From NCBI GenBank assembly GCA_000350305.1, contig CP002916.1, positions 248,001 to 312,000 of the forward strand: a stretch of DNA of 64,000 bases, written 5' to 3'. This DNA is from Thermoplasmatales archaeon BRNA1. GTDB lineage: Archaea > Thermoplasmatota > Thermoplasmata > Methanomassiliicoccales > Methanomethylophilaceae. Positions 1 through 64,000 of the stretch are shown in pieces (within the stretch, counting starts at the first letter, position 1; each line of letters starts with the position of its first letter). A program made the position numbers and the translations under genes. The notes under the pieces were generated by a model. That model was not told where the DNA came from. It saw only the letters and a program-made list of their open reading frames with translations, and did not search any database.

Positions 1-321
1 GGGTCCGAGGCCCCCGGTACCGGTCATGACTGTCTCGCTGCCGTAAACCCTCCCCCTCTTCTTCCATCCGCCGTGGGTCATCCCCTCGATGACGGAGGGA
101 GCATCGGAGTAGTGGTCGGGGTGGCAGTGGGAGACAATCACGCTCTCCGTGAGTCCGGGGTCGTACCTCAGGCGCTTCATGGATTCCAGTGCGCCCGGTC
201 CGGGGTCGATATGAAGGTAGTGGCCGTCGTGCTCGATGAGCATGCCTCCGGTGGAGCGGGTCTGGAAAATGGTGGTGTGACGACCCCCGCCGGTACCAAG
301 GAACGTGATCCCGAAGCTCAT
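1..321 (-). CDS. Metallo-beta-lactamase-fold hydrolase, C-terminal part outside the window
   Basis: The first 107 codons of a metallo-beta-lactamase-fold protein; the rest runs off the left edge. It starts MSFGITFLGTGGGRHTT, a usual N-terminal strand for this fold. The zinc-binding motif is visible as SHCHPDHYSD (HxHxDH) at about residues 70-79. Family members are zinc or iron hydrolases such as RNase Z-like or phosphodiesterase-like enzymes acting in the cytoplasm. The substrate cannot be told from this part. It is transcribed leftwards, divergently from the deaminase gene, with an AT-rich promoter upstream. Confidence 0.85.
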   Translation of the reverse strand, partial: MSFGITFLGTGGGRHTTIFQTRSTGGMLIEHDGHYLHIDPGPGALESMKRLRYDPGLTESVIVSHCHPDHYSDAPSVIEGMTHGGWKKRGRVYGSETVMTGTGGLGP

Positions 322-754
322 AGCATTATAACCCGAGTTTGTCAGTTGGCACACGGTTCTAACTATTTATGTCATACCGTTTCCTGTTCTCAGTTGGTAG
401 ACCTCTCTTCCGAACTCACAACCGTTCGTACCTGATTTCCGGAAATGACATAATGTCCAAATGGACCAAAAACACGGGAATTCACAATCTAGTTAGGTAG
501 ATTTTTCCTTGTCCGGGCATGTACGAACCGTAACTGGGAACAGGGCCGGCATCAGACGCAATAACAACGAACTCGGGTTAGTAAATGCGGAAAAGGGCCT
601 TCGGCCGGTCGCGGGAGGTATTCTTTTTTTGCGAGTGAGACTCCCTCGGCAAGGCCCGTTCGGCAGCGGGGGCCGAAGGCAGACTCCCATATGTCCCGGT
701 ATATATCTGATTCTCCCCGACAACGTTATTTTACCCGTGGGCATTCCAGCAGCC
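322..754. promoter_or_regulatory. Divergent intergenic region with two promoters and a possible structured RNA
   Basis: This 433-bp stretch separates two divergent genes. A TATA-like box for the leftward gene lies near 361-370, and one for the rightward deaminase (gtatatatc) near 699-707, about 50 bases before its ATG. Between them, from roughly 490 to 690, the sequence is GC-rich and holds a 10-bp inverted repeat (GCCTTCGGCC at 598-607, its complement at 671-680) and a T-run at 622-629. I see no tRNA, rRNA, SRP or RNase P signature and no convincing protein. Confidence 0.5.
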
Positions 755-2044
755 ATGATCACAGTATTCCGCGACGCGTGGATCCTCACGCAGAACGCGA
801 CCAGGGACGTCATCAAGGGGGACCTCGTTGTCGATGGCGAGAAGATCGTCTCCGTTGGAGGCAAATACAACGGCACCGCCGACAGGGAGATCGACTGCTC
901 CAAAGACGTCATCATGCCGGGTCTCATCAACACCCACACCCACATCGCAATGGAGGTCATGAAGGGAACCCTGGACGACCTCCTCTTCCCCGATTTCCTC
1001 AACAGGAGCTTCAAGGTGGATGCGGACAGGACCGACGACGATCTCGCCGTCGGAACCAAGCTCGGATGCATGGAGATGATGGCGTCCGGAACCACCACCT
1101 TCGTGGACATGTACTACTCCGAGGATATCATCGCCAAGGCCACCCAGGAGGCCGGCATCAGGGGGGTCTGCTGCTGGTGCTGCCTCGACGAGGACAAGAC
1201 CACCCAGAAGGGCAACCCCGTCCAGAACTGCAAGAACTTCTACCAGCAGTTCAAGGGACAGAGGAAGATCATCCCCGGTGTCGCGCTGCAGGGGGTGTAC
1301 TGCTGCAACGAGGACACCTGCGTGGAAGCCAACGCATTCTCCGAGGAGGTCAACGCCCCTCTCACTTTCCATCTCTCCGAGACCCGGGGAGAGGTCAACA
1401 ACCACAAGGCCGAGACCAGGATGAGGCCCGCCGAGTGGCTGTCTCACATCGGAGTGCTCAACGACCGCTGCATCGCCGCCCACTCCGCATGGCTGACCAT
1501 GAACGAGATCCGTCTGATGGGAGAGGCCGGCATGAGCATATCCTCCTGTCCGGTCTCCAACATGAAGCTTGCCACCGGAGGGGTCGCACCCATCCCCGAG
1601 TTCAACAAGTACGGCGTGAACGTCTCCCTCGGAACCGACGGGAACACCACCAACAACACCCTCGACGTGATTGCCGAGATGAGGAGTCTGGCACTTCTCC
1701 AGAAGTCCTCTCGCTGGGACCCTACCGTTCTGCCTGCTCAGGAGCTCCTGGACATAGTCACCGTCAACGGTGCCAAGGCCATCCACATGGAGGACAAGCT
1801 GGGATCCCTCGAGCCAGGGAAGTTCGCGGACATCGTCGTCCTCGACGGACGCATGCCCAACATCCGCCCGCTGGTGAAAGAGAACCTCGTCTCCGTGCTC
1901 GCGTATTCCGTGTCCTCCGCCAACGTGAAGACCGTCATGTGTCAGGGAGACCTCGTCTACGAGGACAGGAAGTTCCTCACCCTCGATGCCGAGAGGATAA
2001 TGGACGAGTCCGAGCCCGCCTGGCAGAAACTCTGCCTCAGGTGA
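755..2044 (+). CDS. dadD: 5'-deoxyadenosine deaminase-type amidohydrolase
   Basis: A 429-aa cytoplasmic amidohydrolase of the MtaD/SAH-deaminase/DadD group. Metal ligands are visible: HTH at residues 61-63 (GLINTHTHIA), FHLSE, AAHSAW, and the catalytic Asp in LGTDGNTTNN. In methanogens this group deaminates 5'-deoxyadenosine (made by radical-SAM enzymes), and also S-adenosylhomocysteine and methylthioadenosine, so it salvages SAM by-products. The open frame extends upstream to 509, but homology begins at MITVFRDAW and a TATA-like box sits at about 699-707, so the ATG at 755 is the better start. The exact substrate preference within the group is inferred. Confidence 0.85.
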   Translation: MITVFRDAWILTQNATRDVIKGDLVVDGEKIVSVGGKYNGTADREIDCSKDVIMPGLINTHTHIAMEVMKGTLDDLLFPDFLNRSFKVDADRTDDDLAVGTKLGCMEMMASGTTTFVDMYYSEDIIAKATQEAGIRGVCCWCCLDEDKTTQKGNPVQNCKNFYQQFKGQRKIIPGVALQGVYCCNEDTCVEANAFSEEVNAPLTFHLSETRGEVNNHKAETRMRPAEWLSHIGVLNDRCIAAHSAWLTMNEIRLMGEAGMSISSCPVSNMKLATGGVAPIPEFNKYGVNVSLGTDGNTTNNTLDVIAEMRSLALLQKSSRWDPTVLPAQELLDIVTVNGAKAIHMEDKLGSLEPGKFADIVVLDGRMPNIRPLVKENLVSVLAYSVSSANVKTVMCQGDLVYEDRKFLTLDAERIMDESEPAWQKLCLR

Positions 2045-2053
2045 AATAATCAC

Positions 2054-2073
2054 GGGGTGCCGGAAGGCACCCC
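2054..2073. terminator. GGAA-loop hairpin between convergent genes
   Basis: An 8-bp perfect stem (GGGGTGCC/GGCACCCC) closed by GGAA, 10 bases after the deaminase stop and just before the end of the convergent LUD gene. A short T-run follows on the + strand. It probably ends transcription in both directions. Confidence 0.6.
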
Positions 2074-2084
2074 TCAGTAGTTTT

Positions 2085-2744
2085 TCAGAATCCCAGGTCC
2101 TCGGAGACCAGAATGACCTTGATCCTGTTCTTTACGGGGCACCACGCGATCTGCTCGATGAAGTTGCAGATCCTCCCGGGTACGATCTCGTCGACGGTGA
2201 TGTCCTCGTCGGTGAACAGGGTATCCTCCTTGCCGAAGCGCACTGCGTTCAGCTGGGCCGCCTCTCCCTCCGCCCTCTCGAAGGCGGTGGCCTGGGAAAG
2301 GCAGACCTTGTTCATCCCCACCACGGCTATGACGTTGCTGGGGCCGTAGGTGATGGCGGCGACCCTGTTGCCGGTGCCGTCCACGTTCACGACGGTGCCG
2401 TCGTTGGCGATGGCGTTGAAGCTAGTGAGGTAGAAGTCCACGGAGAACGCCTTCCTGACGAGCTCCTGCTTCTCTTCGGGGGTCCTTCCCTCCGCCCTGT
2501 CGATGACTTTGTAGGGTCCGGAGCGGACGGCATTAAGGAGTCCGATCTGGTCGAGGGTCATGGACCCTCCCCAGGACACGGAAGACTTCGGGGGCATGAG
2601 GGAGAGGGCAAGTTTCACGGCCTCTTCGCCGCTGTTCACGTGGTGGACCTCGAACTGCCTCTCCTCCATGAGGGGGATGAGGGCCTCTGCGAGCACGTCG
2701 TAGCGTTTCTTCTTCATGGCCTCGATGTCGGCTTTGCTGGTCAT
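2085..2744 (-). CDS. LUD-domain protein (lactate utilization LutB/LutC-like, DUF162)
   Basis: A 219-aa single-domain LUD protein. The core is recognisable from SSVSWGGSMTLDQIGLLNAV (about residues 55-75) and the NVDGTGNRVAAITYGPSNVI stretch, the nucleotide/substrate pocket of the family. LUD proteins work in L-lactate oxidation or unknown redox reactions; here there are no LutA or LutB partners nearby, so the reaction is unknown. The frame is open to 2828 but MTSKADIEAMKKKRYDVLAEAL is the typical family N-terminus. Convergent with dadD. Confidence 0.75.
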   Translation of the reverse strand: MTSKADIEAMKKKRYDVLAEALIPLMEERQFEVHHVNSGEEAVKLALSLMPPKSSVSWGGSMTLDQIGLLNAVRSGPYKVIDRAEGRTPEEKQELVRKAFSVDFYLTSFNAIANDGTVVNVDGTGNRVAAITYGPSNVIAVVGMNKVCLSQATAFERAEGEAAQLNAVRFGKEDTLFTDEDITVDEIVPGRICNFIEQIAWCPVKNRIKVILVSEDLGF

Positions 2745-2824
2745 GATGTGCGAATCCACTTCGGCGGATAAAAGGGATTCTCTTTCTCTGGGTCTTATGA
2801 AAAGATGTCTCTCCCGGAGGGGGC

Positions 2825-2989
2825 TCATTCGTCATCGTCATCGCGGATGGAGCAGTTGATGGGGTTCTGGCAGCTCTTGTTCCTGCATGATGCGCAGTCG
2901 TGGGACCTGGCGCTCCTGAGGGTGTACCAGGCGGCGAATCCGAGGACGAGGATAACGACTGCCAGGACGGCGGCGGTGGCGAGATTCAT
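2825..2989 (-). CDS. FeoB-associated Cys-rich membrane peptide
   Basis: A 54-aa protein starting MNLATAAVLAVVILVLGF, with one N-terminal transmembrane helix (about residues 3-22) followed by a Cys-rich tail (DCASCRNKSCQNPINCS) and an acidic end. This matches the FeoB-associated Cys-rich membrane protein family, which sits next to feoB in many anaerobes and is thought to help ferrous iron transport as a FeoC-like accessory. Its ATG overlaps the feoB stop by one base (TGATG), so the two are translationally coupled. Confidence 0.85.
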   Translation of the reverse strand: MNLATAAVLAVVILVLGFAAWYTLRSARSHDCASCRNKSCQNPINCSIRDDDDE

Positions 2990-5154
2990 CAGTCCGCCTC
3001 CAGGTTGGCCCTTCTCTTGATGGCGCCCACGGGGTCCTTCGCGGCGACGAAGTAGACGAGCAGTCCGATGAACGCTATTGCAAGGAATATGCCGTAGTCG
3101 AAGCTACCCTCTCCCCAGATGAGGTACCAGAACTGGTAGAAGATGGTCGACACCATATAGGCGACGGCGCACTGGTAGAGGAGGGCGAAGCAGGTCTTCT
3201 TCCACGATCCGAGCTCGGAGCGCATGGCCCCGATGGCTGCGAAGCAGGGGGCGCACAGGAGGTTGAAGATCAGGAATGCCATGGCGAGTCCCGCGCCGTT
3301 GGGGCCCAGGGCATCGACCAGGGCATCCGCGGCGATGAGTCCCTCGCCGTCCACGGATGATCCAAACAGGACCGCGACGGTGGCGAGGAGGTTCTCTTTC
3401 GCCATAAGTCCGCTGATCGATGCCACGCTGAACTCCCACACCTGCCCGAAGCCGTTGGGTATGAAGATCCATGTGACGGCGTGTCCGATGTCGGCAAGCA
3501 TGGAACCCGCGGTCTCGGAGTCCCCGAGATACTCGAAGCCCCAGGTGTAAGATGATAATAGCCAGATGATGACGGCGGACAGGAGGATGAGGGTACCTGC
3601 CTTCTTCACGAACGACCAGGATTTCTCGATGACGCTGCGGGCGACGTTGGGAGGGGTGGGGGCATGGTAGACGGGGAGCTCCATGATGAACGGGGCGGGC
3701 TTTCCGACGACTCCCTTGAACTTCTTCAGGACTATCCCGGAGATCAGGATCATGGCAATCCCGAGCAGGTACATCGAAAGGGTGACCGCGGCCGACTCGT
3801 GGAAGAATGCCGCGACAATCACGGTGATGATGGGCAGTTTCGCGCTGCAGGGCATAAAGGTGGTGGTCATCACGGCCACGTTCCTGTTCATGGGATCCTC
3901 GATGGTCCTGGTGCCCATGACCGCGGGGACACCGCATCCGATGCCGATGACCGCGGGGATGACGGTTTTCCCCGAGAGCCCGAAGCGGCAGAAAATGCGG
4001 TCCAGAATGTATGCGACGCGGGACATGTATCCCACCTCCTCGAGGATCGCGAGGAAGAGGAAGAGGACGACAATCTGGGGAAGGAACCCTATGACCGCTC
4101 CCGCACCGCCGATCATGCCCGTGACGACAAGGCCGATGAGGGCCTCGCTGACCTCGTTATCGGTCATCCAGGATGCGATCTCTTCCTGGATCCACGGGAC
4201 GGCCTCGTCGTTAATGTAATCCGAACCCATGGTGCCTATGGTCTGTATCGAGACGAAGTAGACCAGGTACATTATCGCGATGAAGATGGGGAGACCCAGC
4301 ACCCTGTGGATGAGTATCCTGTCGATCCTGTCCGACAGCGAGGATCCGGCGACGGCGCCCCCCACCTTGGTGACCGCGGCCTTCTCGACGGCCGCGGAGG
4401 AATCGTATCTGGCAGTGGCGATCATCTGAACGCCGTCATCCCCGACCCTCTTCTCCATCTCGTCGATGATCGCGAAGGCCTTTGCGACGACATCGGCGTC
4501 CAGGTCCTGCATGACCATGTCGTCGCGCTCGATCAGCTTGAGGGCGGCCCAGCGCACGACATCGTCGCGGACGCAGTTCCTGATGACGTCGGAGACCCTG
4601 TCCACGCATTCCTCGATGTCACTGCCGTAGGTCAGGAATCTGGGGGCTTCCTTCCCGTCGTACGCCCTCTGGACGGCCTCTGCGATGTCATCGGTTCCCT
4701 GGTTCCTGACTCCGACGCACTCCACGACCTCGCATCCCAGCGCCTCCGAGAGTTTGGAAGGGTCTACCTTCATGCCGCTCTTCTCGGCGACATCCACCAT
4801 GTTCAGGACGATCACCATGGGGATGCCGAGGTCCGCGACCTGGGAGAGGAGGTACAGCCCCCTCTCCAGATTGGATGCGTCTACCACGCATATCGCAACG
4901 TCCGGCTTGTCGTCGGACGTCCCGATCAGGAAGTCCCTGGAGACGATCTCCTCCGGGGAATAGGGTGAAAGGGAGTAGATCCCCGGGAGATCGACGACGA
5001 GGATCCTGTCTTTGGGGGACCTTCTTATGAATCCCTGTTTCCTCTCGACGGTGACCCCGGGCCAGTTTCCTGTCTGCTGGATGCTTCCCGTGAGTTTGTT
5101 GAAAACGGTGGTCTTCCCCGCGTTGGGGTTCCCGATCAGCGCCGCGGTGATCAT
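2989..5154 (-). CDS. feoB: Ferrous iron transport protein B
   Basis: A 721-aa inner-membrane Fe(II) transporter. The N-terminal GTPase has G1 (GNPNAGKTT, residues 8-16), DLPG (G3) and NMVD (G4). The helical FeoB-N region follows, then the polytopic Gate domains with the conserved GIGCGVPAVMGTRT and PCSAKLP motifs. Length is in the usual range. The start is the ATG overlapping the feoA stop (ATGA). A longer in-frame extension upstream lies inside feoA and is not coding. It is the middle gene of a three-gene feoA-feoB-Cys-rich unit. Confidence 0.97.
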   Translation of the reverse strand: MITAALIGNPNAGKTTVFNKLTGSIQQTGNWPGVTVERKQGFIRRSPKDRILVVDLPGIYSLSPYSPEEIVSRDFLIGTSDDKPDVAICVVDASNLERGLYLLSQVADLGIPMVIVLNMVDVAEKSGMKVDPSKLSEALGCEVVECVGVRNQGTDDIAEAVQRAYDGKEAPRFLTYGSDIEECVDRVSDVIRNCVRDDVVRWAALKLIERDDMVMQDLDADVVAKAFAIIDEMEKRVGDDGVQMIATARYDSSAAVEKAAVTKVGGAVAGSSLSDRIDRILIHRVLGLPIFIAIMYLVYFVSIQTIGTMGSDYINDEAVPWIQEEIASWMTDNEVSEALIGLVVTGMIGGAGAVIGFLPQIVVLFLFLAILEEVGYMSRVAYILDRIFCRFGLSGKTVIPAVIGIGCGVPAVMGTRTIEDPMNRNVAVMTTTFMPCSAKLPIITVIVAAFFHESAAVTLSMYLLGIAMILISGIVLKKFKGVVGKPAPFIMELPVYHAPTPPNVARSVIEKSWSFVKKAGTLILLSAVIIWLLSSYTWGFEYLGDSETAGSMLADIGHAVTWIFIPNGFGQVWEFSVASISGLMAKENLLATVAVLFGSSVDGEGLIAADALVDALGPNGAGLAMAFLIFNLLCAPCFAAIGAMRSELGSWKKTCFALLYQCAVAYMVSTIFYQFWYLIWGEGSFDYGIFLAIAFIGLLVYFVAAKDPVGAIKRRANLEAD

Positions 5155-5402
5155 TCGGAACCCTCCGTCCCCGGACGGCGGATGTCGCTGAGTTCCACGA
5201 TGTCCGCTTCGGTCTTGCGGATGGTGAGACGGTATCCTCTGAGTTCGATCTCGATGGGGTCGCCGAGGGGGGCGATCCTGACCATCTTGATGTCGACGCC
5301 CCTGGTGATGCCGAGGTCTAGTATGCGCTTCCTCAGATGGCCCTCGCCTTCGACATTGACAACGGTGGCGGTGTCTCCACACCTCATGTCTTTGAATCTC
5401 AT
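5151..5402 (-). CDS. feoA: Ferrous iron transport protein A
   Basis: An 83-aa SH3-like FeoA protein starting MRFKDMRCGDTATVVNVEGE, with the typical RKRILDLGITRGVDIKMVRIAPLGDP core. FeoA acts in the cytoplasm as a partner of the FeoB GTPase domain. It is the first gene of the operon and overlaps feoB by four bases. The frame is open to 5477, but the upstream part lacks homology and includes the promoter-proximal leader. Iron-dependent control is likely given operator-like sequences upstream. Confidence 0.93.
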   Translation of the reverse strand: MRFKDMRCGDTATVVNVEGEGHLRKRILDLGITRGVDIKMVRIAPLGDPIEIELRGYRLTIRKTEADIVELSDIRRPGTEGSE

Positions 5403-5691
5403 TCGAACACCTGCCCGCCGCCGGTTCCGGATCCGACAGCGGCGTTTGCCAAATGGCCCGCTCAATGGGCTCAACATATTTAGGTATTATTAACTTTTAT
5501 AAGGGAGATTTTGGTTTGCCGAATACATTTACCGGATTATTGTCCAGATGGATCAAGGGAACCGGTCGGTGAAAAGCCCGCATCACCTCGGGAATCCTTT
5601 TATTAATCATGCCTAAAATTAAGGGCAGAGATTTAATATAACCTTAACATTAGATGTCTGGAGACCTGGGATAGGCTCCGGAGTGTGCAGT
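5403..5691. promoter_or_regulatory. Divergent feo promoter region with possible iron-regulator sites
   Basis: This AT-rich region drives feoA leftwards (TATA-like cttataaaag on the minus strand, 5494-5503) and a second Cys-rich peptide rightwards (atttaatata, 5631-5640). An imperfect palindrome, TGCCTAAAATTAAGGGCA at 5610-5627, sits directly upstream of the rightward TATA box. A related TTAGGTATTATTAA element at 5480-5493 sits just downstream of the leftward box. They recall DtxR/IdeR-type iron-repressor sites, but this is inference from position and base pattern. Confidence 0.5.
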
Positions 5692-5862
5692 ATGAACTTC
5701 ATGACCGCCGTCGTTCTAGTCGTTGTGATCGCCCTTATGATCCTGGCGATCATCGGTACCAGGAGGACCATGCGCAGCGAGAGCTGCTGCGGGGGTGGCA
5801 AGTGCTGCACCTGCCAAAAGACCCAGCACTGCTCGATCAGGAAGGACCGCAGGGACAATTGA
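5692..5862 (+). CDS. Second FeoB-associated Cys-rich membrane peptide
   Basis: A 56-aa protein: one transmembrane helix (about residues 4-21, FMTAVVLVVVIALMILAI) followed by CCGGGKCCTCQKTQHC. It belongs to the same family as the peptide that ends the feoAB operon but is transcribed divergently on its own. The TATA-like box at 5631-5640 gives a leader of about 25-30 bases. It may be an alternative FeoB accessory protein; binding iron or a [Fe-S] cluster through the Cys cluster is inferred. Confidence 0.8.
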   Translation: MNFMTAVVLVVVIALMILAIIGTRRTMRSESCCGGGKCCTCQKTQHCSIRKDRRDN

Positions 5863-5874
5863 TTGTGAGAAGGG

Positions 5875-5894
5875 CCGCCGGATCTCTCCGGCGG
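5875..5894. terminator. Hairpin between convergent genes
   Basis: Perfect 8-bp stem CCGCCGGA/TCCGGCGG with a TCTC loop, placed between the Cys-rich peptide gene and the convergent TetR gene. Confidence 0.55.
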
Positions 5895-5905
5895 AATGAT
5901 GTTTA

Positions 5906-6484
5906 TCAATCGTTGTTGACGTTATCGAGGCTCTTGGCGAGCTTGTCGATGGAATTGCGGATGTATCCCGCACCGATTACCGCGTCGAGGCGGCGGACCA
6001 TGGTTTCGGGGGTGTCCATCATTCCGTCGTCGATCCACTTGACCATGACGCCGACGAATGCGAATGAGAGTGCGTTAACGAAGAAGTCGCGGTCTCCCTG
6101 GTTCAGGATCCCGTCGGAGCGAAGGTCGACGATGTCCCCGATACGCCTCTTTCCCTCCTCGAGGAAGTAGTCCAGCAGAATCTGGAGCGAGCGGGAGTTG
6201 TAGACGCTGATGATGATGTTGCGGAGGGTCACGGTGTACGCGAACACCTGCTTGAGCTTGTCGAGCCAGGTTCCGTATCCGAGGAGGTTGGTGCGGTCCC
6301 TCATGGCCTCATCGAAGTAGCACCATTTCACGATGTCGAACATGGACTTGAAGTGGTAGTAAAATGTCTGACGGGACATGTTGCAGCCCTCGGTGATATC
6401 GGACACGGTGATGTCATCGTAGGCCTTGGTCTCGAGGAGTTTCTTGAAGGAATCTGCCAGCTGCTGTTTAGTCGCGTCACTCAT
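5906..6484 (-). CDS. TetR/AcrR-family transcriptional regulator
   Basis: A 192-aa regulator starting MSDATKQQLADSFKKLLETK. The N-terminal helix-turn-helix is clear (DITVSDITEGCNMSRQTFYYHF, about residues 24-45), matching TetR proteins of the DhaS-like subgroup, whose C-terminal helical domain binds a ligand or protein partner. The frame is open to 6559, but the preferred ATG is at 6484, where the TetR homology starts. It follows an iron-sulfur protein gene on the same strand after about 220 AT-rich bases. Target genes are unknown. Confidence 0.85.
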   Translation of the reverse strand: MSDATKQQLADSFKKLLETKAYDDITVSDITEGCNMSRQTFYYHFKSMFDIVKWCYFDEAMRDRTNLLGYGTWLDKLKQVFAYTVTLRNIIISVYNSRSLQILLDYFLEEGKRRIGDIVDLRSDGILNQGDRDFFVNALSFAFVGVMVKWIDDGMMDTPETMVRRLDAVIGAGYIRNSIDKLAKSLDNVNND

Positions 6485-6706
6485 GTACAGGCCATCCCCG
6501 TAGCACATAAAATAAGTTTCTACACTATGCGACATATTGATGTATAAAAATTGACACAAACGTAGTTAGTATATTCAAATAGTGAATTTTTCTGAATTTT
6601 TGATTATTTTAAGAATTTATTTTGGCGTATAAGAATAATTTTACCAAATAATGTATGGCTTGGATATAAGGGATAAAAGATGTTTGACCGGCATCGGATC
6701 TGGCGG
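6485..6706 (-). promoter_or_regulatory. AT-rich promoter region of the TetR gene
   Basis: A 222-bp very AT-rich stretch between the iron-sulfur protein stop and the TetR start. TATA-like runs occur around 6540-6550 on the minus strand. No gene or structured RNA is apparent. Confidence 0.4.
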
Positions 6707-7384
6707 TCACGCGTTCTCGACAGTCCCGTCCGCATGTATTACGGACGTCCTCACGGGAATGTTCTTTCCGGACGCCTTCACCGCATCGGAGACCTGTTTC
6801 ACCATCGCGGAGCAGCACGGGACCTCCATCCTGGTGACGGTGACGCTCCTGATGTCGTGAAGGGATACAATGTCCTTCAGCTTCTGCCATGATTCCTGCG
6901 GATCCAGCTTCGGGCACCCTATGATGCACACCCTCCCCTTGATGAAATCCTCATGGAAACTTCCCAGCCCATAGGCGCAGCAGTCGCCGGAGACCAGCAG
7001 TTCGCAGCCATCGAGATAGGGGGCGGCTGAGTTGATCAGGCGCAGCTGTATTGGCCATTGTCCGAGGCGGGACGGGGCCCTGCCGCCGGAGGGGACATCA
7101 TCGTTGCGCACGATCCTCCTCTGCCCGGAGCCGGGACAGGCCATCGGAACCGCCAGGGACGGTTCTCCCTTGGGGTCGGAGAATTCCCTTGCCTCCCTCT
7201 TCTCGATGGAGATGGCGCCGGTCGGGCATTCGGGGAGGCATGCCCCGAGCCCGTCGCAGTAGTCCTCGCGGACGAGCATGGCCTTGCCGTCCACCATACG
7301 GATGGCACCCTCGGCACACGCCTCTACGCACGCGCCGCAGCCGTTGCACTTCTCGCGGTCGATCCTGACAACATCCCTAATCAT
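6707..7384 (-). CDS. 4Fe-4S dicluster ferredoxin-domain protein
   Basis: A 225-aa protein. Residues 12-60 carry two ferredoxin-type cluster motifs: CNGCGACVEAC and a variant second motif, CDGLGACLPECP, in which a Cys is replaced by Leu/Gly spacing. After a linker, the C-terminal half contains further cysteines (SGDCCAYG, IGCPKLD, VPCCSAM) found in a conserved family of anaerobe iron-sulfur proteins of unknown role. It probably transfers electrons in the cytoplasm. No partner enzyme is adjacent. Start is the ATG at 7384, directly at the ferredoxin domain. Confidence 0.75.
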   Translation of the reverse strand: MIRDVVRIDREKCNGCGACVEACAEGAIRMVDGKAMLVREDYCDGLGACLPECPTGAISIEKREAREFSDPKGEPSLAVPMACPGSGQRRIVRNDDVPSGGRAPSRLGQWPIQLRLINSAAPYLDGCELLVSGDCCAYGLGSFHEDFIKGRVCIIGCPKLDPQESWQKLKDIVSLHDIRSVTVTRMEVPCCSAMVKQVSDAVKASGKNIPVRTSVIHADGTVENA

Positions 7385-7455
7385 GTATCGGGAAAGGGAA
7401 TCCGCATACTAAACCAATCGCAGTCATCTTTATTCCCGGAAGGCGATTCCCGAGC

Positions 7456-7815
7456 ATGGACAGCGACACCACGATCGAGGATCTGAAGATCAGGGCCCGT
7501 GATTTCTGCAGGGAGAGGGATTGGGAGCAGTATCACAATCCGAAGGACCTCGCCATCGGCATATCCTCGGAGGCGGGCGAGCTCCTGGAGATCTTCAGGT
7601 TCCAGAACAATGAGCAGTGCCAGACCATCATAAACGACCCTCAGAAGGGCGGGGACGTCCGTGACGAACTGGCCGACGTCCTGTACTTCACGCTCCGTTT
7701 CGCAGAGGTCTGCGGAATCGATCTGTCCGAGGCGTTCGAGTCCAAACTCCGTCAGAACAGGGAGAAGTATCCCGTCGAGAAGTTCAAGGGCGTCAACAGG
7801 AAATACAACGAATGA
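7456..7815 (+). CDS. MazG-like nucleotide pyrophosphohydrolase (dCTPase/RS21-C6 type)
   Basis: A 119-aa all-alpha NTP pyrophosphatase. The Mg-binding EExxE-type motifs appear as SSEAGELLEIF (residues 36-46) and RDELADVLYF (68-77), the arrangement of dCTPase/iMazG proteins. It likely hydrolyses non-canonical or excess (d)NTPs to NMP and pyrophosphate, a house-cleaning task. It lies just upstream of the CARF-like regulator on the same strand, 43 bases apart. Confidence 0.85.
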   Translation: MDSDTTIEDLKIRARDFCRERDWEQYHNPKDLAIGISSEAGELLEIFRFQNNEQCQTIINDPQKGGDVRDELADVLYFTLRFAEVCGIDLSEAFESKLRQNREKYPVEKFKGVNRKYNE

Positions 7816-7858
7816 TTCATGAATAACATTAATAAGGATATAATCCGTTGAACGCCTC

Positions 7859-8668
7859 ATGCCAGCGCCTAAGACCGTCGTAATCGCATGCGTCACGTTC
7901 GAGACCGCCAAGGTCGTCGAGCCCGCGACGTCCTACAAAGCGGACGAGATACACCTTTTCCATTACCTCCGCCCCGATGCACCCGGCATCTACCTCGAGT
8001 TCTATGCCGAGGTCGAGAAGCAGCTCCGCACTAATCTCCCCAACGCCAGGATCATCGAGCACAAAGAGGATGCCGTGTACTCCTTCCAGCTGATGCTCAG
8101 GGACATCCTCGCCATCGTGGCCCAGTCCAACAAGGAGGTGCCGGGCGCAGAGATCCTTATCAACGCTTCCGCGGGGACATCCGAGTTCTCCGCCGCGGCG
8201 ATCATCGCGTCCATGATGCATCCCAACGTCACCGCGTTCACCGTAGGGACGAAAGAGTACACCGTGACCGACGACAGCAAGGTCCGTGACATCTACTTCT
8301 CCGGAGGCCGTCCGGTGGGACTCACCAAGACCACCCGTGAGCCCAGGGCGATCCCGTATTTCGAGGTCAAGATGCCCGACGAGAACCTGGTCAGGGGACT
8401 TCGTGTCTACAACCAGCTCCGCACCTCCAAACAGTCCACCGTCGCGCCCGCGGTCATCAAGGCGCTGGCGGATGCGGGGCTGTGGGAGTACGAGGCGAAC
8501 GAGGGTTCCGTGAAGACCTCCCCCAAGCAGAAGGAGGTAATGTACTACCAGAGGCACTTCATCAATGCCTGGGTGGAGCAGGGATGGATCGACAAGCCCT
8601 CCCGCAGGTCCAGATTCGACCTCACCGAGACCGGCAAGAACGTCATCGATACGTTCTACATCGACTGA
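7859..8668 (+). CDS. CARF-like sensor plus winged-helix regulator (HFX_2341/DUF6293 family)
   Basis: A 269-aa archaeal protein with an N-terminal Rossmann-like CARF-type domain (about 1-150: KTVVIACVTFE, then INASAGTSEFSAAAIIASMM, the ligand-loop pattern of Csa3/DUF6293 proteins) and a C-terminal winged helix (about 175-269, ending SRRSRFDLTETGKNVIDTFY). CARF domains bind nucleotide second messengers such as cyclic oligoadenylates in CRISPR systems. No CRISPR array or cas gene is in the window, so the ligand and targets are unknown. Confidence 0.7.
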   Translation: MPAPKTVVIACVTFETAKVVEPATSYKADEIHLFHYLRPDAPGIYLEFYAEVEKQLRTNLPNARIIEHKEDAVYSFQLMLRDILAIVAQSNKEVPGAEILINASAGTSEFSAAAIIASMMHPNVTAFTVGTKEYTVTDDSKVRDIYFSGGRPVGLTKTTREPRAIPYFEVKMPDENLVRGLRVYNQLRTSKQSTVAPAVIKALADAGLWEYEANEGSVKTSPKQKEVMYYQRHFINAWVEQGWIDKPSRRSRFDLTETGKNVIDTFYID

Positions 8669-8676
8669 TAATCAAT

Positions 8677-8714
8677 CCTGTTTGTCCTTAACCTGGACAA
8701 ACAGGAACTTTTTT
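8677..8714 (+). terminator. Strong hairpin plus T-run after the CARF-like gene
   Basis: Perfect 11-bp inverted repeat CCTGTTTGTCC/GGACAAACAGG (8677-8687 and 8695-8705) with a 7-base loop, followed by a T6 run at 8709-8714. It has the form of an intrinsic terminator and begins 9 bases after the stop codon. Confidence 0.8.
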
Positions 8715-8802
8715 ACATCCTTCTTGAAAAATCTATTTATATCGCAGAATTTTCAACGGATTGTCGGTCGGATTTTACCTCTCCAATCAAAATACCGATC
8801 AC

Positions 8803-8829
8803 CGCAGTCCGGAGTCGCACCGGACTGCG
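8803..8829 (-). terminator. Hairpin downstream of mntP
   Basis: Perfect 10-bp inverted repeat CGCAGTCCGG/CCGGACTGCG with a 7-base loop, about 30 bases beyond the mntP stop. It probably ends the mntP transcript. The AT content around it is moderate and no long T-run follows. Confidence 0.45.
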
Positions 8830-8857
8830 ATACTTCTTCGGGAACTGTGCCAGATTC

Positions 8858-9418
8858 TCAGAAATAGCCCAGGTGTTCGAACAGAACCTTGAATCCTATG
8901 GTGACGAGGATGATCCCTCCGAGGATCTCCGCCCTGTTTCCGAGCCTGTCCCCTAAGAGGCTTCCGATCTTAACCCCCGTCATAGAGATGCCCATAGTGA
9001 TGACGCCGATGATGACGGAAGGTACGAGGATCGTCCCCTCATCCATCGCCAGGGAAATGCCGACAGCGAGAGCATCGATGCTCGTGGCGATGGCGAGAAT
9101 AAGCATGATCCTGAATCCGAGGCTGGCATCCACGTTCTCCTCTTCCCCGGAGATGCCCTCGCGGACCATGTTGAGTCCGATGACGAGGAGCAGAGCGAAC
9201 GCGATCCAGTGGTCGTAATCCTCTACGGCATCCTTGAACGAACGGCCGACGTAGAAACCGATGATCGGCATGAGGAACTGGAAGAATCCGAACCACGCAC
9301 CGATTATGACCATGGAGCGTACGGTGGCCTTCCCCATGGCCAGGCCTTTGCACACGGACACCGCGAAAGCATCCATGGCAAGTCCGATTGCCAGGAGTAC
9401 GATGGTTAGGATCTCCAT
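8858..9418 (-). CDS. mntP: Manganese efflux pump MntP
   Basis: A 186-aa six-helix membrane protein of the DUF204/MntP family. The two internal repeats each keep an Asp-containing motif: AIGLAMDAFAVSVCKG (residues about 11-26) and ATSIDALAVGISLAM (about 111-125), the residues needed for Mn2+ export. Length is typical. It is separated from the P-II-like gene by 43 bases on the same strand. No manganese riboswitch is evident. Confidence 0.93.
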   Translation of the reverse strand: MEILTIVLLAIGLAMDAFAVSVCKGLAMGKATVRSMVIIGAWFGFFQFLMPIIGFYVGRSFKDAVEDYDHWIAFALLLVIGLNMVREGISGEEENVDASLGFRIMLILAIATSIDALAVGISLAMDEGTILVPSVIIGVITMGISMTGVKIGSLLGDRLGNRAEILGGIILVTIGFKVLFEHLGYF

Positions 9419-9461
9419 GCTTGTGTCAGATACGGTGCGTATTTCATTGTTTCTGATGTAG

Positions 9462-9788
9462 TCAGGCAGAGCCGTCCTTCGGAGACGGGATCATTACCCC
9501 GACAGAAGGGATGGTCACGATGTATCCTCTTCCGAGCTCATCCATGCGACCGATTTCGGATATGGCATTGACCACTCCGTCCACCTCAGATTGTTCCACG
9601 ACACAGAGGATCTCGACGACCTCCTCGTTCAGCGGTATCCCGAGGAAGCCCTTCTCGCCGGAGTGCACGGACCCATAGAAGATGGATATCTTCGACTGGG
9701 TCATTTCGCGAACCCTGTTAGCCACATCGTCTGCGACGCCCTTGGCGACCATGGAAACGATCATGACTGCGTTGTTAGTTGTCTGCAT
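9462..9788 (-). CDS. P-II-like regulatory protein
   Basis: A 108-aa ferredoxin-like-fold protein, MQTTNNAVMIVSMVAKGVAD..., with the fold pattern of P-II-related proteins (two beta-alpha-beta units; EVVEILCVVEQSEVDGVVNAI). It has no obvious Tyr-51-style T-loop uridylation site. The gene lies 4 bases after the stop of a DUF1538 membrane protein, and this pairing recurs in other prokaryotes, so it may sense a ligand and gate that protein, as GlnK does for AmtB. The open frame extends to 9872 but that part overlaps the upstream gene. Confidence 0.65.
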   Translation of the reverse strand: MQTTNNAVMIVSMVAKGVADDVANRVREMTQSKISIFYGSVHSGEKGFLGIPLNEEVVEILCVVEQSEVDGVVNAISEIGRMDELGRGYIVTIPSVGVMIPSPKDGSA

Positions 9789-9792
9789 GATA

Positions 9793-11265
9793 TCACTCCG
9801 CAAATACTGATTTTCTTTTGATACGTATATAGATTCCCAGGACGGAGAGGGCAATAATCGGTGCCAATGCAATCAGGGCGATGACCCCAAAAGCATTTTC
9901 CGATGCAATCTCCCCTCCGAGGACCTCCGCCATCGCTGCGTACATGGACATGATGATGGCTACGGACATGGGGCCGGTAGCGACACCGCCCGCATCGTAG
10001 GTAATCCCTACCAGGCTATTGTCCATGAACCACAACAGTGCAATCGCTAGCGCATATATCGGAAGGATGTAGTAGATGGACATCCAGCCCTGGGATAGTG
10101 CATACATCCCGATGCCCACGAATACGGATACGCCCACTCCGACCACGATGATGATGGTATTCGTGGTTATCATGTTCTTCGATACCGCTTCTACCTGGGA
10201 CCCCAGAATCTTCACCGCCGGTTCTGCCGCTATGACCATGAATCCCAGGGAAAGACCCAACAGGAGGATCCATATCCCGACGTTGTCTTCTATCAGATAA
10301 ACTCCGATCTCCTGGGCCATAGGCATGAAGCCCGAGTACACGCCCGTGAGGAACATTATCATCCCGACCACGGTCAATAGAATACCCAGACACATCATTT
10401 CGAAGTCATGCCATGAGCTGTGGAGATAATATTTCATCATAATTATGAAAATGATCAGCAGCGGAATGACTGATCCGAGTGTGTCGAGGATCGCCCTGCC
10501 AAAATGGTGTGTGAGGGTAGCTATGCTGACGGTATCGACTTCCGCTTCTGATATGGTGGTGTCCATAAGATCGGATATGTCTGCGAGTTGCCCGTACAGC
10601 ATGACGGTGATCAGCGGACCTATCGAAGCCAATCCTACCATTCCGAAACTGTTCATCGGATCGCCGTTGCGTGAGGTGGCCATTCCGATACCCATGCCCA
10701 TCGCCATGAGAACCGGAATGGTGATGGGGCCGGTGGTAACCCCTCCGGAATCGAATGCAATCCCGAGGATATACTTCGGAACCAGGAGACCGATTATCAG
10801 AACAAGCGAATAACCTATGGTAATCAGGATTTTCAGCGAGATATCCAGGTATATCCTTAGTGCAGCGAGGACCAGCATGACCCCCACGCCCACGGCGATC
10901 GAGGCGACGAGCATGTTGTAATCCACATCATGGAACAGGAGGTTGACTGTGGAGGAAAATCCCGTCACATCGGGTTCGGCCACCGTTACGATGATGCTGA
11001 TCACGAACACGATCGCAATCATCGGGATTATCGATTTTCTGCGGGACATCTCTATGCCGATGCTCTTGCCCATCGGGATTATGCCGACATCCACTCCGTA
11101 GAGGAACAGGGTGAATCCGAGAAGGACCAGTATTACACATGTGATTTCCAGGGTGAACTCAAGCGGATTGGTCCCGACGCATATGGTGTCGACCACCAAT
11201 AGCAAAACGGTGATCGGCAGCGCCGTTCTGCAAACCTCCCACAGGTAATCCCGGATATCCTTCAC
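9793..11265 (-). CDS. DUF1538 family polytopic membrane protein
   Basis: A 490-aa integral membrane protein with about 12-14 hydrophobic helices built as two repeats. The repeat signature FDSGGVTTGPITIPVLMAMG (about residues 172-191) recurs as YDAGGVATGPMSVAIIMSMY (about 424-443). DUF1538 proteins are predicted transporters with unknown substrates. It is co-transcribed with the P-II-like gene downstream, suggesting ligand-controlled transport. The repeated Asp/Gly-rich membrane motifs are likely the transport path (inference). Confidence 0.75.
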   Translation of the reverse strand: MKDIRDYLWEVCRTALPITVLLLVVDTICVGTNPLEFTLEITCVILVLLGFTLFLYGVDVGIIPMGKSIGIEMSRRKSIIPMIAIVFVISIIVTVAEPDVTGFSSTVNLLFHDVDYNMLVASIAVGVGVMLVLAALRIYLDISLKILITIGYSLVLIIGLLVPKYILGIAFDSGGVTTGPITIPVLMAMGMGIGMATSRNGDPMNSFGMVGLASIGPLITVMLYGQLADISDLMDTTISEAEVDTVSIATLTHHFGRAILDTLGSVIPLLIIFIIMMKYYLHSSWHDFEMMCLGILLTVVGMIMFLTGVYSGFMPMAQEIGVYLIEDNVGIWILLLGLSLGFMVIAAEPAVKILGSQVEAVSKNMITTNTIIIVVGVGVSVFVGIGMYALSQGWMSIYYILPIYALAIALLWFMDNSLVGITYDAGGVATGPMSVAIIMSMYAAMAEVLGGEIASENAFGVIALIALAPIIALSVLGIYIRIKRKSVFAE

Positions 11266-11378
11266 TTACCCCATCCCCAAACGTCAACACAATATCGTCA
11301 TATAAACATCAGCACGAATCCGTGGGGCGTAAGGGGATGTCCGCCCAATCGGAGATCTCCGAGGGAGTTAGAAGGAAG

Positions 11379-11490
11379 TGGTCCCCATTCCCTGATTTGA
11401 ACAGGGGGCCTGCTGATTTCAGCGGCTGTATCGGATCTCTCCGAGAACACTCTACAGTCAGCCGCTCTAGCCAGTCTGAGCTAAATGGGG
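11379..11490 (-). tRNA. tRNA-Tyr (GUA) with an anticodon-loop intron
   Basis: Reading the minus strand: acceptor CCCCATT pairs with AATGGGG, then discriminator A and an encoded CCA. The D-arm GCTCAGACTGGCTAGAGC, anticodon stem GCTGA/TCAGC, and T-arm CCCTG-TTCAAAT-CAGGG all close. The anticodon GTA is at 11453-11455. A roughly 34-base intron (about 11418-11451) lies after position 37, the canonical archaeal site, and would be removed by the bulge-helix-bulge endonuclease. The C1:G72 pair is the archaeal tyrosine identity pair. Mature length is about 78 with CCA. Confidence 0.93.
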
Positions 11491-11534
11491 ACTTAACTGA
11501 GGGATATGCAGAGGATATTAAAAACTTCCCCTTA

Positions 11535-12287
11535 TCAGCCGATGTAGCTCAGGCTGTCGTCGTCGGAGGGCTGTTCCTGTGCCTGGGACACCTGTGCGGT
11601 GAGTTCGTCGATCTGCTTGGACATGGCCTGGAGGTCCTTCATGTCGGCCTTCCTGATTTTGAAGATTTTCTTCAGGACGTTGATGACCGCGATGGCGGCC
11701 TTGTGGTCGGCGAAGAACCCGGAGGTCTCTCCCATGAGGCAGAATGAATCGATGCCGTTGAGCTGTCCCAGACCGATCAGGGCGCCTGCGGCACCGATGA
11801 TCCCCGCCTGGGGCTGTCCGGGGTTGAATGTGACCCCCATCTTCTCGAGGTTCTTCTTCAGGGAGATCCTGGAGACGGCTCCGAAGACATGGGGCTCGCC
11901 GGTCATCTGTCCGGTGCCGTATCCGCCGAGGGTGATGATCTTCTCCGTTCCGTAGGAGAGGAGTATCTCCATGACGTCCTCCGCGAGCATGAACTGTCCC
12001 TCGGGGGTGCTTCCCTGGTAGTCCCCGCGGAGGAATATAACATCCTTCCCGTTGGGGGCCTTGGCGTACCAGAGTTCGTTGCAGGCCATACGGATGACGC
12101 AGTCCTGGTCGGGAATGACCTGGGGAGGGAAGTTCTCGCTGTACATGACGGCGAACCTCTTGGCGCCGAGGGTGTCGGCCAGGAAGTCCCCTGCGATCTT
12201 TCCGACGTTCCCGATGCCGGGAAGGGCCTCCACGAACCAGGGGTCGGTGAGGACGGGCTTGGAATCGTATCTTACGATGGAGTACAT
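11535..12287 (-). CDS. PAC2 family protein (proteasome assembly chaperone-like)
   Basis: A 250-aa protein starting MYSIVRYDSKPVLTDPWFVEALPGIGNVGKIAGDFLA. The PAC2 motifs GIGNVG and LGGYGTGQMTGEPHVFGAV are clear. Archaeal PAC2 proteins resemble eukaryotic proteasome assembly chaperones; several assist 20S proteasome assembly. A C-terminal charged/Gln-rich coiled-coil tail (about 210-245) is an addition. The gene follows nop10 by one base, in a translation-related operon. An open frame extends upstream to 12401 across nop10 and is not used. Confidence 0.8.
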   Translation of the reverse strand: MYSIVRYDSKPVLTDPWFVEALPGIGNVGKIAGDFLADTLGAKRFAVMYSENFPPQVIPDQDCVIRMACNELWYAKAPNGKDVIFLRGDYQGSTPEGQFMLAEDVMEILLSYGTEKIITLGGYGTGQMTGEPHVFGAVSRISLKKNLEKMGVTFNPGQPQAGIIGAAGALIGLGQLNGIDSFCLMGETSGFFADHKAAIAVINVLKKIFKIRKADMKDLQAMSKQIDELTAQVSQAQEQPSDDDSLSYIG

Positions 12288-12288
12288 T

Positions 12289-12453
12289 TCACTGCCTCGA
12301 ACTGCGGATGGTCTCTCTCCTGTACTTGCCGTAACGGTCGTCGGGAGAGAACCTCGGGGGGATGGGACAGACCGTGGAAATCCCACAGCTGGCACATTCA
12401 TCTAAAAGAGTGTAACGCTCGCACTTGGGACACTTGCGGAGCTGCGACTTCAT
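12289..12453 (-). CDS. nop10: RNA-protein complex protein Nop10
   Basis: A 54-aa H/ACA ribonucleoprotein subunit. The sequence begins MKSQLRKCPKCERYTLLDEC with two zinc-ribbon Cys pairs (CPKC and CASCG) and ends with the conserved PPRFSPDDRYGKYRRE. It works with Cbf5, Gar1 and L7Ae in guide-directed pseudouridylation. It follows the aIF2alpha gene by two bases, in the conserved archaeal L44e-S27e-aIF2alpha-Nop10 order. Confidence 0.95.
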   Translation of the reverse strand: MKSQLRKCPKCERYTLLDECASCGISTVCPIPPRFSPDDRYGKYRRETIRSSRQ

Positions 12454-12455
12454 GG

Positions 12456-13238
12456 TCACTTGCTTTCGCGCTTGAGGGTCGCGACGCCGCCGTCTTTGGT
12501 GAGCGATTTGACCGCTGCGTTGGAGACCCTCTTGAGGACCTCCTCTGCGGTCTTGTAGTCGGGAGAGGTCACGACAACCCTGTATCTGGGGGATCCGACG
12601 GAAGTGATCTTCACGTCGTCGTCACCTGCCTCGGCCTGAGCGGCCAGCAGGGCGGCCCTGATGCGCTCCACACCGTCGGGTGCGGAGGAGGTCATCTCGA
12701 TGATGGCATCGATCTGGACGGTGGGAGGCGCGATGTTGTCCTTCGCGACATCGCAGAAAGCCTCGATCCAGTCTCCCTCATAATCGGAGAGGAAGGACTC
12801 GGAATCGGCGACGGCGCCCTCGAAGGCATCGTAGAGGGTTCCGAAGTCCTCAATCAGCATGTTTCCGAACGAGTCGTAGGCATCGTCGGGGCTGCACTTC
12901 AGCTTGCCCGCGACGATCTCGAAGAGTTTCTCGGCCTTGTTCTCGTTCTTCCACTGCTGGATCCTCTCGCGTTTCTGGTGATCGTTGACGGACTTCAGGG
13001 AAAGGTCGATGTGACCTTTCTGAGAGTCTACGCCGAGGACCTTGCAGACAGTCTTCTGTCCTTCTCTGATGTAGTCTCTGATGTACTTGACCCAGCCAGT
13101 GGCGATGTCCCTGACGTGGATGAATCCTTCCTTGTTGTCGTACTCATCCAGTGTGACGAAGGCTCCGAAGTTCTTCACCGACGTGACGGTGCAGACGACG
13201 AGCTCTCCGTTCTCGGGGAAGCCCCTGGCGCGAGACAT
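12456..13238 (-). CDS. eif2a: Translation initiation factor aIF2 subunit alpha
   Basis: A 260-aa aIF2alpha. The N-terminal S1/OB domain (about 11-85: GELVVCTVTSVKNFGAFVTLDEY ... KVLGVDSQKGHIDLSLK) is followed by a helical domain and a C-terminal alpha-beta domain that contacts aIF2gamma. It is part of the heterotrimer that delivers initiator tRNA to the small ribosomal subunit. The ATG overlaps the S27e stop by one base. The longer upstream frame lies inside the ribosomal protein genes and is a shadow. Confidence 0.96.
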   Translation of the reverse strand: MSRARGFPENGELVVCTVTSVKNFGAFVTLDEYDNKEGFIHVRDIATGWVKYIRDYIREGQKTVCKVLGVDSQKGHIDLSLKSVNDHQKRERIQQWKNENKAEKLFEIVAGKLKCSPDDAYDSFGNMLIEDFGTLYDAFEGAVADSESFLSDYEGDWIEAFCDVAKDNIAPPTVQIDAIIEMTSSAPDGVERIRAALLAAQAEAGDDDVKITSVGSPRYRVVVTSPDYKTAEEVLKRVSNAAVKSLTKDGGVATLKRESK

Positions 13239-13405
13239 CAGCCGACCACCTCGAGCACTTCGCCCTTCAGCTCGCCCTTGCCGCCCTTGGGGACGACAAG
13301 CACTGCGCCGCAAACGTGGCAAAGTACCCTGGTTGCTGCCCTCTGGAAGACGATCTGCTCGTTTCCGCAGTCGGGGCATTTCATTTTGACGAAGTTGTTG
13401 ACCAT
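13238..13405 (-). CDS. rps27e: Ribosomal protein S27e
   Basis: A 55-aa small-subunit zinc-ribbon protein: [21 protein letters not shown], with Zn ligands CPDC and CHVC. Length is typical of archaeal S27e. It lies 5 bases downstream of L44e and overlaps the aIF2alpha start by one base, indicating tight coupling. Confidence 0.95.
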
Positions 13406-13410
13406 CCAAA

Positions 13411-13689
13411 TCACTCCGTGAGCTCGAACTTCTTCGCTCTGATGCAGGAGGTGAGGTGTGCCTTCTTGCACTCGTTGCACCTGTACCTGAGGTTGATCCT
13501 CTTGGTGGGCTTCTCACGTCCTTCCGGCTTGGGCCTGGGGAAACCTCCGTATCCGGAAGTAACCTCTCTGAATCTCCTCTGACCCCATTTGAGCTCGCTG
13601 GCCTTCTTCTTCTTGACACGCTCCACCGCATGCTCGGTGTGGGTGCCGCAGTAAGGACAGTAAGTCTTGATAGTTCTCGGCATCTTCAT
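13411..13689 (-). CDS. rpl44e: Ribosomal protein L44e
   Basis: A 92-aa large-subunit zinc protein starting [20 protein letters not shown], with the second Cys pair in [10 protein letters not shown]. The ATG at 13689 is preceded by a GGTGAT Shine-Dalgarno-like sequence at a good distance; a second in-frame ATG two codons later is also possible. It is the first gene of the L44e-S27e-aIF2alpha-nop10-PAC2 operon, with a clear upstream TATA box. Confidence 0.93.
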
Positions 13690-13730
13690 TCGAATCACCT
13701 TGAAAGTAGAACCTCATATAGACAGGTCCT

Positions 13731-13740
13731 ATATAAAATC
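13731..13740 (-). promoter_or_regulatory. TATA box of the L44e operon
   Basis: On the minus strand GATTTTATAT lies about 45 bases before the L44e ATG, giving an expected start near 13708 and a leader of about 20 bases with a Shine-Dalgarno sequence. Confidence 0.65.
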
Positions 13741-13804
13741 CGCCTATCCTTTCTTATTTAATATAGAATAGGGGATAGTATCGGGCCGGGGTTTCCGGGT
13801 TAGA

Positions 13805-13827
13805 GTTGCCGGGAATGCCCCGGCAAC
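13805..13827 (-). terminator. Hairpin downstream of the flavoprotein gene
   Basis: Perfect 9-bp stem GTTGCCGGG/CCCGGCAAC with a 5-base loop, five bases beyond the flavoprotein stop. Confidence 0.55.
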
Positions 13828-13831
13828 ATGA

Positions 13832-14386
13832 TCACGAAACCAGGATCTTTCCGATCTCCCTCGCCTTCGCGAGAATCTTCTCGCGGTTCTCCGCCATGTC
13901 CTTCTCGCTGGCGATGATGGTGCCGACATTCTCGAAACCGAAGTTCTTGACGAGGATGTTGTCCAGGATCTTGGCGATCATCTGGCTGGACTCGATGTCG
14001 CTGCCGCAGGTGATGACCAGGACGAGCTTCTTCCCCTTGGGCAGGGTGACATTCATGTCCTTGTCGACAAAGCAGAACATTCTGTCGATCAGGCATTTGA
14101 GGACGCCGGTGTAGTCGGAGAAGTAGAGCGGGGTGGAGACGATTACGCTGTCCGCGTAGTAGATGTCTTCGAGGGTTTTGTTGAGGCTGTCGGCCACGTG
14201 GCACTCCCCGTCCTCTTTGCATTTCATGCACGCCTGGCAGTCCATGGCATACTGGTAGTTGTTGAGACGGTGGAGATTGACTTCGGAAATAGTTAGTCCC
14301 ATCGTTCCGTCGAGGATTGCATCCACGATTGTGTCGGAATTGCCGCCCTTGCGGGGGCTTGATACTATGGCGACGATTTTCCTCAT
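13832..14386 (-). CDS. Iron-sulfur flavoprotein / NADPH-dependent FMN reductase family
   Basis: A 184-aa flavodoxin-fold protein. The FMN phosphate loop SSPRKGGNSDTIVD (about 9-22) and the substrate-side STPLYFSDYTGVLKCLIDR motif are clear. The spacing of cysteines in CQACMKCKEDGEC (about 50-62) matches iron-sulfur flavoproteins of methanogens, which bind FMN and a [4Fe-4S] cluster and move electrons from ferredoxin, often in oxidative-stress defence. It lies alone on the minus strand between the L44e promoter and the MarR gene. Confidence 0.85.
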   Translation of the reverse strand: MRKIVAIVSSPRKGGNSDTIVDAILDGTMGLTISEVNLHRLNNYQYAMDCQACMKCKEDGECHVADSLNKTLEDIYYADSVIVSTPLYFSDYTGVLKCLIDRMFCFVDKDMNVTLPKGKKLVLVITCGSDIESSQMIAKILDNILVKNFGFENVGTIIASEKDMAENREKILAKAREIGKILVS

Positions 14387-14614
14387 TGGATTGGAGATAT
14401 GTGTCCCACTCTATAACTGTTGTTGAGTACTAATCATTTTGAAGGGAGTCGCCGGGACTGCTAAGGGAGAGATAAAATACCGCAGTCCCGTCGATTTTTG
14501 AAGCAGTTTCAGTATTACACATGCCGGATTTCAGGGACACCATGCGACTTGGCGGCTCTTATTCCAACGATATTGACAACTCAATGAAACTATAAAAATA
14601 TTGACTTTGCAATA
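14387..14614. other. Intergenic region with a long inverted repeat
   Basis: No gene seen. A 9-bp inverted repeat CGGGACTGC/GCAGTCCCG lies at 14453-14461 and 14482-14490, and a T-rich run follows on the + side. The same CGGGACTGC word occurs upstream of marR at about 15312-15320. The 14601-14618 stretch carries a TTGACTTTGCAATAT motif which recurs at 15374. Confidence 0.4.
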
Positions 14615-15274
14615 TTATTCTTCATCGCTCTTTTCGTCCTCTGCGAGTGCGGACTCAAAGGTTTCCTTGAGATCCTCCCCATCAGACTCCTGAACGGGGT
14701 TGGTGTGGAGGTAGGTGTAGAACGGGTTCTCGTATTTCGACTGCATGTACCTGTCAAGATACGGGTCTGTGTTGTTCAGCATCTTAATCAGGGTGTTCCT
14801 GGTGGTAAGGATCTCCTCCTTGGTGACTCCAGTCATCAGGTCCTTGTAGATCTGGTTCGTGAATTCCAGGAGGTGTTCACCCAGTTTCCGGCCGGCATTC
14901 GTCAGAAAGATGCTGTATTTCTTGCTGGAAACGGTTTCCCTATCGTCATAAATCAGGCCTTTCTCGCGAAGGACTTTCACAACCCTGTTTGTGTTGGAAG
15001 TGTCCATGTCCAGGAACCTGGAAAGGCTGACAAGGGTCTGCCCGTCCCTCAGGGTGAGACCCATGAGATAAGTGGCGTGAGCGCTGGTTAGACCGTACGG
15101 TGCCATCTCCTCGGTTGTCCTCTTGCGCATCACTGCCGTGATACGGTCGAAGAAGATCGGGAGGAACGAATTCCAATATGCATCGTACTGTTCGGGCATC
15201 GGCTGACCCATTGTTTCAGACACGATATAGTTTTTCTCGATTTCCAACCTTAGCGCTGCGTTAGTCGTGTTCAT
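14615..15274 (-). CDS. MarR-family regulator of the methylamine island (predicted)
   Basis: A 219-aa MarR protein. After an N-terminal dimerisation helix, the winged helix runs about 60-130 (LTSAHATYLMGLTLRDGQTLVSLSRFLDMDTSNTNRVVKVLREKGL, then the wing YDDRETVSSKKYSIFLTNAGRKL). A long acidic C-terminal extension (ESDGEDLKETFESALAEDEKSDEE) is unusual for the family. It is divergent from the corrinoid-methyltransferase operon, with palindromes between them. Control of methylamine genes is inferred from this arrangement. Confidence 0.85.
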   Translation of the reverse strand: MNTTNAALRLEIEKNYIVSETMGQPMPEQYDAYWNSFLPIFFDRITAVMRKRTTEEMAPYGLTSAHATYLMGLTLRDGQTLVSLSRFLDMDTSNTNRVVKVLREKGLIYDDRETVSSKKYSIFLTNAGRKLGEHLLEFTNQIYKDLMTGVTKEEILTTRNTLIKMLNNTDPYLDRYMQSKYENPFYTYLHTNPVQESDGEDLKETFESALAEDEKSDEE

Positions 15275-15571
15275 TTTTCATTCTTCTCTTTGTGTTGTTA
15301 TGGGAGTCTGTCGGGACTGCGATTATGTTGTAATGTCCTTATTCAACATTATAATGTTTCATCAACAAATAAATTGAGTTTGCAATATAATCTAATATTA
15401 ATAACTTAGTACGAATATTGTGAATAAATGAAACTTAGTATGTTTTCTCATTGTCAAAATTGATTTTTATCATGTCCCAACAAAGAAAATTATTGATTAG
15501 TCAATGAATTTATATATCAATCAATAAAATTTGATTATCACACAAAAAAACCATTTGCAGAGGAAAAGGAA
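15275..15571. promoter_or_regulatory. marR-mtbC divergent control region
   Basis: A 297-bp AT-rich region. A perfect 14-bp palindrome, AACATTATAATGTT, lies at 15345-15358; an imperfect related copy TTATGTTGTAATG precedes it. A second inverted repeat, ATTGATTAGTCAAT, lies at 15492-15505, just upstream of a TATA box (ttatatatc, 15508-15516) for the rightward operon. TTGAGTTTGCAATATAAT at 15374 repeats a motif found past the other end of marR. These are good candidates for MarR operators (inference). Confidence 0.6.
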
Positions 15572-16213
15572 ATGGCATTTGAGAACGAGACGAAAGCAAT
15601 CAAAGATGCAATGGTGGCCTACAAGGTTCAGGGAATCGTCGACGCAGTCGACAAGGCCCTCGCGGCCGGAATGGGCCCGACCGAGATCATCAACGCGATG
15701 GGTGACGGAATGTCCGACGTCGGAGTCCTCTTCGAGCGCGGAAAGCTGTTCCTCCCCCATGTCCTGTCCGCCGCTGGTGGAATGACCAAGGCAATGGAGA
15801 AGCTCAACCCCCTTCTCGCAGCTGCCGGAGGCGACAAGCAGGAGAAGAAGGCCTCCGTCGTCATGGGAACCGTCGAGGGAGACGTCCACGACATCGGAAA
15901 GTCGATCTGCTCCACCATGCTGCAGTGCGCAGGTTTTGATGTCCACGACCTCGGAAGGGACGTCCCCACCCCGAAGTTCCTGGACGAGGTCACCAAGAAC
16001 GGATGCACCATGGTCGGAATGTCCGCCCTTATGACCACTACCATGGTCGTTATGAAGACTGTCATCGAGCAGCTGAAGGATCTGGGCGTGCGCGATAAGA
16101 CCATCGTCATGGTCGGCGGAGCGCCCATCACCCAGGCCTATGCTGACAAGATCGGCGCGGACATCTACGGAGAGTCCGCTTCTGAAACCACTGCAAAAGT
16201 CAAGGATCTGTGA
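15572..16213 (+). CDS. mtbC: Dimethylamine corrinoid protein
   Basis: A 213-aa cobalamin-binding protein. The N-terminal four-helix cap covers residues 1-90 and the Rossmann B12 domain follows, with DVHDIG at 104-109 (His106 is the lower axial cobalt ligand) and MVGGAPI near 180. It accepts the methyl group from the methyltransferase and passes it to the CoM methylase MtbA. It precedes mtbB by 9 bases, so MtbC is the likely assignment, but sequence alone does not fully separate MtbC from MttC. This is the only corrinoid protein in the island. Confidence 0.85.
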   Translation: MAFENETKAIKDAMVAYKVQGIVDAVDKALAAGMGPTEIINAMGDGMSDVGVLFERGKLFLPHVLSAAGGMTKAMEKLNPLLAAAGGDKQEKKASVVMGTVEGDVHDIGKSICSTMLQCAGFDVHDLGRDVPTPKFLDEVTKNGCTMVGMSALMTTTMVVMKTVIEQLKDLGVRDKTIVMVGGAPITQAYADKIGADIYGESASETTAKVKDL

Positions 16214-16222
16214 GGTATCTGA

Positions 16223-17623
16223 ATGACAGAGTATATTACCAGAATGGGAGACGGAAGGACCGTCTACATGACCAGGGAGAACGTCCTGGAAGACATCAGG
16301 AAAGGAATGGCCGACGCCGCAGACGCAGCGGGCGTTCCCGACCTCAATGAGAACGAGATCGAGCAGATGGCGGATGTCATCTGCTCCGACGAGCGCCTTG
16401 TCTCGGTTCCCCGCGGACACGAGGTCGTCATGAGTGAGGACGGAGGTCCCTACAAGATGATGATCGACTCCGGAAGCAGCGGAAACGGAATCGAGATCAG
16501 CAGGCTCCAGGCGATCCTCGCCCACGAGCGCACCCTGGGAATGGATTCTTTCCAGCTGGCACACATCGACTACTCCATCAAGGCCGTCAAGCCCATCATC
16601 GGATACGAGGCACAGGCCATGGAGCAGATCAACATGCTCAGCACCGTCCCCCTCCTCTACGGAGCGATGCCCAACATGGGTCTCTACTACGCCCCCGACG
16701 GACCGTTCGGAAACCCGGCAGACCTGATGAGGGAGTTCAAGATGGAGGAGGCCATGGACCAGGCCGAGAAGGCAGCGGCCCAGATCGCAGCCGACATCGA
16801 CTACGTCTTCTCCGGAATGATGGCCGCCGGGTCCGAGGGATGGAACTTCGACACCACCGCCTCCGCCGGAGACGCCGACTTCGTCGGAACTCTCAACGGA
16901 ATCACCGAGGTCAGGAAGAAATTCCCCAACGCTTACATCGAGATGGGAATGGCTGCCGAGAACGTCCTCGGTATCCACGGATCCATCGAGTACGACGGAA
17001 CCCCCGTTGCCGGACTCTACCCCCACCAGCAGGTGAAGCTCGCCGAGAAGGCCGGAGTCAACATCTTCGGTCCTGTCGTCAACACCAACACCTCCAGGAG
17101 TTTTGCATGGAACATCGCCCGCGCCGTCACCATGGTGAAGGAGTGCGAGAAGGTGTCCAACATCCCCTGCCATGTCAACATGGGAATGGGTGTCGGAGGA
17201 ATCCCCATGTCCGAGTGCCCTCCGCTTGACGCGGTTTCCCGCGCTAACAAGCTGATGGTCGAGATCGCACACGTCGACGGTATCTAGGCCGGAGCCGGGG
17301 ACCCCCTCGGAATGTCCAACGCCCATGTCGCCGCCTCCGGAATGGGAGGAGTGAGGACTGCGGGAGACCTCGTCGCACGCATGGAGTTCTCCAAGAACAT
17401 GAAGCTCGCAAAGGCGAAGGAGTACGTCGCCAAGAAGCTCGGAATCTCCGAGATCGAGATCGCAGACGAGACCGTCATGAGGGACCTTAGGTACGATCTC
17501 GGACTCGGAAACGTCACTTCGATTCCCGGCGCAGCCAAGGGAATGGAGGCCAAGCTCAACATCGAAAAGGTCCTCGGAATCACGATCAACAGCTGTGAGA
17601 AGTTCCGCGGAACCCTGAGATGA
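16223..17623 (+). CDS. mtbB: Dimethylamine:corrinoid methyltransferase with pyrrolysine
   Basis: A 466-aa protein if the in-frame UAG at codon 355 is read as pyrrolysine. The frame continues without a break after the UAG, ending at TGA, and both halves match MtbB of Methanosarcina closely: before it HIDYSFKPVKPV-like, [45 protein letters not shown]; after it [26 protein letters not shown], and a C-terminus CEKFRGTLR. The enzyme demethylates dimethylamine, using the pyrrolysine imine in the TIM-barrel active site to activate the amine, and methylates MtbC. Pyl-tRNA synthesis genes are not in the window. Confidence 0.95.
17285..17287 (+). other. In-frame UAG (pyrrolysine 355) of mtbB
   Basis: TAG follows ...EIAHVDGI and precedes AGAGDPLGM. 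It falls at the same site as Pyl356 of the characterised MtbB, and the reading frame is conserved on both sides. Confidence 0.95.
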
Positions 17624-17636
17624 AACATTAAAAACA

Positions 17637-17652
17637 GCGGGCTTCGGCCCGC
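17637..17652 (+). terminator. UUCG-loop hairpin between mtbB and the permease
   Basis: GCGGGC-TTCG-GCCCGC, a six-pair stem with the very stable UUCG tetraloop, 13 bases after the mtbB stop. No T-run follows and a GGTGAT-like ribosome site comes after it, so it may be an attenuator or an mRNA-stabilising processing site rather than a full terminator. Confidence 0.55.
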
Positions 17653-17670
17653 ACCGTTTCAGGTGATAAA

Positions 17671-18720
17671 ATGGTTCAAGACATAGAACAGATAGTCCTG
17701 AAGGAGAAGAAGAACCGTATCAAATGGGGATTCATCTGGGTCATTCTGATCGCTATCTTCTGGGGAATCGGTTACGTCCCCATGGCGACCATCTGGTGCG
17801 TCCCCGAGATCGACGGTCTCCTCGGGATGGAGGGAGACAAGGGATACCTTGGAACCTCTCTCCTCATCTCCGCTCTGCAGGCTATCGTATTCATGCTGTT
17901 CCTCACCATCGTATGGTGCGGAGCAACCGGTAAGCTGAAGGAATACAAGAAGACCATCTCCAACAAGAAGATTGTCAAGTGGATCCTCATCGGAGCAGCC
18001 TTCGGAGGGCCGTGTGCAATCTTCGGAAGCACCATCGCCATCGGATACATCGGAGCCGGATTCGCCGCCGCCATGGGTCTGATGTCCGCCATCACCGGAG
18101 CCCTCTTCGCCAGGATCATGAACAAGGAGAAGCTGTCCACCAACGCCATCCTCGGAATCATCATCCTGCTCATCGGAGGAATCATCATCCTCGATCCCTC
18201 GACCATGGTCGACGAGATTAAGAACGGAAGCGCCGTCGGATACATCGGTGCCCTGATGTCCATCATCGGATGGGGACTGGAAGGAAACTTCGCCGTCAGG
18301 TCCCTCGATGTCACCGATTCCGACGCGAGTCTCCCCGTCAGGTACACCCTGGAGAGTCTCCTGTGGATCTGCATCATCCTGCCGATCTCCATCGTGATCT
18401 TCGGTCCCTCCGAGTTCATCGACGCGATGGTCGACTGTTTCACCAACGCACCTGTCCTGTTCTGGGAGTTCATGGCCGCCATGACCCTCGGAATGTGCTA
18501 CGTGTGCCAGTACAGGTCCTTCGCCACCCTCGGTGTCGGACGTACCCTCAGCATCCAGTCGTTCTACGTGCCGGTTTCGCTGATCGCCCTGTACTTCTTC
18601 ATGGGACAGGAGATCGGAATCATGCTCGCAGCAGGATCCCTCATCGCCGTCTTCGGAATGTTCGTGATGTACAGAGAGAGCAGTTCGATCATAGATTCCA
18701 CCCGTGATATGGAGGATTGA
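17671..18720 (+). CDS. mtbP: Predicted methylamine permease (DMT-like, MttP/MtbP type)
   Basis: A 349-aa membrane protein with about 10 hydrophobic helices in two similar halves, the pattern of the drug/metabolite transporter superfamily. Conserved stretches include WGIGYVPMATIW (helix 1), FGSTIAIGYIGAGFAAAMGLMSAITGALFARIM, and ALMSIIGWGLEGNFAVRSLDV. Proteins of this kind sit beside mtb/mtt genes in Methanosarcina and are named MttP/MtbP. It lies after mtbB behind a hairpin and a GGTGAT ribosome site. Dimethylamine uptake is inferred from context; trimethylamine is an equal possibility. Confidence 0.75.
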   Translation: MVQDIEQIVLKEKKNRIKWGFIWVILIAIFWGIGYVPMATIWCVPEIDGLLGMEGDKGYLGTSLLISALQAIVFMLFLTIVWCGATGKLKEYKKTISNKKIVKWILIGAAFGGPCAIFGSTIAIGYIGAGFAAAMGLMSAITGALFARIMNKEKLSTNAILGIIILLIGGIIILDPSTMVDEIKNGSAVGYIGALMSIIGWGLEGNFAVRSLDVTDSDASLPVRYTLESLLWICIILPISIVIFGPSEFIDAMVDCFTNAPVLFWEFMAAMTLGMCYVCQYRSFATLGVGRTLSIQSFYVPVSLIALYFFMGQEIGIMLAAGSLIAVFGMFVMYRESSSIIDSTRDMED

Positions 18721-18725
18721 TTGAG

Positions 18726-19013
18726 ATGCCTATCCTAAGTATCAAGTCCGGACTCCTGAAGAGGATCTACGAAGCGGGAGGGCCCGTCTGGGAAGACGAA
18801 CTGGTCAAGGCCACCATGGAGGCGGAGGGAGTCTTCTCCGACTACTGGAAGTGGACCATCCGCTACTACATGATGGAGATGCTCGCTAACGGAATGATCG
18901 ATGCGGTCGAGTACAAGCTCGGCGACGAGTCCAATTTCGGAAGCGAGCATTCGATTGCAAAGTATCAGATCAACGACTTCGGAAAGATGAAAGTCGAATC
19001 CATGCTGTTGTGA
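18726..19013 (+). CDS. Small predicted winged-helix protein in the methylamine island
   Basis: A 95-aa soluble protein starting MPILSIKSGLLKRIYEAGG. Predicted secondary structure (helix, helix, helix, beta-hairpin with MIDAVEYKLGDESNFGSEHSIAKYQIND) resembles a small winged helix and the spacing of turn residues is compatible, but I do not recognise a family. The ATG at 18726 has GGAGG at 18711-18715; a TTG at 18717 is an alternative. It follows the permease gene by only 5 bases. A regulator or methyltransferase accessory is possible. Confidence 0.6.
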   Translation: MPILSIKSGLLKRIYEAGGPVWEDELVKATMEAEGVFSDYWKWTIRYYMMEMLANGMIDAVEYKLGDESNFGSEHSIAKYQINDFGKMKVESMLL

Positions 19014-19018
19014 TATCC

Positions 19019-19138
19019 ATGTTCGATCTAGACGAATTCTTCGCTTTCAACAATGCGGATGTGGTCTACTGCGTCTTCGCCGTCGTGCTGACCGTAGCGG
19101 CCATCTTCATTGGAAGGACCTTCTTCAAGAAGATCTGA
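19019..19138 (+). CDS. 39-aa single-pass membrane peptide
   Basis: A short open frame, MFDLDEFFAFNNADVVYCVF followed by a hydrophobic helix (AVVLTVAAIFI, about 18-31) and a basic end (GRTFFKKI). It lies 5 bases after the 95-aa gene and just before a hairpin. The acidic N-terminus, central membrane helix and positive C-terminal end fit a small membrane protein, possibly partnering the permease. Too short for usual gene finders; no family recognised. Confidence 0.55.
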   Translation: MFDLDEFFAFNNADVVYCVFAVVLTVAAIFIGRTFFKKI

Positions 19139-19148
19139 AAACCATTTA

Positions 19149-19166
19149 AGGGGCCGGAAGGCCCCT
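19149..19166 (+). terminator. GGAA-loop hairpin upstream of mttB
   Basis: AGGGGCC-GGAA-GGCCCCT, a 7-bp stem, 10 bases after the 39-aa peptide stop. A second RBS-bearing leader follows before mttB. It may separate a downstream mttB unit, or stabilise a processed mttB mRNA. Confidence 0.55.
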
Positions 19167-19191
19167 GGTACACTTATAAGGAGGAATTACA

Positions 19192-20679
19192 ATAGCAAAA
19201 GCAAGCTTCACCCTTCTAACCAAAAGCGATCTCGACAAGATTCACGAGACGACCATGAGGGTTCTCGAGAACGTCGGCCTCAGGGTGGATTATTCCGAGG
19301 CAAGGAAGCTGCTGAAGGAGAACGGGTGCGATGTCAACGAGGAGACGAGGGTCGTCAAGTTCCCCCGTGCCGTCGTCGAGAAGGCGATCAAGAGCGCGCC
19401 CGAGAAGTTCAACATGTATGGACGCACCGGAAAGTGCGTCGAGATGGTCAGCGACGGTTCCCACACCAACTATCTGACTTTCGGAGTCGGAACAGAATAT
19501 ACTGTTTACAAGGGGCACAACAGCTACGAGACCAGGGGAAGCACCCTGAAGGACATCGGGGAGATCTGTAAGGTCACCGATGCACTCGACAACATCGACT
19601 GGCTCTGTGCACCCGTATCCGCCGTCGACCTTGCGGTGGACGAGACCAAATGCAGGCCTCTGAGGGAGTGGAAGGAGATCTTCATGAACCTCACCAAGCC
19701 CCTCATGGCGGATCCCGACCCGAGATACATCGAGGATTACTTCGCCATGGAGGTAGCCCTGTACGACGGAGACGAGGAGAAGGCCAGGAAGATGCCTGTT
19801 TCCATCATGGGAAGCTGCCCCTCCAGTCCCCTCCAGCTCGACGAGACCTTCGGAAGGTTCGCGATGGCGGCACCGAAGTACGGATTCCCGATGATGGTCC
19901 TTTCAATGGCCATGGGAGCGGCATCCGCGCCCATCAGCATCGCCGGAACCCTCGTCACCCACAATGCGGAGGTCCTTGCGGGAATCACCCTGGTCCAGCT
20001 CTCCTGTCCCGGAGCGCCCTGCTTCTACGGAAGCTCCACCACTTCGTTCGACTTCTACACCGGATCGGCACCTGTCGGATCTCCCGAGCTGGCACTTATC
20101 AGTGCAGGCGTGTCCGAACTCGGACAGTACTACAAGATCCCCACCGTCGTCGCCGGTACTTAGACCGACGCCAAGAGGCCCAACGAGCAGTGCGGACACG
20201 AGAAGACAATCACAGGAATCCTTCCGGGAATGACCGGGGCATCCAACATCTACGGATCCGGAATGCTCTCCCTCGGAATGTCGTTCTCCCTCGAGCAGCT
20301 CGTCATCGACAACGACATCATCGGGATGATCAAGTACGCCGCCAAGGGAATCGAGGTCAACGACGGCACCATGGCATACCAGACCATCGTGGACGTCGGA
20401 ATCGGAAACGACTTCCTCGCGACCCCGGACACCATGGCAAACATGGAGAACCCCTCGGCACCCACAATGTTCGACCGTTCAATGCGCCCCGAGTGGGAGA
20501 GGGCGGGAGAGAAGGACACAGGCGATATCGCCCACGAGAAGGTTGTCGACATCCTTGAGAACCACAAGGTCGAGCCGATGAGCGACTACGCCATCAAGAG
20601 GTTCGACGAGATCATCGCCGCCGCTGAGGAAAGGATCAAGAAGGAACTGGAGGAGAGGGATGCAGAATCTGAGGATTGA
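19192..20679 (+). CDS. mttB: Trimethylamine:corrinoid methyltransferase with pyrrolysine; apparent AUA start
   Basis: A 495-aa MttB if the UAG at codon 324 (20161-20163) is read as pyrrolysine. Both sides match Methanosarcina MttB: GAPCFYGSSTTSFDFYTGSAPVG-like, then IPTVVAG, then after the UAG TDAKRPNEQCGHEKT and GASNIYGSGMLSLGMSFSLEQLVIDND. No ATG, GTG or TTG exists at the expected N-terminus. The homologous start IAKASFTLLT (like MAK... in relatives) begins at ATA, seven bases after GGAGG (19180-19184), with an in-frame stop just upstream; the next ATG is 21 codons later. It transfers a methyl group from trimethylamine to a corrinoid protein; no mttC lies next to it. Confidence 0.93.
20161..20163 (+). 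other. In-frame UAG (pyrrolysine 324) of mttB
   Basis: TAG lies between TVVAGT and TDAKRPNEQCGHEKT, the exact place of the pyrrolysine in MttB. The frame runs on to a TGA at 20677-20679. Confidence 0.95.
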
Positions 20680-22114
20680 GATCCTATCCAGGGACGAGAT
20701 TCGTCGCATCCACGAAGCCTCCCTCGAGGTTCTAGATTCGGTAGGAATAGCCATTGCCGATGAGGAGGCCCGCAGGATTCTTGCGAACGCTGGTTGCAGT
20801 GTGTGCGAGGAATCCAAGATTGTCAAGATCCCCAGCGGACTCATCGAAGATGCTCTTTCCAAGTGCCCGAAATCATTCGTGCTCCATGGTCGTGATAGGA
20901 AATATGATGTGAAAATGGTGAGCGACGGTTCGGTAACCAATTACATCAATCTCGGTATCGGGACCAGGGTCACCGAGTATCTCGGCAGGGGACAGTACCG
21001 CATCAGGGACAGCACCTTGGCAGATACGGCAGATTTCGCCAAGGTGTTCGATGCCTGCGGCAATCTCAACTGGATGACTCAACCCTCGTCTGCACTCGAC
21101 CTGATGACCAAGAAGTGCGTCCGTACCCTTCACGAAGTGAATGCGCTGATGTCCAACACGGCCAAGCCGATACTCCCGGATCCAAACTATCAGTACGTGG
21201 ACAGCTACTTTGAGATGATGAAAGCGGTGTATTCCGGGGATGAGGAAGAGGCGAGAAAAAACTCGTTCTTCATAATCGGAGGTACATCGTCCAGTCCTCT
21301 GCAGCTGGATGTTCCCGACTGTCAATTAATGATCCGCGGCGCAAAGCTCGGTATGCCCATCATGACCATGACTATGGAGATGGCTGGCACCACAGCACCG
21401 GTTCATGAGGCCGGAACCTTGGTCCTGCACAACTGCGAAGCACTGACAAACATACTGCTGGCACAGTTATGCATGCCGGGAACACGTTGTCTGTATGGAA
21501 CCGCAACGACAAACTTCGATTTCGCGAATAACACAGCGCCGTTCGGATCCCCGCAGGCAGCTCTCCTGAGCAGTGCAATCGCACAGATCGCCCAGTATTA
21601 CGGTCTTCCAAGCATCACTACCGGAGGAGGTAGCGACTCCATCCACGTCGATGTTCAGTCCGGACATGAGAGTACAATGACTGCATTGCTCACGGCCCTT
21701 TCGGGCTCGAACAACGTGTTCGGGTCCGGACTGCTGGAGCTCGGAATGTCCTTCTCCCTCGAGCAGCTCGTTCTTAGGAATGAGATGATTGACCAGGAGC
21801 AGAGGATTCTGAGAGGGATTCGTGTTGATGACGAGACGCTGTCTTTGTCCGAGATAATGCAGGCAGGTGTCGGAGGCGACTTCATCACCATGCCCGCAAC
21901 GGTTTCCGCGATGTCGGATGTCCAGACCGACCGTCTGTTCAACAAGAGCATGTATGATGAATGGGCCGACCGCGACTCAAAAGACGCTCTCGAAAGGGCC
22001 CATGACAGAGTGCAGGATATCCTCGTGAACCACAGAACGACACCTATCGAGCCGGACGCAAGGAAGGCCATAGATGCGTTGATCAGCAAAGCGGATGAAA
22101 AGCTCAAAGAATGA
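20660..22114 (+). CDS. MttB-superfamily methyltransferase without pyrrolysine
   Basis: A 484-aa paralogue of the preceding MttB with the same TIM-barrel landmarks (TSSSPLQLD, CLYGTATTNFDF, GSPQAALLSS, GSGLLELGMSFSLEQLV). The residue aligned with pyrrolysine is glycine (LPSITTGGGSDS, codon 324, GGT at 21629-21631). Non-Pyl MttB homologues such as MtgB act on glycine betaine or other quaternary amines, so this may demethylate a quaternary amine, or act as a partner of MttB. It overlaps mttB by 20 bases, so the two are co-translated. Substrate unknown. Confidence 0.8.
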   Translation: MQNLRIEILSRDEIRRIHEASLEVLDSVGIAIADEEARRILANAGCSVCEESKIVKIPSGLIEDALSKCPKSFVLHGRDRKYDVKMVSDGSVTNYINLGIGTRVTEYLGRGQYRIRDSTLADTADFAKVFDACGNLNWMTQPSSALDLMTKKCVRTLHEVNALMSNTAKPILPDPNYQYVDSYFEMMKAVYSGDEEEARKNSFFIIGGTSSSPLQLDVPDCQLMIRGAKLGMPIMTMTMEMAGTTAPVHEAGTLVLHNCEALTNILLAQLCMPGTRCLYGTATTNFDFANNTAPFGSPQAALLSSAIAQIAQYYGLPSITTGGGSDSIHVDVQSGHESTMTALLTALSGSNNVFGSGLLELGMSFSLEQLVLRNEMIDQEQRILRGIRVDDETLSLSEIMQAGVGGDFITMPATVSAMSDVQTDRLFNKSMYDEWADRDSKDALERAHDRVQDILVNHRTTPIEPDARKAIDALISKADEKLKE

Positions 22115-22127
22115 CATAAATCCCTTA

Positions 22128-22152
22128 ACCCGGCCCCGAAGCCGGGTCTTTT
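22128..22152 (+). terminator. Intrinsic terminator of the methylamine operon
   Basis: ACCCGGC (22128-22134) and GCCGGGT (22141-22147) form a 7-bp stem, followed by CTTTTT. It lies 13 bases after the second methyltransferase stop and before the convergent rpiA. Confidence 0.8.
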
Positions 22153-22158
22153 TCCCGT

Positions 22159-22851
22159 TCATTCCATGACGGAGGTGGTGCCGTCCTTCTTGGAGATGAT
22201 GACGGCCGCGACCATATTCAGGAACAGGCCGCATTCCACGACCCCGGGGATGGTGTCCAGGGCCTGCTGGAGGAAGAATGCCCTGTCGATTCCCTCAGGG
22301 AACCTGCAGTCGTAGATGAAGTTCCCGCCGTCGGTGACGAAGGGCTTTCCGTCCTTCATCCTGAGGACCGGCTCGCATCCCTGCCTCTTGAGTCCGTAAG
22401 CGGTCTTGAGGTGTCCGAACTGGAGGACCTCCACCGGCAGGGGCGCCTTGGTCCCGAGTTTCTCCACGGTCTTGCTCTCGTCCACGATGATGATTTCGGA
22501 GACGGATGCGGCCGCTACGATCTTCTCGCGCAGGAGCGCACCCCCCAGACCCTTGATGAGGTTCATTCCGGGGTCTACCTCGTCGGCCCCGTCGATGGTG
22601 ACGTCGATGTGATCTACGTCGTTGAGGTCCAGAGTGGTGATGCCGCACTCTTTGGCAAGGTCCTCGGAGGCGTTGGAGGTGGTGACGCATTTCAGGTCGT
22701 AGCCCTGTGCGACGAGCTCCCCGACCCTCTTGATGGCGAAATAGGCGGTGCTTCCGGTACCCAGACCGACGATCATTCCGTCTTTAACGTAGTCGTTGAC
22801 GGCCTTCTCCGCCGCCGCCTTCTTCATCGCCTGCTGGTCGAGCTCCGCCAT
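22159..22851 (-). CDS. rpiA: Ribose-5-phosphate isomerase A
   Basis: A 230-aa isomerase interconverting ribose-5-phosphate and ribulose-5-phosphate. The phosphate-binding GLGTGSTAYFAI (about 29-40), the catalytic TIDGADEVDPGMNLIKGLGGALLREKIVA (about 87-115) and VTDGGNFIYD are all present. Start is ATG at 22851; a GTG one codon upstream is an alternative. It is convergent with the methylamine operon and divergent from dph6. Confidence 0.96.
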   Translation of the reverse strand: MAELDQQAMKKAAAEKAVNDYVKDGMIVGLGTGSTAYFAIKRVGELVAQGYDLKCVTTSNASEDLAKECGITTLDLNDVDHIDVTIDGADEVDPGMNLIKGLGGALLREKIVAAASVSEIIIVDESKTVEKLGTKAPLPVEVLQFGHLKTAYGLKRQGCEPVLRMKDGKPFVTDGGNFIYDCRFPEGIDRAFFLQQALDTIPGVVECGLFLNMVAAVIISKKDGTTSVME

Positions 22852-22915
22852 CACTAAAACCTCTGATCCCCCAATAAACGAAAAATCATATTAACCTAAC
22901 GTCAGATTGGAAACC

Positions 22916-23575
22916 ATGCGTCTAGCGTCCCTCTGGTCCGGCGGCAAGGATTCCGCTTTTTCCCTTTACACCGCGGAGCAGATGGGCCACGAGGTCCCGT
23001 ACATTGTGAACGTGGTCCCGGATGACAAGCAGTCGTGGATCTTCCATACCCCCAACCTCAACAACGTGCCAGCGATGGCGGAATCCATGGGGAAGGAACT
23101 GATCCTGGGACATTCCACGGGAGAGGAGGACTCCGACATGGAGGGACTCCGCAGGGCCCTCGAGGGACTCGATGTGGACGGCGTCGTCTCGGGTGCGGTG
23201 TGGTCGGACTACCAGTGGGACAGGATGAACATCGTCTGCGGGGAACTGGACCTGAAGTTTCTCGCACCCATGTGGAGGAAGGACCAGGATCTCCTCCTGG
23301 ATGAGATCATAGCCTCCGGGACCAAGGCGATAATCGTCGGTTATTACGCCGACGGATTCGACGAATCCTGGCTCGGAAGGATCATCGACGAGGACTGTGC
23401 CAGAGATCTCAAAAAACTCCGCGATAAGTTCGGGATAAGCATCATGGGCGAGGGAGGGGAATACGAGTCGATGACCGTCGATTCCCCGCTGTACTCCCAT
23501 CCGCTCGCCGTGAGGAAATCCGAGAAAGTGGTCGGGGCCTGCTCCGGCACTCTGAAGGTTACCGAGCTCAGCTGA
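22916..23575 (+). CDS. dph6: Diphthine-ammonia ligase
   Basis: A 219-aa PP-loop ATPase of the Dph6 (ATPBD4) family. It shows [14 protein letters not shown] (PP-loop, about 5-18) and the C-terminal [15 protein letters not shown] motif specific to the family. It amidates diphthine to diphthamide on archaeal EF2. The frame can start earlier at TTG, but ATG 22916 begins at the homology. Its last 8 bases overlap the end of the convergent copper ATPase gene. Confidence 0.93.
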
Positions 23576-25796
23576 GGGATCTCGGCCTGACCCTGCCGAG
23601 CCTCAACGCGTTGGCGGTGACGCTCAGGGAGGAGCACGCCATAGCCGCTGCCGCGATCATCGGCATGTGGTCGAACTCCCCCATGCCCAGAAGGTACGGG
23701 AGACCGGCCGCGATCGGGATGCACACCGCATTGTAGACGAATGCGAGGAACAGGTTCTGCCTGATGTTGCCAACAGTCGCCCTTCCGATCTCGAAAGCCG
23801 CGGGAATCGTGCGGGGGTCGTCGTTCATGAGCACCACGTCAGCCGCACCGATGGCGATATCCGTTCCCGAACCAACGGCGACTCCGATGTTCGCCTGAGT
23901 CAGAGCGGGGGCATCGTTGATCCCGTCCCCTGCCATGGCAACGGTCCTCTGACGGATCTGGAGGTCCTTTACGGCCTCGATCTTGTCGCCGGGCTTGGCA
24001 CCCGAGCGGATGTCTGTGATTCCTACGGCCCTGCCCACGGCTTCGGCGGTCTGTGCATTATCACCGGTGACCATCATCGGCGAGATCCCGAGATCCTTCA
24101 GAGAGCTTACCGCAGATGCGGCATTCTCCCTTACGGGGTCGGCGACGGCGATGATCCCGATCGCCATCCCGTCTGCGGCGACGTACATGCAGGTCTTTGC
24201 CTCCGATGACAGCTTTTCATATGCTGGCACTAATGAGGAAACGTCCACTCCGTTGCTTTTCATCAGGCTGCCGGAACCGACGAGTATGCGTTTTCCGCAG
24301 GATAGGCATGAGACGCCCTCGCCCGTGACCGAGGCGAAATCGGAATGCTCCGGGACGGTGCCCGCCCTCCTCACGACGGCCGCCGCAACGGGGTGCTGGG
24401 AGTCGGCCTCCGCAGCCGCCGCAAAGTTCAGGACGGTGTCTTCATCTGATCCGTCCGCCGCAACGATGTCCGTAACCTCGGGACGTCCCTCAGTGATCGT
24501 ACCGGTCTTGTCCAGGATGGCTGCATCGACACGTCCGGAGGCCTCCAGGGCAGGAGCGGATTTGAAGAGGATGCCGTACTTCGCCGCCTTCCCGGTCCCC
24601 ATGATGATTGCCAGCGGGGTAGCTAGGCCGAGTGCGCAGGGGCATGCGATGATCAGTACGGAGATCATGACGGTCAGCGAGAACGAGGCGCTCCTGTCCC
24701 CCAGGAGGAACCATGCGAGGCAGCACGCTACGGAGATGAGGATGACCGCGGGGACGAACACCCCCGCAACCCTGTCCGCGAGCCTCGCCATCGGGGCCTT
24801 GGTGCCCTGGGCGCTCTCGATCATCCCGACGATCCGGTAGAGGACGGTATCCTTCCCAACATGCTCCGCCCGGATCCTGAGAGAGCCCTCTCCGTTGACG
24901 GTGGCGGAGAACACCTCGTCTCCGGCGGATTTCATCACGGGTACAGACTCCCCAGTCAGCATGCTCTCGTTCACGGGAGAGGTCCCTTCCAGGACCTTGC
25001 CGTCCGCGGGTACGGACTCCCCCGGTCTGACGAGAATGATGTCCCCTTCCTTCAGGTCCTCGACGGGGACCCTGATTTCTGCCCCGTCACTGATGACGGA
25101 TGCCTCCTTGGGCTCAAGGTCTAGGAGTCCGGATATGGCGGAATTGGTGTGGACCTTCCCCAGGGACTCCAGATACTTCCCTATGGAGATGAACGCGATG
25201 ATCATGCCTGCGCTGTCGAATGACAGGTGGTCGGCCATGCCGGCGTCGCCCATCCAGATGCGGTACGTGCAGTAAAGGGAATAGACAACGGCTACGCCGG
25301 ACCCCATGGCGATAAGGGTGTCCATGCTGGGACTCCTCCTGAGGAGTGCGGGTATGCCGCGGATGAAGAATCCCCTCCCCGCCCAGAGGATGGGGATCAG
25401 GAGGATCAGCTGAGCGGATGCGTAGACGAGTCCGTCGTCGCGGAAGGGGACGTCGACACCGAACATCCTGGCCATGGCATAGACGGAGAGGGGGATCGCG
25501 AACACGATCGCCAGGATGAGGTTGATCTTCCTTGAGCGGGCCTCCCTGCGGTCCGCTTCCTCTGTTGCACGGGCATCGCCTTCGATGACGGTGTAGCCTG
25601 CCTTCTCTATCGCCTTCACGATCTGGGCGTGGCTGACCCTGGAAGAATCGTAGGTCACCGTAGCGGTGTTGTTCCCGTAGTTGGAGACGCAGTCGATGAC
25701 TCCGGGCAGTCTGCGCACGGAGGTCTCGATCTTCACCGCGCATGCGGCACAGGTCATGCCGCCTATGCGGAGGGTCTCCCTGATCTCCTCGGCCAT
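23568..25796 (-). CDS. copA: Copper-exporting P1B-type ATPase
   Basis: A 742-aa heavy-metal ATPase. N-terminal heavy-metal domain with [13 protein letters not shown] (about 12-24), then eight membrane helices, actuator TGES, the Cu(I) site CPC in [11 protein letters not shown], phosphorylation DKTGT, and hinge [13 protein letters not shown]. The CPC motif plus single HMA domain mark Cu(I) export. It overlaps the copper-chaperone stop by one base. The dph6 end overlaps this gene's 3' end by 8 bases. Confidence 0.95.
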
Positions 25797-26014
25797 CAGA
25801 ACAGTCCTTTCTTGACCCTGCAGGGGAATCCCGCGTCCACCACGGCCCTGATGAGCTGTTCCTCGGAAACCTTCGCCTCGTCGTAGGAGAGGGAAGCGGA
25901 ACCGATCTTCACGGACAGGTCGGATACGCCGTCGATGTCGAGGGCCTTGGTCACGTTGGCGACGCAGACCTCGCACATCATGTTGTCTACCTTGAGCTTG
26001 AGCTTCTTCGCCAT
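25796..26014 (-). CDS. copZ: Heavy-metal-associated copper chaperone (CopZ-like)
   Basis: A 72-aa ferredoxin-fold HMA protein: [20 protein letters not shown] with the metal site CEVC at residues 14-17. Family members deliver Cu(I) to CopA. The position of the CxxC (MCEVC instead of MTCxxC) is slightly unusual. It is translationally coupled to copA (one-base overlap) as the first gene of the copper operon. Confidence 0.9.
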
Positions 26015-26059
26015 GGGTGAGGATTGGCCTGCGGGTATTTAATTTAAGCCATACCTAAA

Positions 26060-29000
26060 TCATGCCGTGGTCTGCGACTTCTCGATGGCGGCGACGATCT
26101 TTGCGATCTCTTCGGCAGGGTCCTTGTACATGCCCGCGGTCCATACCCTATGAATGTGCCAGCCTCTCGATTCGAGGTATTTCTGACGGTGATAGTCCCT
26201 CTCCCTGGTGGATGCCGAGAGTGCGTAGATCCTGCTGTCGCACTCGATACCGAGTATGAACTTGTCGTTCTGTTTCACGGCGAGGTCGATGTTGTATCCC
26301 CCGATACCGACGTTCCTCTCGACGGTGTATCCCTTCCTGATGAGGGCGTCGTAGACGCGGTCCATGACGGGGTAGACGTCGACGGATGGGTTGGCCTCAT
26401 CGTCGCCCGGGGACACGAAAGACTTCAGTATAGTCCTGGCGTACTCCTCGTTCCCGTCCGAAACCGCCCTGGCGTACTGGAGGTACTTCTTCAGGATTTT
26501 CGGTCCGTCCCCCTTGACGGTGTCCACCTGGAGTTCCTCCGGGTCGAAGGAGTTGACGATGTAGATCTTCTTCTTCGCGCGGGAGATGGCGACGTTCAGG
26601 CGGTTCTCGCCGCCGTGGGTGTTCAGCCATCCGAACCTCTGCATGATGCGGCCCTCTTCGTTCTTGGCGTAGCCGATGGAGAAGATGATGATGTCCCTCT
26701 CGTCGCCCTGCACGGACTCGATGTTCTTCACGAACAGACCCACGTCCTCCCCGTTGTCCATTCTCTTCTCCTCGCTGGCGATGAGGTTGGAGAAGGCGGG
26801 GTCGTCGGAGCATGCATCGTCGATGCGGTCGTTGATGAGGTCCCTCTGTGAGGAGTTGAACGTGATTATCCCGATGGTCTCGTCGTGCTGCCTCTCGCGG
26901 AAGATCTGCTTCAGGAGCTCCACGACCCTGTCGGCCTCGGCGGAGTTCGAACGGTCCTCCCACTTCCCGTCGACCTTGATCATCTCGATCGGGGGCCTGG
27001 CGGGCGAGGCGATGTTGGGTGAGACGTAGAGCCTCCCTCCGTAGAAGGCGTAGTTCGAGAAGGCGATGAGCTCCTCGTACTTGGAGCGGTAGTGGAAGTT
27101 CAGGAGTATGGAATCGTACCTGGACCTCGCGAGGTCGAGCAGGGATTCCTCCTCGAGGGCGGAGTTGACGTCCAGATCCTCCTCGTCCTCCTCGTCGTAG
27201 GTCACCCTTCCGACCCCGAGGGAGCTGGGGCGGAGCTGCTTGTGGTCCCCGGCGACGACGACCTTCTTGGCGCGGTAGATCGAGGGGATGCCCCTCTCGA
27301 CGTACATCTGCGAGGCCTCGTCGAAGACCAGGAGGTCGAACAGACCCATCTCCATGGGGATGATCTCGGACACGACCTCTGGGGTGAGGAGCCAGATCCT
27401 CACGCCCTTGAACAGCTCGTATCCGTAGCGGTTGATGAACTTGTTGAGGGACCACTTCCTCTTGTTCTCCACGATCCTGGCGATGTCCCCGCGCCTCTTG
27501 GACTCGGTGATGTACCTGAGGGAGTTGGAGAGCTCGGACTCCAGGAGCCTCCTGGTGACCTGCCTCTTCTCCTCCATCCTGCGGTCCATATCGGCCACGA
27601 TGGAGTCGAAGTCGTGGAGCTCCTGCATGAGCTCGCTGTGGGTGGCGTCGAACTTCTGGAGGTGGTCGTTCATGATGTACTCGAACATGTTGTCGTTGGC
27701 GTTGGAGTACGAGGTCTTGACGTTCCTCGTGAGGGCGGTGAGGTTCTTCCAGTACTCCCTCTGGGTGGAATCGAGGGCACGGTAGAGGGTGGCCCTCCTG
27801 GAGAACCGGTCGTAATCATCGATGGAATCGGAGATGGAGGACGCGTTGCTCTTGACGTAGTCGATGTCCTTCGGACCGTACCTGTCGAAGTACTTGTCCA
27901 CGATCTCGGTGGTGTCCCTGTCCACCTTCCCCTTGGCGAACAGGCGGGAGAGGAATCCCTTCCTGCTGAGGTCCTCGTTCATGGCGTGGACCCTCTCAAG
28001 ATCCGCCTTCATCTCGGAGATCTGGTAGTTGGTGAGCCCGGTCTTCATCTTCTCCATCCACGGGGATTTGTCGAGGATATCGTTGTACTCGCGGAAGTTG
28101 TTGATCAGTCCGGGGTCGGAATACTTGATGTGGAGGTCTGAGAGCTCATCGTAGTCGATGGTGAGCAGGGACGGGGAGACCCCCGCCTTGTAGAGCTGGA
28201 AGGTCTCGAACTGCCCGCGGTCGTTGAGGTCAAGCCATCTGTCCCTCGCGTAGAGGTCGTTGGGCTTGAGACCGAATTCATCGGGCTCGTAGAGGGTGTT
28301 GGCGATGTCCGACAGCTTCGCCACGTCGGTGTCGATGGCCTCGGAGAGCTGCCCGATCCCGGGGGCGGGTGCCCTGGGCTCGGTCCTGAGCATGTTGCCG
28401 AGCTGTTTGTAGAAACGGTCCTTGTCGGCGGTGTCGTCGATCTGCAGCGCGTATTTCGAGAGGGTACCCATCCTGGAGTACACCACATCGAGGGCGGTCT
28501 TCTTCTCGGACACCATCAGGACGGTCTTGCCCTCCGCGACGGCCGAGCAAATCAGGCCGGTGATGACCTGGGATTTCCCGGTCCCCGGGGGACCCTGCAC
28601 GACGATCTCGTCCTCCTTGTCCACAGCGGTGAGGACGTTCTCCTGGGCGGAGTTGAGGGTGTTGATGTACGTGAGGTTCCTCTCGGAGGCCTCGATCCCC
28701 TTGTTCCTGATCTCGCTCTGGGAGAGCGGGAGGGGGTACTCCGAGTAGAAATCCTCCTTGTTGAGGTCCTTGAGGAGGTCGTTGAGGGTGTTGTTGATCT
28801 CCTTGCCGGAGAGGAGGGTGTCGAAGTCCCTCTGGATGAAGCTGGAGTAGGAGGGGTACTTTCCGAGGACGGCGTTCAGGGTCATCCTGAACTCGCCGGG
28901 TTTGTATTTGGGGAACTCGGTGGCCTTGTACTCCCGGAACCTGACGACACGCCCGTCCGGGATCTCCATGCTGATCCCCTCGTTCGCATAGAACGCCACG

Positions 29001-29800
29001 AGGTCCCTGAGGAAGGAGTCCTGGCTCCAGTCGTCCAGGACGCAGTCGGGCAGGGTCTTGTGCGTCTTCATCATCTTGATGGACGCGAGTATGAGCGTGT
29101 TGTTGTAGACGGTGTCGCGGGAATCATCGAGTTCGATGCTGATCTCCCTGCCGTTCTTGGACATGGTCACGGGGAACAGTGCCAGAGGCCCCCTGAGGGG
29201 GAAGTCCTCCTCGCCTGCGAGGCTCCCTTCGATGAAGGGATATCCGATGTACAGGTCGTACATTCCCCTCTCCCTCTGGTCGCGGGTGACCTCCCTGAGT
29301 ATGTTGTTGAGCCTGCGGAACTTCTTCTCCTCTTCCTTGGAGGAGGATGCCCCGCACAGTTTCAGGGAACGTTTCCTGCCGAACAGGAAGGACTCCACGT
29401 CGGTGTCCCTGCCGTCCATGATGTCGAAGGAGTTCTTGACGCTGGTCCTGGGCATGTAGAGGAGCCTGTTTCCCTTACTGATGTTGACAAGTTTCTTCTG
29501 GAGTTCGCGAAGGGTCTGGTCCATGGATTTGTTGATGTCTGACCCCTTCGCCGCGGAAACCGCGTACTTGCGTGTGACCGCGAGGAAATCCCTGCCGTAG
29601 TTCTCTATGAACCTATCGCCGATGCCGTCGATGGCGGACAGGTCCGCCTCCTTCACCGGAATGTGCTGGGACATCTGTGTGAGTGCTTCGTCCGAGCATA
29701 TCATCGGTTCCTTGCCGTTCTGTTTCCTGTTCTTGTGCCTAAGGTCGTCCCTGAGGCAGTACAATTCGTTCTTGAGCTCCTCCTCGAGGCTCATATGCAT
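26060..29800 (-). CDS. HRDC-DUF4011-superfamily 1 helicase with C-terminal Vsr-like nuclease
   Basis: A very large protein of about 1,246 aa. An N-terminal HRDC-like domain (about 20-85) leads into a DUF4011-type region (LQKKLVNISKGNRLLYMPR). The superfamily 1 helicase core has Walker A VQGPPGTGKSQVITGL, Walker B VFDEASQM, GDHKQLRPSS and NVAISRAKKKIYIV. The C-terminus (about the last 110 residues) has a PD-(D/E)XK/Vsr-like nuclease with NIDLAVKQNDKFILGIECDSRIY. Such architectures occur in antiphage proteins and in DNA repair. The ATG at 29800 (or 29794) begins the homology; upstream frame to 29911 is not used. Confidence 0.8.
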   Translation of the reverse strand: MHMSLEEELKNELYCLRDDLRHKNRKQNGKEPMICSDEALTQMSQHIPVKEADLSAIDGIGDRFIENYGRDFLAVTRKYAVSAAKGSDINKSMDQTLRELQKKLVNISKGNRLLYMPRTSVKNSFDIMDGRDTDVESFLFGRKRSLKLCGASSSKEEEKKFRRLNNILREVTRDQRERGMYDLYIGYPFIEGSLAGEEDFPLRGPLALFPVTMSKNGREISIELDDSRDTVYNNTLILASIKMMKTHKTLPDCVLDDWSQDSFLRDLVAFYANEGISMEIPDGRVVRFREYKATEFPKYKPGEFRMTLNAVLGKYPSYSSFIQRDFDTLLSGKEINNTLNDLLKDLNKEDFYSEYPLPLSQSEIRNKGIEASERNLTYINTLNSAQENVLTAVDKEDEIVVQGPPGTGKSQVITGLICSAVAEGKTVLMVSEKKTALDVVYSRMGTLSKYALQIDDTADKDRFYKQLGNMLRTEPRAPAPGIGQLSEAIDTDVAKLSDIANTLYEPDEFGLKPNDLYARDRWLDLNDRGQFETFQLYKAGVSPSLLTIDYDELSDLHIKYSDPGLINNFREYNDILDKSPWMEKMKTGLTNYQISEMKADLERVHAMNEDLSRKGFLSRLFAKGKVDRDTTEIVDKYFDRYGPKDIDYVKSNASSISDSIDDYDRFSRRATLYRALDSTQREYWKNLTALTRNVKTSYSNANDNMFEYIMNDHLQKFDATHSELMQELHDFDSIVADMDRRMEEKRQVTRRLLESELSNSLRYITESKRRGDIARIVENKRKWSLNKFINRYGYELFKGVRIWLLTPEVVSEIIPMEMGLFDLLVFDEASQMYVERGIPSIYRAKKVVVAGDHKQLRPSSLGVGRVTYDEEDEEDLDVNSALEEESLLDLARSRYDSILLNFHYRSKYEELIAFSNYAFYGGRLYVSPNIASPARPPIEMIKVDGKWEDRSNSAEADRVVELLKQIFRERQHDETIGIITFNSSQRDLINDRIDDACSDDPAFSNLIASEEKRMDNGEDVGLFVKNIESVQGDERDIIIFSIGYAKNEEGRIMQRFGWLNTHGGENRLNVAISRAKKKIYIVNSFDPEELQVDTVKGDGPKILKKYLQYARAVSDGNEEYARTILKSFVSPGDDEANPSVDVYPVMDRVYDALIRKGYTVERNVGIGGYNIDLAVKQNDKFILGIECDSRIYALSASTRERDYHRQKYLESRGWHIHRVWTAGMYKDPAEEIAKIVAAIEKSQTTA

Positions 29801-29909
29801 CCCATCCGCAACCGCATAGACTTCATGATTAAAGGGTTTTTCAGTTCCCTTCGGAAGACGGGGATCTGTGCTGTCAAATCCTAAATACGATGCACCCAAT
29901 CGTACACGC

Positions 29910-30425
29910 ATGTTAGGTTCCGACCAGTTCGAGACGGATGAGAACGGATTGACCTCCGACGGTTACCGTTGCCTCGAACCGTCATCCAAGAAGGCCATGT
30001 ACATCGTGTCGCTGATCATCATCGCCGTCGCCGCCGCAGCGGCCTTCGCGGCGGTCTTCTTCGCGAAGGGCGATGAGTACAGATGGGAGAGGATTGCGGC
30101 GGTCGCCGCATTCGCCCTCGTGGCAGCCTTCAGGATCGTCTATCCCGTCATATACTACAGGCGCTACAGGTACCGCATCGCCGAGGACGCCGTGGACATC
30201 AGGCGCGGGGTGTTCGTTATCACCCACGAGCTCGTTCCCATCGAGAGGATCCACCAGGTCGAGGTTTCCAGCGGGCCGATCCTCCGCATGTTCAACCTTG
30301 CCGACGTAGCTATAACCACCGCCGGCGGTACCGCCTACATCCAGTATCTGGAGAAGGGTGAGGCCGAGGGTATCGCCGCCAAGCTGAAGGACGTCGTCGT
30401 CAACATTCTGCAGGAAAGGGACTGA
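29910..30425 (+). CDS. PH-domain membrane protein (YdbS-like, bPH2)
   Basis: A 171-aa protein with two membrane helices (about 30-75) followed by a bPH2 domain (about 90-170: YRYRIAEDAVDIRRGVFVITHELVPIERIHQVEVSSGPILRMFNLADVAI). The YdbS/YdbT proteins are widespread, of unknown biochemical role, sometimes linked to membrane stress. It divides from the helicase gene divergently and abuts the next gene (stop and start adjacent). Start ATG 29910 removes a short upstream extension. Confidence 0.8.
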   Translation: MLGSDQFETDENGLTSDGYRCLEPSSKKAMYIVSLIIIAVAAAAAFAAVFFAKGDEYRWERIAAVAAFALVAAFRIVYPVIYYRRYRYRIAEDAVDIRRGVFVITHELVPIERIHQVEVSSGPILRMFNLADVAITTAGGTAYIQYLEKGEAEGIAAKLKDVVVNILQERD

Positions 30426-31871
30426 ATGACCGATTCCGTTTACCGCAACCATTTCACCACCATAATCGCTAGGACCCTCAGCGCGGTCATCTTCATCTCC
30501 ATCTGGATCCTGTACATGACCTTCTCCAACGAGGAGGAGCTGAAGGTGGAGTACTTCCTAGCGGTCGTCGCGGTCCTGGCCTTGGCGGTCTTCTGCGTGT
30601 CGTGGCGCATCTGGAAGCTCACGACGTACACATTCACCGACTCCGAGCTGGTGGTGTTCAAGAACACCGTCTGGAAGGCTAAGGTGGAGATCAGGTACGA
30701 CCGCATGGCATCCGTCCAGGTGGTCCGCGGTTTCTGGAATATGATCTTCGGTACATCCACCCTCAAGTTCAACGTGAACTCCGCGGTCAATTCCAGGAAT
30801 GCCGAGGCCACCCTCGTCCTCAGGAAGGACCTGGCCGACGAGCTCCGCGAGACCATCAACAACCGCATGTTCGGCAAGTTCACCACCTCCATCCAGGAGG
30901 ACACCGACATCCCTTCGATGATCCGCGTTACCAACACCGAGGTCGTCATCCACAGTCTCCTGGGGCAGCCCACCTGGAGCATCGTGTTCTCCCTGCTCAT
31001 GCTCCTGTACAGCGTGTGGGGGCTGGCTACCGGGAGTGCCGGGAACTTCATCATCGGTGCCGCCATGTTCGTGTTCACGATGGCGGTGCCGGTGGTCAAG
31101 GTCATCATCAAGTACGGCAACTACAGGATCTACCGTATCGGCGACACGATCACCGTCCACAGCGGACTTTTCGTTACCAGCAGGAAGTCCTTCAAGGTCG
31201 GCAAGGTGAACTCCGCCAGGATGAGGAGCCCGCTCGTCCCCAGGATGCTCGGAATGTGCACCCTGGAGGCGGAGGTCGTCGGTGCCATGGACGATATGGG
31301 GATTCCGCTGATCTGCCCCCTCAAGAAGAAGGCGGTCGTCAGGGACTTCATGAAGCAGATCCTCCCGGAGTTCTACCTCGAGGAGGAGGTCATCCATCAG
31401 GGTCCGGTCACCCTCGGCATCATGGCGGTCAAGAGCGTTCCCGCCGCGGCGGTCTGGCTCGCCGCATCCCTCATCATCCGCGACGTTTACGCGGACGATC
31501 TGGACAGCATATGGCTGAACGTCATCCTTATCATCGGGATCGCAGGTGCCGCGGTCATCCTCGCGTATATGGCGTCCAGGTACAGGGTACGTACGTTCTC
31601 CTCCGGCGAGAAGCTGTTCAGGATCACCCGCGGCGGGTTCGACATCGCCGACGAGTACCTCATGTACGACAGGGTGCAGATCGCGGGGGTATCCTCCGGT
31701 CCCATCCAGAGGAGGTACGGCCTGGGGACCCTTAGGATCATGACCCTGTCCTCCGTGGGGTACAGGGACATCCGTTCGGGTATATTCCCGATGGACGTCA
31801 TCGCACAGGTCCCGGAGACGGTCATCGGGAGGATCAGGGACGGAAGGTACGATTACAGGGAGTGCCCGTGA
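30426..31871 (+). CDS. PH-domain membrane protein (YdbT-like)
   Basis: A 481-aa membrane protein with a helical N-terminus, then repeated bPH2 domains each beginning at a membrane-anchored segment (ELVVFKNTVWKAKVEIRYDRMASVQVV; TITVHSGLFVTSRKSFKVGKVNSARM; LFRITRGGFDIADEYLMYDRVQI). About six membrane helices are likely. It starts immediately after the YdbS-like gene, so the pair forms the YdbS-YdbT unit found in many prokaryotes. Function is unknown. Confidence 0.8.
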   Translation: MTDSVYRNHFTTIIARTLSAVIFISIWILYMTFSNEEELKVEYFLAVVAVLALAVFCVSWRIWKLTTYTFTDSELVVFKNTVWKAKVEIRYDRMASVQVVRGFWNMIFGTSTLKFNVNSAVNSRNAEATLVLRKDLADELRETINNRMFGKFTTSIQEDTDIPSMIRVTNTEVVIHSLLGQPTWSIVFSLLMLLYSVWGLATGSAGNFIIGAAMFVFTMAVPVVKVIIKYGNYRIYRIGDTITVHSGLFVTSRKSFKVGKVNSARMRSPLVPRMLGMCTLEAEVVGAMDDMGIPLICPLKKKAVVRDFMKQILPEFYLEEEVIHQGPVTLGIMAVKSVPAAAVWLAASLIIRDVYADDLDSIWLNVILIIGIAGAAVILAYMASRYRVRTFSSGEKLFRITRGGFDIADEYLMYDRVQIAGVSSGPIQRRYGLGTLRIMTLSSVGYRDIRSGIFPMDVIAQVPETVIGRIRDGRYDYRECP

Positions 31872-31900
31872 TTTTTGTATCAGAACGGGATTGACCTATC

Positions 31901-32287
31901 ATGATCACACCCGGTATCTCCTGCGAGAAGCGTCTGACCGTCACCGAACAGGACACCGCCGCCGCTTGGGGCAGCGGGACGCTCCCGGTGCTTGCCACCC
32001 CCCGCATGATCCAGCTCATCGAACAGGCCGCCTGCGAATGTCTGGTACAGTTCATGGACGGGGGAGATACCACCGTCGGCACCCTCATGGATATCCGGCA
32101 TGTCTCGCCCTCTCCCGTCGGGAGCGAGGTTGTCTGCAGGGTCAGCGTATGCGAAGTCGACAGGGCGAGGGTCCGTTTCGCGGTGTCCGTCAGGGACTCC
32201 AAGGGCGATGTCGGAACCGGATACCACGAGCGTTTCAGGGTCCACTCCGACAAGTTCATGGAGAAGGCGGAGTCAAAGCTCGCCTGA
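31901..32287 (+). CDS. Hotdog-fold thioesterase (FlK-like)
   Basis: A 128-aa hotdog protein with TPRMIQLIEQAACECLVQFMDGGDTTVGTLMDIRHVSPSPVGSEV, the active-site helix and beta-turn of the fluoroacetyl-CoA-thioesterase-like group (THF cluster). It probably hydrolyses a CoA thioester; the true substrate is unknown. Its 3' end overlaps the convergent transporter gene by 15 bases. Confidence 0.75.
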   Translation: MITPGISCEKRLTVTEQDTAAAWGSGTLPVLATPRMIQLIEQAACECLVQFMDGGDTTVGTLMDIRHVSPSPVGSEVVCRVSVCEVDRARVRFAVSVRDSKGDVGTGYHERFRVHSDKFMEKAESKLA

Positions 32288-33679
32288 CTTCTTCCTGTCC
32301 TTTATCAGGACGGAAAGGACCAGGATCGCGAATCCCATCAGGGCGCACAGGTACGCAGAGGGGATGAACCCGTCGAGGAAGTCCATGCGTGCCACGTCCA
32401 TGATGTCCACTCCCTCGGTACCGGAGAACAGGGTGAACGTCATGGCGAAGAATGCCGTACCGATCGCACCACCGATGTAGTAAGCCTCGTTGGTGAGCGA
32501 GGATGCCAGGTCGCGGTCGGTGGCGTGCTCGATCATCCTGGAGGCCATGGGTCCCCCCACCAGGGCCCAGACGAATCCCTTCATGAACAGGATGACGACC
32601 AGTTCCGCATCTGTCATGTTCTCCCCGAATATGCCGTAGCAGGCGAAAGCAATCGTCATGATGACCCCGGCGGCGACGCAGAACGGCTTCCGCCCTCTCC
32701 TGTCCGACCACCTGGCCATGGGCATTCCGAACAGTGCGGTAACCGTGGCGGATTCCAGCAGGAACAGCCCGATCTCCAGGGTGGGCTTCCCGAGATAGAT
32801 CTGGCCGTAGAACGGGAAGAGGTACATCATCCCCATGTAGGCGGCGTTCACCAGCATGAGGCAGATGAACATCGCGGAGAAGTCAAGGCGGCGGAACATC
32901 TTCAGATGCAGCAGCGGCCTCTCCTTGCCGGCCTCAATCCTCACGAAAAGAGCCAGAAGGGCGATTGCCATCAGTCCCGTCATGATGGAGACGGCCCTCA
33001 TACCGGAATACGAGAGGGTCTCGATGGCGAATACCCCGAGGATGATCGTTGCGCAGAGGACGACGGTCCCGGAGACATCAAGGGTCATCCCGGAGTGCGG
33101 TTCGGAGGATGCGGGGATGGCCTTCAGGGCGAGCGGCGCCGCGGCGATCCCAAGGGGTATGTTGATGAGGAAGCACCAGTGCCAGGAGGCGTATTCCACG
33201 ATGGCCCCTCCGATGGCGGGCCCGAGTGCGAACCCAAGGGATGCACCGATGGTGACGACCGACATCCCGAATCCGAGCTTGGACAGAGGGAGATGTTTGG
33301 TGCAGCACATGGGAGCCGCCGCACCCATCATGGCCGCACCCACTCCCTGGATGACGCGTCCCGCGATCAGCATGGCGAAATCCGCGGATAGTCCGCAGAC
33401 GGCGGAACCGGCCGTGAACACGGCGAGACCGACGCAGATGATCTTCCTAACCCCGATGTCGCTGGCCACTCTAGCGAAGGCGACCAGGGTCCCCGCGAGC
33501 ACCATGAGATAGGTGATTGTGACCCAGCTCGAAGTGGCGGTGTCAACGCCCACCGACTCGCCTATTGTAGGAAGGGCGACACCGACGATGCTGCCATCCA
33601 GCCCGTCCATGAACGTGGCGAAGAAGACTATCACCAGCATGAGTGCGGTGTGACGTCTGTCCAGCATTACGTTCTCCAT
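32273..33679 (-). CDS. Multidrug MFS transporter, DHA2 family, copy 1
   Basis: A 468-aa 14-helix major facilitator. Motif A-like and antiporter motifs include FMDGLDGSIVGVALPTIG (helix 1), RVASDIGVRKIICVG (loop 2-3), RVIQGVGAAMMGAAAPMCC and LGPAIGGAI. DHA2 proteins export drugs or bile acids by proton antiport. Third in a run of three paralogues on the minus strand, with a 52-base gap from copy 2. Start is ATG 33679 (MENVMLDRRH). Confidence 0.85.
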   Translation of the reverse strand: MENVMLDRRHTALMLVIVFFATFMDGLDGSIVGVALPTIGESVGVDTATSSWVTITYLMVLAGTLVAFARVASDIGVRKIICVGLAVFTAGSAVCGLSADFAMLIAGRVIQGVGAAMMGAAAPMCCTKHLPLSKLGFGMSVVTIGASLGFALGPAIGGAIVEYASWHWCFLINIPLGIAAAPLALKAIPASSEPHSGMTLDVSGTVVLCATIILGVFAIETLSYSGMRAVSIMTGLMAIALLALFVRIEAGKERPLLHLKMFRRLDFSAMFICLMLVNAAYMGMMYLFPFYGQIYLGKPTLEIGLFLLESATVTALFGMPMARWSDRRGRKPFCVAAGVIMTIAFACYGIFGENMTDAELVVILFMKGFVWALVGGPMASRMIEHATDRDLASSLTNEAYYIGGAIGTAFFAMTFTLFSGTEGVDIMDVARMDFLDGFIPSAYLCALMGFAILVLSVLIKDRKKSGEL

Positions 33680-33731
33680 TGGGGTCGCCTTTCGCCCGTG
33701 GATACGTGTCCGCTTAATAAAACGTACGGAA

Positions 33732-35123
33732 TTATGCATTCCTGTCTCTGACGATCAGGGAAAGGACGGTTACCAGGATCGCCATGCCTGCGCATACCGC
33801 GGCGGAGGGTACGAAACCGTCGTTGAACACCGATGCGGATACGTCCGCAATGTCCACGCCCCCGGAACCCGAGGCGAAGGTGAACACGGCGACTATCACC
33901 GCCGTTCCGACCGATGCCCCGATGTAGTACCCCTCGTTGGTGAGCGAGGAGGCCATGTCCTGGTCCTCCCCCGCATGCTCCACGAGCCTGGATGCCATGG
34001 GTCCTCCGACGAATGTCCAGCAGAATCCCATGAAGAACATGGCCACGGCGAACACCGCCCACGATATGTCGCGGTTCAGCACGATGAGGATCACATCGGC
34101 GATGAGCATGGATATGCCCGCGCAGGCCGAGAACAGCCTCCTGCCCTTCCTGTCCGACCACTTCCCTATGGGCATCCCGAAGACGACGATTGCCATCCCG
34201 GAGATCATCATGAAAGCGCCGACGGTCAGGGATGTCATATCCAGACACTTCTCGCCGAAGAACGGGAGGAGGTACAGCATCCCCATGTAGGCCGCGTTCA
34301 TCATCATGAGACACAGGAATATCGCCGTGAAGTCCGGCTTGGCGAACATACGTATGTTCAGGAGAGGCCTGTCCGTCCTCCTCTCCGCTGCGATGAAGAG
34401 TGCCAGCATCACGAAGAACAGCACCGCGCATACCGCGGTCAGCAGCCTCAGGTCCGGGTAGGAGACGGTCTCGATGGCAAGTGTCCCCGATGCTATCGCC
34501 CCGCAGAGGGTCACCGCGCCGCGGTAATCCAGGCGGATCCTCCCGCTCTCCTTCCTGGGCGGCAGTGCCCTGAGGACGAGTGGGGCGGCCACCAGGCCGA
34601 TCGGGATGTTGATCAGGAAGCACCAGTGCCAGTCGAAGAATTCCACGATGGCCCCGCCTATGAACGGTCCGACGGCGAATCCCGCCGACCCGCCTATGCT
34701 GACTATGGACAGTCCGAAACCGAGCTTGTTCAGCGGGAGGTACTCCGTGCAGCATTGGGGCGCGGTGGCGCCCATCATCGCGGCACCTATCGCCTGCACC
34801 GCCCTGAACGTCACGAGCATGGCGAAGGAGTCCGAGAGACCGCAGAGGGCGGATCCCGCGATGAATATGAAGATCCCCGCGGCCATGACCTTCCTCACGC
34901 CGATGTCCGCCGATATCCTGGCGAATGCCACCAGGGTCCCGGCCAGGACGACCATGTACACGATGACTATCCACGAGACGGTGGCGGTGTCCACGCCGAG
35001 GTCCATGCCGATGTCGGGGGCCGCGACGTTGACGATGGTACCATCCAGACCGTCCATGAACGTGGCGAACAGCATCACCGCGAAAAGCATCGTGAGGTGG
35101 CGTTTGTCAAGGGCGCATTCCAT
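33732..35123 (-). CDS. Multidrug MFS transporter, DHA2 family, copy 2
   Basis: A 463-aa 14-helix transporter closely related to copy 1 (FMDGLDGTIVNVAAPDIG, RISADIGVRKVMAAG, FIGGAIVEFFDWHWCFLINIPIG). The start chosen is ATG 35123 (MECALDKRH), which aligns with the N-terminus of copy 1 and has GGTGAT just upstream; an in-frame ATG at 35144 overlaps the stop of copy 3 by one base and would add seven residues. The gene is likely co-transcribed with the other two. Confidence 0.8.
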   Translation of the reverse strand: MECALDKRHLTMLFAVMLFATFMDGLDGTIVNVAAPDIGMDLGVDTATVSWIVIVYMVVLAGTLVAFARISADIGVRKVMAAGIFIFIAGSALCGLSDSFAMLVTFRAVQAIGAAMMGATAPQCCTEYLPLNKLGFGLSIVSIGGSAGFAVGPFIGGAIVEFFDWHWCFLINIPIGLVAAPLVLRALPPRKESGRIRLDYRGAVTLCGAIASGTLAIETVSYPDLRLLTAVCAVLFFVMLALFIAAERRTDRPLLNIRMFAKPDFTAIFLCLMMMNAAYMGMLYLLPFFGEKCLDMTSLTVGAFMMISGMAIVVFGMPIGKWSDRKGRRLFSACAGISMLIADVILIVLNRDISWAVFAVAMFFMGFCWTFVGGPMASRLVEHAGEDQDMASSLTNEGYYIGASVGTAVIVAVFTFASGSGGVDIADVSASVFNDGFVPSAAVCAGMAILVTVLSLIVRDRNA

Positions 35124-35143
35124 CGGATCACCGAAGGGGTTCA

Positions 35144-36628
35144 TCAGATATGGTGGTGACGGCCGGGGCCGGGGAGATCCTCGATCACGAGCTCCCCCTC
35201 GACCCTGTGTTCCCCGAAGATGGGCTCAATGGTGACCTTCCTCTTCCTGTCCTTCACGATGAGGGCCAGGGCGCCCACGGCGAGGGCGCACAGGGCGAGG
35301 AAGAGCATCGCGGGCTCGAATCCCGCGATGAAGTTCTCGTCCGGCACATCGAAGATGTCCATCCCGATGGAGTCGGAGAAGGTCGTGAAGATCAGCGACG
35401 CCAGTGCGGCACCACTCACGCCTCCGATGTTGTAGGCCATGTTGGTGAGGGAGGAGGCCATGTTCCTCTCCTCGCGGGCGTGCTCCACGAGCCTGGAACC
35501 CATAGGTCCGCCGACGAAGGCCCATCCGAGTCCGATTCCGAGGAGGAGTATGAGCAGGGTCGTGCGGCTCATGCCGTCCGCGAGGATGTAGTACAGAAGG
35601 AACACCAGTCCCATTATCATGCCGGCGCAGGCACAGAACACCTTCCTCCCCCTCCTGTCCGACAGGCGTGCGATGGGGATGCCGAGTATCGTGGTGACCA
35701 TCGCGCCAGCCAGGAGGTACTCTCCCATCTCCAGGGCGGACATGTCGAGGTAGACCTCTCCGAAGAACGGCAGCAGATACGTTGCTCCGGTGTAGGCCAG
35801 GTTCATTCCCGCAAGGCAGAGGAAGAGGACTATGAAGTCGAAGTGGAGCAGCATCTTCATGTTGAGCAGCGGGTTCTCCGCCCCCCACTCCGCGAGGATG
35901 AAGAGAAGCAGAAGCGCGGAGCAGGAGATCCCGGACATGACCGCGAACACCCACATGCCCGCGTGGGGCAGGAGCTCCAGGGACAGGATTCCCATGAAGA
36001 TTGCCGTGCACAGGAATCCCGCTCCGAGATAGTCGAAGTCCACCAGTCTGCCGACGGTCTCGTCCCTGAGCGCCTTCATGAGCAGCGGGACGCAGAGCAT
36101 TCCGACGGGTATGTTGATGAGGAAGATGAGGTGCCATGTCGAATACTCCATGATCAGTCCGCCGACGAACGGTCCGATAGCGTATCCGAAACCGGTACCG
36201 ACGGTGAGGATGGAGAGGCTGAATCCCAGGCGCGACGGGGGCATGTATATGGTGCAGACCATGGGCGCTGTGGCGGCGAGGGCGGCACCGCCGATGGCCT
36301 GTATCGCCCTGGAGAATATGAGGAACCAATAGGTGGGAGATATCGCGCACATGAGGGATCCGATCGTGAACACTGCGATACCGAACGGGAGGACCCTCTT
36401 GACCCCCGTGTCGGCTGCAATCTTGGCGAATACCATGAGGCTGCAGGCGAGCACCATGAGGTATATGACGGACACCCACGACACCGTGGCTATGTCCACA
36501 TCGAAGACCGTGCCCATCTCGGGCAGGGCGACGTTGGTGATGCTCGAATCCAACCCGTTCATGAACATGGTGAAGAAAACCACGCCCACGAGGATGATGA
36601 GGTTGGAACGGCCTAACTCAGTGCTCAC
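35144..36628 (-). CDS. Multidrug MFS transporter, DHA2 family, copy 3
   Basis: About 494 aa, 14 helices, with FMNGLDSSITNVALPEMG, KIAADTGVKRVLPFG and IGPFVGGLIMEYSTWHLIFLINIPVG. It ends with a charged tail including a His pair. No ATG lies at the start; GTG at 36628 (MSTELGRSN) aligns with the other copies, and TTG at 36637 is an alternative. It is the first gene of the transporter run. Two ATATTCGGA repeats and a CGAA-N4-TTCG palindrome lie upstream. Confidence 0.75.
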   Translation of the reverse strand: MSTELGRSNLIILVGVVFFTMFMNGLDSSITNVALPEMGTVFDVDIATVSWVSVIYLMVLACSLMVFAKIAADTGVKRVLPFGIAVFTIGSLMCAISPTYWFLIFSRAIQAIGGAALAATAPMVCTIYMPPSRLGFSLSILTVGTGFGYAIGPFVGGLIMEYSTWHLIFLINIPVGMLCVPLLMKALRDETVGRLVDFDYLGAGFLCTAIFMGILSLELLPHAGMWVFAVMSGISCSALLLLFILAEWGAENPLLNMKMLLHFDFIVLFLCLAGMNLAYTGATYLLPFFGEVYLDMSALEMGEYLLAGAMVTTILGIPIARLSDRRGRKVFCACAGMIMGLVFLLYYILADGMSRTTLLILLLGIGLGWAFVGGPMGSRLVEHAREERNMASSLTNMAYNIGGVSGAALASLIFTTFSDSIGMDIFDVPDENFIAGFEPAMLFLALCALAVGALALIVKDRKRKVTIEPIFGEHRVEGELVIEDLPGPGRHHHI

Positions 36629-36637
36629 GATATTCAA

Positions 36638-36701
36638 TACCTTTATATTCGGATAAGTAGAAACTTACGAACATATTCGGATGATAAATAACGCTGGCTA
36701 C
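36638..36701 (-). promoter_or_regulatory. Promoter-operator region of the transporter run
   Basis: A 64-bp stretch with an ATATTCGGA direct repeat (36645-36653 and 36673-36681) and the inverted repeat CGAA-CATA-TTCG within 36668-36680. Likely binding place for a repressor of the drug pumps; the regulator is unknown. Confidence 0.5.
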
Positions 36702-37958
36702 TTAAACAAGGTTCAAAACGCATGGGATGATTATACATCCAACGAGACAGACCCTCCCTATGCCCAGATTCGGCGGGATCATGCCTATCCCGGAGCACAC
36801 GGAGAGCACCGCGAGACCCCACGGGCCGGTGAATACGAACACCAGTGCGGCGACGAGGACCAGGACGGCGTTCCCGAGGGTCTCGGCGGGTATGCGGTCC
36901 ACGATCCCGATCATCATCTTGCCTGCACGGACGGTCACGGCGTATCCCGCGGCGGAGGCCAGGGCGATGCTCAGGAGTATCAGGACGAACGGTTCGGAGC
37001 AGAACCCCTGCAGCCCGTCTCCGAGCATCTCCCCCACTGATATGGCGGTGCCTGACCTCCCCTTTCCGGAGACGGAGAGGGTGACCACCGAGAATATAGC
37101 GGTGACCGTCCCTATGCTCCCGGTCAGGGAGATGAACGATGCCGGGTCCTTCTCCTCCGAGAACGCGGCGGTGATGGTGGCGCCCGTGGTGGCGGTGATC
37201 CCGGGGAACCAGCCCGCGACCAGTCCCGTGGCGACCCCTCTGATCCCGGGGAGGATGCCCACAGGATCCTTGACATCGTCGGTCTGGGGAGGCAGAAGAC
37301 CCTGTGTACTCTTCTCCAGCAGCGGAGGGATCCCGAACAGTCCCGCCAGCATCGGGAAGAGGAGGGTGCCCTCCCCGAACAGTCCGTGAGACGGGATCCC
37401 CATGTCCATGACCGCGCACCCGACCGCTCCGGACAGGAGGAGCATGGCCGCCGTCCGTATCTTCCCGGGGGAGGTCAGTACTACCGTTCCCAGGGCCACG
37501 AGGAGCACCCCGAGGGTCATGGGGTCGATGAGATCCTCCCCGCCGTGGAGCATGATCCACTGGAGTGGGACAGCGAGGGCTACCGCGCATGCCGCCCCGA
37601 CGGCGGAACCTATCGCAGCCGCACGGACGGCTACCATCCCCTTCCCCTGCGACACGAGGAGATGCCCCGGCAGTACCGACAACGCCTCGTCGGGATCGGG
37701 GGCACCGATGAAGACCGACGGGACGAAGTCCACGAAGGAATGCACAGTGGCGGCCGCCATGATGCAGCACGATATCAGGACAGCGGAGTCTAGCCCTCCG
37801 AACTCATCCCCTAGGAAGGAGACGGCCGCGGGATGCAGGGCGACCATCACGGAGGCAGCGGTGTTAACATGGATCCCGGGGACCAATCCCGTGAACGTCC
37901 CAACCAGGGTCCCCAATCCAGCGGCGGCGAGGATCAGAAGAAGGATGTCCGGCCCCAT
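36702..37958 (-). CDS. TctA-like tripartite transporter membrane protein (DUF112)
   Basis: A 418-aa integral membrane protein with about 10-12 helices. The Gly-rich signature GTFTGLVPGIHVNTAAS (about 20-36) and the inverted second signature LVAGWFPGITATTGATITAAF place it in the TctA/DUF112 family of large permease subunits for tricarboxylates. No TctB or TctC partner is nearby, and the archaeal DUF112 branch may act alone. Start is ATG 37958. Confidence 0.8.
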   Translation of the reverse strand: MGPDILLLILAAAGLGTLVGTFTGLVPGIHVNTAASVMVALHPAAVSFLGDEFGGLDSAVLISCCIMAAATVHSFVDFVPSVFIGAPDPDEALSVLPGHLLVSQGKGMVAVRAAAIGSAVGAACAVALAVPLQWIMLHGGEDLIDPMTLGVLLVALGTVVLTSPGKIRTAAMLLLSGAVGCAVMDMGIPSHGLFGEGTLLFPMLAGLFGIPPLLEKSTQGLLPPQTDDVKDPVGILPGIRGVATGLVAGWFPGITATTGATITAAFSEEKDPASFISLTGSIGTVTAIFSVVTLSVSGKGRSGTAISVGEMLGDGLQGFCSEPFVLILLSIALASAAGYAVTVRAGKMMIGIVDRIPAETLGNAVLVLVAALVFVFTGPWGLAVLSVCSGIGMIPPNLGIGRVCLVGCIIIPCVLNLV

Positions 37959-38003
37959 GCAGGGCCCTTCGGCATCCCAGTAGATAAAACTCGGACACTA
38001 CAG

Positions 38004-38576
38004 TTAGTTTCCGACCAGTTCGCAGTGGACCTTGCGGTCGTCGTCCACGTAGACGTTGACCAGGGTCTTGACGCGGATGCCAGTCTCCCTTTCCACGATG
38101 TCCGCACCGCCCTTCTTGTCCACGGGGATGACGACATCCACGATCTCCGCGCCGATCTCGTCCCTGAGGGCCCTGATGAGCGCGATGAGGGTCCCTCCGG
38201 TGCTGACCACGTCGTCTATGATGACCACGCGGTCCCCCATGTTTATGCCGTCGATGTGCATCACGGATTTAGAGTACCCGGTGTTCTGCTCGATCTCCAC
38301 CTCTCCGGGGAGCCCGTATTTCTTCTTGCGGATCACGGAGTACGGGATCCCCTTATCCAAGGATACGGGAATCGCGAGAGGGATGCCCATGGCCTCCGGG
38401 GCGGCGATGACGTCGCACTCCAGGTCCGAGACGTCCTCGATCCAGGAGATCACCTCTTTCAGAACGGCTGGGTCCATCTTGGGCACGCCGTCGGTGAGCG
38501 GGTGGACGAAGTACGGGTAGCCGTTGCGGTCCACCACGGGGGAAGCTTCGATGCTGGATACAAGGAGTTCGTACAT
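38004..38576 (-). CDS. hpt: Hypoxanthine/guanine phosphoribosyltransferase
   Basis: A 190-aa type I phosphoribosyltransferase of the archaeal HptA group. The PRPP loop VVIIDDVVSTGGTLIALIRAL (about 119-139) has its DD and TGGT. MYELLVSSIEASPVVDRNGYPYFVHPLTDGVPKMDP matches the archaeal N-terminus. It salvages hypoxanthine to IMP (and perhaps guanine to GMP). Start ATG 38576; the frame is open another seven codons. Divergent from tyrS. Confidence 0.88.
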   Translation of the reverse strand: MYELLVSSIEASPVVDRNGYPYFVHPLTDGVPKMDPAVLKEVISWIEDVSDLECDVIAAPEAMGIPLAIPVSLDKGIPYSVIRKKKYGLPGEVEIEQNTGYSKSVMHIDGINMGDRVVIIDDVVSTGGTLIALIRALRDEIGAEIVDVVIPVDKKGGADIVERETGIRVKTLVNVYVDDDRKVHCELVGN

Positions 38577-38624
38577 CGGGACGGGTATGGCAATCAATGC
38601 ATAAAAACCACTTCATGTCCCCAA

Positions 38625-38657
38625 TTTTTATAATGGGAGTGTAATCACGCGCGTGAT
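38625..38657 (+). promoter_or_regulatory. tyrS promoter with a 14-bp palindrome
   Basis: A TATA box (TTTTTATAATG, about 38625-38635) lies about 30 bases before the tyrS ATG. The perfect palindrome ATCACGC/GCGTGAT spans 38644-38657, overlapping the expected transcription start and ending four bases before the ATG. A regulator binding there would block transcription. Confidence 0.6.
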
Positions 38658-38661
38658 AACC

Positions 38662-39804
38662 ATGGACGTAGAAGAGCGCATTGCCCTTGTCAAGAGACTT
38701 GCGATGGAGGTCGTCAACGAGGACGAGCTCCGCGAACTGTTCAAGACCAAGGAGCAGCCGCTCGCCTATATCGGGTTCGAGCCTTCCGGACTCGTCCACC
38801 TCGGATGGGCGCTGGTCACCACCAAGATCAGGGACCTCTGCGAAGCAGGGTTCAAGGTCATCATCTTCTGGGCCGACTGGCACGCCTACATCAACGACAA
38901 GCTCGGCGGCGAGATCGAAAACATCCGCGCCTGCGCGAGGTACATGGAGGACTGCTTCGTCGCCCTCGGCGTCCCCAGGGACAAGGTCGAGTTCCGCTAC
39001 GCCAGCGAGATCCTGGACGACATCGACTACTGGGAGAAGCTCATCAAGATCGGAAAGGTCACCTCCCTCCTGAGGATCAAGAGGGCCATGACCATCATGG
39101 GAAGGAAGGAGGACGAGGCCGACCTCGACTCCTCCAAGGTTATCTACCCCCTGATGCAGGCCACCGACATCTTCCATATGGGGATCGACCTCGCCTACGC
39201 CGGGATCGACCAGAGGAGGGCGAACATGCTCGCCCGCGATGCCGCCGACAAGCTGGGATGGAAGAAGCCCCTGGCACTCCACACCCCGCTCATCCCCGGA
39301 CTCAAGGGGAACAGCAGGATGAACGTCGACGGGGTCAAGGCTGTCGAGAAGGTCGAGGTCTGCAGGACCGGCGAGGGTATCGAGAAGCAGTCCGAGGGAA
39401 TGATCGAGATGAAGATGTCCAAGTCTGACCCATCCTCGTCCATCAGGATCCACGACACCCCCGATGAGATCCGCCAGAAGATTAAGAAGGCGTTCTGCCC
39501 GCCGGAGAAGGAGCAGGAGAGCGTCAACCCCATCCTCATGATGTCCAAGTACATCATCTTCCCCAGGATTGGGAGGATGGACATCGAGCGCCCCGAGAAG
39601 TACGGAGGCAACGTCTCCTTCGACTCCTACGAGGCCCTCACCGATGCCTACTTCGGAGGGAAGCTCAGTCCCGTCGACCTCAAGACCGGGGCGGCCGACG
39701 GACTCATCAGGTGCCTCGAGCCGGTCCAGAAGTTCTTCGAGGAGCACCCGGAGAACCACCAGAAGATGGTGGAGATCATGGCCTCCGTCAAGAAGCTCCG
39801 CTGA
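38662..39804 (+). CDS. tyrS: Tyrosyl-tRNA synthetase
   Basis: A 380-aa class I aminoacyl-tRNA synthetase of the archaeal TyrRS type. The HIGH-like motif is SGLVHLGW (about 46-53), the tyrosine pocket YIGFEPSG, and the KMSKS motif is MKMSKSD (about 252-258). The start is ATG 38662, just after the palindrome; a GTG at 38653 is an alternative in-frame start. The cognate tRNA-Tyr is elsewhere in this window (11379-11490). Confidence 0.95.
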   Translation: MDVEERIALVKRLAMEVVNEDELRELFKTKEQPLAYIGFEPSGLVHLGWALVTTKIRDLCEAGFKVIIFWADWHAYINDKLGGEIENIRACARYMEDCFVALGVPRDKVEFRYASEILDDIDYWEKLIKIGKVTSLLRIKRAMTIMGRKEDEADLDSSKVIYPLMQATDIFHMGIDLAYAGIDQRRANMLARDAADKLGWKKPLALHTPLIPGLKGNSRMNVDGVKAVEKVEVCRTGEGIEKQSEGMIEMKMSKSDPSSSIRIHDTPDEIRQKIKKAFCPPEKEQESVNPILMMSKYIIFPRIGRMDIERPEKYGGNVSFDSYEALTDAYFGGKLSPVDLKTGAADGLIRCLEPVQKFFEEHPENHQKMVEIMASVKKLR

Positions 39805-39816
39805 AAACAATCATTC

Positions 39817-39833
39817 CCCGCCCTCACGGCGGG
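39817..39833. terminator. Hairpin between tyrS and the convergent DHH gene
   Basis: CCCGCC/GGCGGG stem (39817-39822 and 39828-39833), 12 bases past the tyrS stop, with a T-rich stretch after it on the + strand (cactttctt). Confidence 0.6.
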
Positions 39834-39851
39834 TCACTTTCTTCAAAAATC

Positions 39852-40844
39852 TCAGTGCCTGCTGAAGATGCCGGGGTTCTCGGCCTCCATGCGGGCCTTG
39901 ATCTCCCTGAACTGCTGCATGGTCTTCTGCATGCACATGTTGCACATGGCTTCCGCATCCCCGACGCCGGTCATCCCGGCGGCGCCTCCGTGGCCCCCTC
40001 CGTCGGTGTCGGTCTCGGTGGAGAGCTCCCCCATCATGGCATCGAGCTTCACGCCTCTCCTGACCATCTCCTGGGTGGCCCTTCCGGACACGCGGAACTC
40101 GTCCTCCCTCTGGGATCCGACGAACACGACGTCCGCGCCGGATGCGAGGAGTGCCCTGCACGATGCGGCCTCGAAGGACGAGCCGTAGGACACCGCCACG
40201 ATCATGTCGCCGCAGCGGTCGAACTTGGACCTTCCGATGGCCTTCATGGCAGCCATCCTCTCGCTCATGTTTACGGGTGCGCGGGTGAGGAGCATGGCCT
40301 CATCCATGTGGATGTCGCAGGAGTCCATGATGTCGGCGAACGCCCTGAGGCATCTGGAGTCCGCGAACTGGAAGTGTCCGGAATCGGTGATGATCCCGCC
40401 GATGATGGCGAGCCCCGCCTGACGTGAGAGTTCCACTCCCGCATCCCTGATGATGTCCAGGACGATCTCGCAGCAGGAGGTCCTGGAATCGTCGCACCAG
40501 AAATCCATCCCCTCCCACTTCCCGGTGGGGGAGTGGTGGTCGATGACCAGACAGTCCCGGGGCAGGACGACGCTGTCGTTCTGCAGTTGCTCGGGGGATG
40601 ACGAATCGACGACGATCACGAGGTCGTAGGAGGAGAGGTCCGCGGCGTCCAGGATGGGGATGTCCATCTTGTCGGCGACCATCCTCGCGATTCTGTCGAC
40701 CCCGGCGGGAGCGAAGATGTCCGCCTCCGGGAAGGAGCACCTAAGGGCGTAGGCGGAGCCTATGGCGTCCATGTCCGCGTTGCCGTGGACCAGGATGACC
40801 TTCCTCTCCGCCCCGAGCCTTTCGATGATGTGTCCGGTGTCCAT
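39852..40844 (-). CDS. DHH/DHHA1 family phosphoesterase
   Basis: A 330-aa RecJ-like phosphoesterase. HGNADMDAIGSAYAL (about 20-34) is the DHH-family motif I, IDHHSPTG (about 100-107) is the signature DHH, and GGHGGAAGM is the DHHA1-type C-terminal substrate loop. Relatives degrade nano-RNA, pAp or cyclic dinucleotides, or have a GAN-like role in archaeal replisomes; the specific role is undetermined. Start ATG 40844. Positioned between convergent tyrS and the prefoldin operon end. Confidence 0.8.
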   Translation of the reverse strand: MDTGHIIERLGAERKVILVHGNADMDAIGSAYALRCSFPEADIFAPAGVDRIARMVADKMDIPILDAADLSSYDLVIVVDSSSPEQLQNDSVVLPRDCLVIDHHSPTGKWEGMDFWCDDSRTSCCEIVLDIIRDAGVELSRQAGLAIIGGIITDSGHFQFADSRCLRAFADIMDSCDIHMDEAMLLTRAPVNMSERMAAMKAIGRSKFDRCGDMIVAVSYGSSFEAASCRALLASGADVVFVGSQREDEFRVSGRATQEMVRRGVKLDAMMGELSTETDTDGGGHGGAAGMTGVGDAEAMCNMCMQKTMQQFREIKARMEAENPGIFSRH

Positions 40845-40917
40845 GCTCTCTCCTTCGCTCGGTATAGTCGTTAATGGGTATTAACAGACTCGGTCTGCAA
40901 CGGGTGTGGAAAAGGGA

Positions 40918-40936
40918 GGCACCCCCGGGGGGTGCC
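40918..40936 (-). terminator. Hairpin terminating the exosome-prefoldin operon
   Basis: GGCACCCC/GGGGTGCC stem, ten bases past the prefoldin stop; reading leftwards it is followed by TCCCTTTTCC. Confidence 0.6.
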
Positions 40937-40945
40937 GTGAATGGT

Positions 40946-41320
40946 TTACTCGTCGTCCTCGTCGTCGCGGCGGGGAGCAGGGGCGTTGCCCATGGCGGTG
41001 TTGATGGAGTTGCTGAGGGCCTCTGCCTTCTGGCGGAGGCTGTCCTCCTGGTTCTTGAATCCCCTGACCCTGATCTCCATGGTCTCGAGGCTCTCCTCCA
41101 TGTCGGCCGCGAGGGACTCCTTGTCGTCGACCTTGATCAGAAGGGTCCCGACGTTGCGGTAGACGTCGCCGGTCGCCTTCTTCAGCTCCTCGACAGTGCG
41201 CTGGAGCTCCTTCATCTGGGATTCCATCTGGATCCTCTGGGCCGTGGCGGTCTGGAGCTGCTGCTGCAGCTGCTGGTACTGGGTGATCTGGTTCTGAAGC
41301 TGGGGGCTGATTCCGTTCAT
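40946..41320 (-). CDS. pfdB: Prefoldin subunit beta
   Basis: A 124-aa coiled-coil protein. Heptad helices (QNQITQYQQLQQQLQTATAQRIQMESQM) at the N-terminus, a beta-hairpin around VYRNVGTLLIKVD, and a second helix, then an acidic tail DDEDDE. It joins alpha subunits to form the archaeal hexameric chaperone that hands nascent proteins to the thermosome. Start ATG 41320 overlaps the pcc1 stop by four bases. Last gene of the superoperon. Confidence 0.92.
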   Translation of the reverse strand: MNGISPQLQNQITQYQQLQQQLQTATAQRIQMESQMKELQRTVEELKKATGDVYRNVGTLLIKVDDKESLAADMEESLETMEIRVRGFKNQEDSLRQKAEALSNSINTAMGNAPAPRRDDEDDE

Positions 41321-41556
41321 TTGGATTCCTTCGTAATCCTGTCGATGTCTTCCGTAATCGTGATGCACTCGAGGAAGGAGTTGACCGCCGCTCTCATGGA
41401 GGTGGTGTCCGCGGCCTCTATCTCAAGGACCGCGTCGCCTTCTTCGGTGTAAATGCGGGACTTCGTCCTGGGGAGGTCGCGTCTGACCTCGGGTTCGAGG
41501 GCGGATACGGCGGCGCCGGAGGTATCCGACGCCAGCCTCAGGACGGCTGTAGGCAT
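41317..41556 (-). CDS. pcc1: KEOPS complex subunit Pcc1
   Basis: A 79-aa protein of the Pcc1/CTAG family: MPTAVLRLASDTSGAAVSAL, then LEIEAADTTSMRAAVNSFLECITITEDI. It dimerises and binds tRNA within KEOPS, which makes N6-threonylcarbamoyladenosine on tRNA. It lies between rpoP and the prefoldin beta gene, one base from the rpoP stop, a conserved archaeal arrangement. Confidence 0.88.
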   Translation of the reverse strand: MPTAVLRLASDTSGAAVSALEPEVRRDLPRTKSRIYTEEGDAVLEIEAADTTSMRAAVNSFLECITITEDIDRITKESK

Positions 41557-41557
41557 C

Positions 41558-41692
41558 TCAGTCAGACTTCAGGGTCTTCTTGATGTTGGGCCTTTCCTTG
41601 ATGAAGATCTTGGAGCCGCATTTGTCGCACTGGAGACCCATCGTGTTGGTGTTCACGATGGTCTCGCCGCACTTGGCGCATCTGTACTGCAT
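41558..41692 (-). CDS. rpoP: DNA-directed RNA polymerase subunit P
   Basis: A 44-aa zinc-ribbon subunit (Rpc10): MQYRCAKCGETIVNTNTMGL then CDKCGSKIFIKERP. The zinc ligands are the two CxxC motifs. It lies between L37Ae and pcc1, as in many archaea. Confidence 0.93.
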   Translation of the reverse strand: MQYRCAKCGETIVNTNTMGLQCDKCGSKIFIKERPNIKKTLKSD

Positions 41693-41709
41693 TCGGATCA
41701 CCGATATGC

Positions 41710-41988
41710 TCACTCTTCGAGGGCCTCGACGGGAGCAGCGGCTCCCTTGACGACGCCGGTGGTCTTCTTGACCCTGGGGCTGTAGGCCTCGGCTGCGAAC
41801 TTGTATCCGCAGTGCCTGCACTCCCAGATTCCGGCGGAGACCCTGGTGACGGATGCGTGGTGGCACGTGGGGCACTCGTGCTTCATCTTCTGGTGGGCCT
41901 CGATGGATTTGACCCTGTTGCGGACGACGACACCGTACCTGGCGCCGAACCTTCCTGCGGTTCCTGCTTTCTGAGTTCTCTTTGACAT
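41710..41988 (-). CDS. rpl37ae: Ribosomal protein L37Ae
   Basis: A 92-aa zinc-ribbon large-subunit protein: MSKRTQKAGTAGRFGARYG, Zn ligands CPTC and CRHC. It follows rrp42 by 6 bases in the superoperon. Confidence 0.95.
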   Translation of the reverse strand: MSKRTQKAGTAGRFGARYGVVVRNRVKSIEAHQKMKHECPTCHHASVTRVSAGIWECRHCGYKFAAEAYSPRVKKTTGVVKGAAAPVEALEE

Positions 41989-41994
41989 TTCTAA

Positions 41995-42777
41995 TCACCC
42001 GATGATTGATCTGATCTTGTTGCCTATCTCGACGGCGCGGTCGAGGCAGAGGGACAGGTCTCCCCTGGTTATGGATCCCCTTCCGCCCTTCTGCATTGCA
42101 CGGTAGTTGCCGTTCTCGTCGGTGGTGACGGTCAGGCGGGCCGTGGCTATGGCCTCTTCGTCAAAATTAGGGTCTACTATTAAATCATTGCCTATTTTGT
42201 GCTCGGTGACCGAGATGGGGAGGCAGGTGACGGGCAGGGGCTCGTCGTCCTTCTCCATGTCGGGGAAGTACTGCTTCCAGGGGATGGTCGCGGTCCTCAG
42301 CGCGCACACGGAGGCGATGGTGGCGGCATCGAACAGGTTGCCGTCGTGGTTGATGGCGTACAGGTCGAGGAAGACCATCCAGATGGACTCGCCTTCCTTG
42401 ATGCACAGCTTCTTGACGTCGATCATTCCGGACTCGCGGATACCGCGGTCCACGACACGTGCCATTTCGATGGCGTTCTCGTCCGGCGGTCCGGGCTCGA
42501 ACATGGGGTGTGCCATGGGCAGCAGCTCCATTCCGGTGGTGAGGGTTCCGTCTCCGGGGGCGTCCGGGTAGGGGACTCCGGGGACGATCTTGACACCGGC
42601 CATGACGACGGTGTCCCCGAGCTCGACGCGGGCGGACCCGTCGGCGGACTCGATGAGGCCGGTCTCGACCTTGATGCTCCTGAACTCGTCGAGCTGGCGT
42701 CCGTCCTCCCTCCTGCCCTCGGCGAGGAGGTTGAGGAGGTGGTCCCTCCTGATCTGTGAAACGATGGGGGTGCTCAT
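41995..42777 (-). CDS. rrp42: Exosome complex subunit Rrp42
   Basis: A 260-aa RNase PH-fold subunit without catalytic Asp residues. Start MSTPIVSQIRRDHLLNLL; DGRQLDEFRSIKVETGLIE and LFDAATIASVCAL are typical. With Rrp41 it forms the hexameric ring of the archaeal exosome. ATG 42777 overlaps the rrp41 stop by four bases; the longer frame upstream is inside rrp41. Confidence 0.94.
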   Translation of the reverse strand: MSTPIVSQIRRDHLLNLLAEGRREDGRQLDEFRSIKVETGLIESADGSARVELGDTVVMAGVKIVPGVPYPDAPGDGTLTTGMELLPMAHPMFEPGPPDENAIEMARVVDRGIRESGMIDVKKLCIKEGESIWMVFLDLYAINHDGNLFDAATIASVCALRTATIPWKQYFPDMEKDDEPLPVTCLPISVTEHKIGNDLIVDPNFDEEAIATARLTVTTDENGNYRAMQKGGRGSITRGDLSLCLDRAVEIGNKIRSIIG

Positions 42778-43517
42778 TCTGCTTCCTCCTTCTTCGCTTT
42801 CTCGTTGTAGCGCCTGAGCAGCGCGTCCCTCTGGAGGTCGTTGACCTCGTGGGCGGCCTTGAAGGCCATGTCGAGTCCGTAGTCCAGCTCCTCGCGGGTC
42901 ATGTTGCCGTCCATCTGCAGCAGGACGATCTCGTCGGTGCTGGGGATGATGGCGAGGGGGACGTCGGCCTGTCCGTAGTTGTCCTCCTCCTTGTTGAGGT
43001 CGAGGAGGACGTGGCCGTCCGCCTTGCCGCAGGCGATGGCGGGGACGATGTCCCTCATGGGGATCCCAGCGTCGGCGAGGGCGACGGATGCGGCGGTGAG
43101 ACCGGCGCACCTGGTCCCGGCGTTGGCCTGGAGGATCTCGATGTAGATGTCGATGGTGGAGCGGGGGAACAGCTCGGTCAGAACGACGCTCTCGAGGGCC
43201 TCGCTGATGAGCTTGGAGATTTCGACGGACCTCCTGTCGGTTCCCGGCCTCTTCCTGTCGGAGACCGAGTAGGTCTGCATGTTGTACTTGACGGTGATGA
43301 CCGCCTTGGTGGGGTCCTGCAGGTGCCTCATGCGGCACTCCCTGGGTCCGTAGACCGCGCAGAGGACCTTGTTCTTACCGACCTCGAGGTAGCAGGATCC
43401 GTCGGCGTTCTTCAGGACGCCGGCCTCGACCTTGATGTTCCTTTTCTCGTCGACCCTGCGGCCGTCGATCCTGATGCCTTCCTCGTTAACCAAAACCATG
43501 TCTGTGTGTCCGCTCAT
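42774..43517 (-). CDS. rrp41: Exosome complex exonuclease subunit Rrp41
   Basis: A 247-aa catalytic RNase PH subunit. RIDGRRVDEKRNIKVEAGV, the phosphate-binding AGTRCAGLTAASVALADAG and the catalytic Asp pair in DVPLAII are visible. It degrades or tails RNA at the 3' end using phosphate or NDP. It overlaps rrp4 (four bases) upstream and rrp42 downstream. Confidence 0.96.
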   Translation of the reverse strand: MSGHTDMVLVNEEGIRIDGRRVDEKRNIKVEAGVLKNADGSCYLEVGKNKVLCAVYGPRECRMRHLQDPTKAVITVKYNMQTYSVSDRKRPGTDRRSVEISKLISEALESVVLTELFPRSTIDIYIEILQANAGTRCAGLTAASVALADAGIPMRDIVPAIACGKADGHVLLDLNKEEDNYGQADVPLAIIPSTDEIVLLQMDGNMTREELDYGLDMAFKAAHEVNDLQRDALLRRYNEKAKKEEAE

Positions 43518-44236
43518 TCGGACTCCTCCTCATCTTCATCTGCGTACCCGGACTGGGGCAGCCTCTCTTCGATGAACCTCTGCACCCTCTCCGTAAGGTT
43601 GGAGGACCTGGCCTCCTCCTCGATCTTCTTGATGGCCGCCGCGGCGACCGTTGCGTTTTCTCCCTCTCCGTCGATCCATATGCGGCCGTTCTGCCCGACG
43701 GTAATGCGGCAGTCGGTCATGTTCTTCAGCATCTGGATCATGGAGCCGCCCTTTCCGATGACGCGGGAGATCTTGTTGTGGTCGATCTCGATGATCTGGC
43801 CGCCCTCAATCTTCCTGAGTCCGGAGTCCTTCATGGTGACGGAGATCTTCTTGGTCTCGTCCACGCTGAGGACCTTAAGGAGCACGACGTCCTCCATGGT
43901 GAGGAAGGAGGTGGTGTCTCCGAACTCCACCTTCCACGGGACCTCGCTGACATGCAGCGGGGCGGGGTAGGGGGCATTTATGTCGATCATCCAGTTGGAC
44001 GGTCCGACATCGCTGATAACTCCGATAACGGTGTCACCGGTCTCGGGCATGTACCTGCCGCCCGACGGGATGACTCCAACCGCGTTTCCGATGATGGTCT
44101 TTATTCCCAGCACTTCCGCGCGGATCTTGCCGTCGAGCTCGTACGCGTTCTCACCGGCCTTGAACTCGTCCGCATCGGCGAGTACGTCTCCGGGGAGGAC
44201 AGTCTCACGTGCCCTTCTGGCGAATCTTTTTTCCAT
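43514..44236 (-). CDS. rrp4: Exosome complex RNA-binding subunit Rrp4
   Basis: A 240-aa cap protein: N-terminal domain, S1 domain around GDTVIGVISDVGPSNWMIDINAPY, then the KH domain IIEIDHNKISRVIGKGGSMIQMLK. It guides RNA into the ring. ATG 44236 lies 22 bases after the sdo1 stop. Confidence 0.95.
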   Translation of the reverse strand: MEKRFARRARETVLPGDVLADADEFKAGENAYELDGKIRAEVLGIKTIIGNAVGVIPSGGRYMPETGDTVIGVISDVGPSNWMIDINAPYPAPLHVSEVPWKVEFGDTTSFLTMEDVVLLKVLSVDETKKISVTMKDSGLRKIEGGQIIEIDHNKISRVIGKGGSMIQMLKNMTDCRITVGQNGRIWIDGEGENATVAAAAIKKIEEEARSSNLTERVQRFIEERLPQSGYADEDEEESE

Positions 44237-44258
44237 TTTATCACACTCTGAACGTAAT

Positions 44259-44957
44259 TCATTCCGACAGCAGTTTGACTGCCGCGGTTCCCTTGGTCCT
44301 CGTCTTGAGCTTCTCGGTGATCTCGGTGATGAGTCCCGCGGGTATCTCCATGGTCCCGATCCAGAAGCCGTCGTTGGTCCACTCCTCGCGGTCGACGATG
44401 CCGTACTTGCAGAGCTCGTCGAAGCAGCGTCCGTAGTCGTCCGCCTTGATCCTGATGGCGATACGGCTCTTCTCGAACCTGATGGGGAGCAGCGGGCGGA
44501 GGATCTTCATCGCCTCCTCGACCTCCTTGTCGAAAGCCTTCATGGGGTCGACGTGGAACTTCCCCTCCTCCAGGGCGATCTCGATACGCTTCGGGGGGTG
44601 GGGGAGCTTGGTCTGGGGGTTGATGGCGTTGGCCGCGATGTAGGCGACGATCCTCTTGTACTTGGCGTCCAGCAGCTCCTTGCGCTGCTGGGCGGTCATC
44701 TGGACCTCGCCCTTCTGGATGATGAGCTTGGCGATCTCGACGGGGTCCTCGGTGGCGAACACCTCCATGATCTTGGAGGTCTCCGGACGGGTCCCCTTGC
44801 GGGCGTCCTTGAACACGTCCTCCACCGCGAGATAATCGGAGAGGTCCACGTCCTTGCCCTGCTTAATGAGGTCCATGGCCTTGGGGTCGAGGAGAACCTC
44901 GAACCTCTCACCGTGGCTCTCGAGCCTTGCGACGATTGCGTCGTCGAGATCTACCAT
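44259..44957 (-). CDS. sdo1: Ribosome assembly factor SBDS (Sdo1)
   Basis: A 232-aa SBDS protein: MVDLDDAIVARLESHGERFEVLLDP, then the conserved KGTRPETSKIMEVFATEDPVEIA and PHPPKRIEIALEE. It removes anti-association factor aIF6 from the large subunit. It is one of the constant neighbours of archaeal proteasome and exosome genes. Start ATG 44957. Confidence 0.95.
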   Translation of the reverse strand: MVDLDDAIVARLESHGERFEVLLDPKAMDLIKQGKDVDLSDYLAVEDVFKDARKGTRPETSKIMEVFATEDPVEIAKLIIQKGEVQMTAQQRKELLDAKYKRIVAYIAANAINPQTKLPHPPKRIEIALEEGKFHVDPMKAFDKEVEEAMKILRPLLPIRFEKSRIAIRIKADDYGRCFDELCKYGIVDREEWTNDGFWIGTMEIPAGLITEITEKLKTRTKGTAAVKLLSE

Positions 44958-44963
44958 TCGGGC

Positions 44964-45704
44964 TCACTCTTTCTTTGCGGCAGGGGCCTTTGCCTTAGCC
45001 TTCGGGATGGCCTTCGCCTTCTCGGCGTTGGTCATGATCTTGAACTTCTCGCCGGCCTTGACGACACCGACCTCGACGGACTCCGCCTTGGGAGCCTCCT
45101 CGATGGCGGCCTCGAGCGCCTTCATTCCGAGCTTGAGAGCGGCGTCGCAGGTCATTCCGTCCTTGTACTCCTTCTCCAGGAGGTCCATGACGACCGCCCT
45201 GCCGACTCCGATGCAGCTCGCCTTGTACGCAACGATGGCTCCGGAGGGGTCGGTCTCGAAGAGGTGGACACCGAGGTCGTCGGCGCCGGCGATGAGCATC
45301 GCGGTACCGAAAGGCCTGCCGCCTCCCCACTGGGTGAAGTTCTGCTCGTAATCGCAGACCTGCTTGGTGAGCATGGCTACGCCGATGTTCTCGCCGTAGT
45401 TGACCTTGTGAATCTGGGCGTTCTTCCTCGCCTCGTCCACGAGGATGCGCGCATCGGCGACGAGGCCGGAGGTGGCGCATCCGATGAATTCGTCGATAAG
45501 GTAGACCTTCTCGACAGACTCAGGCTCGACGAGCCTGCTGGAAATCCTCTTGTCGGCGACGAGGAGGACTCCGTCCTTGAACTTTATGCCGATGGTCGTC
45601 GAACCTTTCTTGACGGCCTCACGGGCATACTCTACCTGGAACAGCCTTCCGTCGGGAGAAAACACGGTGATCCCGCGGTCATATGCCATTTGTCCTGGTT
45701 GCAT
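44964..45704 (-). CDS. psmA: Proteasome subunit alpha
   Basis: A 246-aa alpha subunit of the 20S core: MQPGQMAYDRGITVFSPDGRLFQVEYAREAVKKGSTTIG, with the N-terminal H0 gate helix and alpha signature, and a charged Ala/Lys-rich C-terminal tail (AKAKAPAAKKE) longer than usual. It forms the outer rings. It lies 6 bases from sdo1 and about 40 from pop5. Confidence 0.96.
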   Translation of the reverse strand: MQPGQMAYDRGITVFSPDGRLFQVEYAREAVKKGSTTIGIKFKDGVLLVADKRISSRLVEPESVEKVYLIDEFIGCATSGLVADARILVDEARKNAQIHKVNYGENIGVAMLTKQVCDYEQNFTQWGGGRPFGTAMLIAGADDLGVHLFETDPSGAIVAYKASCIGVGRAVVMDLLEKEYKDGMTCDAALKLGMKALEAAIEEAPKAESVEVGVVKAGEKFKIMTNAEKAKAIPKAKAKAPAAKKE

Positions 45705-45744
45705 TTCTATTAACTCCTCGTGTGCGGGGAATGCACATGACTAT

Positions 45745-46113
45745 TTATGGCTTTATAGAAGAGTCGTCCGAGGGGGCCTTCTTCCTAGCCTCGCGGACAG
45801 CGACGGGAGGGGTCCCCTTGCGGGGCGGGCGGGGAGGTGCGTTCGCCCTGAGGACCGAATAGCGGTCCCTGAGGGTGCGGATGGTCCCGGACACGCGCAC
45901 CATCTCGGACGACGGGTCCGCCCTCTTCATGGCGGCGGCGCATTCCTCCACATCCTCTGGCGAGCAGCGGATTGCGGCCATGCCTCCCGCGCATTGGATG
46001 ACCTTGAACCTGTGGTCCTTCGGCAGGCGCGGGATAAGGGTCTCGCGGGTCGTCGAGGGATCGGTCCTGAAGGCGCAGTAACGCCTCCTTCCGCGTTCGG
46101 ATTTGACGGTCAT
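45745..46113 (-). CDS. rnp2: Ribonuclease P protein component 2 (Pop5)
   Basis: A 122-aa protein of the Pop5/Rpp14 family: KSERGRRRYCAFRTDPSTTRETLIPRL, VIQCAGGMAAIRCSPEDVEECAAAM. Pop5 pairs with Rpp30 on RNase P RNA for pre-tRNA 5' processing. It heads the exosome superoperon. The usual upstream Rpp30 gene is absent here. Ends in TAA, with a basic Pro/Lys tail. Confidence 0.85.
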   Translation of the reverse strand: MTVKSERGRRRYCAFRTDPSTTRETLIPRLPKDHRFKVIQCAGGMAAIRCSPEDVEECAAAMKRADPSSEMVRVSGTIRTLRDRYSVLRANAPPRPPRKGTPPVAVREARKKAPSDDSSIKP

Positions 46114-46663
46114 CTAGACCTCTCAATGACTGTGTTTCGTTTAAGATTTCGGGTCTTCCGGGACGTCCGATTTCCTGGTCAGAACGACATGTAAATGCCC
46201 GCGACGGAAGGATGTCTAATTGCGACAAGGGTATGTCTTTGCAAAAGCGGTTGGATGTTCATTGGATGTAACTCGCCCGATTTTTGTCCAGATGAGCCAG
46301 TCGTTTTTTGGGTCTTTTTGCGGAATAAAAGTTCTATTTAATGTTTGCCCGATTAGGGAGGCCGAAAACACCCTTTTAGGATAGTTTAAAACGCATACGA
46401 ATATTTTTTTCGTATGTGATTAAGGTACTCGTAAATTAGTTGTTTAACCAAAAACAATAAACCCATTTTTCGGCCCGAAAAATGCATGCTGGCTAGTGGA
46501 TTTTTTAGGTAACGCGAAAATTGGACGGCCAGTTTTTTCACTGACTTTTCCGAGGCGGAAAACAACCATTTTGCCATATATAAATGTTATGTGGGAAGGG
46601 TTTTAATTGATTCAGCCATTATAGATACCATTCGTACCAGTATCTGGTAACGGAGGCAATAGA
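46114..46663. promoter_or_regulatory. Long hdrA upstream region with three inverted repeats
   Basis: A 550-bp divergent region. From left: a hairpin CATACGAA/TTCGTATG at 46394-46416, a 10-bp-arm palindrome with a one-base centre at 46464-46484 (arms CATTTTTCGG and CCGAAAAATG), and TTTTCCG-AGG-CGGAAAA at 46546-46562. A TATA-like ATATATAAAT sits at 46576-46585, giving a leader of about 55 bases with GGAGG at 46652-46656. No protein gene is convincing; a 63-codon AT-rich frame on the minus strand (46386-46577) covers the repeats and is rejected. Confidence 0.6.
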
Positions 46664-49600
46664 ATGACGACCAAATCTGCATTAGTAATCGGAGGCGGGA
46701 TCGCCGGTATTCAGGCGTCCCTCGACCTTGCAGACAGGAACATCCACGTCTACCTGCTCGACAAAAAGCCGACCATCGGTGGAACGATGTGCATGCTTGA
46801 CAAGACCTTCCCGACCAACGACTGTTCGGCCTGTATCCTGTCCCCCAAGATGGCGGACGCAGCAGGACACCCGAACATCACCCTCCTGACCTACCACGAG
46901 GTCAAGAAAGTCGAGGGCAAAGAGGGAGACTTCAAGGTCACCGTCCTCAAGAAGGCTAGGTACGTCGATCCGACCACCTGCACCGCTTGCGGAGACTGTG
47001 TTGCAAAGTGCCCCTCCAAGGGAATCCCCAACGAGTTCGAGTACGGACTCACCACCCGCAAGGCAATCTACATCCCCCACGCTCAGGCCGTCCCCCGTGT
47101 CGCCCTGATTGACGCCACCAAGTGTAAGATGCTCCTCGAGGGCAAGTGCGGAGTCTGCGCCAAGACCTGCGGCAAGGGATGCATCCACTACGACGACAAG
47201 GACGAGGAGATCACCCTCGACATCGGATCCATCATCGTCGCAGCCGGATTCGACGTCTTCGACGCCAAGAAGGCCACCGAGTACGGATACGGAAAGTTCG
47301 CCAACGTCGTCACCGCCATCGAGTACGAGAGGCTCGAGGGAGCAGCTGGACCGTTCGACGGACACATCCCGATCCCCGCCACCGTCGTCCGCGACAAGTG
47401 GGGAGCAGTCCAGAAAGGAGCCGGCGAGGTCGGACCCAAGAGCGTCGCATGGATTCAGTGCTGCGGATCCAGGTCCCAGAAGAGCACCTGGAAGAAGTAC
47501 TGCTCCTCCGTGTGCTGCATGTACGCGACCAAGCAGGCCATCATCACCAAGGAGCACGGAGACGTCGATGAGGACATCTTCTTCATGGACATCCGTTCCT
47601 ACGGAAAAGAGTTCGAGACCTACATCCACAGGGCAGAGACCGAGTACGGCATCCACCTCCACAGGGGAGCCCGCGTCTCCAACCTCGAGGAGGATCCCGA
47701 GACCAAACAGATCATCGTCAACTACACCGATCCCGAGAACAACCCCCAGTCGAAGGTCTTCGACATGGTCGTCCTCTCTGTCGGACTTGAGTCCCCCGCC
47801 GGTGCTCAGGAGCTCGCCGACACCCTCGGAATCGAGCTGAACGAGTACGGATTCGCCAAGACCTCCATCTACCAGCCCCTCGAGACCTCCAGGAAGGGAA
47901 TCGTCGTCACCGGTGCCTTCGCCGCACCCAAGGACATCCCGACCTCCGTCGCCGAGGCTTCCGGAGCTTCCGCCAAGGCCGGAGCGTTCATCGTCAACGA
48001 CCCGTCCTTCGAGCCCTGCAAGCCCAAGGAGTACCCCGCTGAGAAGGATGTTGAGGGCAAGGAGCCCAGGATCGGAGTGTGGGTCTGCCGCTGCGGTATC
48101 AACATCGGATCCGTGGTCGACGTCCCCGCCGTTGTCGAGTACGCCAAGAACCTGCCGAACGTCGTCCTCTCCGAGGAGACCAAATACGCATGCGCCCAGG
48201 ACTGTCTCCAGGACATCGCCAAGGCCATCCAGGAGCAGGACCTCAACCGCGTCGTCGTCGCCTCCTGTACCCCCAGGACCCACGAGCCCCTGTTCAGGGA
48301 GGCCTGCAAGAACGGTGGACTGAACAAGTACCTGTTCAACATGGCCAACATCCGTGATCAGTGCTCCTGGATCCACATGCACGCCCCCGAGGCAGCCACC
48401 AACAAGGCGAAGGACCTCGTCAAGATGGCAATCGCCAAGGCCGCCCTCCTCGAGCCTCTCGAGGGATCCGACATCCCGGTCACCCAGTCCGCCGCCATCA
48501 TCGGAGGAGGAATCACCGGAATGACCGCAGCTCTGGACATCGCAGCCCAGAACATCGCCGTCCACATCTTCGAGAAGGACGGAGAGCTCGGAGGATTCGC
48601 CAAGAACTTCATGCACAAGGAGGACGGAGTCTGTGTTCAGGACTTCCTTAAGGAGACTATCAACAAAGTCAACTCCAACGACCTGATCACCGTCCACCTC
48701 AACGCTGACGTCGTCGACATCCCCGGATACGTCGGAAACTTCGCTATCAAGCTCGCCGACGGATCCGAGACCCCCGTCGGAGCAGTCCTGTTCGCGACCG
48801 GAGCCGGCGAGTACAAGCCCGTCGAGTACAACTACGGATCCGACCCCAAGGTCAAGACCTACGTCGAGCTCGAGAAGGAGATCGCCGCCGACTCCTCCAA
48901 GTATGCCGGCAAGAACGTCGCCTTCATCCAGTGCATCGGTTCCAGGAACGACTCCACCGAGTACTGCAGCCGTGTCTGCTGCGCAGGAGCAATCCGCAAC
49001 GCGATCCAGCTGAAGATGAACGACCCCACCACCAACGTCACCATCATCCACAAGGACATCAGGACCTACGGCTTCCGCGAGGACATGTACTACATGGCCT
49101 CCAAGCTCGGAGTCCGCTTCCTCAGGTACCCCACCGACGGAAAGCTGCCCGAGTACGATGGCAACGTCGTGAAAGCATACGACAACGGACTCAACGAGGA
49201 GGTCGCAATCCCCGTCGACACCCTTGTGCTCTCCAACGGTATCACCCCGCTCCGCGAGGAGAAGGAGAAGCTCAAGATCATGGTCAAGGTCCCCACTTCC
49301 AAGGACGGCTTCTTCTTCGAGGCCCACCAGAAGCTCAGGCCGGTCGACTTCGCAACCGAGGGAGTCTTCGTCGCCGGAGCCGCCCACTGGCCCAAGTTCA
49401 TGGACGAGTGCATCGCCCAGGGATCCGGAGCGGCTTCCAGGATGCTCACCATCATCACCAAGGACCACCTCGTCTCCGAGGGTATCACTGCTTCCGTCAG
49501 CAACCCCAACTCCTGCAACGGATGCGGAACCTGCGAGGGATGCTGTGAGTACCACGCGATTACCATCGTCGAGGGAGAGGACGGAAGGCCCATCTCCTCT

Positions 49601-49744
49601 GTCAACCCCGGTCTCTGCAAGGGATGCGGATGCTGCGTCGCAGCCTGCCCCTCCGGAGCTATGGAGCAGAGAGGATTCAGGAACAAGCAGATCATCGCCG
49701 AGATCGACGCTCTGCTGGACGCCCCCCTGATGGAGAAGGAGTGA
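46664..49744 (+). CDS. hdrA: HdrA-type heterodisulfide reductase subunit A, duplicated FAD modules
   Basis: A 1,026-aa protein, about 1.5 times a usual HdrA. FAD module 1 begins at GGGIAGIQASLDLA (about 10) with a ferredoxin motif CTACGDCVAKCPSK (about 107-120). Then a canonical HdrA N-terminal domain (VWVCRCGINIGSVVDV and later SCTPRTHEPLF), FAD module 2 at IIGGGITGMTAAL (about 613), and C-terminal ferredoxin motifs CNGCGTCEGCCE and CKGCGCCVAACP (985-996). It receives electrons from MvhADG and bifurcates them to ferredoxin and HdrB/C. HdrB and HdrC are not adjacent. It opens the hdrA-mvhDGA operon. Confidence 0.92.
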   Translation: MTTKSALVIGGGIAGIQASLDLADRNIHVYLLDKKPTIGGTMCMLDKTFPTNDCSACILSPKMADAAGHPNITLLTYHEVKKVEGKEGDFKVTVLKKARYVDPTTCTACGDCVAKCPSKGIPNEFEYGLTTRKAIYIPHAQAVPRVALIDATKCKMLLEGKCGVCAKTCGKGCIHYDDKDEEITLDIGSIIVAAGFDVFDAKKATEYGYGKFANVVTAIEYERLEGAAGPFDGHIPIPATVVRDKWGAVQKGAGEVGPKSVAWIQCCGSRSQKSTWKKYCSSVCCMYATKQAIITKEHGDVDEDIFFMDIRSYGKEFETYIHRAETEYGIHLHRGARVSNLEEDPETKQIIVNYTDPENNPQSKVFDMVVLSVGLESPAGAQELADTLGIELNEYGFAKTSIYQPLETSRKGIVVTGAFAAPKDIPTSVAEASGASAKAGAFIVNDPSFEPCKPKEYPAEKDVEGKEPRIGVWVCRCGINIGSVVDVPAVVEYAKNLPNVVLSEETKYACAQDCLQDIAKAIQEQDLNRVVVASCTPRTHEPLFREACKNGGLNKYLFNMANIRDQCSWIHMHAPEAATNKAKDLVKMAIAKAALLEPLEGSDIPVTQSAAIIGGGITGMTAALDIAAQNIAVHIFEKDGELGGFAKNFMHKEDGVCVQDFLKETINKVNSNDLITVHLNADVVDIPGYVGNFAIKLADGSETPVGAVLFATGAGEYKPVEYNYGSDPKVKTYVELEKEIAADSSKYAGKNVAFIQCIGSRNDSTEYCSRVCCAGAIRNAIQLKMNDPTTNVTIIHKDIRTYGFREDMYYMASKLGVRFLRYPTDGKLPEYDGNVVKAYDNGLNEEVAIPVDTLVLSNGITPLREEKEKLKIMVKVPTSKDGFFFEAHQKLRPVDFATEGVFVAGAAHWPKFMDECIAQGSGAASRMLTIITKDHLVSEGITASVSNPNSCNGCGTCEGCCEYHAITIVEGEDGRPISSVNPGLCKGCGCCVAACPSGAMEQRGFRNKQIIAEIDALLDAPLMEKE

Positions 49745-49749
49745 TTCAA

Positions 49750-50205
49750 ATGGCCGACAATTTCGAACCCCTGATCGTTGCATTCTGCTGCAACTGGTGC
49801 TCCTACGCGGGAGCAGACAACGCTGGTGTCGGAAGGCGCCAGATGCCCCCGAACTTCCGCATCATCAGGACCATGTGCTCCGCGAGGATCGACCCCGAGT
49901 TCGTCCTCCGCGCGCTCTCCAAAGGAGCCGACGGAGTCATCGTCCTCGGATGCCACCCCGCAGACTGCCACTACATCGGTGGAAACTACAGGGCCCGCAG
50001 GAGGATCGCCCTCCTGAGGCTCGTCCTCGAGCAGTATGGATTCGACCCCCGCAGGCTCAGGCTTGAGTGGGTGTCCGCCTCTGAGGGAGAGAAGTTCCAG
50101 ACCGTCATGGTCAGCTTCATCGACACCATCAAGGCCCTCGGACCCACCCCGGTCAAATCCAAGGACACGATCGCAAAGATCCGCAACGAGGTCGCACAGG
50201 AGTGA
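49750..50205 (+). CDS. mvhD: F420-non-reducing hydrogenase iron-sulfur subunit D
   Basis: A 151-aa MvhD: IVAFCCNWCSYAGADNAGVGRRQMP, IRTMCSARIDPEFVLRAL, and VLGCHPADCHYIGGNY; the cysteines bind a [2Fe-2S] cluster. It links the hydrogenase to HdrA. It lies 5 bases after hdrA and 5 before mvhG. Confidence 0.93.
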   Translation: MADNFEPLIVAFCCNWCSYAGADNAGVGRRQMPPNFRIIRTMCSARIDPEFVLRALSKGADGVIVLGCHPADCHYIGGNYRARRRIALLRLVLEQYGFDPRRLRLEWVSASEGEKFQTVMVSFIDTIKALGPTPVKSKDTIAKIRNEVAQE

Positions 50206-50210
50206 TTTAA

Positions 50211-51446
50211 ATGGGATTCTTCAGCAACCTGTTCAAGAAGAAAGAGAAGAAGACTGAGGCGAAGAAGGAGGCGGCACCCAAGGCAGCTCCTGCAAAGGCA
50301 GCCCCCGCCGCCGCTCCTGCAAAGGCAGCCCCCGCCGCCAACGGCAAGACCGGATTCGTCGAGTACAAGGCAGCCGACCTCCCCAAGGGAGCAGCCGCCC
50401 TAATCGGAGCTCCCCCGGGTGGAAAGATCAAGGTCGCCATCTACTGGGCAGCCGGATGCGGAGGATGTGACGTTTCCATCCTCGACACCAACGAGACCGT
50501 CCTCTCCGTCGCCGACATGGCAGACATCGTCATGTGGCCTATCGCCGTCGACGGAAAGGAGAAGGACATCGAGGCAATGGAGGACGGAGAGATCACCGTC
50601 TCCATCATCAACGGAGCCATCAGGAACTCCGAGAACGAGCACATGGTGAAACTGCTCAGGCAGAAGTCCAAGCTCGTCGTCGCCTACGGATCCTGCGCAG
50701 TCTTCGGAGGAACCCCCTCCCTCGCAAACCTGGTTGCCGGTGGAGCAAAGGAGATCCTGGAGTACGTCTACACCAAGACCCCCACCTCCGCCCAGTACCA
50801 GAAGGACTACCACGCCGACGCACCCTGCGTTCCCCAGACCTCCTTCGAGGCCCCTGAGGGAACCCTGACCCTGCCGGTTGTGTACGACACCGTCCACAGC
50901 CTCGACCAGGTCATCGACGTCGACTACTTCATCCCCGGATGCCCGCCCATCTACGAGTCCATCACCCACCTGGTGAAGGCCCTCGTGGACTTCGTCTACT
51001 CCGGCGTCCCGCTCCCGCCCAAGGGAACCGAGATCGGAGTCACCGAGAAGTGCATGTGCGACGAGTGCCCCAGGGAGAAGACCTACGCCCGCATCACCGA
51101 GATCAAGGAGCCCTACCAGGTCAACATCGACCCCGACAAGTGCCTGATGGACCAGGGAATCCTCTGCCTCGGACCCGCTACCGTCGGAGGATGCAACGCA
51201 AGGTGCACCCGCGTCGGACAGCCGTGCCGCGGATGCTACGGACCCACCCACTTCGTTACCGAGCACGGAGCCAGCGCTCTCAGCGCAATCGCTTCGCTGT
51301 TCCCCGTCCTCGACGACGACCCCATCATGGATGAGGAGAGGGTCATCAGCATCATGTCTAGCATCAAGGACCCGCTGGGATACTTCTACGCGTACACCAT
51401 CGGAAAGTCCCTTATCAACCGTGCAGTCAAAGAGGAGACTGCCTGA
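50211..51446 (+). CDS. mvhG: F420-non-reducing hydrogenase small subunit with a basic Ala-rich N-terminal tail
   Basis: A 411-aa [NiFe]-hydrogenase small subunit. The core starts near residue 70 with IKVAIYWAAGCGGCDVSILD, then GSCAVFGGTPSLANL, IPGCPP, and cluster motifs CMCDECP, CGPATVGGCNARC-like region, and CRGCYGP. Before it lies an unusual 55-60 residue extension: MGFFSNLFKKKEKKTEAKKE followed by repeated AAPAKAAPAA. The extension looks like FtsY-type membrane-targeting ends plus a flexible linker. It carries electrons from MvhA to MvhD. Confidence 0.88.
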   Translation: MGFFSNLFKKKEKKTEAKKEAAPKAAPAKAAPAAAPAKAAPAANGKTGFVEYKAADLPKGAAALIGAPPGGKIKVAIYWAAGCGGCDVSILDTNETVLSVADMADIVMWPIAVDGKEKDIEAMEDGEITVSIINGAIRNSENEHMVKLLRQKSKLVVAYGSCAVFGGTPSLANLVAGGAKEILEYVYTKTPTSAQYQKDYHADAPCVPQTSFEAPEGTLTLPVVYDTVHSLDQVIDVDYFIPGCPPIYESITHLVKALVDFVYSGVPLPPKGTEIGVTEKCMCDECPREKTYARITEIKEPYQVNIDPDKCLMDQGILCLGPATVGGCNARCTRVGQPCRGCYGPTHFVTEHGASALSAIASLFPVLDDDPIMDEERVISIMSSIKDPLGYFYAYTIGKSLINRAVKEETA

Positions 51447-51461
51447 AAGGAGGAATGAAAA

Positions 51462-52973
51462 ATGGCAGGACCTATCATTTGGGACGAGAAGAAGAAAGCA
51501 GAGGGCAACAGGATCACTGTCGACCCCATCACCCGTCTCGAGGGACACGGAAAGATCGAGATCTTCCTGGACGACCACGGAAACGTCGAGAACGCCTACT
51601 GGCAGGTTCCCGAGGTCAGGGGATTCGAGCGCTTCTGCATCGGCAGGCGCGTGACCGAGCTCAACCAGATCACCGCGAGGCTTTGCGGTGTCTGCCCCGG
51701 AGCCCACCACCTCGCCTCCACCAAGGCAATCGACGGATGCTTCAACGCCAAGCCCACCGAGGCCGCGTTCCACATCAGGGACACCTTCTACCAGGCGCAC
51801 TACGTGCACAGCCACATCGCGCACTTCTACGCCCTGGCAGCCGGAGACTTCGTCTGCGGACCCGCTGCCCCTGCAGCACAGAGGAACGTCCTCGGAGTCG
51901 TCGCGGCAGTCGGTGCCGAGACCGGACTCGCAGTGCTCAAGGCCCGCGAGCAGGCTCAGCGCATCCAGGCCATCATCGGAGGAAAGGCAACCCACCCCGT
52001 CATGGGAGTCCCCGGTGGAGTGACCAAGGCCATCTCCCAGGCAGAGGCAAAAGAGATCCAGGAGTACTCCGAGAACCTCGTCGCGTTCTCCGAGCTCTCC
52101 CTGAAGATCTTCCACGACGTCGTCCTTGCAAACAAGGAGTACGTGGACATCATCACCAACAAGGACCTCTACTACCACGAGACCTACCACATGTCCATCG
52201 TCAACGACAAGGGACAGTGCGACTTCCACGACGGAAAGGTCAAGGTCATCGACCAGGACGGAAAGGACTTCGACCTTTACGACCCCAACGACTACCTCGA
52301 CCACATCGCAGAGGCTTCCCTCCAGTGGTCCTACGAGAAGTTCCCCTACCTCCGCAACCCCGGATTCAAGGGACTCGTCGACGGACCCGACAGCGGAATC
52401 TACAGGGCAACCCCCCTCAGCAGGATGAACGTCACCAAGGATCTCCCCACCCCTCTCGCCAACGAGGCGCTGAAGGAGTACAGGTCGATCCTCGCACCCG
52501 ACGGAAAGCCCGTCCAGTTCACCCTCGCTACCCACTGGGCTAGGCTCATCGAGATGCTCTACGCCGCAGAGAAGCTGAAGGAGGACGCCTACAGCGACAA
52601 GCTGACCGATGCCAACATCAAGCAGACCGACCTCGTCCCCGGAGGACGCGGAGTCGGATGTGTCGAGGCTCCCCGCGGAACCCTGACCCACGACTACACC
52701 TGCGACGAGGACGGAATCGTCACCGCCTGCAACCTTGTTGTCGGAACCACCAACAACAACGGTCCGATCTGCATGGATGTCGCCAAGGTCGCCAAGGCAC
52801 TGATCAAGAACTACGATGTCTCTCCCGGACTGCTCAACATGGTTGAGATGGCGTTCAGGGCATACGACCCCTGCAACTCCTGCGCAACCCACAGCCTGCC
52901 CGGACAGATGCCTCTGGTTGCTGAAATCAGGAACCGCGACGGCAGCATTTACGACGTGCTGAAGCAGAACTGA
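51462..52973 (+). CDS. mvhA: F420-non-reducing hydrogenase large subunit
   Basis: A 503-aa [NiFe] large subunit. N-terminal metal motif RLCGVCPGAHH (about 67-77) and C-terminal DPCNSCATHS (about 471-480); the peptide after the histidine is normally removed by a maturation protease. RITVDPITRLEGHGKIEIF is the family start. It oxidises H2 and feeds the HdrA-MvhDGA complex. It lies 15 bases after mvhG behind AAAGGAGGA. Confidence 0.95.
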   Translation: MAGPIIWDEKKKAEGNRITVDPITRLEGHGKIEIFLDDHGNVENAYWQVPEVRGFERFCIGRRVTELNQITARLCGVCPGAHHLASTKAIDGCFNAKPTEAAFHIRDTFYQAHYVHSHIAHFYALAAGDFVCGPAAPAAQRNVLGVVAAVGAETGLAVLKAREQAQRIQAIIGGKATHPVMGVPGGVTKAISQAEAKEIQEYSENLVAFSELSLKIFHDVVLANKEYVDIITNKDLYYHETYHMSIVNDKGQCDFHDGKVKVIDQDGKDFDLYDPNDYLDHIAEASLQWSYEKFPYLRNPGFKGLVDGPDSGIYRATPLSRMNVTKDLPTPLANEALKEYRSILAPDGKPVQFTLATHWARLIEMLYAAEKLKEDAYSDKLTDANIKQTDLVPGGRGVGCVEAPRGTLTHDYTCDEDGIVTACNLVVGTTNNNGPICMDVAKVAKALIKNYDVSPGLLNMVEMAFRAYDPCNSCATHSLPGQMPLVAEIRNRDGSIYDVLKQN

Positions 52974-52982
52974 TGGTAAAAC

Positions 52983-53030
52983 GGGGCGGAAGCCCCTTAC
53001 CAAACCCTTTACGAGGGGGTAAAACCCCTC
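52983..53030 (+). terminator. Two hairpins ending the hdrA-mvhDGA operon
   Basis: GGGGC-GGAA-GCCCC at 52983-52996, then GAGGGG/CCCCTC at 53013-53030, followed about 10 bases later by GTTTTTC. The tandem stems form a robust terminator beyond mvhA. Confidence 0.65.
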
Positions 53031-53094
53031 GGACTCCCGTTTTTCTACATGTATCGGTCTGGGATGTAAATCCATTATCTGAACAGGAATGAAA

Positions 53095-53901
53095 TCAGAG
53101 CGCGGAGTGCCTGGGCTGGTCCTCGCGGTCGTTCCAGCGTTTGAACTGGCGGTCCGTGACCATTATGTCCCCCCTGCGTCCGAGGTCGACCCCGTCGAGA
53201 AGATAGATGTGGGAGTCGTCGAGCATCACTAGGTCGGAATTGAGTACGGGGCCGAGCATGGGAGTTCCGTTCTCGTTCACCGGGGATCCTCCCAGGAGGC
53301 GGTTGAAAGCCGGCACTACGATGAACGATTCGGGGAGCTTCCGGTATCTGGGTGTCTTCGATTCATCTTTCTCTGCGAATCTCCCCCTCATCCAGCAGGG
53401 TTCGGACATGTGGGCACCCACACCGTCGCGGAAGAGCACCGTAGGGTGCTCGTGACCCATGACGAGGGTCCTGCATTCCATGACCCTTTCCGAGGGCCAG
53501 GTGTGGCCGTGGACGAGTCCCACATCCTCCACGACCATTCCTGTGGCAGGACGGACACGTACCGCACCGGGGAGGAACTCCTCGATCGACGTGTCATGGT
53601 TCCCCCTGACCACATTGACCTGGTCGAAGTACTCCAGGAGACGGTCGAAGAACCTGGGAATCTCCCTGTACTCCTGTTTGGTGGAACCGGGGACGGAGTC
53701 CTTCACATCCCCGAGGACGATGATGCGGTAGATATCGTCCCCTGCGGCCTTAACGATGGAATCGAACATGTCGTCCGTCCTGGAGGTCAGGTGGACTCCT
53801 TTCGCTCCCAGATGGGCCTCTACGCCGATGTGCAGGTCCCCGATGACGAGGGTATCGTCCATCTTCAGGGCAGGGAAGTCCGGGACGGGTTGCAGATCCA
53901 T
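53095..53901 (-). CDS. Metallophosphoesterase (archaeal YmdB/PdeM-like)
   Basis: A 268-aa calcineurin-like phosphoesterase. Metal motifs: VIGDLHIG (about 19-26), VLGDVKDSV (about 62), RGNHD (about 99-103), VMGHEHP (about 147-153), VHGHTW. Related enzymes act on nucleic acids or nucleotide phosphodiesters; the substrate is unknown. Its ATG overlaps the stop of the nnr gene by one base. Confidence 0.8.
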   Translation of the reverse strand: MDLQPVPDFPALKMDDTLVIGDLHIGVEAHLGAKGVHLTSRTDDMFDSIVKAAGDDIYRIIVLGDVKDSVPGSTKQEYREIPRFFDRLLEYFDQVNVVRGNHDTSIEEFLPGAVRVRPATGMVVEDVGLVHGHTWPSERVMECRTLVMGHEHPTVLFRDGVGAHMSEPCWMRGRFAEKDESKTPRYRKLPESFIVVPAFNRLLGGSPVNENGTPMLGPVLNSDLVMLDDSHIYLLDGVDLGRRGDIMVTDRQFKRWNDREDQPRHSAL

Positions 53902-55298
53902 CAGAGGCCTACCCTGTCAAGACCCTGCTTTAGGGCTACGGCGACGTCGTCCGCGACATCGGTGGCTATCAGGCCGTACGAGAATTTCTGGAATGCGAGT
54001 TCACCCGCCCTTCCCGCGAGGTACGCTCCGAGGCAGGCGGCATCGAACGCCCCCATTCCCTTGGACAGCAGACCGCCTATCGTGCCCGCTAGGACATCTC
54101 CGGTGCCTGCCGAGGTCATGGCAGCGCAGCCGGTGCCGTTGAGGCGTATACGGTCCCCGTCGGAGACCATGTCCTCCTTGCCCTTCAGGACGACCGTGCA
54201 TCCCAGTCTGTCGGCAAGGTCCATGACGTCTCCCGGATCGCGGTCTTTACCGCCCAGGTTCCTGAACTCTCCGAGGTGCGGGGTGACGACCACGTCATCC
54301 CTGCCGATCCTGAAGTCCCTGCCCAGGGCGAACAGTCCGTCGGCATCGATGACCATGGGGAGGGGGCATTTGGTGACGAACTCCCTGACCGCCTTAACGG
54401 TGTCATCGGCCCTTCCGAGGCCGGGACCTATGACGACGGCATCCACGTCCTTGCAGATGCCCAGAACGGTGCTCAGATGGGATTGGGAGAGAACATCTCC
54501 CTGAAGCTTGTGCATGACGAACTCGGGGCACCACCCGGCGATCTCATCGAAGCTCTCCTCGGGAGTGGCGATCCTGACGTAATCCGCGCCGGCCCTCATC
54601 GAGGCCTTGGCGCTCATGGCGGGGGCTCCGAAGTACGGCCCTCCGCCGATTATCAGGATCCTCCCGTTGTCCCCCTTGCGGCTCCCCTCCTTGGGGACGG
54701 GGTAGCGCAGGAGGTCCCCGGGGCCGACCATGTAGGAAGCCTCCAGGGGCATCCCGATGTCGGCGATGACGATCTCTCCAGAGTTCTCCTTATTCATCCC
54801 CTCCTTGGAATCGACCATGGAGACGGTGATGTCCGGGACCACCTGTTTCACGGTGCCGAATCCAGAGGGGACGTCGATGGATACGATGACTCCCTCGAAG
54901 CCGTTGCAGAAGTCCACATACCTGTCGTAAGCTGGGCGCAGGGTGCCCGAGATTCCGGTCCCCAGCGCGGCATCGACGAGGACGTCGAAACCGTCCTCCT
55001 TTCCCGTGAAATCGGATACGGGGCACCGGAGCCTGGATAGCATCTTCTTGGATGCCTCTGAGCGCATGTCGTCTCCGTCTATCATGAAGACGCTTGCGTT
55101 CTTCAGATAGAACGCCGCGGCCAGCCCGTCCCCTCCGTTGTTCCCGCGGCCGCAGAATATCGCGACCCTCGAATCCGGGAATCTTTCCAGGATGAGGTCC
55201 GCCACGGCCTTCCCCGCGTTGTCCATGAGGGTGTCCACTCCGACCCCCAGGGCCTCGGAGTTGGCATCCATGACCTTGGAGTCGATGGCTGTTATCAA
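53901..55298 (-). CDS. nnr: Bifunctional NAD(P)HX epimerase/dehydratase
   Basis: A 465-aa repair enzyme. N-terminal YjeF epimerase (GVGVDTLMDNAGKAVADLI; FCGRGNNGGDGLAAAFYL) and a C-terminal ribokinase-like ADP/ATP-dependent dehydratase (KGDNGRILIIGGGPYFGAPAMSAKASMRAGADYV; GTGDVLAGTIGGLLSKG). It repairs hydrated NADH and NADPH. Start is TTG 55298, seven bases after GGAGTGAT; no ATG is suitable. Overlaps the phosphoesterase by one base. Confidence 0.93.
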   Translation of the reverse strand: MITAIDSKVMDANSEALGVGVDTLMDNAGKAVADLILERFPDSRVAIFCGRGNNGGDGLAAAFYLKNASVFMIDGDDMRSEASKKMLSRLRCPVSDFTGKEDGFDVLVDAALGTGISGTLRPAYDRYVDFCNGFEGVIVSIDVPSGFGTVKQVVPDITVSMVDSKEGMNKENSGEIVIADIGMPLEASYMVGPGDLLRYPVPKEGSRKGDNGRILIIGGGPYFGAPAMSAKASMRAGADYVRIATPEESFDEIAGWCPEFVMHKLQGDVLSQSHLSTVLGICKDVDAVVIGPGLGRADDTVKAVREFVTKCPLPMVIDADGLFALGRDFRIGRDDVVVTPHLGEFRNLGGKDRDPGDVMDLADRLGCTVVLKGKEDMVSDGDRIRLNGTGCAAMTSAGTGDVLAGTIGGLLSKGMGAFDAACLGAYLAGRAGELAFQKFSYGLIATDVADDVAVALKQGLDRVGL

Positions 55299-55304
55299 AA
55301 GGAA

Positions 55305-55598
55305 TCACTCCTGGTTCTTCACCAGGACCTCGCCGATCTTCGGCAGGATCTCACCCTTCTTCATCTTCCCCTTCTCCACGCGGACGCACCCCTTCTTGGC
55401 GATCCAGTCGCCGGGGTAGCATTTATCCTCGTAGATCTTGTAATCGAGATCGAGGGTGATGGCCCCTTTGGCAATCATGTCGAGGGAGGGCCTCTTCACA
55501 CACAGCGAGAGCGGGAGTCTCCTGCCCTCCGCGCGGGTGCGCTCGGCGTCGAAGTACTCCGGCCAAAGTGTGATTGCGGTATCCTCGTCGAATGCCAT
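55305..55598 (-). CDS. srp19: Signal recognition particle 19 kDa protein
   Basis: A 97-aa SRP19: LWPEYFDAERTRAEGRRLPLSLCVKRPSL is the family core. It binds SRP RNA loops and helps SRP54 assembly. It lies 6 bases upstream of nnr. The SRP RNA itself is not in this window. Confidence 0.92.
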   Translation of the reverse strand: MAFDEDTAITLWPEYFDAERTRAEGRRLPLSLCVKRPSLDMIAKGAITLDLDYKIYEDKCYPGDWIAKKGCVRVEKGKMKKGEILPKIGEVLVKNQE

Positions 55599-55655
55599 GG
55601 TATCGGTACCCCGATATGCAGAGCCAATAAAAGAAACTTATCGAAAAGTTATGGC

Positions 55656-55675
55656 CCCGGGGGCAGGGCCCCGGG
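55656..55675 (-). terminator. GC-rich hairpin after S8e
   Basis: CCCGGGG/CCCCGGG stem with GCAGGG loop, 16 bases past the S8e stop on the minus strand; a T-rich stretch (AACTTTTC) follows leftwards. Confidence 0.6.
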
Positions 55676-55691
55676 AAATGATTTGGATGTC

Positions 55692-56078
55692 TCAGATGAG
55701 AACTGCGTTGATGGCGCCGTGCTGTCCGGGCCTGGAGGTCACGATAGCGGTTCCGGCCTCGGTCTCGATCTTCGCACCCTTGTTGATGATGTTACGCTGA
55801 ACGTAGTTGGGGTCCGAAGGGTTCTCGACGACGTTGAGGATCTTGACCTGCTTGACGGTGTTGGTCTTCTTGTCGACAACGTTCGCGAACTGGGCGGTGA
55901 GCATTCCGACCTTGACGGATCCGCCCATTCCGCGGTACTGCTTGCGGACTGCGGGCTGGTCCTTGGTGAGCCTGGTGAACTGCTTCTCCCTGCTGATCTC
56001 GAACTTTCTCTTACCGCGGGAAAGGATGAACCTTCCTCCGGTGGCTTTCCTTCCAGATTTTCCCTGCCAAAGTGCCAT
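55692..56078 (-). CDS. rps8e: Ribosomal protein S8e
   Basis: A 128-aa archaeal S8e: MALWQGKSGRKATGGRFILSRGKRKFEIS, with the usual C-terminal beta region (NIINKGAKIETEAGTAIVTSRPGQHGAINAVLI). Single-gene unit with an upstream AT-rich promoter around 56090-56130. Confidence 0.96.
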   Translation of the reverse strand: MALWQGKSGRKATGGRFILSRGKRKFEISREKQFTRLTKDQPAVRKQYRGMGGSVKVGMLTAQFANVVDKKTNTVKQVKILNVVENPSDPNYVQRNIINKGAKIETEAGTAIVTSRPGQHGAINAVLI

Positions 56079-56138
56079 GTTAATCAGCCCTGCTTATCTA
56101 TGATTAATATATAAATTTTAAGGGCGTCTTATAGGATA

Positions 56139-56786
56139 TCACGCGGGATCCAAGGGGCCGATGAGCTTCGCATCCGCTTTTCCGTTATCGACTGTCAGGA
56201 TGGCGCAGTACCCCTCTTTGGCGGGCCCGGGATTGACGAACAGTGTTCCGTCGATTGTCTGGGCGCCGATGTCCTCGTGGATGTGTCCGCTGAGGGCGAC
56301 CAGGGGCCTGAAGTCCTCCACGATCTTCCTGATGGCGGGGCTTCCCACCGACATTCCGTTGGGGATGTGGTCGAGGATGCCGTAGGAGGGCGCGTGGGTC
56401 ATGAGTATCATGCCCTTCCTGGAGATGGGGCGCAGCTTGGCGTCGATCTCCTCCTCCGAGAGCTCGAACGGGGTGCCGAAGATGGTGACGTTGGATCCGC
56501 CGAGACCTGCGACGTAGACGTCGCCGAACTGCACGGATTTGCCGTGCATGTCGACGGCGACCTCGGAGATCCTCGCCGGGAGGTCGCGGGGGTCGCAGTT
56601 GCCGGGGAGGCAGTACACCTTGGCCTTGACGGAGGAGATGATCTCCACCGCATCGTCGGAGGTGCCCATGTCGGTGACGTCCCCGAGGAACAGGACGTTC
56701 TCGATGTTCTCCTTCTCGATTATGCTGTTGATCCAAGCGAGGTTCGATGCCTTCTGGTGAAGGTCGGTGAGAACGAGGAATTTCAT
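56139..56786 (-). CDS. Metallophosphoesterase, calcineurin-like
   Basis: A 215-aa protein starting MKFLVLTDLHQKASNLAWIN. Metal motifs: TDLH (8-11), LGDVTD (about 35-40), PGNCDP (about 64-69), THAPSYG (about 131-137), SGHIHED (about 167-173). It is a small cytoplasmic phosphodiesterase; GNCD in place of GNHD is common in this branch. Substrate unknown. The frame is open to 56861, but ATG 56786 is the family start. Confidence 0.8.
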   Translation of the reverse strand: MKFLVLTDLHQKASNLAWINSIIEKENIENVLFLGDVTDMGTSDDAVEIISSVKAKVYCLPGNCDPRDLPARISEVAVDMHGKSVQFGDVYVAGLGGSNVTIFGTPFELSEEEIDAKLRPISRKGMILMTHAPSYGILDHIPNGMSVGSPAIRKIVEDFRPLVALSGHIHEDIGAQTIDGTLFVNPGPAKEGYCAILTVDNGKADAKLIGPLDPA

Positions 56787-56830
56787 GCCCCGTAATCGTC
56801 GGGACAGTACTTTACGATATCCCAAAAGGG

Positions 56831-56848
56831 GCGGGGGATGACCCCCGC
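56831..56848 (-). terminator. Hairpin after the TerB-like gene
   Basis: Perfect 7-bp stem GCGGGGG/CCCCCGC with an ATGA loop, 10 bases past the TerB-like stop (minus strand). Confidence 0.55.
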
Positions 56849-56857
56849 GTCGGGGTT

Positions 56858-57313
56858 TCACTCGGCGATGAGCTGCCTAATCCAGGCCTTCTCCTTGCCG
56901 GAGATCCTGCCGTCGACCGCGCAGATGAGCATGCAGACGGTGATGATGTCGATCTTCATCTGGGGGGACACCTGTCCGAGGAGGTCCACCATGAAGTCCA
57001 CGACGTTCTTGTTCTCGTTGGTGTTTAGCTGGAGCTTGTTGAAAATCCTCTTTGCCTCCTCGAAGGGGACCTCCTGGCCCATGAACGCCTCGAGTCCGGG
57101 CTTGATGAGGTTGAACTCTGCCTCGGCGAGCTTGCCGTCGGCCGCCATGGACATGAGGATGAAGTCCAGGAAGACCTGGGCACCGGTCTCCTCGTCCTCG
57201 GTGATCGCCGAGAGTGCGGAGAGGACGCTGGCGGATTTCTCCCTGAGGATGGCTCCGAAGGTCGCGGGGTCAAGCTGCTCGAACTCCTTGCATATGTCGT
57301 CGAATTGGGTCAT
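56858..57313 (-). CDS. TerB-like helical protein
   Basis: A 151-aa all-helical protein, MTQFDDICKEFEQLDPATFG..., with the TerB/DjlA N-domain-like motif LDFILMSMAADGKLAEAEFNLI and a second ICAVDGRISGKEKAWI. These DGxIxxxE loops bind metal in TerB proteins. Role unknown; tellurite resistance is only the family name. Start ATG 57313 chosen over an upstream in-frame extension. Confidence 0.65.
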   Translation of the reverse strand: MTQFDDICKEFEQLDPATFGAILREKSASVLSALSAITEDEETGAQVFLDFILMSMAADGKLAEAEFNLIKPGLEAFMGQEVPFEEAKRIFNKLQLNTNENKNVVDFMVDLLGQVSPQMKIDIITVCMLICAVDGRISGKEKAWIRQLIAE

Positions 57314-57459
57314 GTCTATCGGGACGTCATCGGAAAGACGGTTTAAATCCGTTACGAACCCGGAAGAAACACACATGTGCCAGATGTTTCAGATGTTTGT
57401 CTCATGCAGACGTATTGGACAGCGAACAGTATATGTAGAAGGTAAAAATTGCAAGATTC

Positions 57460-58254
57460 GTGTTCGCAGAACTCCCGGATGTCAGGATGTACTATGAGGA
57501 CGAAGGCTCTGGGGAGCCCGTAATCCTCATCGCAGGTGTCGGTGCAAACCACCGTTTCTGGAAGACCATGGTCCCCCTTCTCAAGGGATACAGGGTCATC
57601 ACCCTCGACAACCGCGGGGTCGGGGAGACCGAATACAAGGGAGAGATCCAGATCGACATCATGGCGGACGACGTCATCCACCTGATGGATTACCTTCATA
57701 TCCTGAAGGCGCACATCGTCGGATGGTCCATGGGTTCCCAGATATCCCAGTCCCTGGCAATCAGGCATCCCAAGAGGCTGCAGTCCCTCACCCTCGTCTC
57801 GTCCTACCAGTTCAGGCCCCACCGCTCCGCCTACTTCATGTATCAGATGACCAAGGCGGCCGCCGAGGGCAGGTGCACCATGGATGAGGTCAACCTCCTG
57901 CTGAACTCGTTCTGCTTCCCGGAGTCCGCCTTCGCGGCATACGCGAAGAAAGGGACGATCATGCCGGTCCCCAGACACCCGGAGGATCCCAGGGAGGTCT
58001 ACAAACAGATGACCTCCATGGACAACTTCGACACAACCGAGAGGACCAAGGACATCACCGCCCCCAGCCTCGTCATACACGGAGGGATGGACATCATGGT
58101 GGAGCCCCTCAAGGGAAGGGCCATCGGGAACTCCATTCCCAAGTGCACCTATATCGAGCTCCCCGGAGAGGGACACACCATCGCCCCCGAGCTCTACATC
58201 GATGCCCTGAAGAAACATCTCAGGGACAACAGGATGGCCCCTTCCAAGGAATGA
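57460..58254 (+). CDS. Alpha/beta hydrolase
   Basis: A 264-aa hydrolase beginning at GTG 57460 (VFAELPDVRMYYEDEGSGEP). The oxyanion HG-like region is AGVGANHRF, the nucleophile elbow is GWSMGS (about 88-93), the acid is in GGMDIMV, and the His in GEGHTI (about 242). Resembles the 3-oxoadipate enol-lactonase/haloalkane-type group; substrate unknown. No ATG precedes; a TATA-like atatg is upstream. Confidence 0.8.
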   Translation: MFAELPDVRMYYEDEGSGEPVILIAGVGANHRFWKTMVPLLKGYRVITLDNRGVGETEYKGEIQIDIMADDVIHLMDYLHILKAHIVGWSMGSQISQSLAIRHPKRLQSLTLVSSYQFRPHRSAYFMYQMTKAAAEGRCTMDEVNLLLNSFCFPESAFAAYAKKGTIMPVPRHPEDPREVYKQMTSMDNFDTTERTKDITAPSLVIHGGMDIMVEPLKGRAIGNSIPKCTYIELPGEGHTIAPELYIDALKKHLRDNRMAPSKE

Positions 58255-58274
58255 GCCAGATTGGGGAAAAAATG

Positions 58275-58294
58275 ACGGGGCTTTCAAGCCCCGT
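58275..58294. terminator. Hairpin between the hydrolase and korC
   Basis: ACGGGGCTT-TC-AAGCCCCGT, a 9-bp stem, between two convergent stops; T-runs occur on both sides (AAAAAATG and GTTTGAGG). Bidirectional terminator. Confidence 0.7.
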
Positions 58295-58301
58295 TTGAGG
58301 T

Positions 58302-58835
58302 TTAGTTCTCGGTTCCGAGCTTGATGCAGAGCCTGTTCTTGTCCAGCAGGTCCATCTTCTTCGCGGGGATGGTTTTCTGGAGCCCCTTGTCGAGGTTCTC
58401 GGGGGTGCAGAACGAGGTCTCCTTGAACAGCTTCCCGAGGATGACCATGTTGGCCGCTCCCTTGATGCCGGCGTTCTCCGCAATCTCGGATGCCGGGAGG
58501 TAGATGACCTCCACATCGGAGCGCTCGACCTTCTTGGTGATGATGGAGCTGTCGACGATGATGAGTCCTCCGGGGACGACGTCCTTCTCGAACTTCTCGA
58601 GGGAGGGGAGGTTCATGGCCACCAGGACATCGGGGTTGACGACCAGGGGGGAACCGATCTTGCTGTCGGACAGGCAGACGCTGCAGTTGGCGGTACCGCC
58701 GCGCATCTCGGGTCCGTAGGATGGGAGCCAGGATACTTCCCTGCCCTCCATCAGTCCCGCGTAGGCGATGACCTTGCCGGTGAACAGGATTCCCTGTCCG
58801 CCGAAACCTGCCAGGAGGATGTTGAGGTCCTTCAC
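58302..58835 (-). CDS. korC: 2-oxoglutarate:ferredoxin oxidoreductase subunit gamma
   Basis: A 177-aa gamma subunit: [24 protein letters not shown] and [20 protein letters not shown]. Starts at GTG 58835 behind GGGAGG and overlaps the korB stop (GTGA). The upstream frame to 58904 lies in korB. It forms KorABCD, which makes 2-oxoglutarate or succinyl-CoA with ferredoxin, part of the incomplete TCA cycle. Confidence 0.9.
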
Positions 58836-59584
58836 TGCTCTCCCTCCCCGACGTCCTTGTAGACACCAAGCGGATAGTACGGCAGCATGTTGTCCCTCAG
58901 CCACTGGAGCGCGTCTCCGGGGGCCATTCCCCAGTTGGTGGGGCAGGTGGAGACGACCTCTATGATGCAGTATCCCTTGCCTGCCATCTGGTACTCGAAG
59001 GCCTTCTTGATTGCCTTCTTGGCCGCCTTGACGTTCTTGACGCAGTCGACGGTGACGCGCTGCGCGAGCGCGACCCCTTTGACGGAGGACAGCAGCTCGC
59101 AGACCCTGATGGGGTTGCCGGCGACGGAGGTGTCCCTTCCGTAGGGGGTGGTCTGGGTGACCTGTCCGGGCAGGGTGGTGGGTGCCATCTGTCCGCCGGT
59201 CATCCCGTAGATCGCGTTGTTGATGAAGATCGCGACGATGTTCTCGCCTCTGGCCGCGGCGTGGACGGTCTCGCCCATTCCGATGGCGGCGAGGTCTCCG
59301 TCACCCTGGTAGGTGAAGACCACATCGTCGGGTCTGGCTCTTTTGACTCCGGTGGCGACGGCGGGTGCGCGTCCGTGGGGGGCCTGCACCATGTCGCAGC
59401 CGAAGTAGTTGTATGTGAAGACGGAGCATCCGACGGATGCGACTCCGACGGTCCTGCCCTCGATGCCGAGCTCGTCGATGACCTCGGCCACGAGCCTGTG
59501 GACGATTCCGTGGGTGCATCCCGGGCAGTAGTGCAGGGGGACGTCCAGGAGCGCCTTGGGTCTCTCTCCGATAACCTTTGCCAT
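58832..59584 (-). CDS. korB: 2-oxoglutarate:ferredoxin oxidoreductase subunit beta
   Basis: A 250-aa TPP-binding subunit: HYCPGCTHGIVHRL, then GDGDLAAIGMGETVHAAARG, IFINNAIYGMTGGQMAPTT. Binds TPP and a [4Fe-4S] cluster. Its ATG 59584 overlaps the korA stop by one base. Confidence 0.94.
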   Translation of the reverse strand: MAKVIGERPKALLDVPLHYCPGCTHGIVHRLVAEVIDELGIEGRTVGVASVGCSVFTYNYFGCDMVQAPHGRAPAVATGVKRARPDDVVFTYQGDGDLAAIGMGETVHAAARGENIVAIFINNAIYGMTGGQMAPTTLPGQVTQTTPYGRDTSVAGNPIRVCELLSSVKGVALAQRVTVDCVKNVKAAKKAIKKAFEYQMAGKGYCIIEVVSTCPTNWGMAPGDALQWLRDNMLPYYPLGVYKDVGEGEQ

Positions 59585-60645
59585 CAGTAATCGCCTCCGT
59601 TGATCTTGACGATTTGTTCGAGGACTTCCTTGGGAGTGGGGACCACTCCTCCGGTGCGTCCGAAGAAGAGGACGGGCTTCTTGCCCTCGACGATGGTCCT
59701 GACGTCCTCGACCATCTGGCCCATGTTCATCTCGACCGACAGGAACGCTTTGGCATGGCCGATGTGCTTCCTGATGGTCTTGTCGGGGTACGGCCACAGG
59801 GTGATGGGCCTGACGAGTCCGGCCTTGATTCCCTGCGCCCTTGCCATGTCGACGGCGGAGTGGCAGATCCTGGAGGACGCTCCGAAGGCGACGAGGATGA
59901 TTTCCGCATCGTCCGCGAGGTACTCCTCGGCCCTCTGCTCGGTCTCCTTGATCCTCTCGTACTTCTCGAACCTCTCGACGTTGAGCCTCTCGAGCTCCAG
60001 GGGCTCGATGTAGAGGGAGTTCACGACGTTGTGCTTCCTCTTGCCCTGGTGTCCCTTCGCGGCCCAGTCCTTGTTGTCGACGGGCTCCCTGGGCTCGGGC
60101 AGGACGACTGGCTCCATCATCTGTCCCAGCAGTCCGTCGGATAGGATCATGGTGGGCATCCTGTACTTGTCCCCGAGGTCGAAGGCGTCGGAGATGAGGT
60201 CCACGGTCTCCTGGACGGTGGACGGGGCGAAGACCAGCAGGTGGAAGTCTCCGTGTCCGGTCGCCTTGGTGGCCTGGAAGTAGTCGGACTGCGAGGGCTG
60301 GATCCCTCCGAGTCCGGGGCCTCCCCTCTCGACGTTGACGATGAGGCAGGGGACGTCCGATCCGGCGATGTAGGAGATCCCCTCGGACATCAGGCTGATT
60401 CCGGGGGAGGAGGTGGATGTCATGACCCTGACACCGGCGGCTCCGGCTCCCAGGACCATGTTGATGGATGCCACCTCGGACTCCGCCTGGAGGTAGAGCC
60501 CGCCGATCTTCGGCATCCTCTTGGACATGTATGCTGCGACCTCGGTCTGGGGGGTGATGGGGTATCCGAAGAAGTGCCTGCAGCCGGCCGCGATGGCGGC
60601 CTCCGCGATGGCCTCGTTACCCTTCATGAGAACTTTGTCTGCCAT
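59584..60645 (-). CDS. korA: 2-oxoglutarate:ferredoxin oxidoreductase subunit alpha
   Basis: A 353-aa alpha subunit: KGNEAIAEAAIAAGCRHFFGYPITPQTEVAAYM, TSTSSPGISLMSEGISYI, VNVERGGPGLGGIQPSQSDYFQA. It contains the pyrimidine domain and contacts TPP. It directly follows korD and overlaps korB by one base. Confidence 0.94.
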   Translation of the reverse strand: MADKVLMKGNEAIAEAAIAAGCRHFFGYPITPQTEVAAYMSKRMPKIGGLYLQAESEVASINMVLGAGAAGVRVMTSTSSPGISLMSEGISYIAGSDVPCLIVNVERGGPGLGGIQPSQSDYFQATKATGHGDFHLLVFAPSTVQETVDLISDAFDLGDKYRMPTMILSDGLLGQMMEPVVLPEPREPVDNKDWAAKGHQGKRKHNVVNSLYIEPLELERLNVERFEKYERIKETEQRAEEYLADDAEIILVAFGASSRICHSAVDMARAQGIKAGLVRPITLWPYPDKTIRKHIGHAKAFLSVEMNMGQMVEDVRTIVEGKKPVLFFGRTGGVVPTPKEVLEQIVKINGGDY

Positions 60646-60855
60646 TCACTCCACCTCCACCTTGATCGCGCAGTCGGGGCACATGATCGTGCACGATCCG
60701 CACCCGATGCACTTCGTTTCGTCGGTCACATGAGCGGGGTGGTATCCCTTTCCGTTGGTGACGGAATGGTCCAGCGCCAAGATCTTCTTGGGACACGCGA
60801 TGACGCACATCTCGCATCCCTTGCATCTGTTGTTGTCAACGATTACTTTGGGCAA
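60646..60855 (-). CDS. korD: 2-oxoglutarate:ferredoxin oxidoreductase subunit delta (ferredoxin)
   Basis: A 69-aa two-cluster ferredoxin: CKGCEMCVIACPKKI and CIGCGSCTIMCPDCA. It passes electrons to the external ferredoxin. ATG 60855 lies 20 bases inside the end of the P-loop ATPase gene; stop and korA start abut. Confidence 0.92.
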   Translation of the reverse strand: MPKVIVDNNRCKGCEMCVIACPKKILALDHSVTNGKGYHPAHVTDETKCIGCGSCTIMCPDCAIKVEVE

Positions 60856-61531
60856 CTCGATTACCTGCCTTTTCCCAAGGTGCCTTCACGAAGACACTTA
60901 CCGGGTAGATGTTTGGTATTTTATTTAAGAGGTCGACTCCCGCAGGCACCGTGGTGAACCTGACGGGCAGACCCGTGATCCTGGAGACCTCGTCCGCGAA
61001 CGGCAGGGAGTCCAGGACGGTCTCCGCCGTGGTGAGGTGCTGGAGGTGTGAATTGTTCACGAGGGCGGTCGCCTTTATGCGGGCGGTCCTCTCGATCTCC
61101 GAGAGGATCTGCACGGCCTCCCCGGGGACGGTGGTCTGGGACCTGTATCTGTTGATGACGTACAGCACATCCGGTTCCGATGAGGAGAGCTGTCTTGCGT
61201 ACACTCCCAGCGCGGTGGCGCCGGCATCGTCCCCGCCCACGTCGATGATGACCCTCTCCCCCTCGGAGATGGCATCCCCGATCGCCGCGGGAAGCGAGGG
61301 GGTGTCGAGATTGGAATTGGCGAAGTTCGGTCCGATGACCCGCACACCCCTGGCGGTCAGTTCTTCGGCGTAGTCGGAGGACCGGAAGTAGGGATTCACC
61401 ACGTCCATGTCTATGAGGGTGACCTTCTCCCCCTCATCCGCACAGGAAAGTGCCAGATTGATGGAAAGGTTGGTCTTTCCGGTGCCGTAATGGCCGCAGA
61501 TGACGGTTACCCTGTTAGTAAGAAATCTCAT
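60836..61531 (-). CDS. P-loop ATPase upstream of the kor operon (CobQ/MinD-like)
   Basis: A 231-aa protein starting MRFLTNRVTVICGHYGTGKTN. It has a Walker A of GHYGTGKTNLSINLAL (deviant KGGxGKT relatives), switch DMDVVNPYFR, DVGGDDAGATALGVYA and VNNSHL. It resembles MinD/ParA-type ATPases found near ferredoxin enzymes. It overlaps korD by 20 bases, so co-translation is likely; a role in assembling the Fe-S enzyme is possible (inference). Start ATG 61531; the frame is open to 61570. Confidence 0.75.
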   Translation of the reverse strand: MRFLTNRVTVICGHYGTGKTNLSINLALSCADEGEKVTLIDMDVVNPYFRSSDYAEELTARGVRVIGPNFANSNLDTPSLPAAIGDAISEGERVIIDVGGDDAGATALGVYARQLSSSEPDVLYVINRYRSQTTVPGEAVQILSEIERTARIKATALVNNSHLQHLTTAETVLDSLPFADEVSRITGLPVRFTTVPAGVDLLNKIPNIYPVSVFVKAPWEKAGNRVAQSNR

Positions 61532-61621
61532 CGGAATGGCATCCAGACGGGTCCGTTGACCCAACCGCATATCGGAACATTTTTATTTATAATATTTTAA
61601 GGGGGATACCGAGGCAATAAT
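61532..61621. promoter_or_regulatory. Divergent promoter of the kor operon and the cupin-ligase operon
   Basis: A 90-bp AT-rich gap. ATTTATAATATT at about 61582-61593 is a TATA-like run for the rightward unit; the leftward unit would use the same AT-rich patch. No structured RNA seen. Confidence 0.5.
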
Positions 61622-62176
61622 ATGGCCGACACGAACAAAGTTGGGAAGAGAATCCGCAAGTACAGGGAGCAGATGGGTCTTTCTCAGGAAGACCTTGCCA
61701 TCAACTCCGGTATTGCGCTTGATTCCATCAAGGAGTACGAAGAGGGAACGTCTTATCCGCCTATCGGTTCCCTTATCAGGCTCTCCCGCGCGCTCGGCCA
61801 GAGGGTCGGCACCTTCACTGACGACCAGTTCAACCCCGACCCGATCGTCGTCAGGTTCGGCGAGAGGGAGGAGACCGGTTCCGCGGACGGCGGCAAGGGA
61901 CACTACGAGTACTATCCCCTCGGACAGGGAAAGACGGACAGGCACATGGAGCCCATGTTCATCCGCGTCGGAGAGGAGGAGTCCCCCGAGATGAGCGCCC
62001 ACGAGGGCGAGGAATTCATCGTCGTCGTTTCCGGGAAGATCCTGTTCATCTACGGAAAGGAGGAGAGGATCCTGGAAGCCGGGGACAGTGCCTACTACAA
62101 TTCGGTCGTGCCCCACTACGTCGGGGCCGTGGACGGACCCGCGGAGATATACGCGGTCCTGTACACCCCTCTCTGA
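61622..62176 (+). CDS. HTH-cupin regulator, copy 1
   Basis: A 184-aa protein with an N-terminal XRE-type helix-turn-helix (about 8-62: VGKRIRKYREQMGLSQEDLAINSGIALDSIKEYEEGTSYPPIGSLIRLSRALG) and a C-terminal cupin (about 105-183: MSAHEGEEFIVVVSGKILFIYGKEERILEAGDSAYYNSVVPHYV). It likely senses a small ligand and controls the acyl-CoA synthetase 9 bases downstream. Confidence 0.88.
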   Translation: MADTNKVGKRIRKYREQMGLSQEDLAINSGIALDSIKEYEEGTSYPPIGSLIRLSRALGQRVGTFTDDQFNPDPIVVRFGEREETGSADGGKGHYEYYPLGQGKTDRHMEPMFIRVGEEESPEMSAHEGEEFIVVVSGKILFIYGKEERILEAGDSAYYNSVVPHYVGAVDGPAEIYAVLYTPL

Positions 62177-62185
62177 GGTGGCAGC

Positions 62186-63850
62186 ATGCCCTGCATCCCG
62201 AGAAAGGAAGTCACCAGCAACGAGAGGCTGGGGGACCTTTTGGACAAGTGCATCAGGGAGCACCCCGACAACGACGCCATCGTCTACGTCGACAGGGAGC
62301 TCCGCCTCTCCTGGACCCAGTGGGGACAGGAGGTCGACCGCGTCGCCAAGGGACTCATGGCGATGGGTGTCCAGAAGGGTGAGAAGGTCGCCGTGTGGGC
62401 GACAAACGTCCCGGACTGGATCACCCTGATGTTCGCCACCGCGAAGATCGGAGCGATCCTACTGACCATCAACACAAACTACCAGGCCGCCGAGCTCGAC
62501 TACGTGCTCAAGCAGTCCGACATGGAGACCCTGTTCCTCATCGACGGGGTCAGGGACACCGACTACGTCCAGACCGTGTACGACCTGGTCCCCGAGCTCA
62601 AGACCCTGCCCAGGGAGAGCTTCCACAGCGAGACCTATCCCCACCTGAAGAGGGTGGTGTTCCTGGGCCCCGTCAAGCACCGCGGCATGTACTCAATGAA
62701 CGAGGTCAAGTCCCTCGCTGTTTCCATCGGCGACGACGAGTACAAGGCGAGGCAGGACACCGTGGACGTCCACGACGTCACCATGATGCAGTACACCTCC
62801 GGTACCACCGGGTTCCCCAAGGGGGTCATGCTCACCCACTTCAACATCGCCAACGACGGTTACTGGCTGGGGGCGAACATGAACTACGGCGCGGAGGACC
62901 GCCTGTGCATCAACGTCCCCCTGTTCCACTGTTTCGGATGCGTCCTGGGGGTCATGGCATGCATCAACCACTGCGTCACCATGTGCTTCTGCGAGGTCTT
63001 CGACCCGATCAAGGTCATGACCACCATCGAGGAGGAGAGGTGCACCTCCGTGTACGGCGTCCCCACGATGTTCATCAACATCCTGAACCACAAGCTGTTC
63101 CCCAAGTTCGACTTCTCGTCCCTGAGGACCGGTATCATGGCCGGGTCCCCCTGCCCCATCTCCGCGATGGAGGAGGTGGTCGAGAAGATGAACATGAAGG
63201 AGATCACCATCGTCTACGGACTGACCGAGGCATCCCCCGGGATGACCCAGACCAGGTACGACGAGCCCTCCATCGAGAAGAAGTGCTCCTCCGTCGGGAA
63301 GAAGCTCCCCGGGATCGATGTGGTCATCCTCGACCCCGAGACCTACGAGCCCTGCCCGGACGGCGTGGTCGGCGAGTTCTGCTGCAAGGGATTCAACGTC
63401 ATGAAGGGGTACTACAAGATGCCCGAGGAGACCGCCAAGGTCATCGACAAGAACGGATACCTGCACTCCGGGGACCTGGGACGCAGGGATCCGGACGGTT
63501 ACTTCTACGTCACCGGGAGGATCAAGGACATGATCATCCGCGGCGGCGAGAACATCTATCCCAAGGAGGTCGAGGACTTCCTGTACAAGTGCCCCGGAGT
63601 CAAGGACGTGCAGGTCGTCGGCGTGCCTAGCCAGAAGTACGGCGAGCAGCCCGGCGCGTTCATCGTCAAGTTCCCCGGATACGAGGACATGACAGAGCAG
63701 GACGTCATGGACTACTGCCGCGGCAAGATCGCGTGGTTCAAGACGCCCAAGTACGTGGCGTTCGTGGACGACTTCCCGATGAACGCCGCGGGAAAGATCC
63801 TGAAATACAAACTTAGAGACATGGCCCACGAACTGTGGCCGGATGCGTGA
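62186..63850 (+). CDS. AMP-forming acyl-CoA synthetase
   Basis: A 554-aa ANL-superfamily ligase. ATP-motif YTSGTTGFPKGVMLTH (about 197-212), GLTEASPG (about 340), the hinge GRIKDMIIRGGENIYPKE, and lysine at NAAGKILKYKLRDM (about 533-546). It activates a fatty or aryl acid as acyl-CoA; in methanogens related genes sit beside HTH-cupin genes. The real acid is unknown. Length and motifs are normal. Confidence 0.9.
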   Translation: MPCIPRKEVTSNERLGDLLDKCIREHPDNDAIVYVDRELRLSWTQWGQEVDRVAKGLMAMGVQKGEKVAVWATNVPDWITLMFATAKIGAILLTINTNYQAAELDYVLKQSDMETLFLIDGVRDTDYVQTVYDLVPELKTLPRESFHSETYPHLKRVVFLGPVKHRGMYSMNEVKSLAVSIGDDEYKARQDTVDVHDVTMMQYTSGTTGFPKGVMLTHFNIANDGYWLGANMNYGAEDRLCINVPLFHCFGCVLGVMACINHCVTMCFCEVFDPIKVMTTIEEERCTSVYGVPTMFINILNHKLFPKFDFSSLRTGIMAGSPCPISAMEEVVEKMNMKEITIVYGLTEASPGMTQTRYDEPSIEKKCSSVGKKLPGIDVVILDPETYEPCPDGVVGEFCCKGFNVMKGYYKMPEETAKVIDKNGYLHSGDLGRRDPDGYFYVTGRIKDMIIRGGENIYPKEVEDFLYKCPGVKDVQVVGVPSQKYGEQPGAFIVKFPGYEDMTEQDVMDYCRGKIAWFKTPKYVAFVDDFPMNAAGKILKYKLRDMAHELWPDA

Positions 63851-63859
63851 GGTATTATT

Positions 63860-64000
63860 ATGGAACCTATCATCGCCGAAGTGGCTGAGCGTGTGAAAGC
63901 AATGCGCGAGCTCTGCGACATCTCCGTGGAGGAGATGGCGGAGGTCGTCGGAAAGACCCCCGAGGAATACCTCGTGTACGAGTCCGGAAAGATGGACTTC
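63860..64000 (+). CDS. HTH-cupin regulator, copy 2 (5' part)
   Basis: The first 47 codons of a gene cut by the right edge: MEPIIAEVAERVKAMRELCD followed by ISVEEMAEVVGKTPEEYLVYESGKMDF, an XRE-like helix-turn-helix N-terminus similar to the first cupin gene. It follows the acyl-CoA synthetase by 9 bases. The cupin domain is expected beyond the edge but not seen. Confidence 0.65.
   Translation, partial: MEPIIAEVAERVKAMRELCDISVEEMAEVVGKTPEEYLVYESGKMDF

What the first reader, a model, noticed from the sequence alone, without database searches (positions are those of the whole stretch)
19180..19194. mttB appears to start with AUA
A GGAGG site lies seven bases before ATA, which is followed by GCAAAAGCA (…AKA, like MAK in relatives). 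An in-frame stop is at 19177-19179 and the next ATG is 21 codons on, inside conserved sequence. AUA starts are very rare in archaea. With AUA as codon 1, pyrrolysine falls at 324, exactly the codon number of the aligned glycine in the adjacent paralogue, which supports this start.
Basis: seen in the sequence. Interest (0 to 1): 0.7.

Follow-up and report, generated by a model that had tools for sequence, protein, structure and literature searches.

The report
AUA at an archaeal gene's start
A pyrrolysine-containing methylamine-methyltransferase gene in a gut-type methanogen has ATA exactly where its relatives have ATG or GTG, so it is either a very rare, probably weak, start codon or a one-letter error in the genome sequence, and only raw reads or protein data can tell which.

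Summary
At 19177 the sequence reads TAA GGA GGA ATT ACA ATA GCA AAA GCA, with GGAGG seven bases before ATA (19192-19194). No ATG, GTG or TTG occurs in any frame from 19139 to 19254. The next ATG (19255, codon 22) has no Shine-Dalgarno site, is not a conserved Met, and lies inside a confidently predicted helix (residues 11-28). Sequence is conserved upstream of it (Ile17 invariant, Thr21 nearly so). All 18 same-clade orthologues start, with ATG or GTG, at or within three codons of the ATA. The initiation site is therefore very probably right. It was the only convincing AUN start found among about 1,470 genes sampled in three related genomes. Whether the A at 19194 is real cannot be settled here: no sister-strain sequence was available. 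Two parts of the reading need correcting. The gene is not the canonical mttB, which sits near 1.0 Mb beside its corrinoid-protein gene; this is a second pyrrolysine-bearing MttB-family clade. The 'codon 324' match to the paralogue is true but weak, since orthologues vary from 323 to 328. Best reading: a natural ATG-to-ATA change in a redundant paralogue, giving weak initiation with Met (about 0.55); sequence error is the main rival (about 0.3).

The parts
19177..19179 (+). In-frame TAA that bounds the reading frame upstream
19180..19184 (+). Shine-Dalgarno site GGAGG, seven bases before ATA
   Evidence: 7 is the commonest spacing in sampled genes of this genome (84 of 226)
19192..19194 (+). 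ATA, inferred initiation codon (codon 1)
   Evidence: aligns with the ATG/GTG of the orthologues; no canonical start in any frame 19139-19254
19192..20679 (+). MttB-family methyltransferase gene, second pyrrolysine-bearing paralogue (495 aa plus TGA)
19216..19254 (+). Codons 9-21, conserved coding sequence upstream of the first ATG
19255..19257 (+). First in-frame ATG (codon 22), judged not to be the start
   Evidence: no Shine-Dalgarno site; residue is Leu/Arg/Ile/Lys in 25 of 32 homologues; inside helix 11-28
20161..20163 (+). In-frame TAG, pyrrolysine codon 324 (aligns with Pyl334 of M. barkeri MttB)
20660..22114 (+). Adjacent MttB paralogue with Gly at the Pyl position; overlaps the gene by 20 bases
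19019..19138 (+). 39-aa hydrophobic micro-ORF upstream; a similar ...FFKKI end precedes several orthologues
   Evidence: no Pfam or NCBIfam match
19150..19165 (+). Spacer hairpin GGGGCC-GGAA-GGCCCC; a hairpin is also present at the same place in G016

Best explanation
The gene is initiated at AUA 19192. An ancestral ATG (or GTG) has become ATA in this lineage, while the Shine-Dalgarno site, its spacing and the protein sequence have been kept. The ordinary initiator Met-tRNA (anticodon CAU) would pair with AUA with a third-position C.A mismatch, helped by the GGAGG site, so the protein starts with Met but is made at reduced yield. Shown: the position, the missing canonical start, the orthologue starts, the constraint on codons 9-21. 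Inferred: that the A is real, that Met is the first residue, and that yield is low.
For: GGAGG at 7-base spacing. No canonical start in any frame 19139-19254; the only other single-mismatch codon in frame before the conserved block, ATT 19186, is one base from GGAGG and too close. The 18 orthologues start at or within three codons of this column with ATG or GTG. Codons 9-21 against the two closest orthologues: pS 0.9-1.0, pN 0.24-0.28; Ile17 invariant in 32 homologues and Thr21 Thr/Ser. AlphaFold helix 11-28 at pLDDT about 96. M. barkeri MttB uses residues 17-19 for dimer contact and 23-81 as a trimer subdomain (PMC9842639); these align with residues 5-7 and about 11 onward here. No decay: end branch 0.25 against 0.21 and 0.19 for the nearest orthologues, dN/dS about 0.2, frame otherwise intact. 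A normal CAU initiator tRNA with A1-U72 ends and a GGG/CCC anticodon stem is present; no UAU tRNA was seen among those identified. A second, canonical mttB with its corrinoid gene exists elsewhere, so weak expression could be tolerated.
Against: A single base differs from the expected ATG and no independent sequence of this species was available. No other convincing AUN start was found in about 1,470 sampled genes of three genomes, so it is an isolated case. aIF1 promotes discrimination against non-canonical starts in Sulfolobus (review PMC8211752). The one well-measured natural ATG-to-ATA case I found, human FNDC5, gave only 1% product (PMC3770677), though in a eukaryotic system.
Confidence: 0.55

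Rival explanations
1. Sequencing or assembly error: the true codon is ATG (G read as A at 19194), and the gene has an ordinary start.
For: One substitution gives a textbook start (GGAGG-N7-ATGGCAAAAGC); all 18 orthologues have ATG/GTG at or next to the site; the case is unique in the sample.
Against: Single contig, estimated 99.7% complete. No specific sign of error: the local sequence is unremarkable and the frame is otherwise intact. The error rate could not be measured.
Confidence: 0.3
2. A real start-loss mutation that largely silences the gene; any product is marginal and the canonical mttB at 1.0 Mb does the work.
For: Redundant canonical mttB-mttC pair; the C-terminal corrinoid-like domain carried by the closest orthologues is absent here; AUA is expected to be weak.
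Against: Frame intact, TAG codon and its surroundings conserved, no faster evolution on this branch. A very recent loss would leave no trace, so it is not excluded.
Confidence: 0.11
3. Translation starts at ATG 19255 and the protein lacks the first 21 residues.
For: It is the first canonical start in any frame.
Against: No Shine-Dalgarno site; Met22 is not conserved (7 of 32 homologues); it would remove invariant Ile17 and cut helix 11-28 and the segment aligned with the dimer strand of M. barkeri MttB.
Confidence: 0.04

Closest known systems
AUU starts of E. coli infC and pcnB (PMC9410913)
   Same: Conserved gene with a near-cognate AUN start that limits or regulates translation.
   Different: Bacterial and AUU; infC is autoregulated by IF3. 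Here AUA, in an archaeon, with no evidence of regulation.
Human FNDC5 (irisin precursor), ATG to ATA (PMC3770677)
   Same: Conserved ATG replaced by ATA in one lineage, with downstream in-frame ATG; confirmed by RACE and about 1% yield.
   Different: Eukaryotic scanning initiation; no Shine-Dalgarno site.
MttB, trimethylamine:corrinoid methyltransferase (7xcl/7xcm/7xcn; PMC9842639; TIGR02369)
   Same: Same family, amber codon aligned with Pyl334, above the NCBIfam cut-off (568 against 525 bits).
   Different: In a clade separate from M. barkeri MttB and from this genome's own canonical copy; shorter N-terminus; substrate unknown.

Membership tests
Near-cognate (AUA) translation start | No canonical start can account for the conserved N-terminus | tested here: met
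   none in any frame 19139-19254; codons 9-21 under constraint
Near-cognate (AUA) translation start | Ribosome-binding site at proper spacing | tested here: met
   GGAGG, spacing 7
Near-cognate (AUA) translation start | Site coincides with start of orthologues | tested here: met
Near-cognate (AUA) translation start | Base confirmed by independent sequence | not testable with these tools
   No same-species record; viral-contig pattern scan empty, metagenome scans not available
Near-cognate (AUA) translation start | Initiation at the codon shown by peptide or footprint | not testable with these tools
   needs experiment
MttB family (PF06253 / TIGR02369) | Score over curated cut-off | tested here: met
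MttB family (PF06253 / TIGR02369) | In-frame amber codon at the Pyl position | tested here: met
Canonical archaeal mttB orthologue | Groups with M. barkeri MttB | tested here: not met
   the 100/100 clade with M. barkeri MttB contains L002 of this genome and excludes the window gene
Canonical archaeal mttB orthologue | Own adjacent corrinoid partner gene | tested here: inconclusive
   nearest is an MtbC-like gene at 15572; the canonical mttB has one adjacent at C1:999072

The most novel reading that the evidence does not exclude
A genuinely AUA-initiated archaeal gene in which a weak start and an amber/pyrrolysine codon together throttle translation of a second MttB-family methyltransferase, and through the 20-base overlap perhaps also of the non-pyrrolysine paralogue behind it.
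Probability: 0.13. Interest if true: 0.6.

Novelty: new member of a known kind. Interest (0 to 1): 0.36.

Why it matters
If the base is real, it is a clean natural test of AUA initiation in archaea: one gene, one changed base, good Shine-Dalgarno site, no alternative start in any frame. I found no report of an archaeal AUA start in the open literature searched. It also warns that gene finders limited to ATG/GTG/TTG will truncate this protein by 21 residues and cut its first helix. If it is an error, the correct N-terminus is still 19192.

Tried and rejected
Other ATA starts: of the GGAGGN{5,9}ATAGC hits elsewhere in the genome, the five inspected are not credible starts. Other candidates from the start scan were rejected on inspection: L063 is a broken gene fragment, L058 has a normal GTG, L052 is a broken ATPase-like gene. 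Special initiator tRNA: none seen. Start at ATT 19186: one base from GGAGG. Rfam: no match in 17400-19400.

Full report
What is there. The window is bases 248001-312000 of a 1,461,105-base single-contig archaeal genome. From its size and relatives it is probably the rumen Methanomassiliicoccales strain 'Thermoplasmatales archaeon BRNA1'; that name is my inference from memory, not a tool result. At 19177 the + strand reads TAA GGA GGA ATT ACA ATA GCA AAA GCA AGC TTC. GGAGG ends seven bases before ATA, and seven is the commonest spacing among Shine-Dalgarno-bearing genes sampled from this genome. The frame runs from ATA through one TAG (20161-20163, codon 324) to TGA at 20677-20679.

Why the start must lie near ATA. 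No ATG, GTG or TTG exists in any frame between the stop of the upstream micro-ORF (19138) and ATG 19255. Codons 9-21 are nevertheless protein-coding: against the two closest orthologues synonymous change is saturated (pS 0.9-1.0) while pN is 0.24-0.28. Ile17 is invariant and Thr21 is Thr or Ser in 32 homologues, while residue 22, the only candidate canonical start, is Met in just 7. An AlphaFold model (mean pLDDT 87.7) places a helix at 11-28 with pLDDT about 96. In M. barkeri MttB, residues 17-19 form a dimer-stabilising strand and 23-81 a trimerising subdomain (PMC9842639); these align with residues 5-7 and about 11 onward here. Starting at Met22 would remove the first and cut into the second.

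Why ATA in particular. All 18 orthologues of the same clade begin at or within three codons of this column, with ATG or GTG. The nearest by genus, in G016, has the same local gene order: permease, an approximately 95-aa protein, a micro-ORF, a spacer hairpin, then this gene. The only other one-mismatch codon in frame before the conserved block is ATT 19186, one base from GGAGG, which is too close. Chance is a poor explanation: only 0.9% of ATA trinucleotides in 864 kb have GGAGG 5-9 bases upstream.

How unusual it is. In 805 genes from 864 kb of this genome, and 667 more from two related single-contig genomes, a scan for a strong Shine-Dalgarno site before a near-cognate codon with coding sequence ahead of the first canonical start gave this gene as the only convincing AUN case. 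One further oddity, an amrS-like gene in G013, may also lack a canonical start but is unclear. The scan is a heuristic and would miss cases without a strong Shine-Dalgarno site.

Real or error. The evidence above fixes the position, not the base. G read as A would give a textbook start. No same-species sequence could be obtained, so I cannot exclude error and give it 0.3. A real ATG-to-ATA change is plausible because the gene looks redundant: the canonical mttB is at C1:999352-1000773 (-) with a corrinoid-protein gene beside it. The frame, the amber codon and the evolutionary rate show no decay. The genome has an ordinary initiator tRNA and no sign of a special one. Comparable natural cases are AUU in E. 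coli infC and pcnB (PMC9410913) and ATA in human FNDC5, with about 1% yield (PMC3770677). In archaea aIF1 promotes discrimination against non-canonical starts (PMC8211752), so weak initiation is the expectation.

The gene is not the canonical mttB: a tree puts M. barkeri MttB and this genome's other copy in one clade (100/100) and this gene with its orthologues outside it, though NCBIfam's MttB model accepts all three copies in this genome. Relatives start MKN/MKS/MEN rather than MAK. The 324 = 324 coincidence with the paralogue is true but orthologues range from 323 to 328, so it adds little.

Verdict. The initiation site is very likely right (about 0.93). AUA as a real, used start is the best single reading (0.55), an error is the main rival (0.3), and the decisive test is read-level or protein-level data.

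Noticed in passing
L005, L006, L012 (orthologues of window 19192-20679): Three orthologues (739, 743, 733 aa) carry a C-terminal extension that looks like a corrinoid-binding (MttC-like) domain, i.e. a single-chain MttB-MttC; the window copy lacks it and runs straight into the non-pyrrolysine paralogue. Identified by eye, not by a domain search.
   Followed up: partly
window 17637-17652 and 19150-19165; L005 about 1457-1472: GC-rich six-base hairpins with TTCG or GGAA loops sit in the spacers of this cluster, each between a possible TATA-like stretch and the next Shine-Dalgarno site.
   Followed up: partly
window 19019-19138: A 39-aa hydrophobic micro-ORF just upstream; a similar ...FFKKI end precedes several orthologues in other genomes.
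   Followed up: partly
L071, minus strand, TAG at 19809-19811 (about C1:649.8 kb): In-frame TAG near the start of a gene resembling phenylacetate-CoA ligase: possible incidental pyrrolysine or a damaged gene.
   Followed up: no
L105 (G013), minus strand near 1318: An AmrS-like radical-SAM gene with coding sequence well ahead of its first canonical start; possible second non-canonical start or an indel.
   Followed up: no
window 20660-22114: The non-pyrrolysine MttB homologue (Gly at the Pyl position) still just passes NCBIfam's Pyl-MttB cut-off (528 against 525 bits), so automatic annotation may misname it.
   Followed up: no
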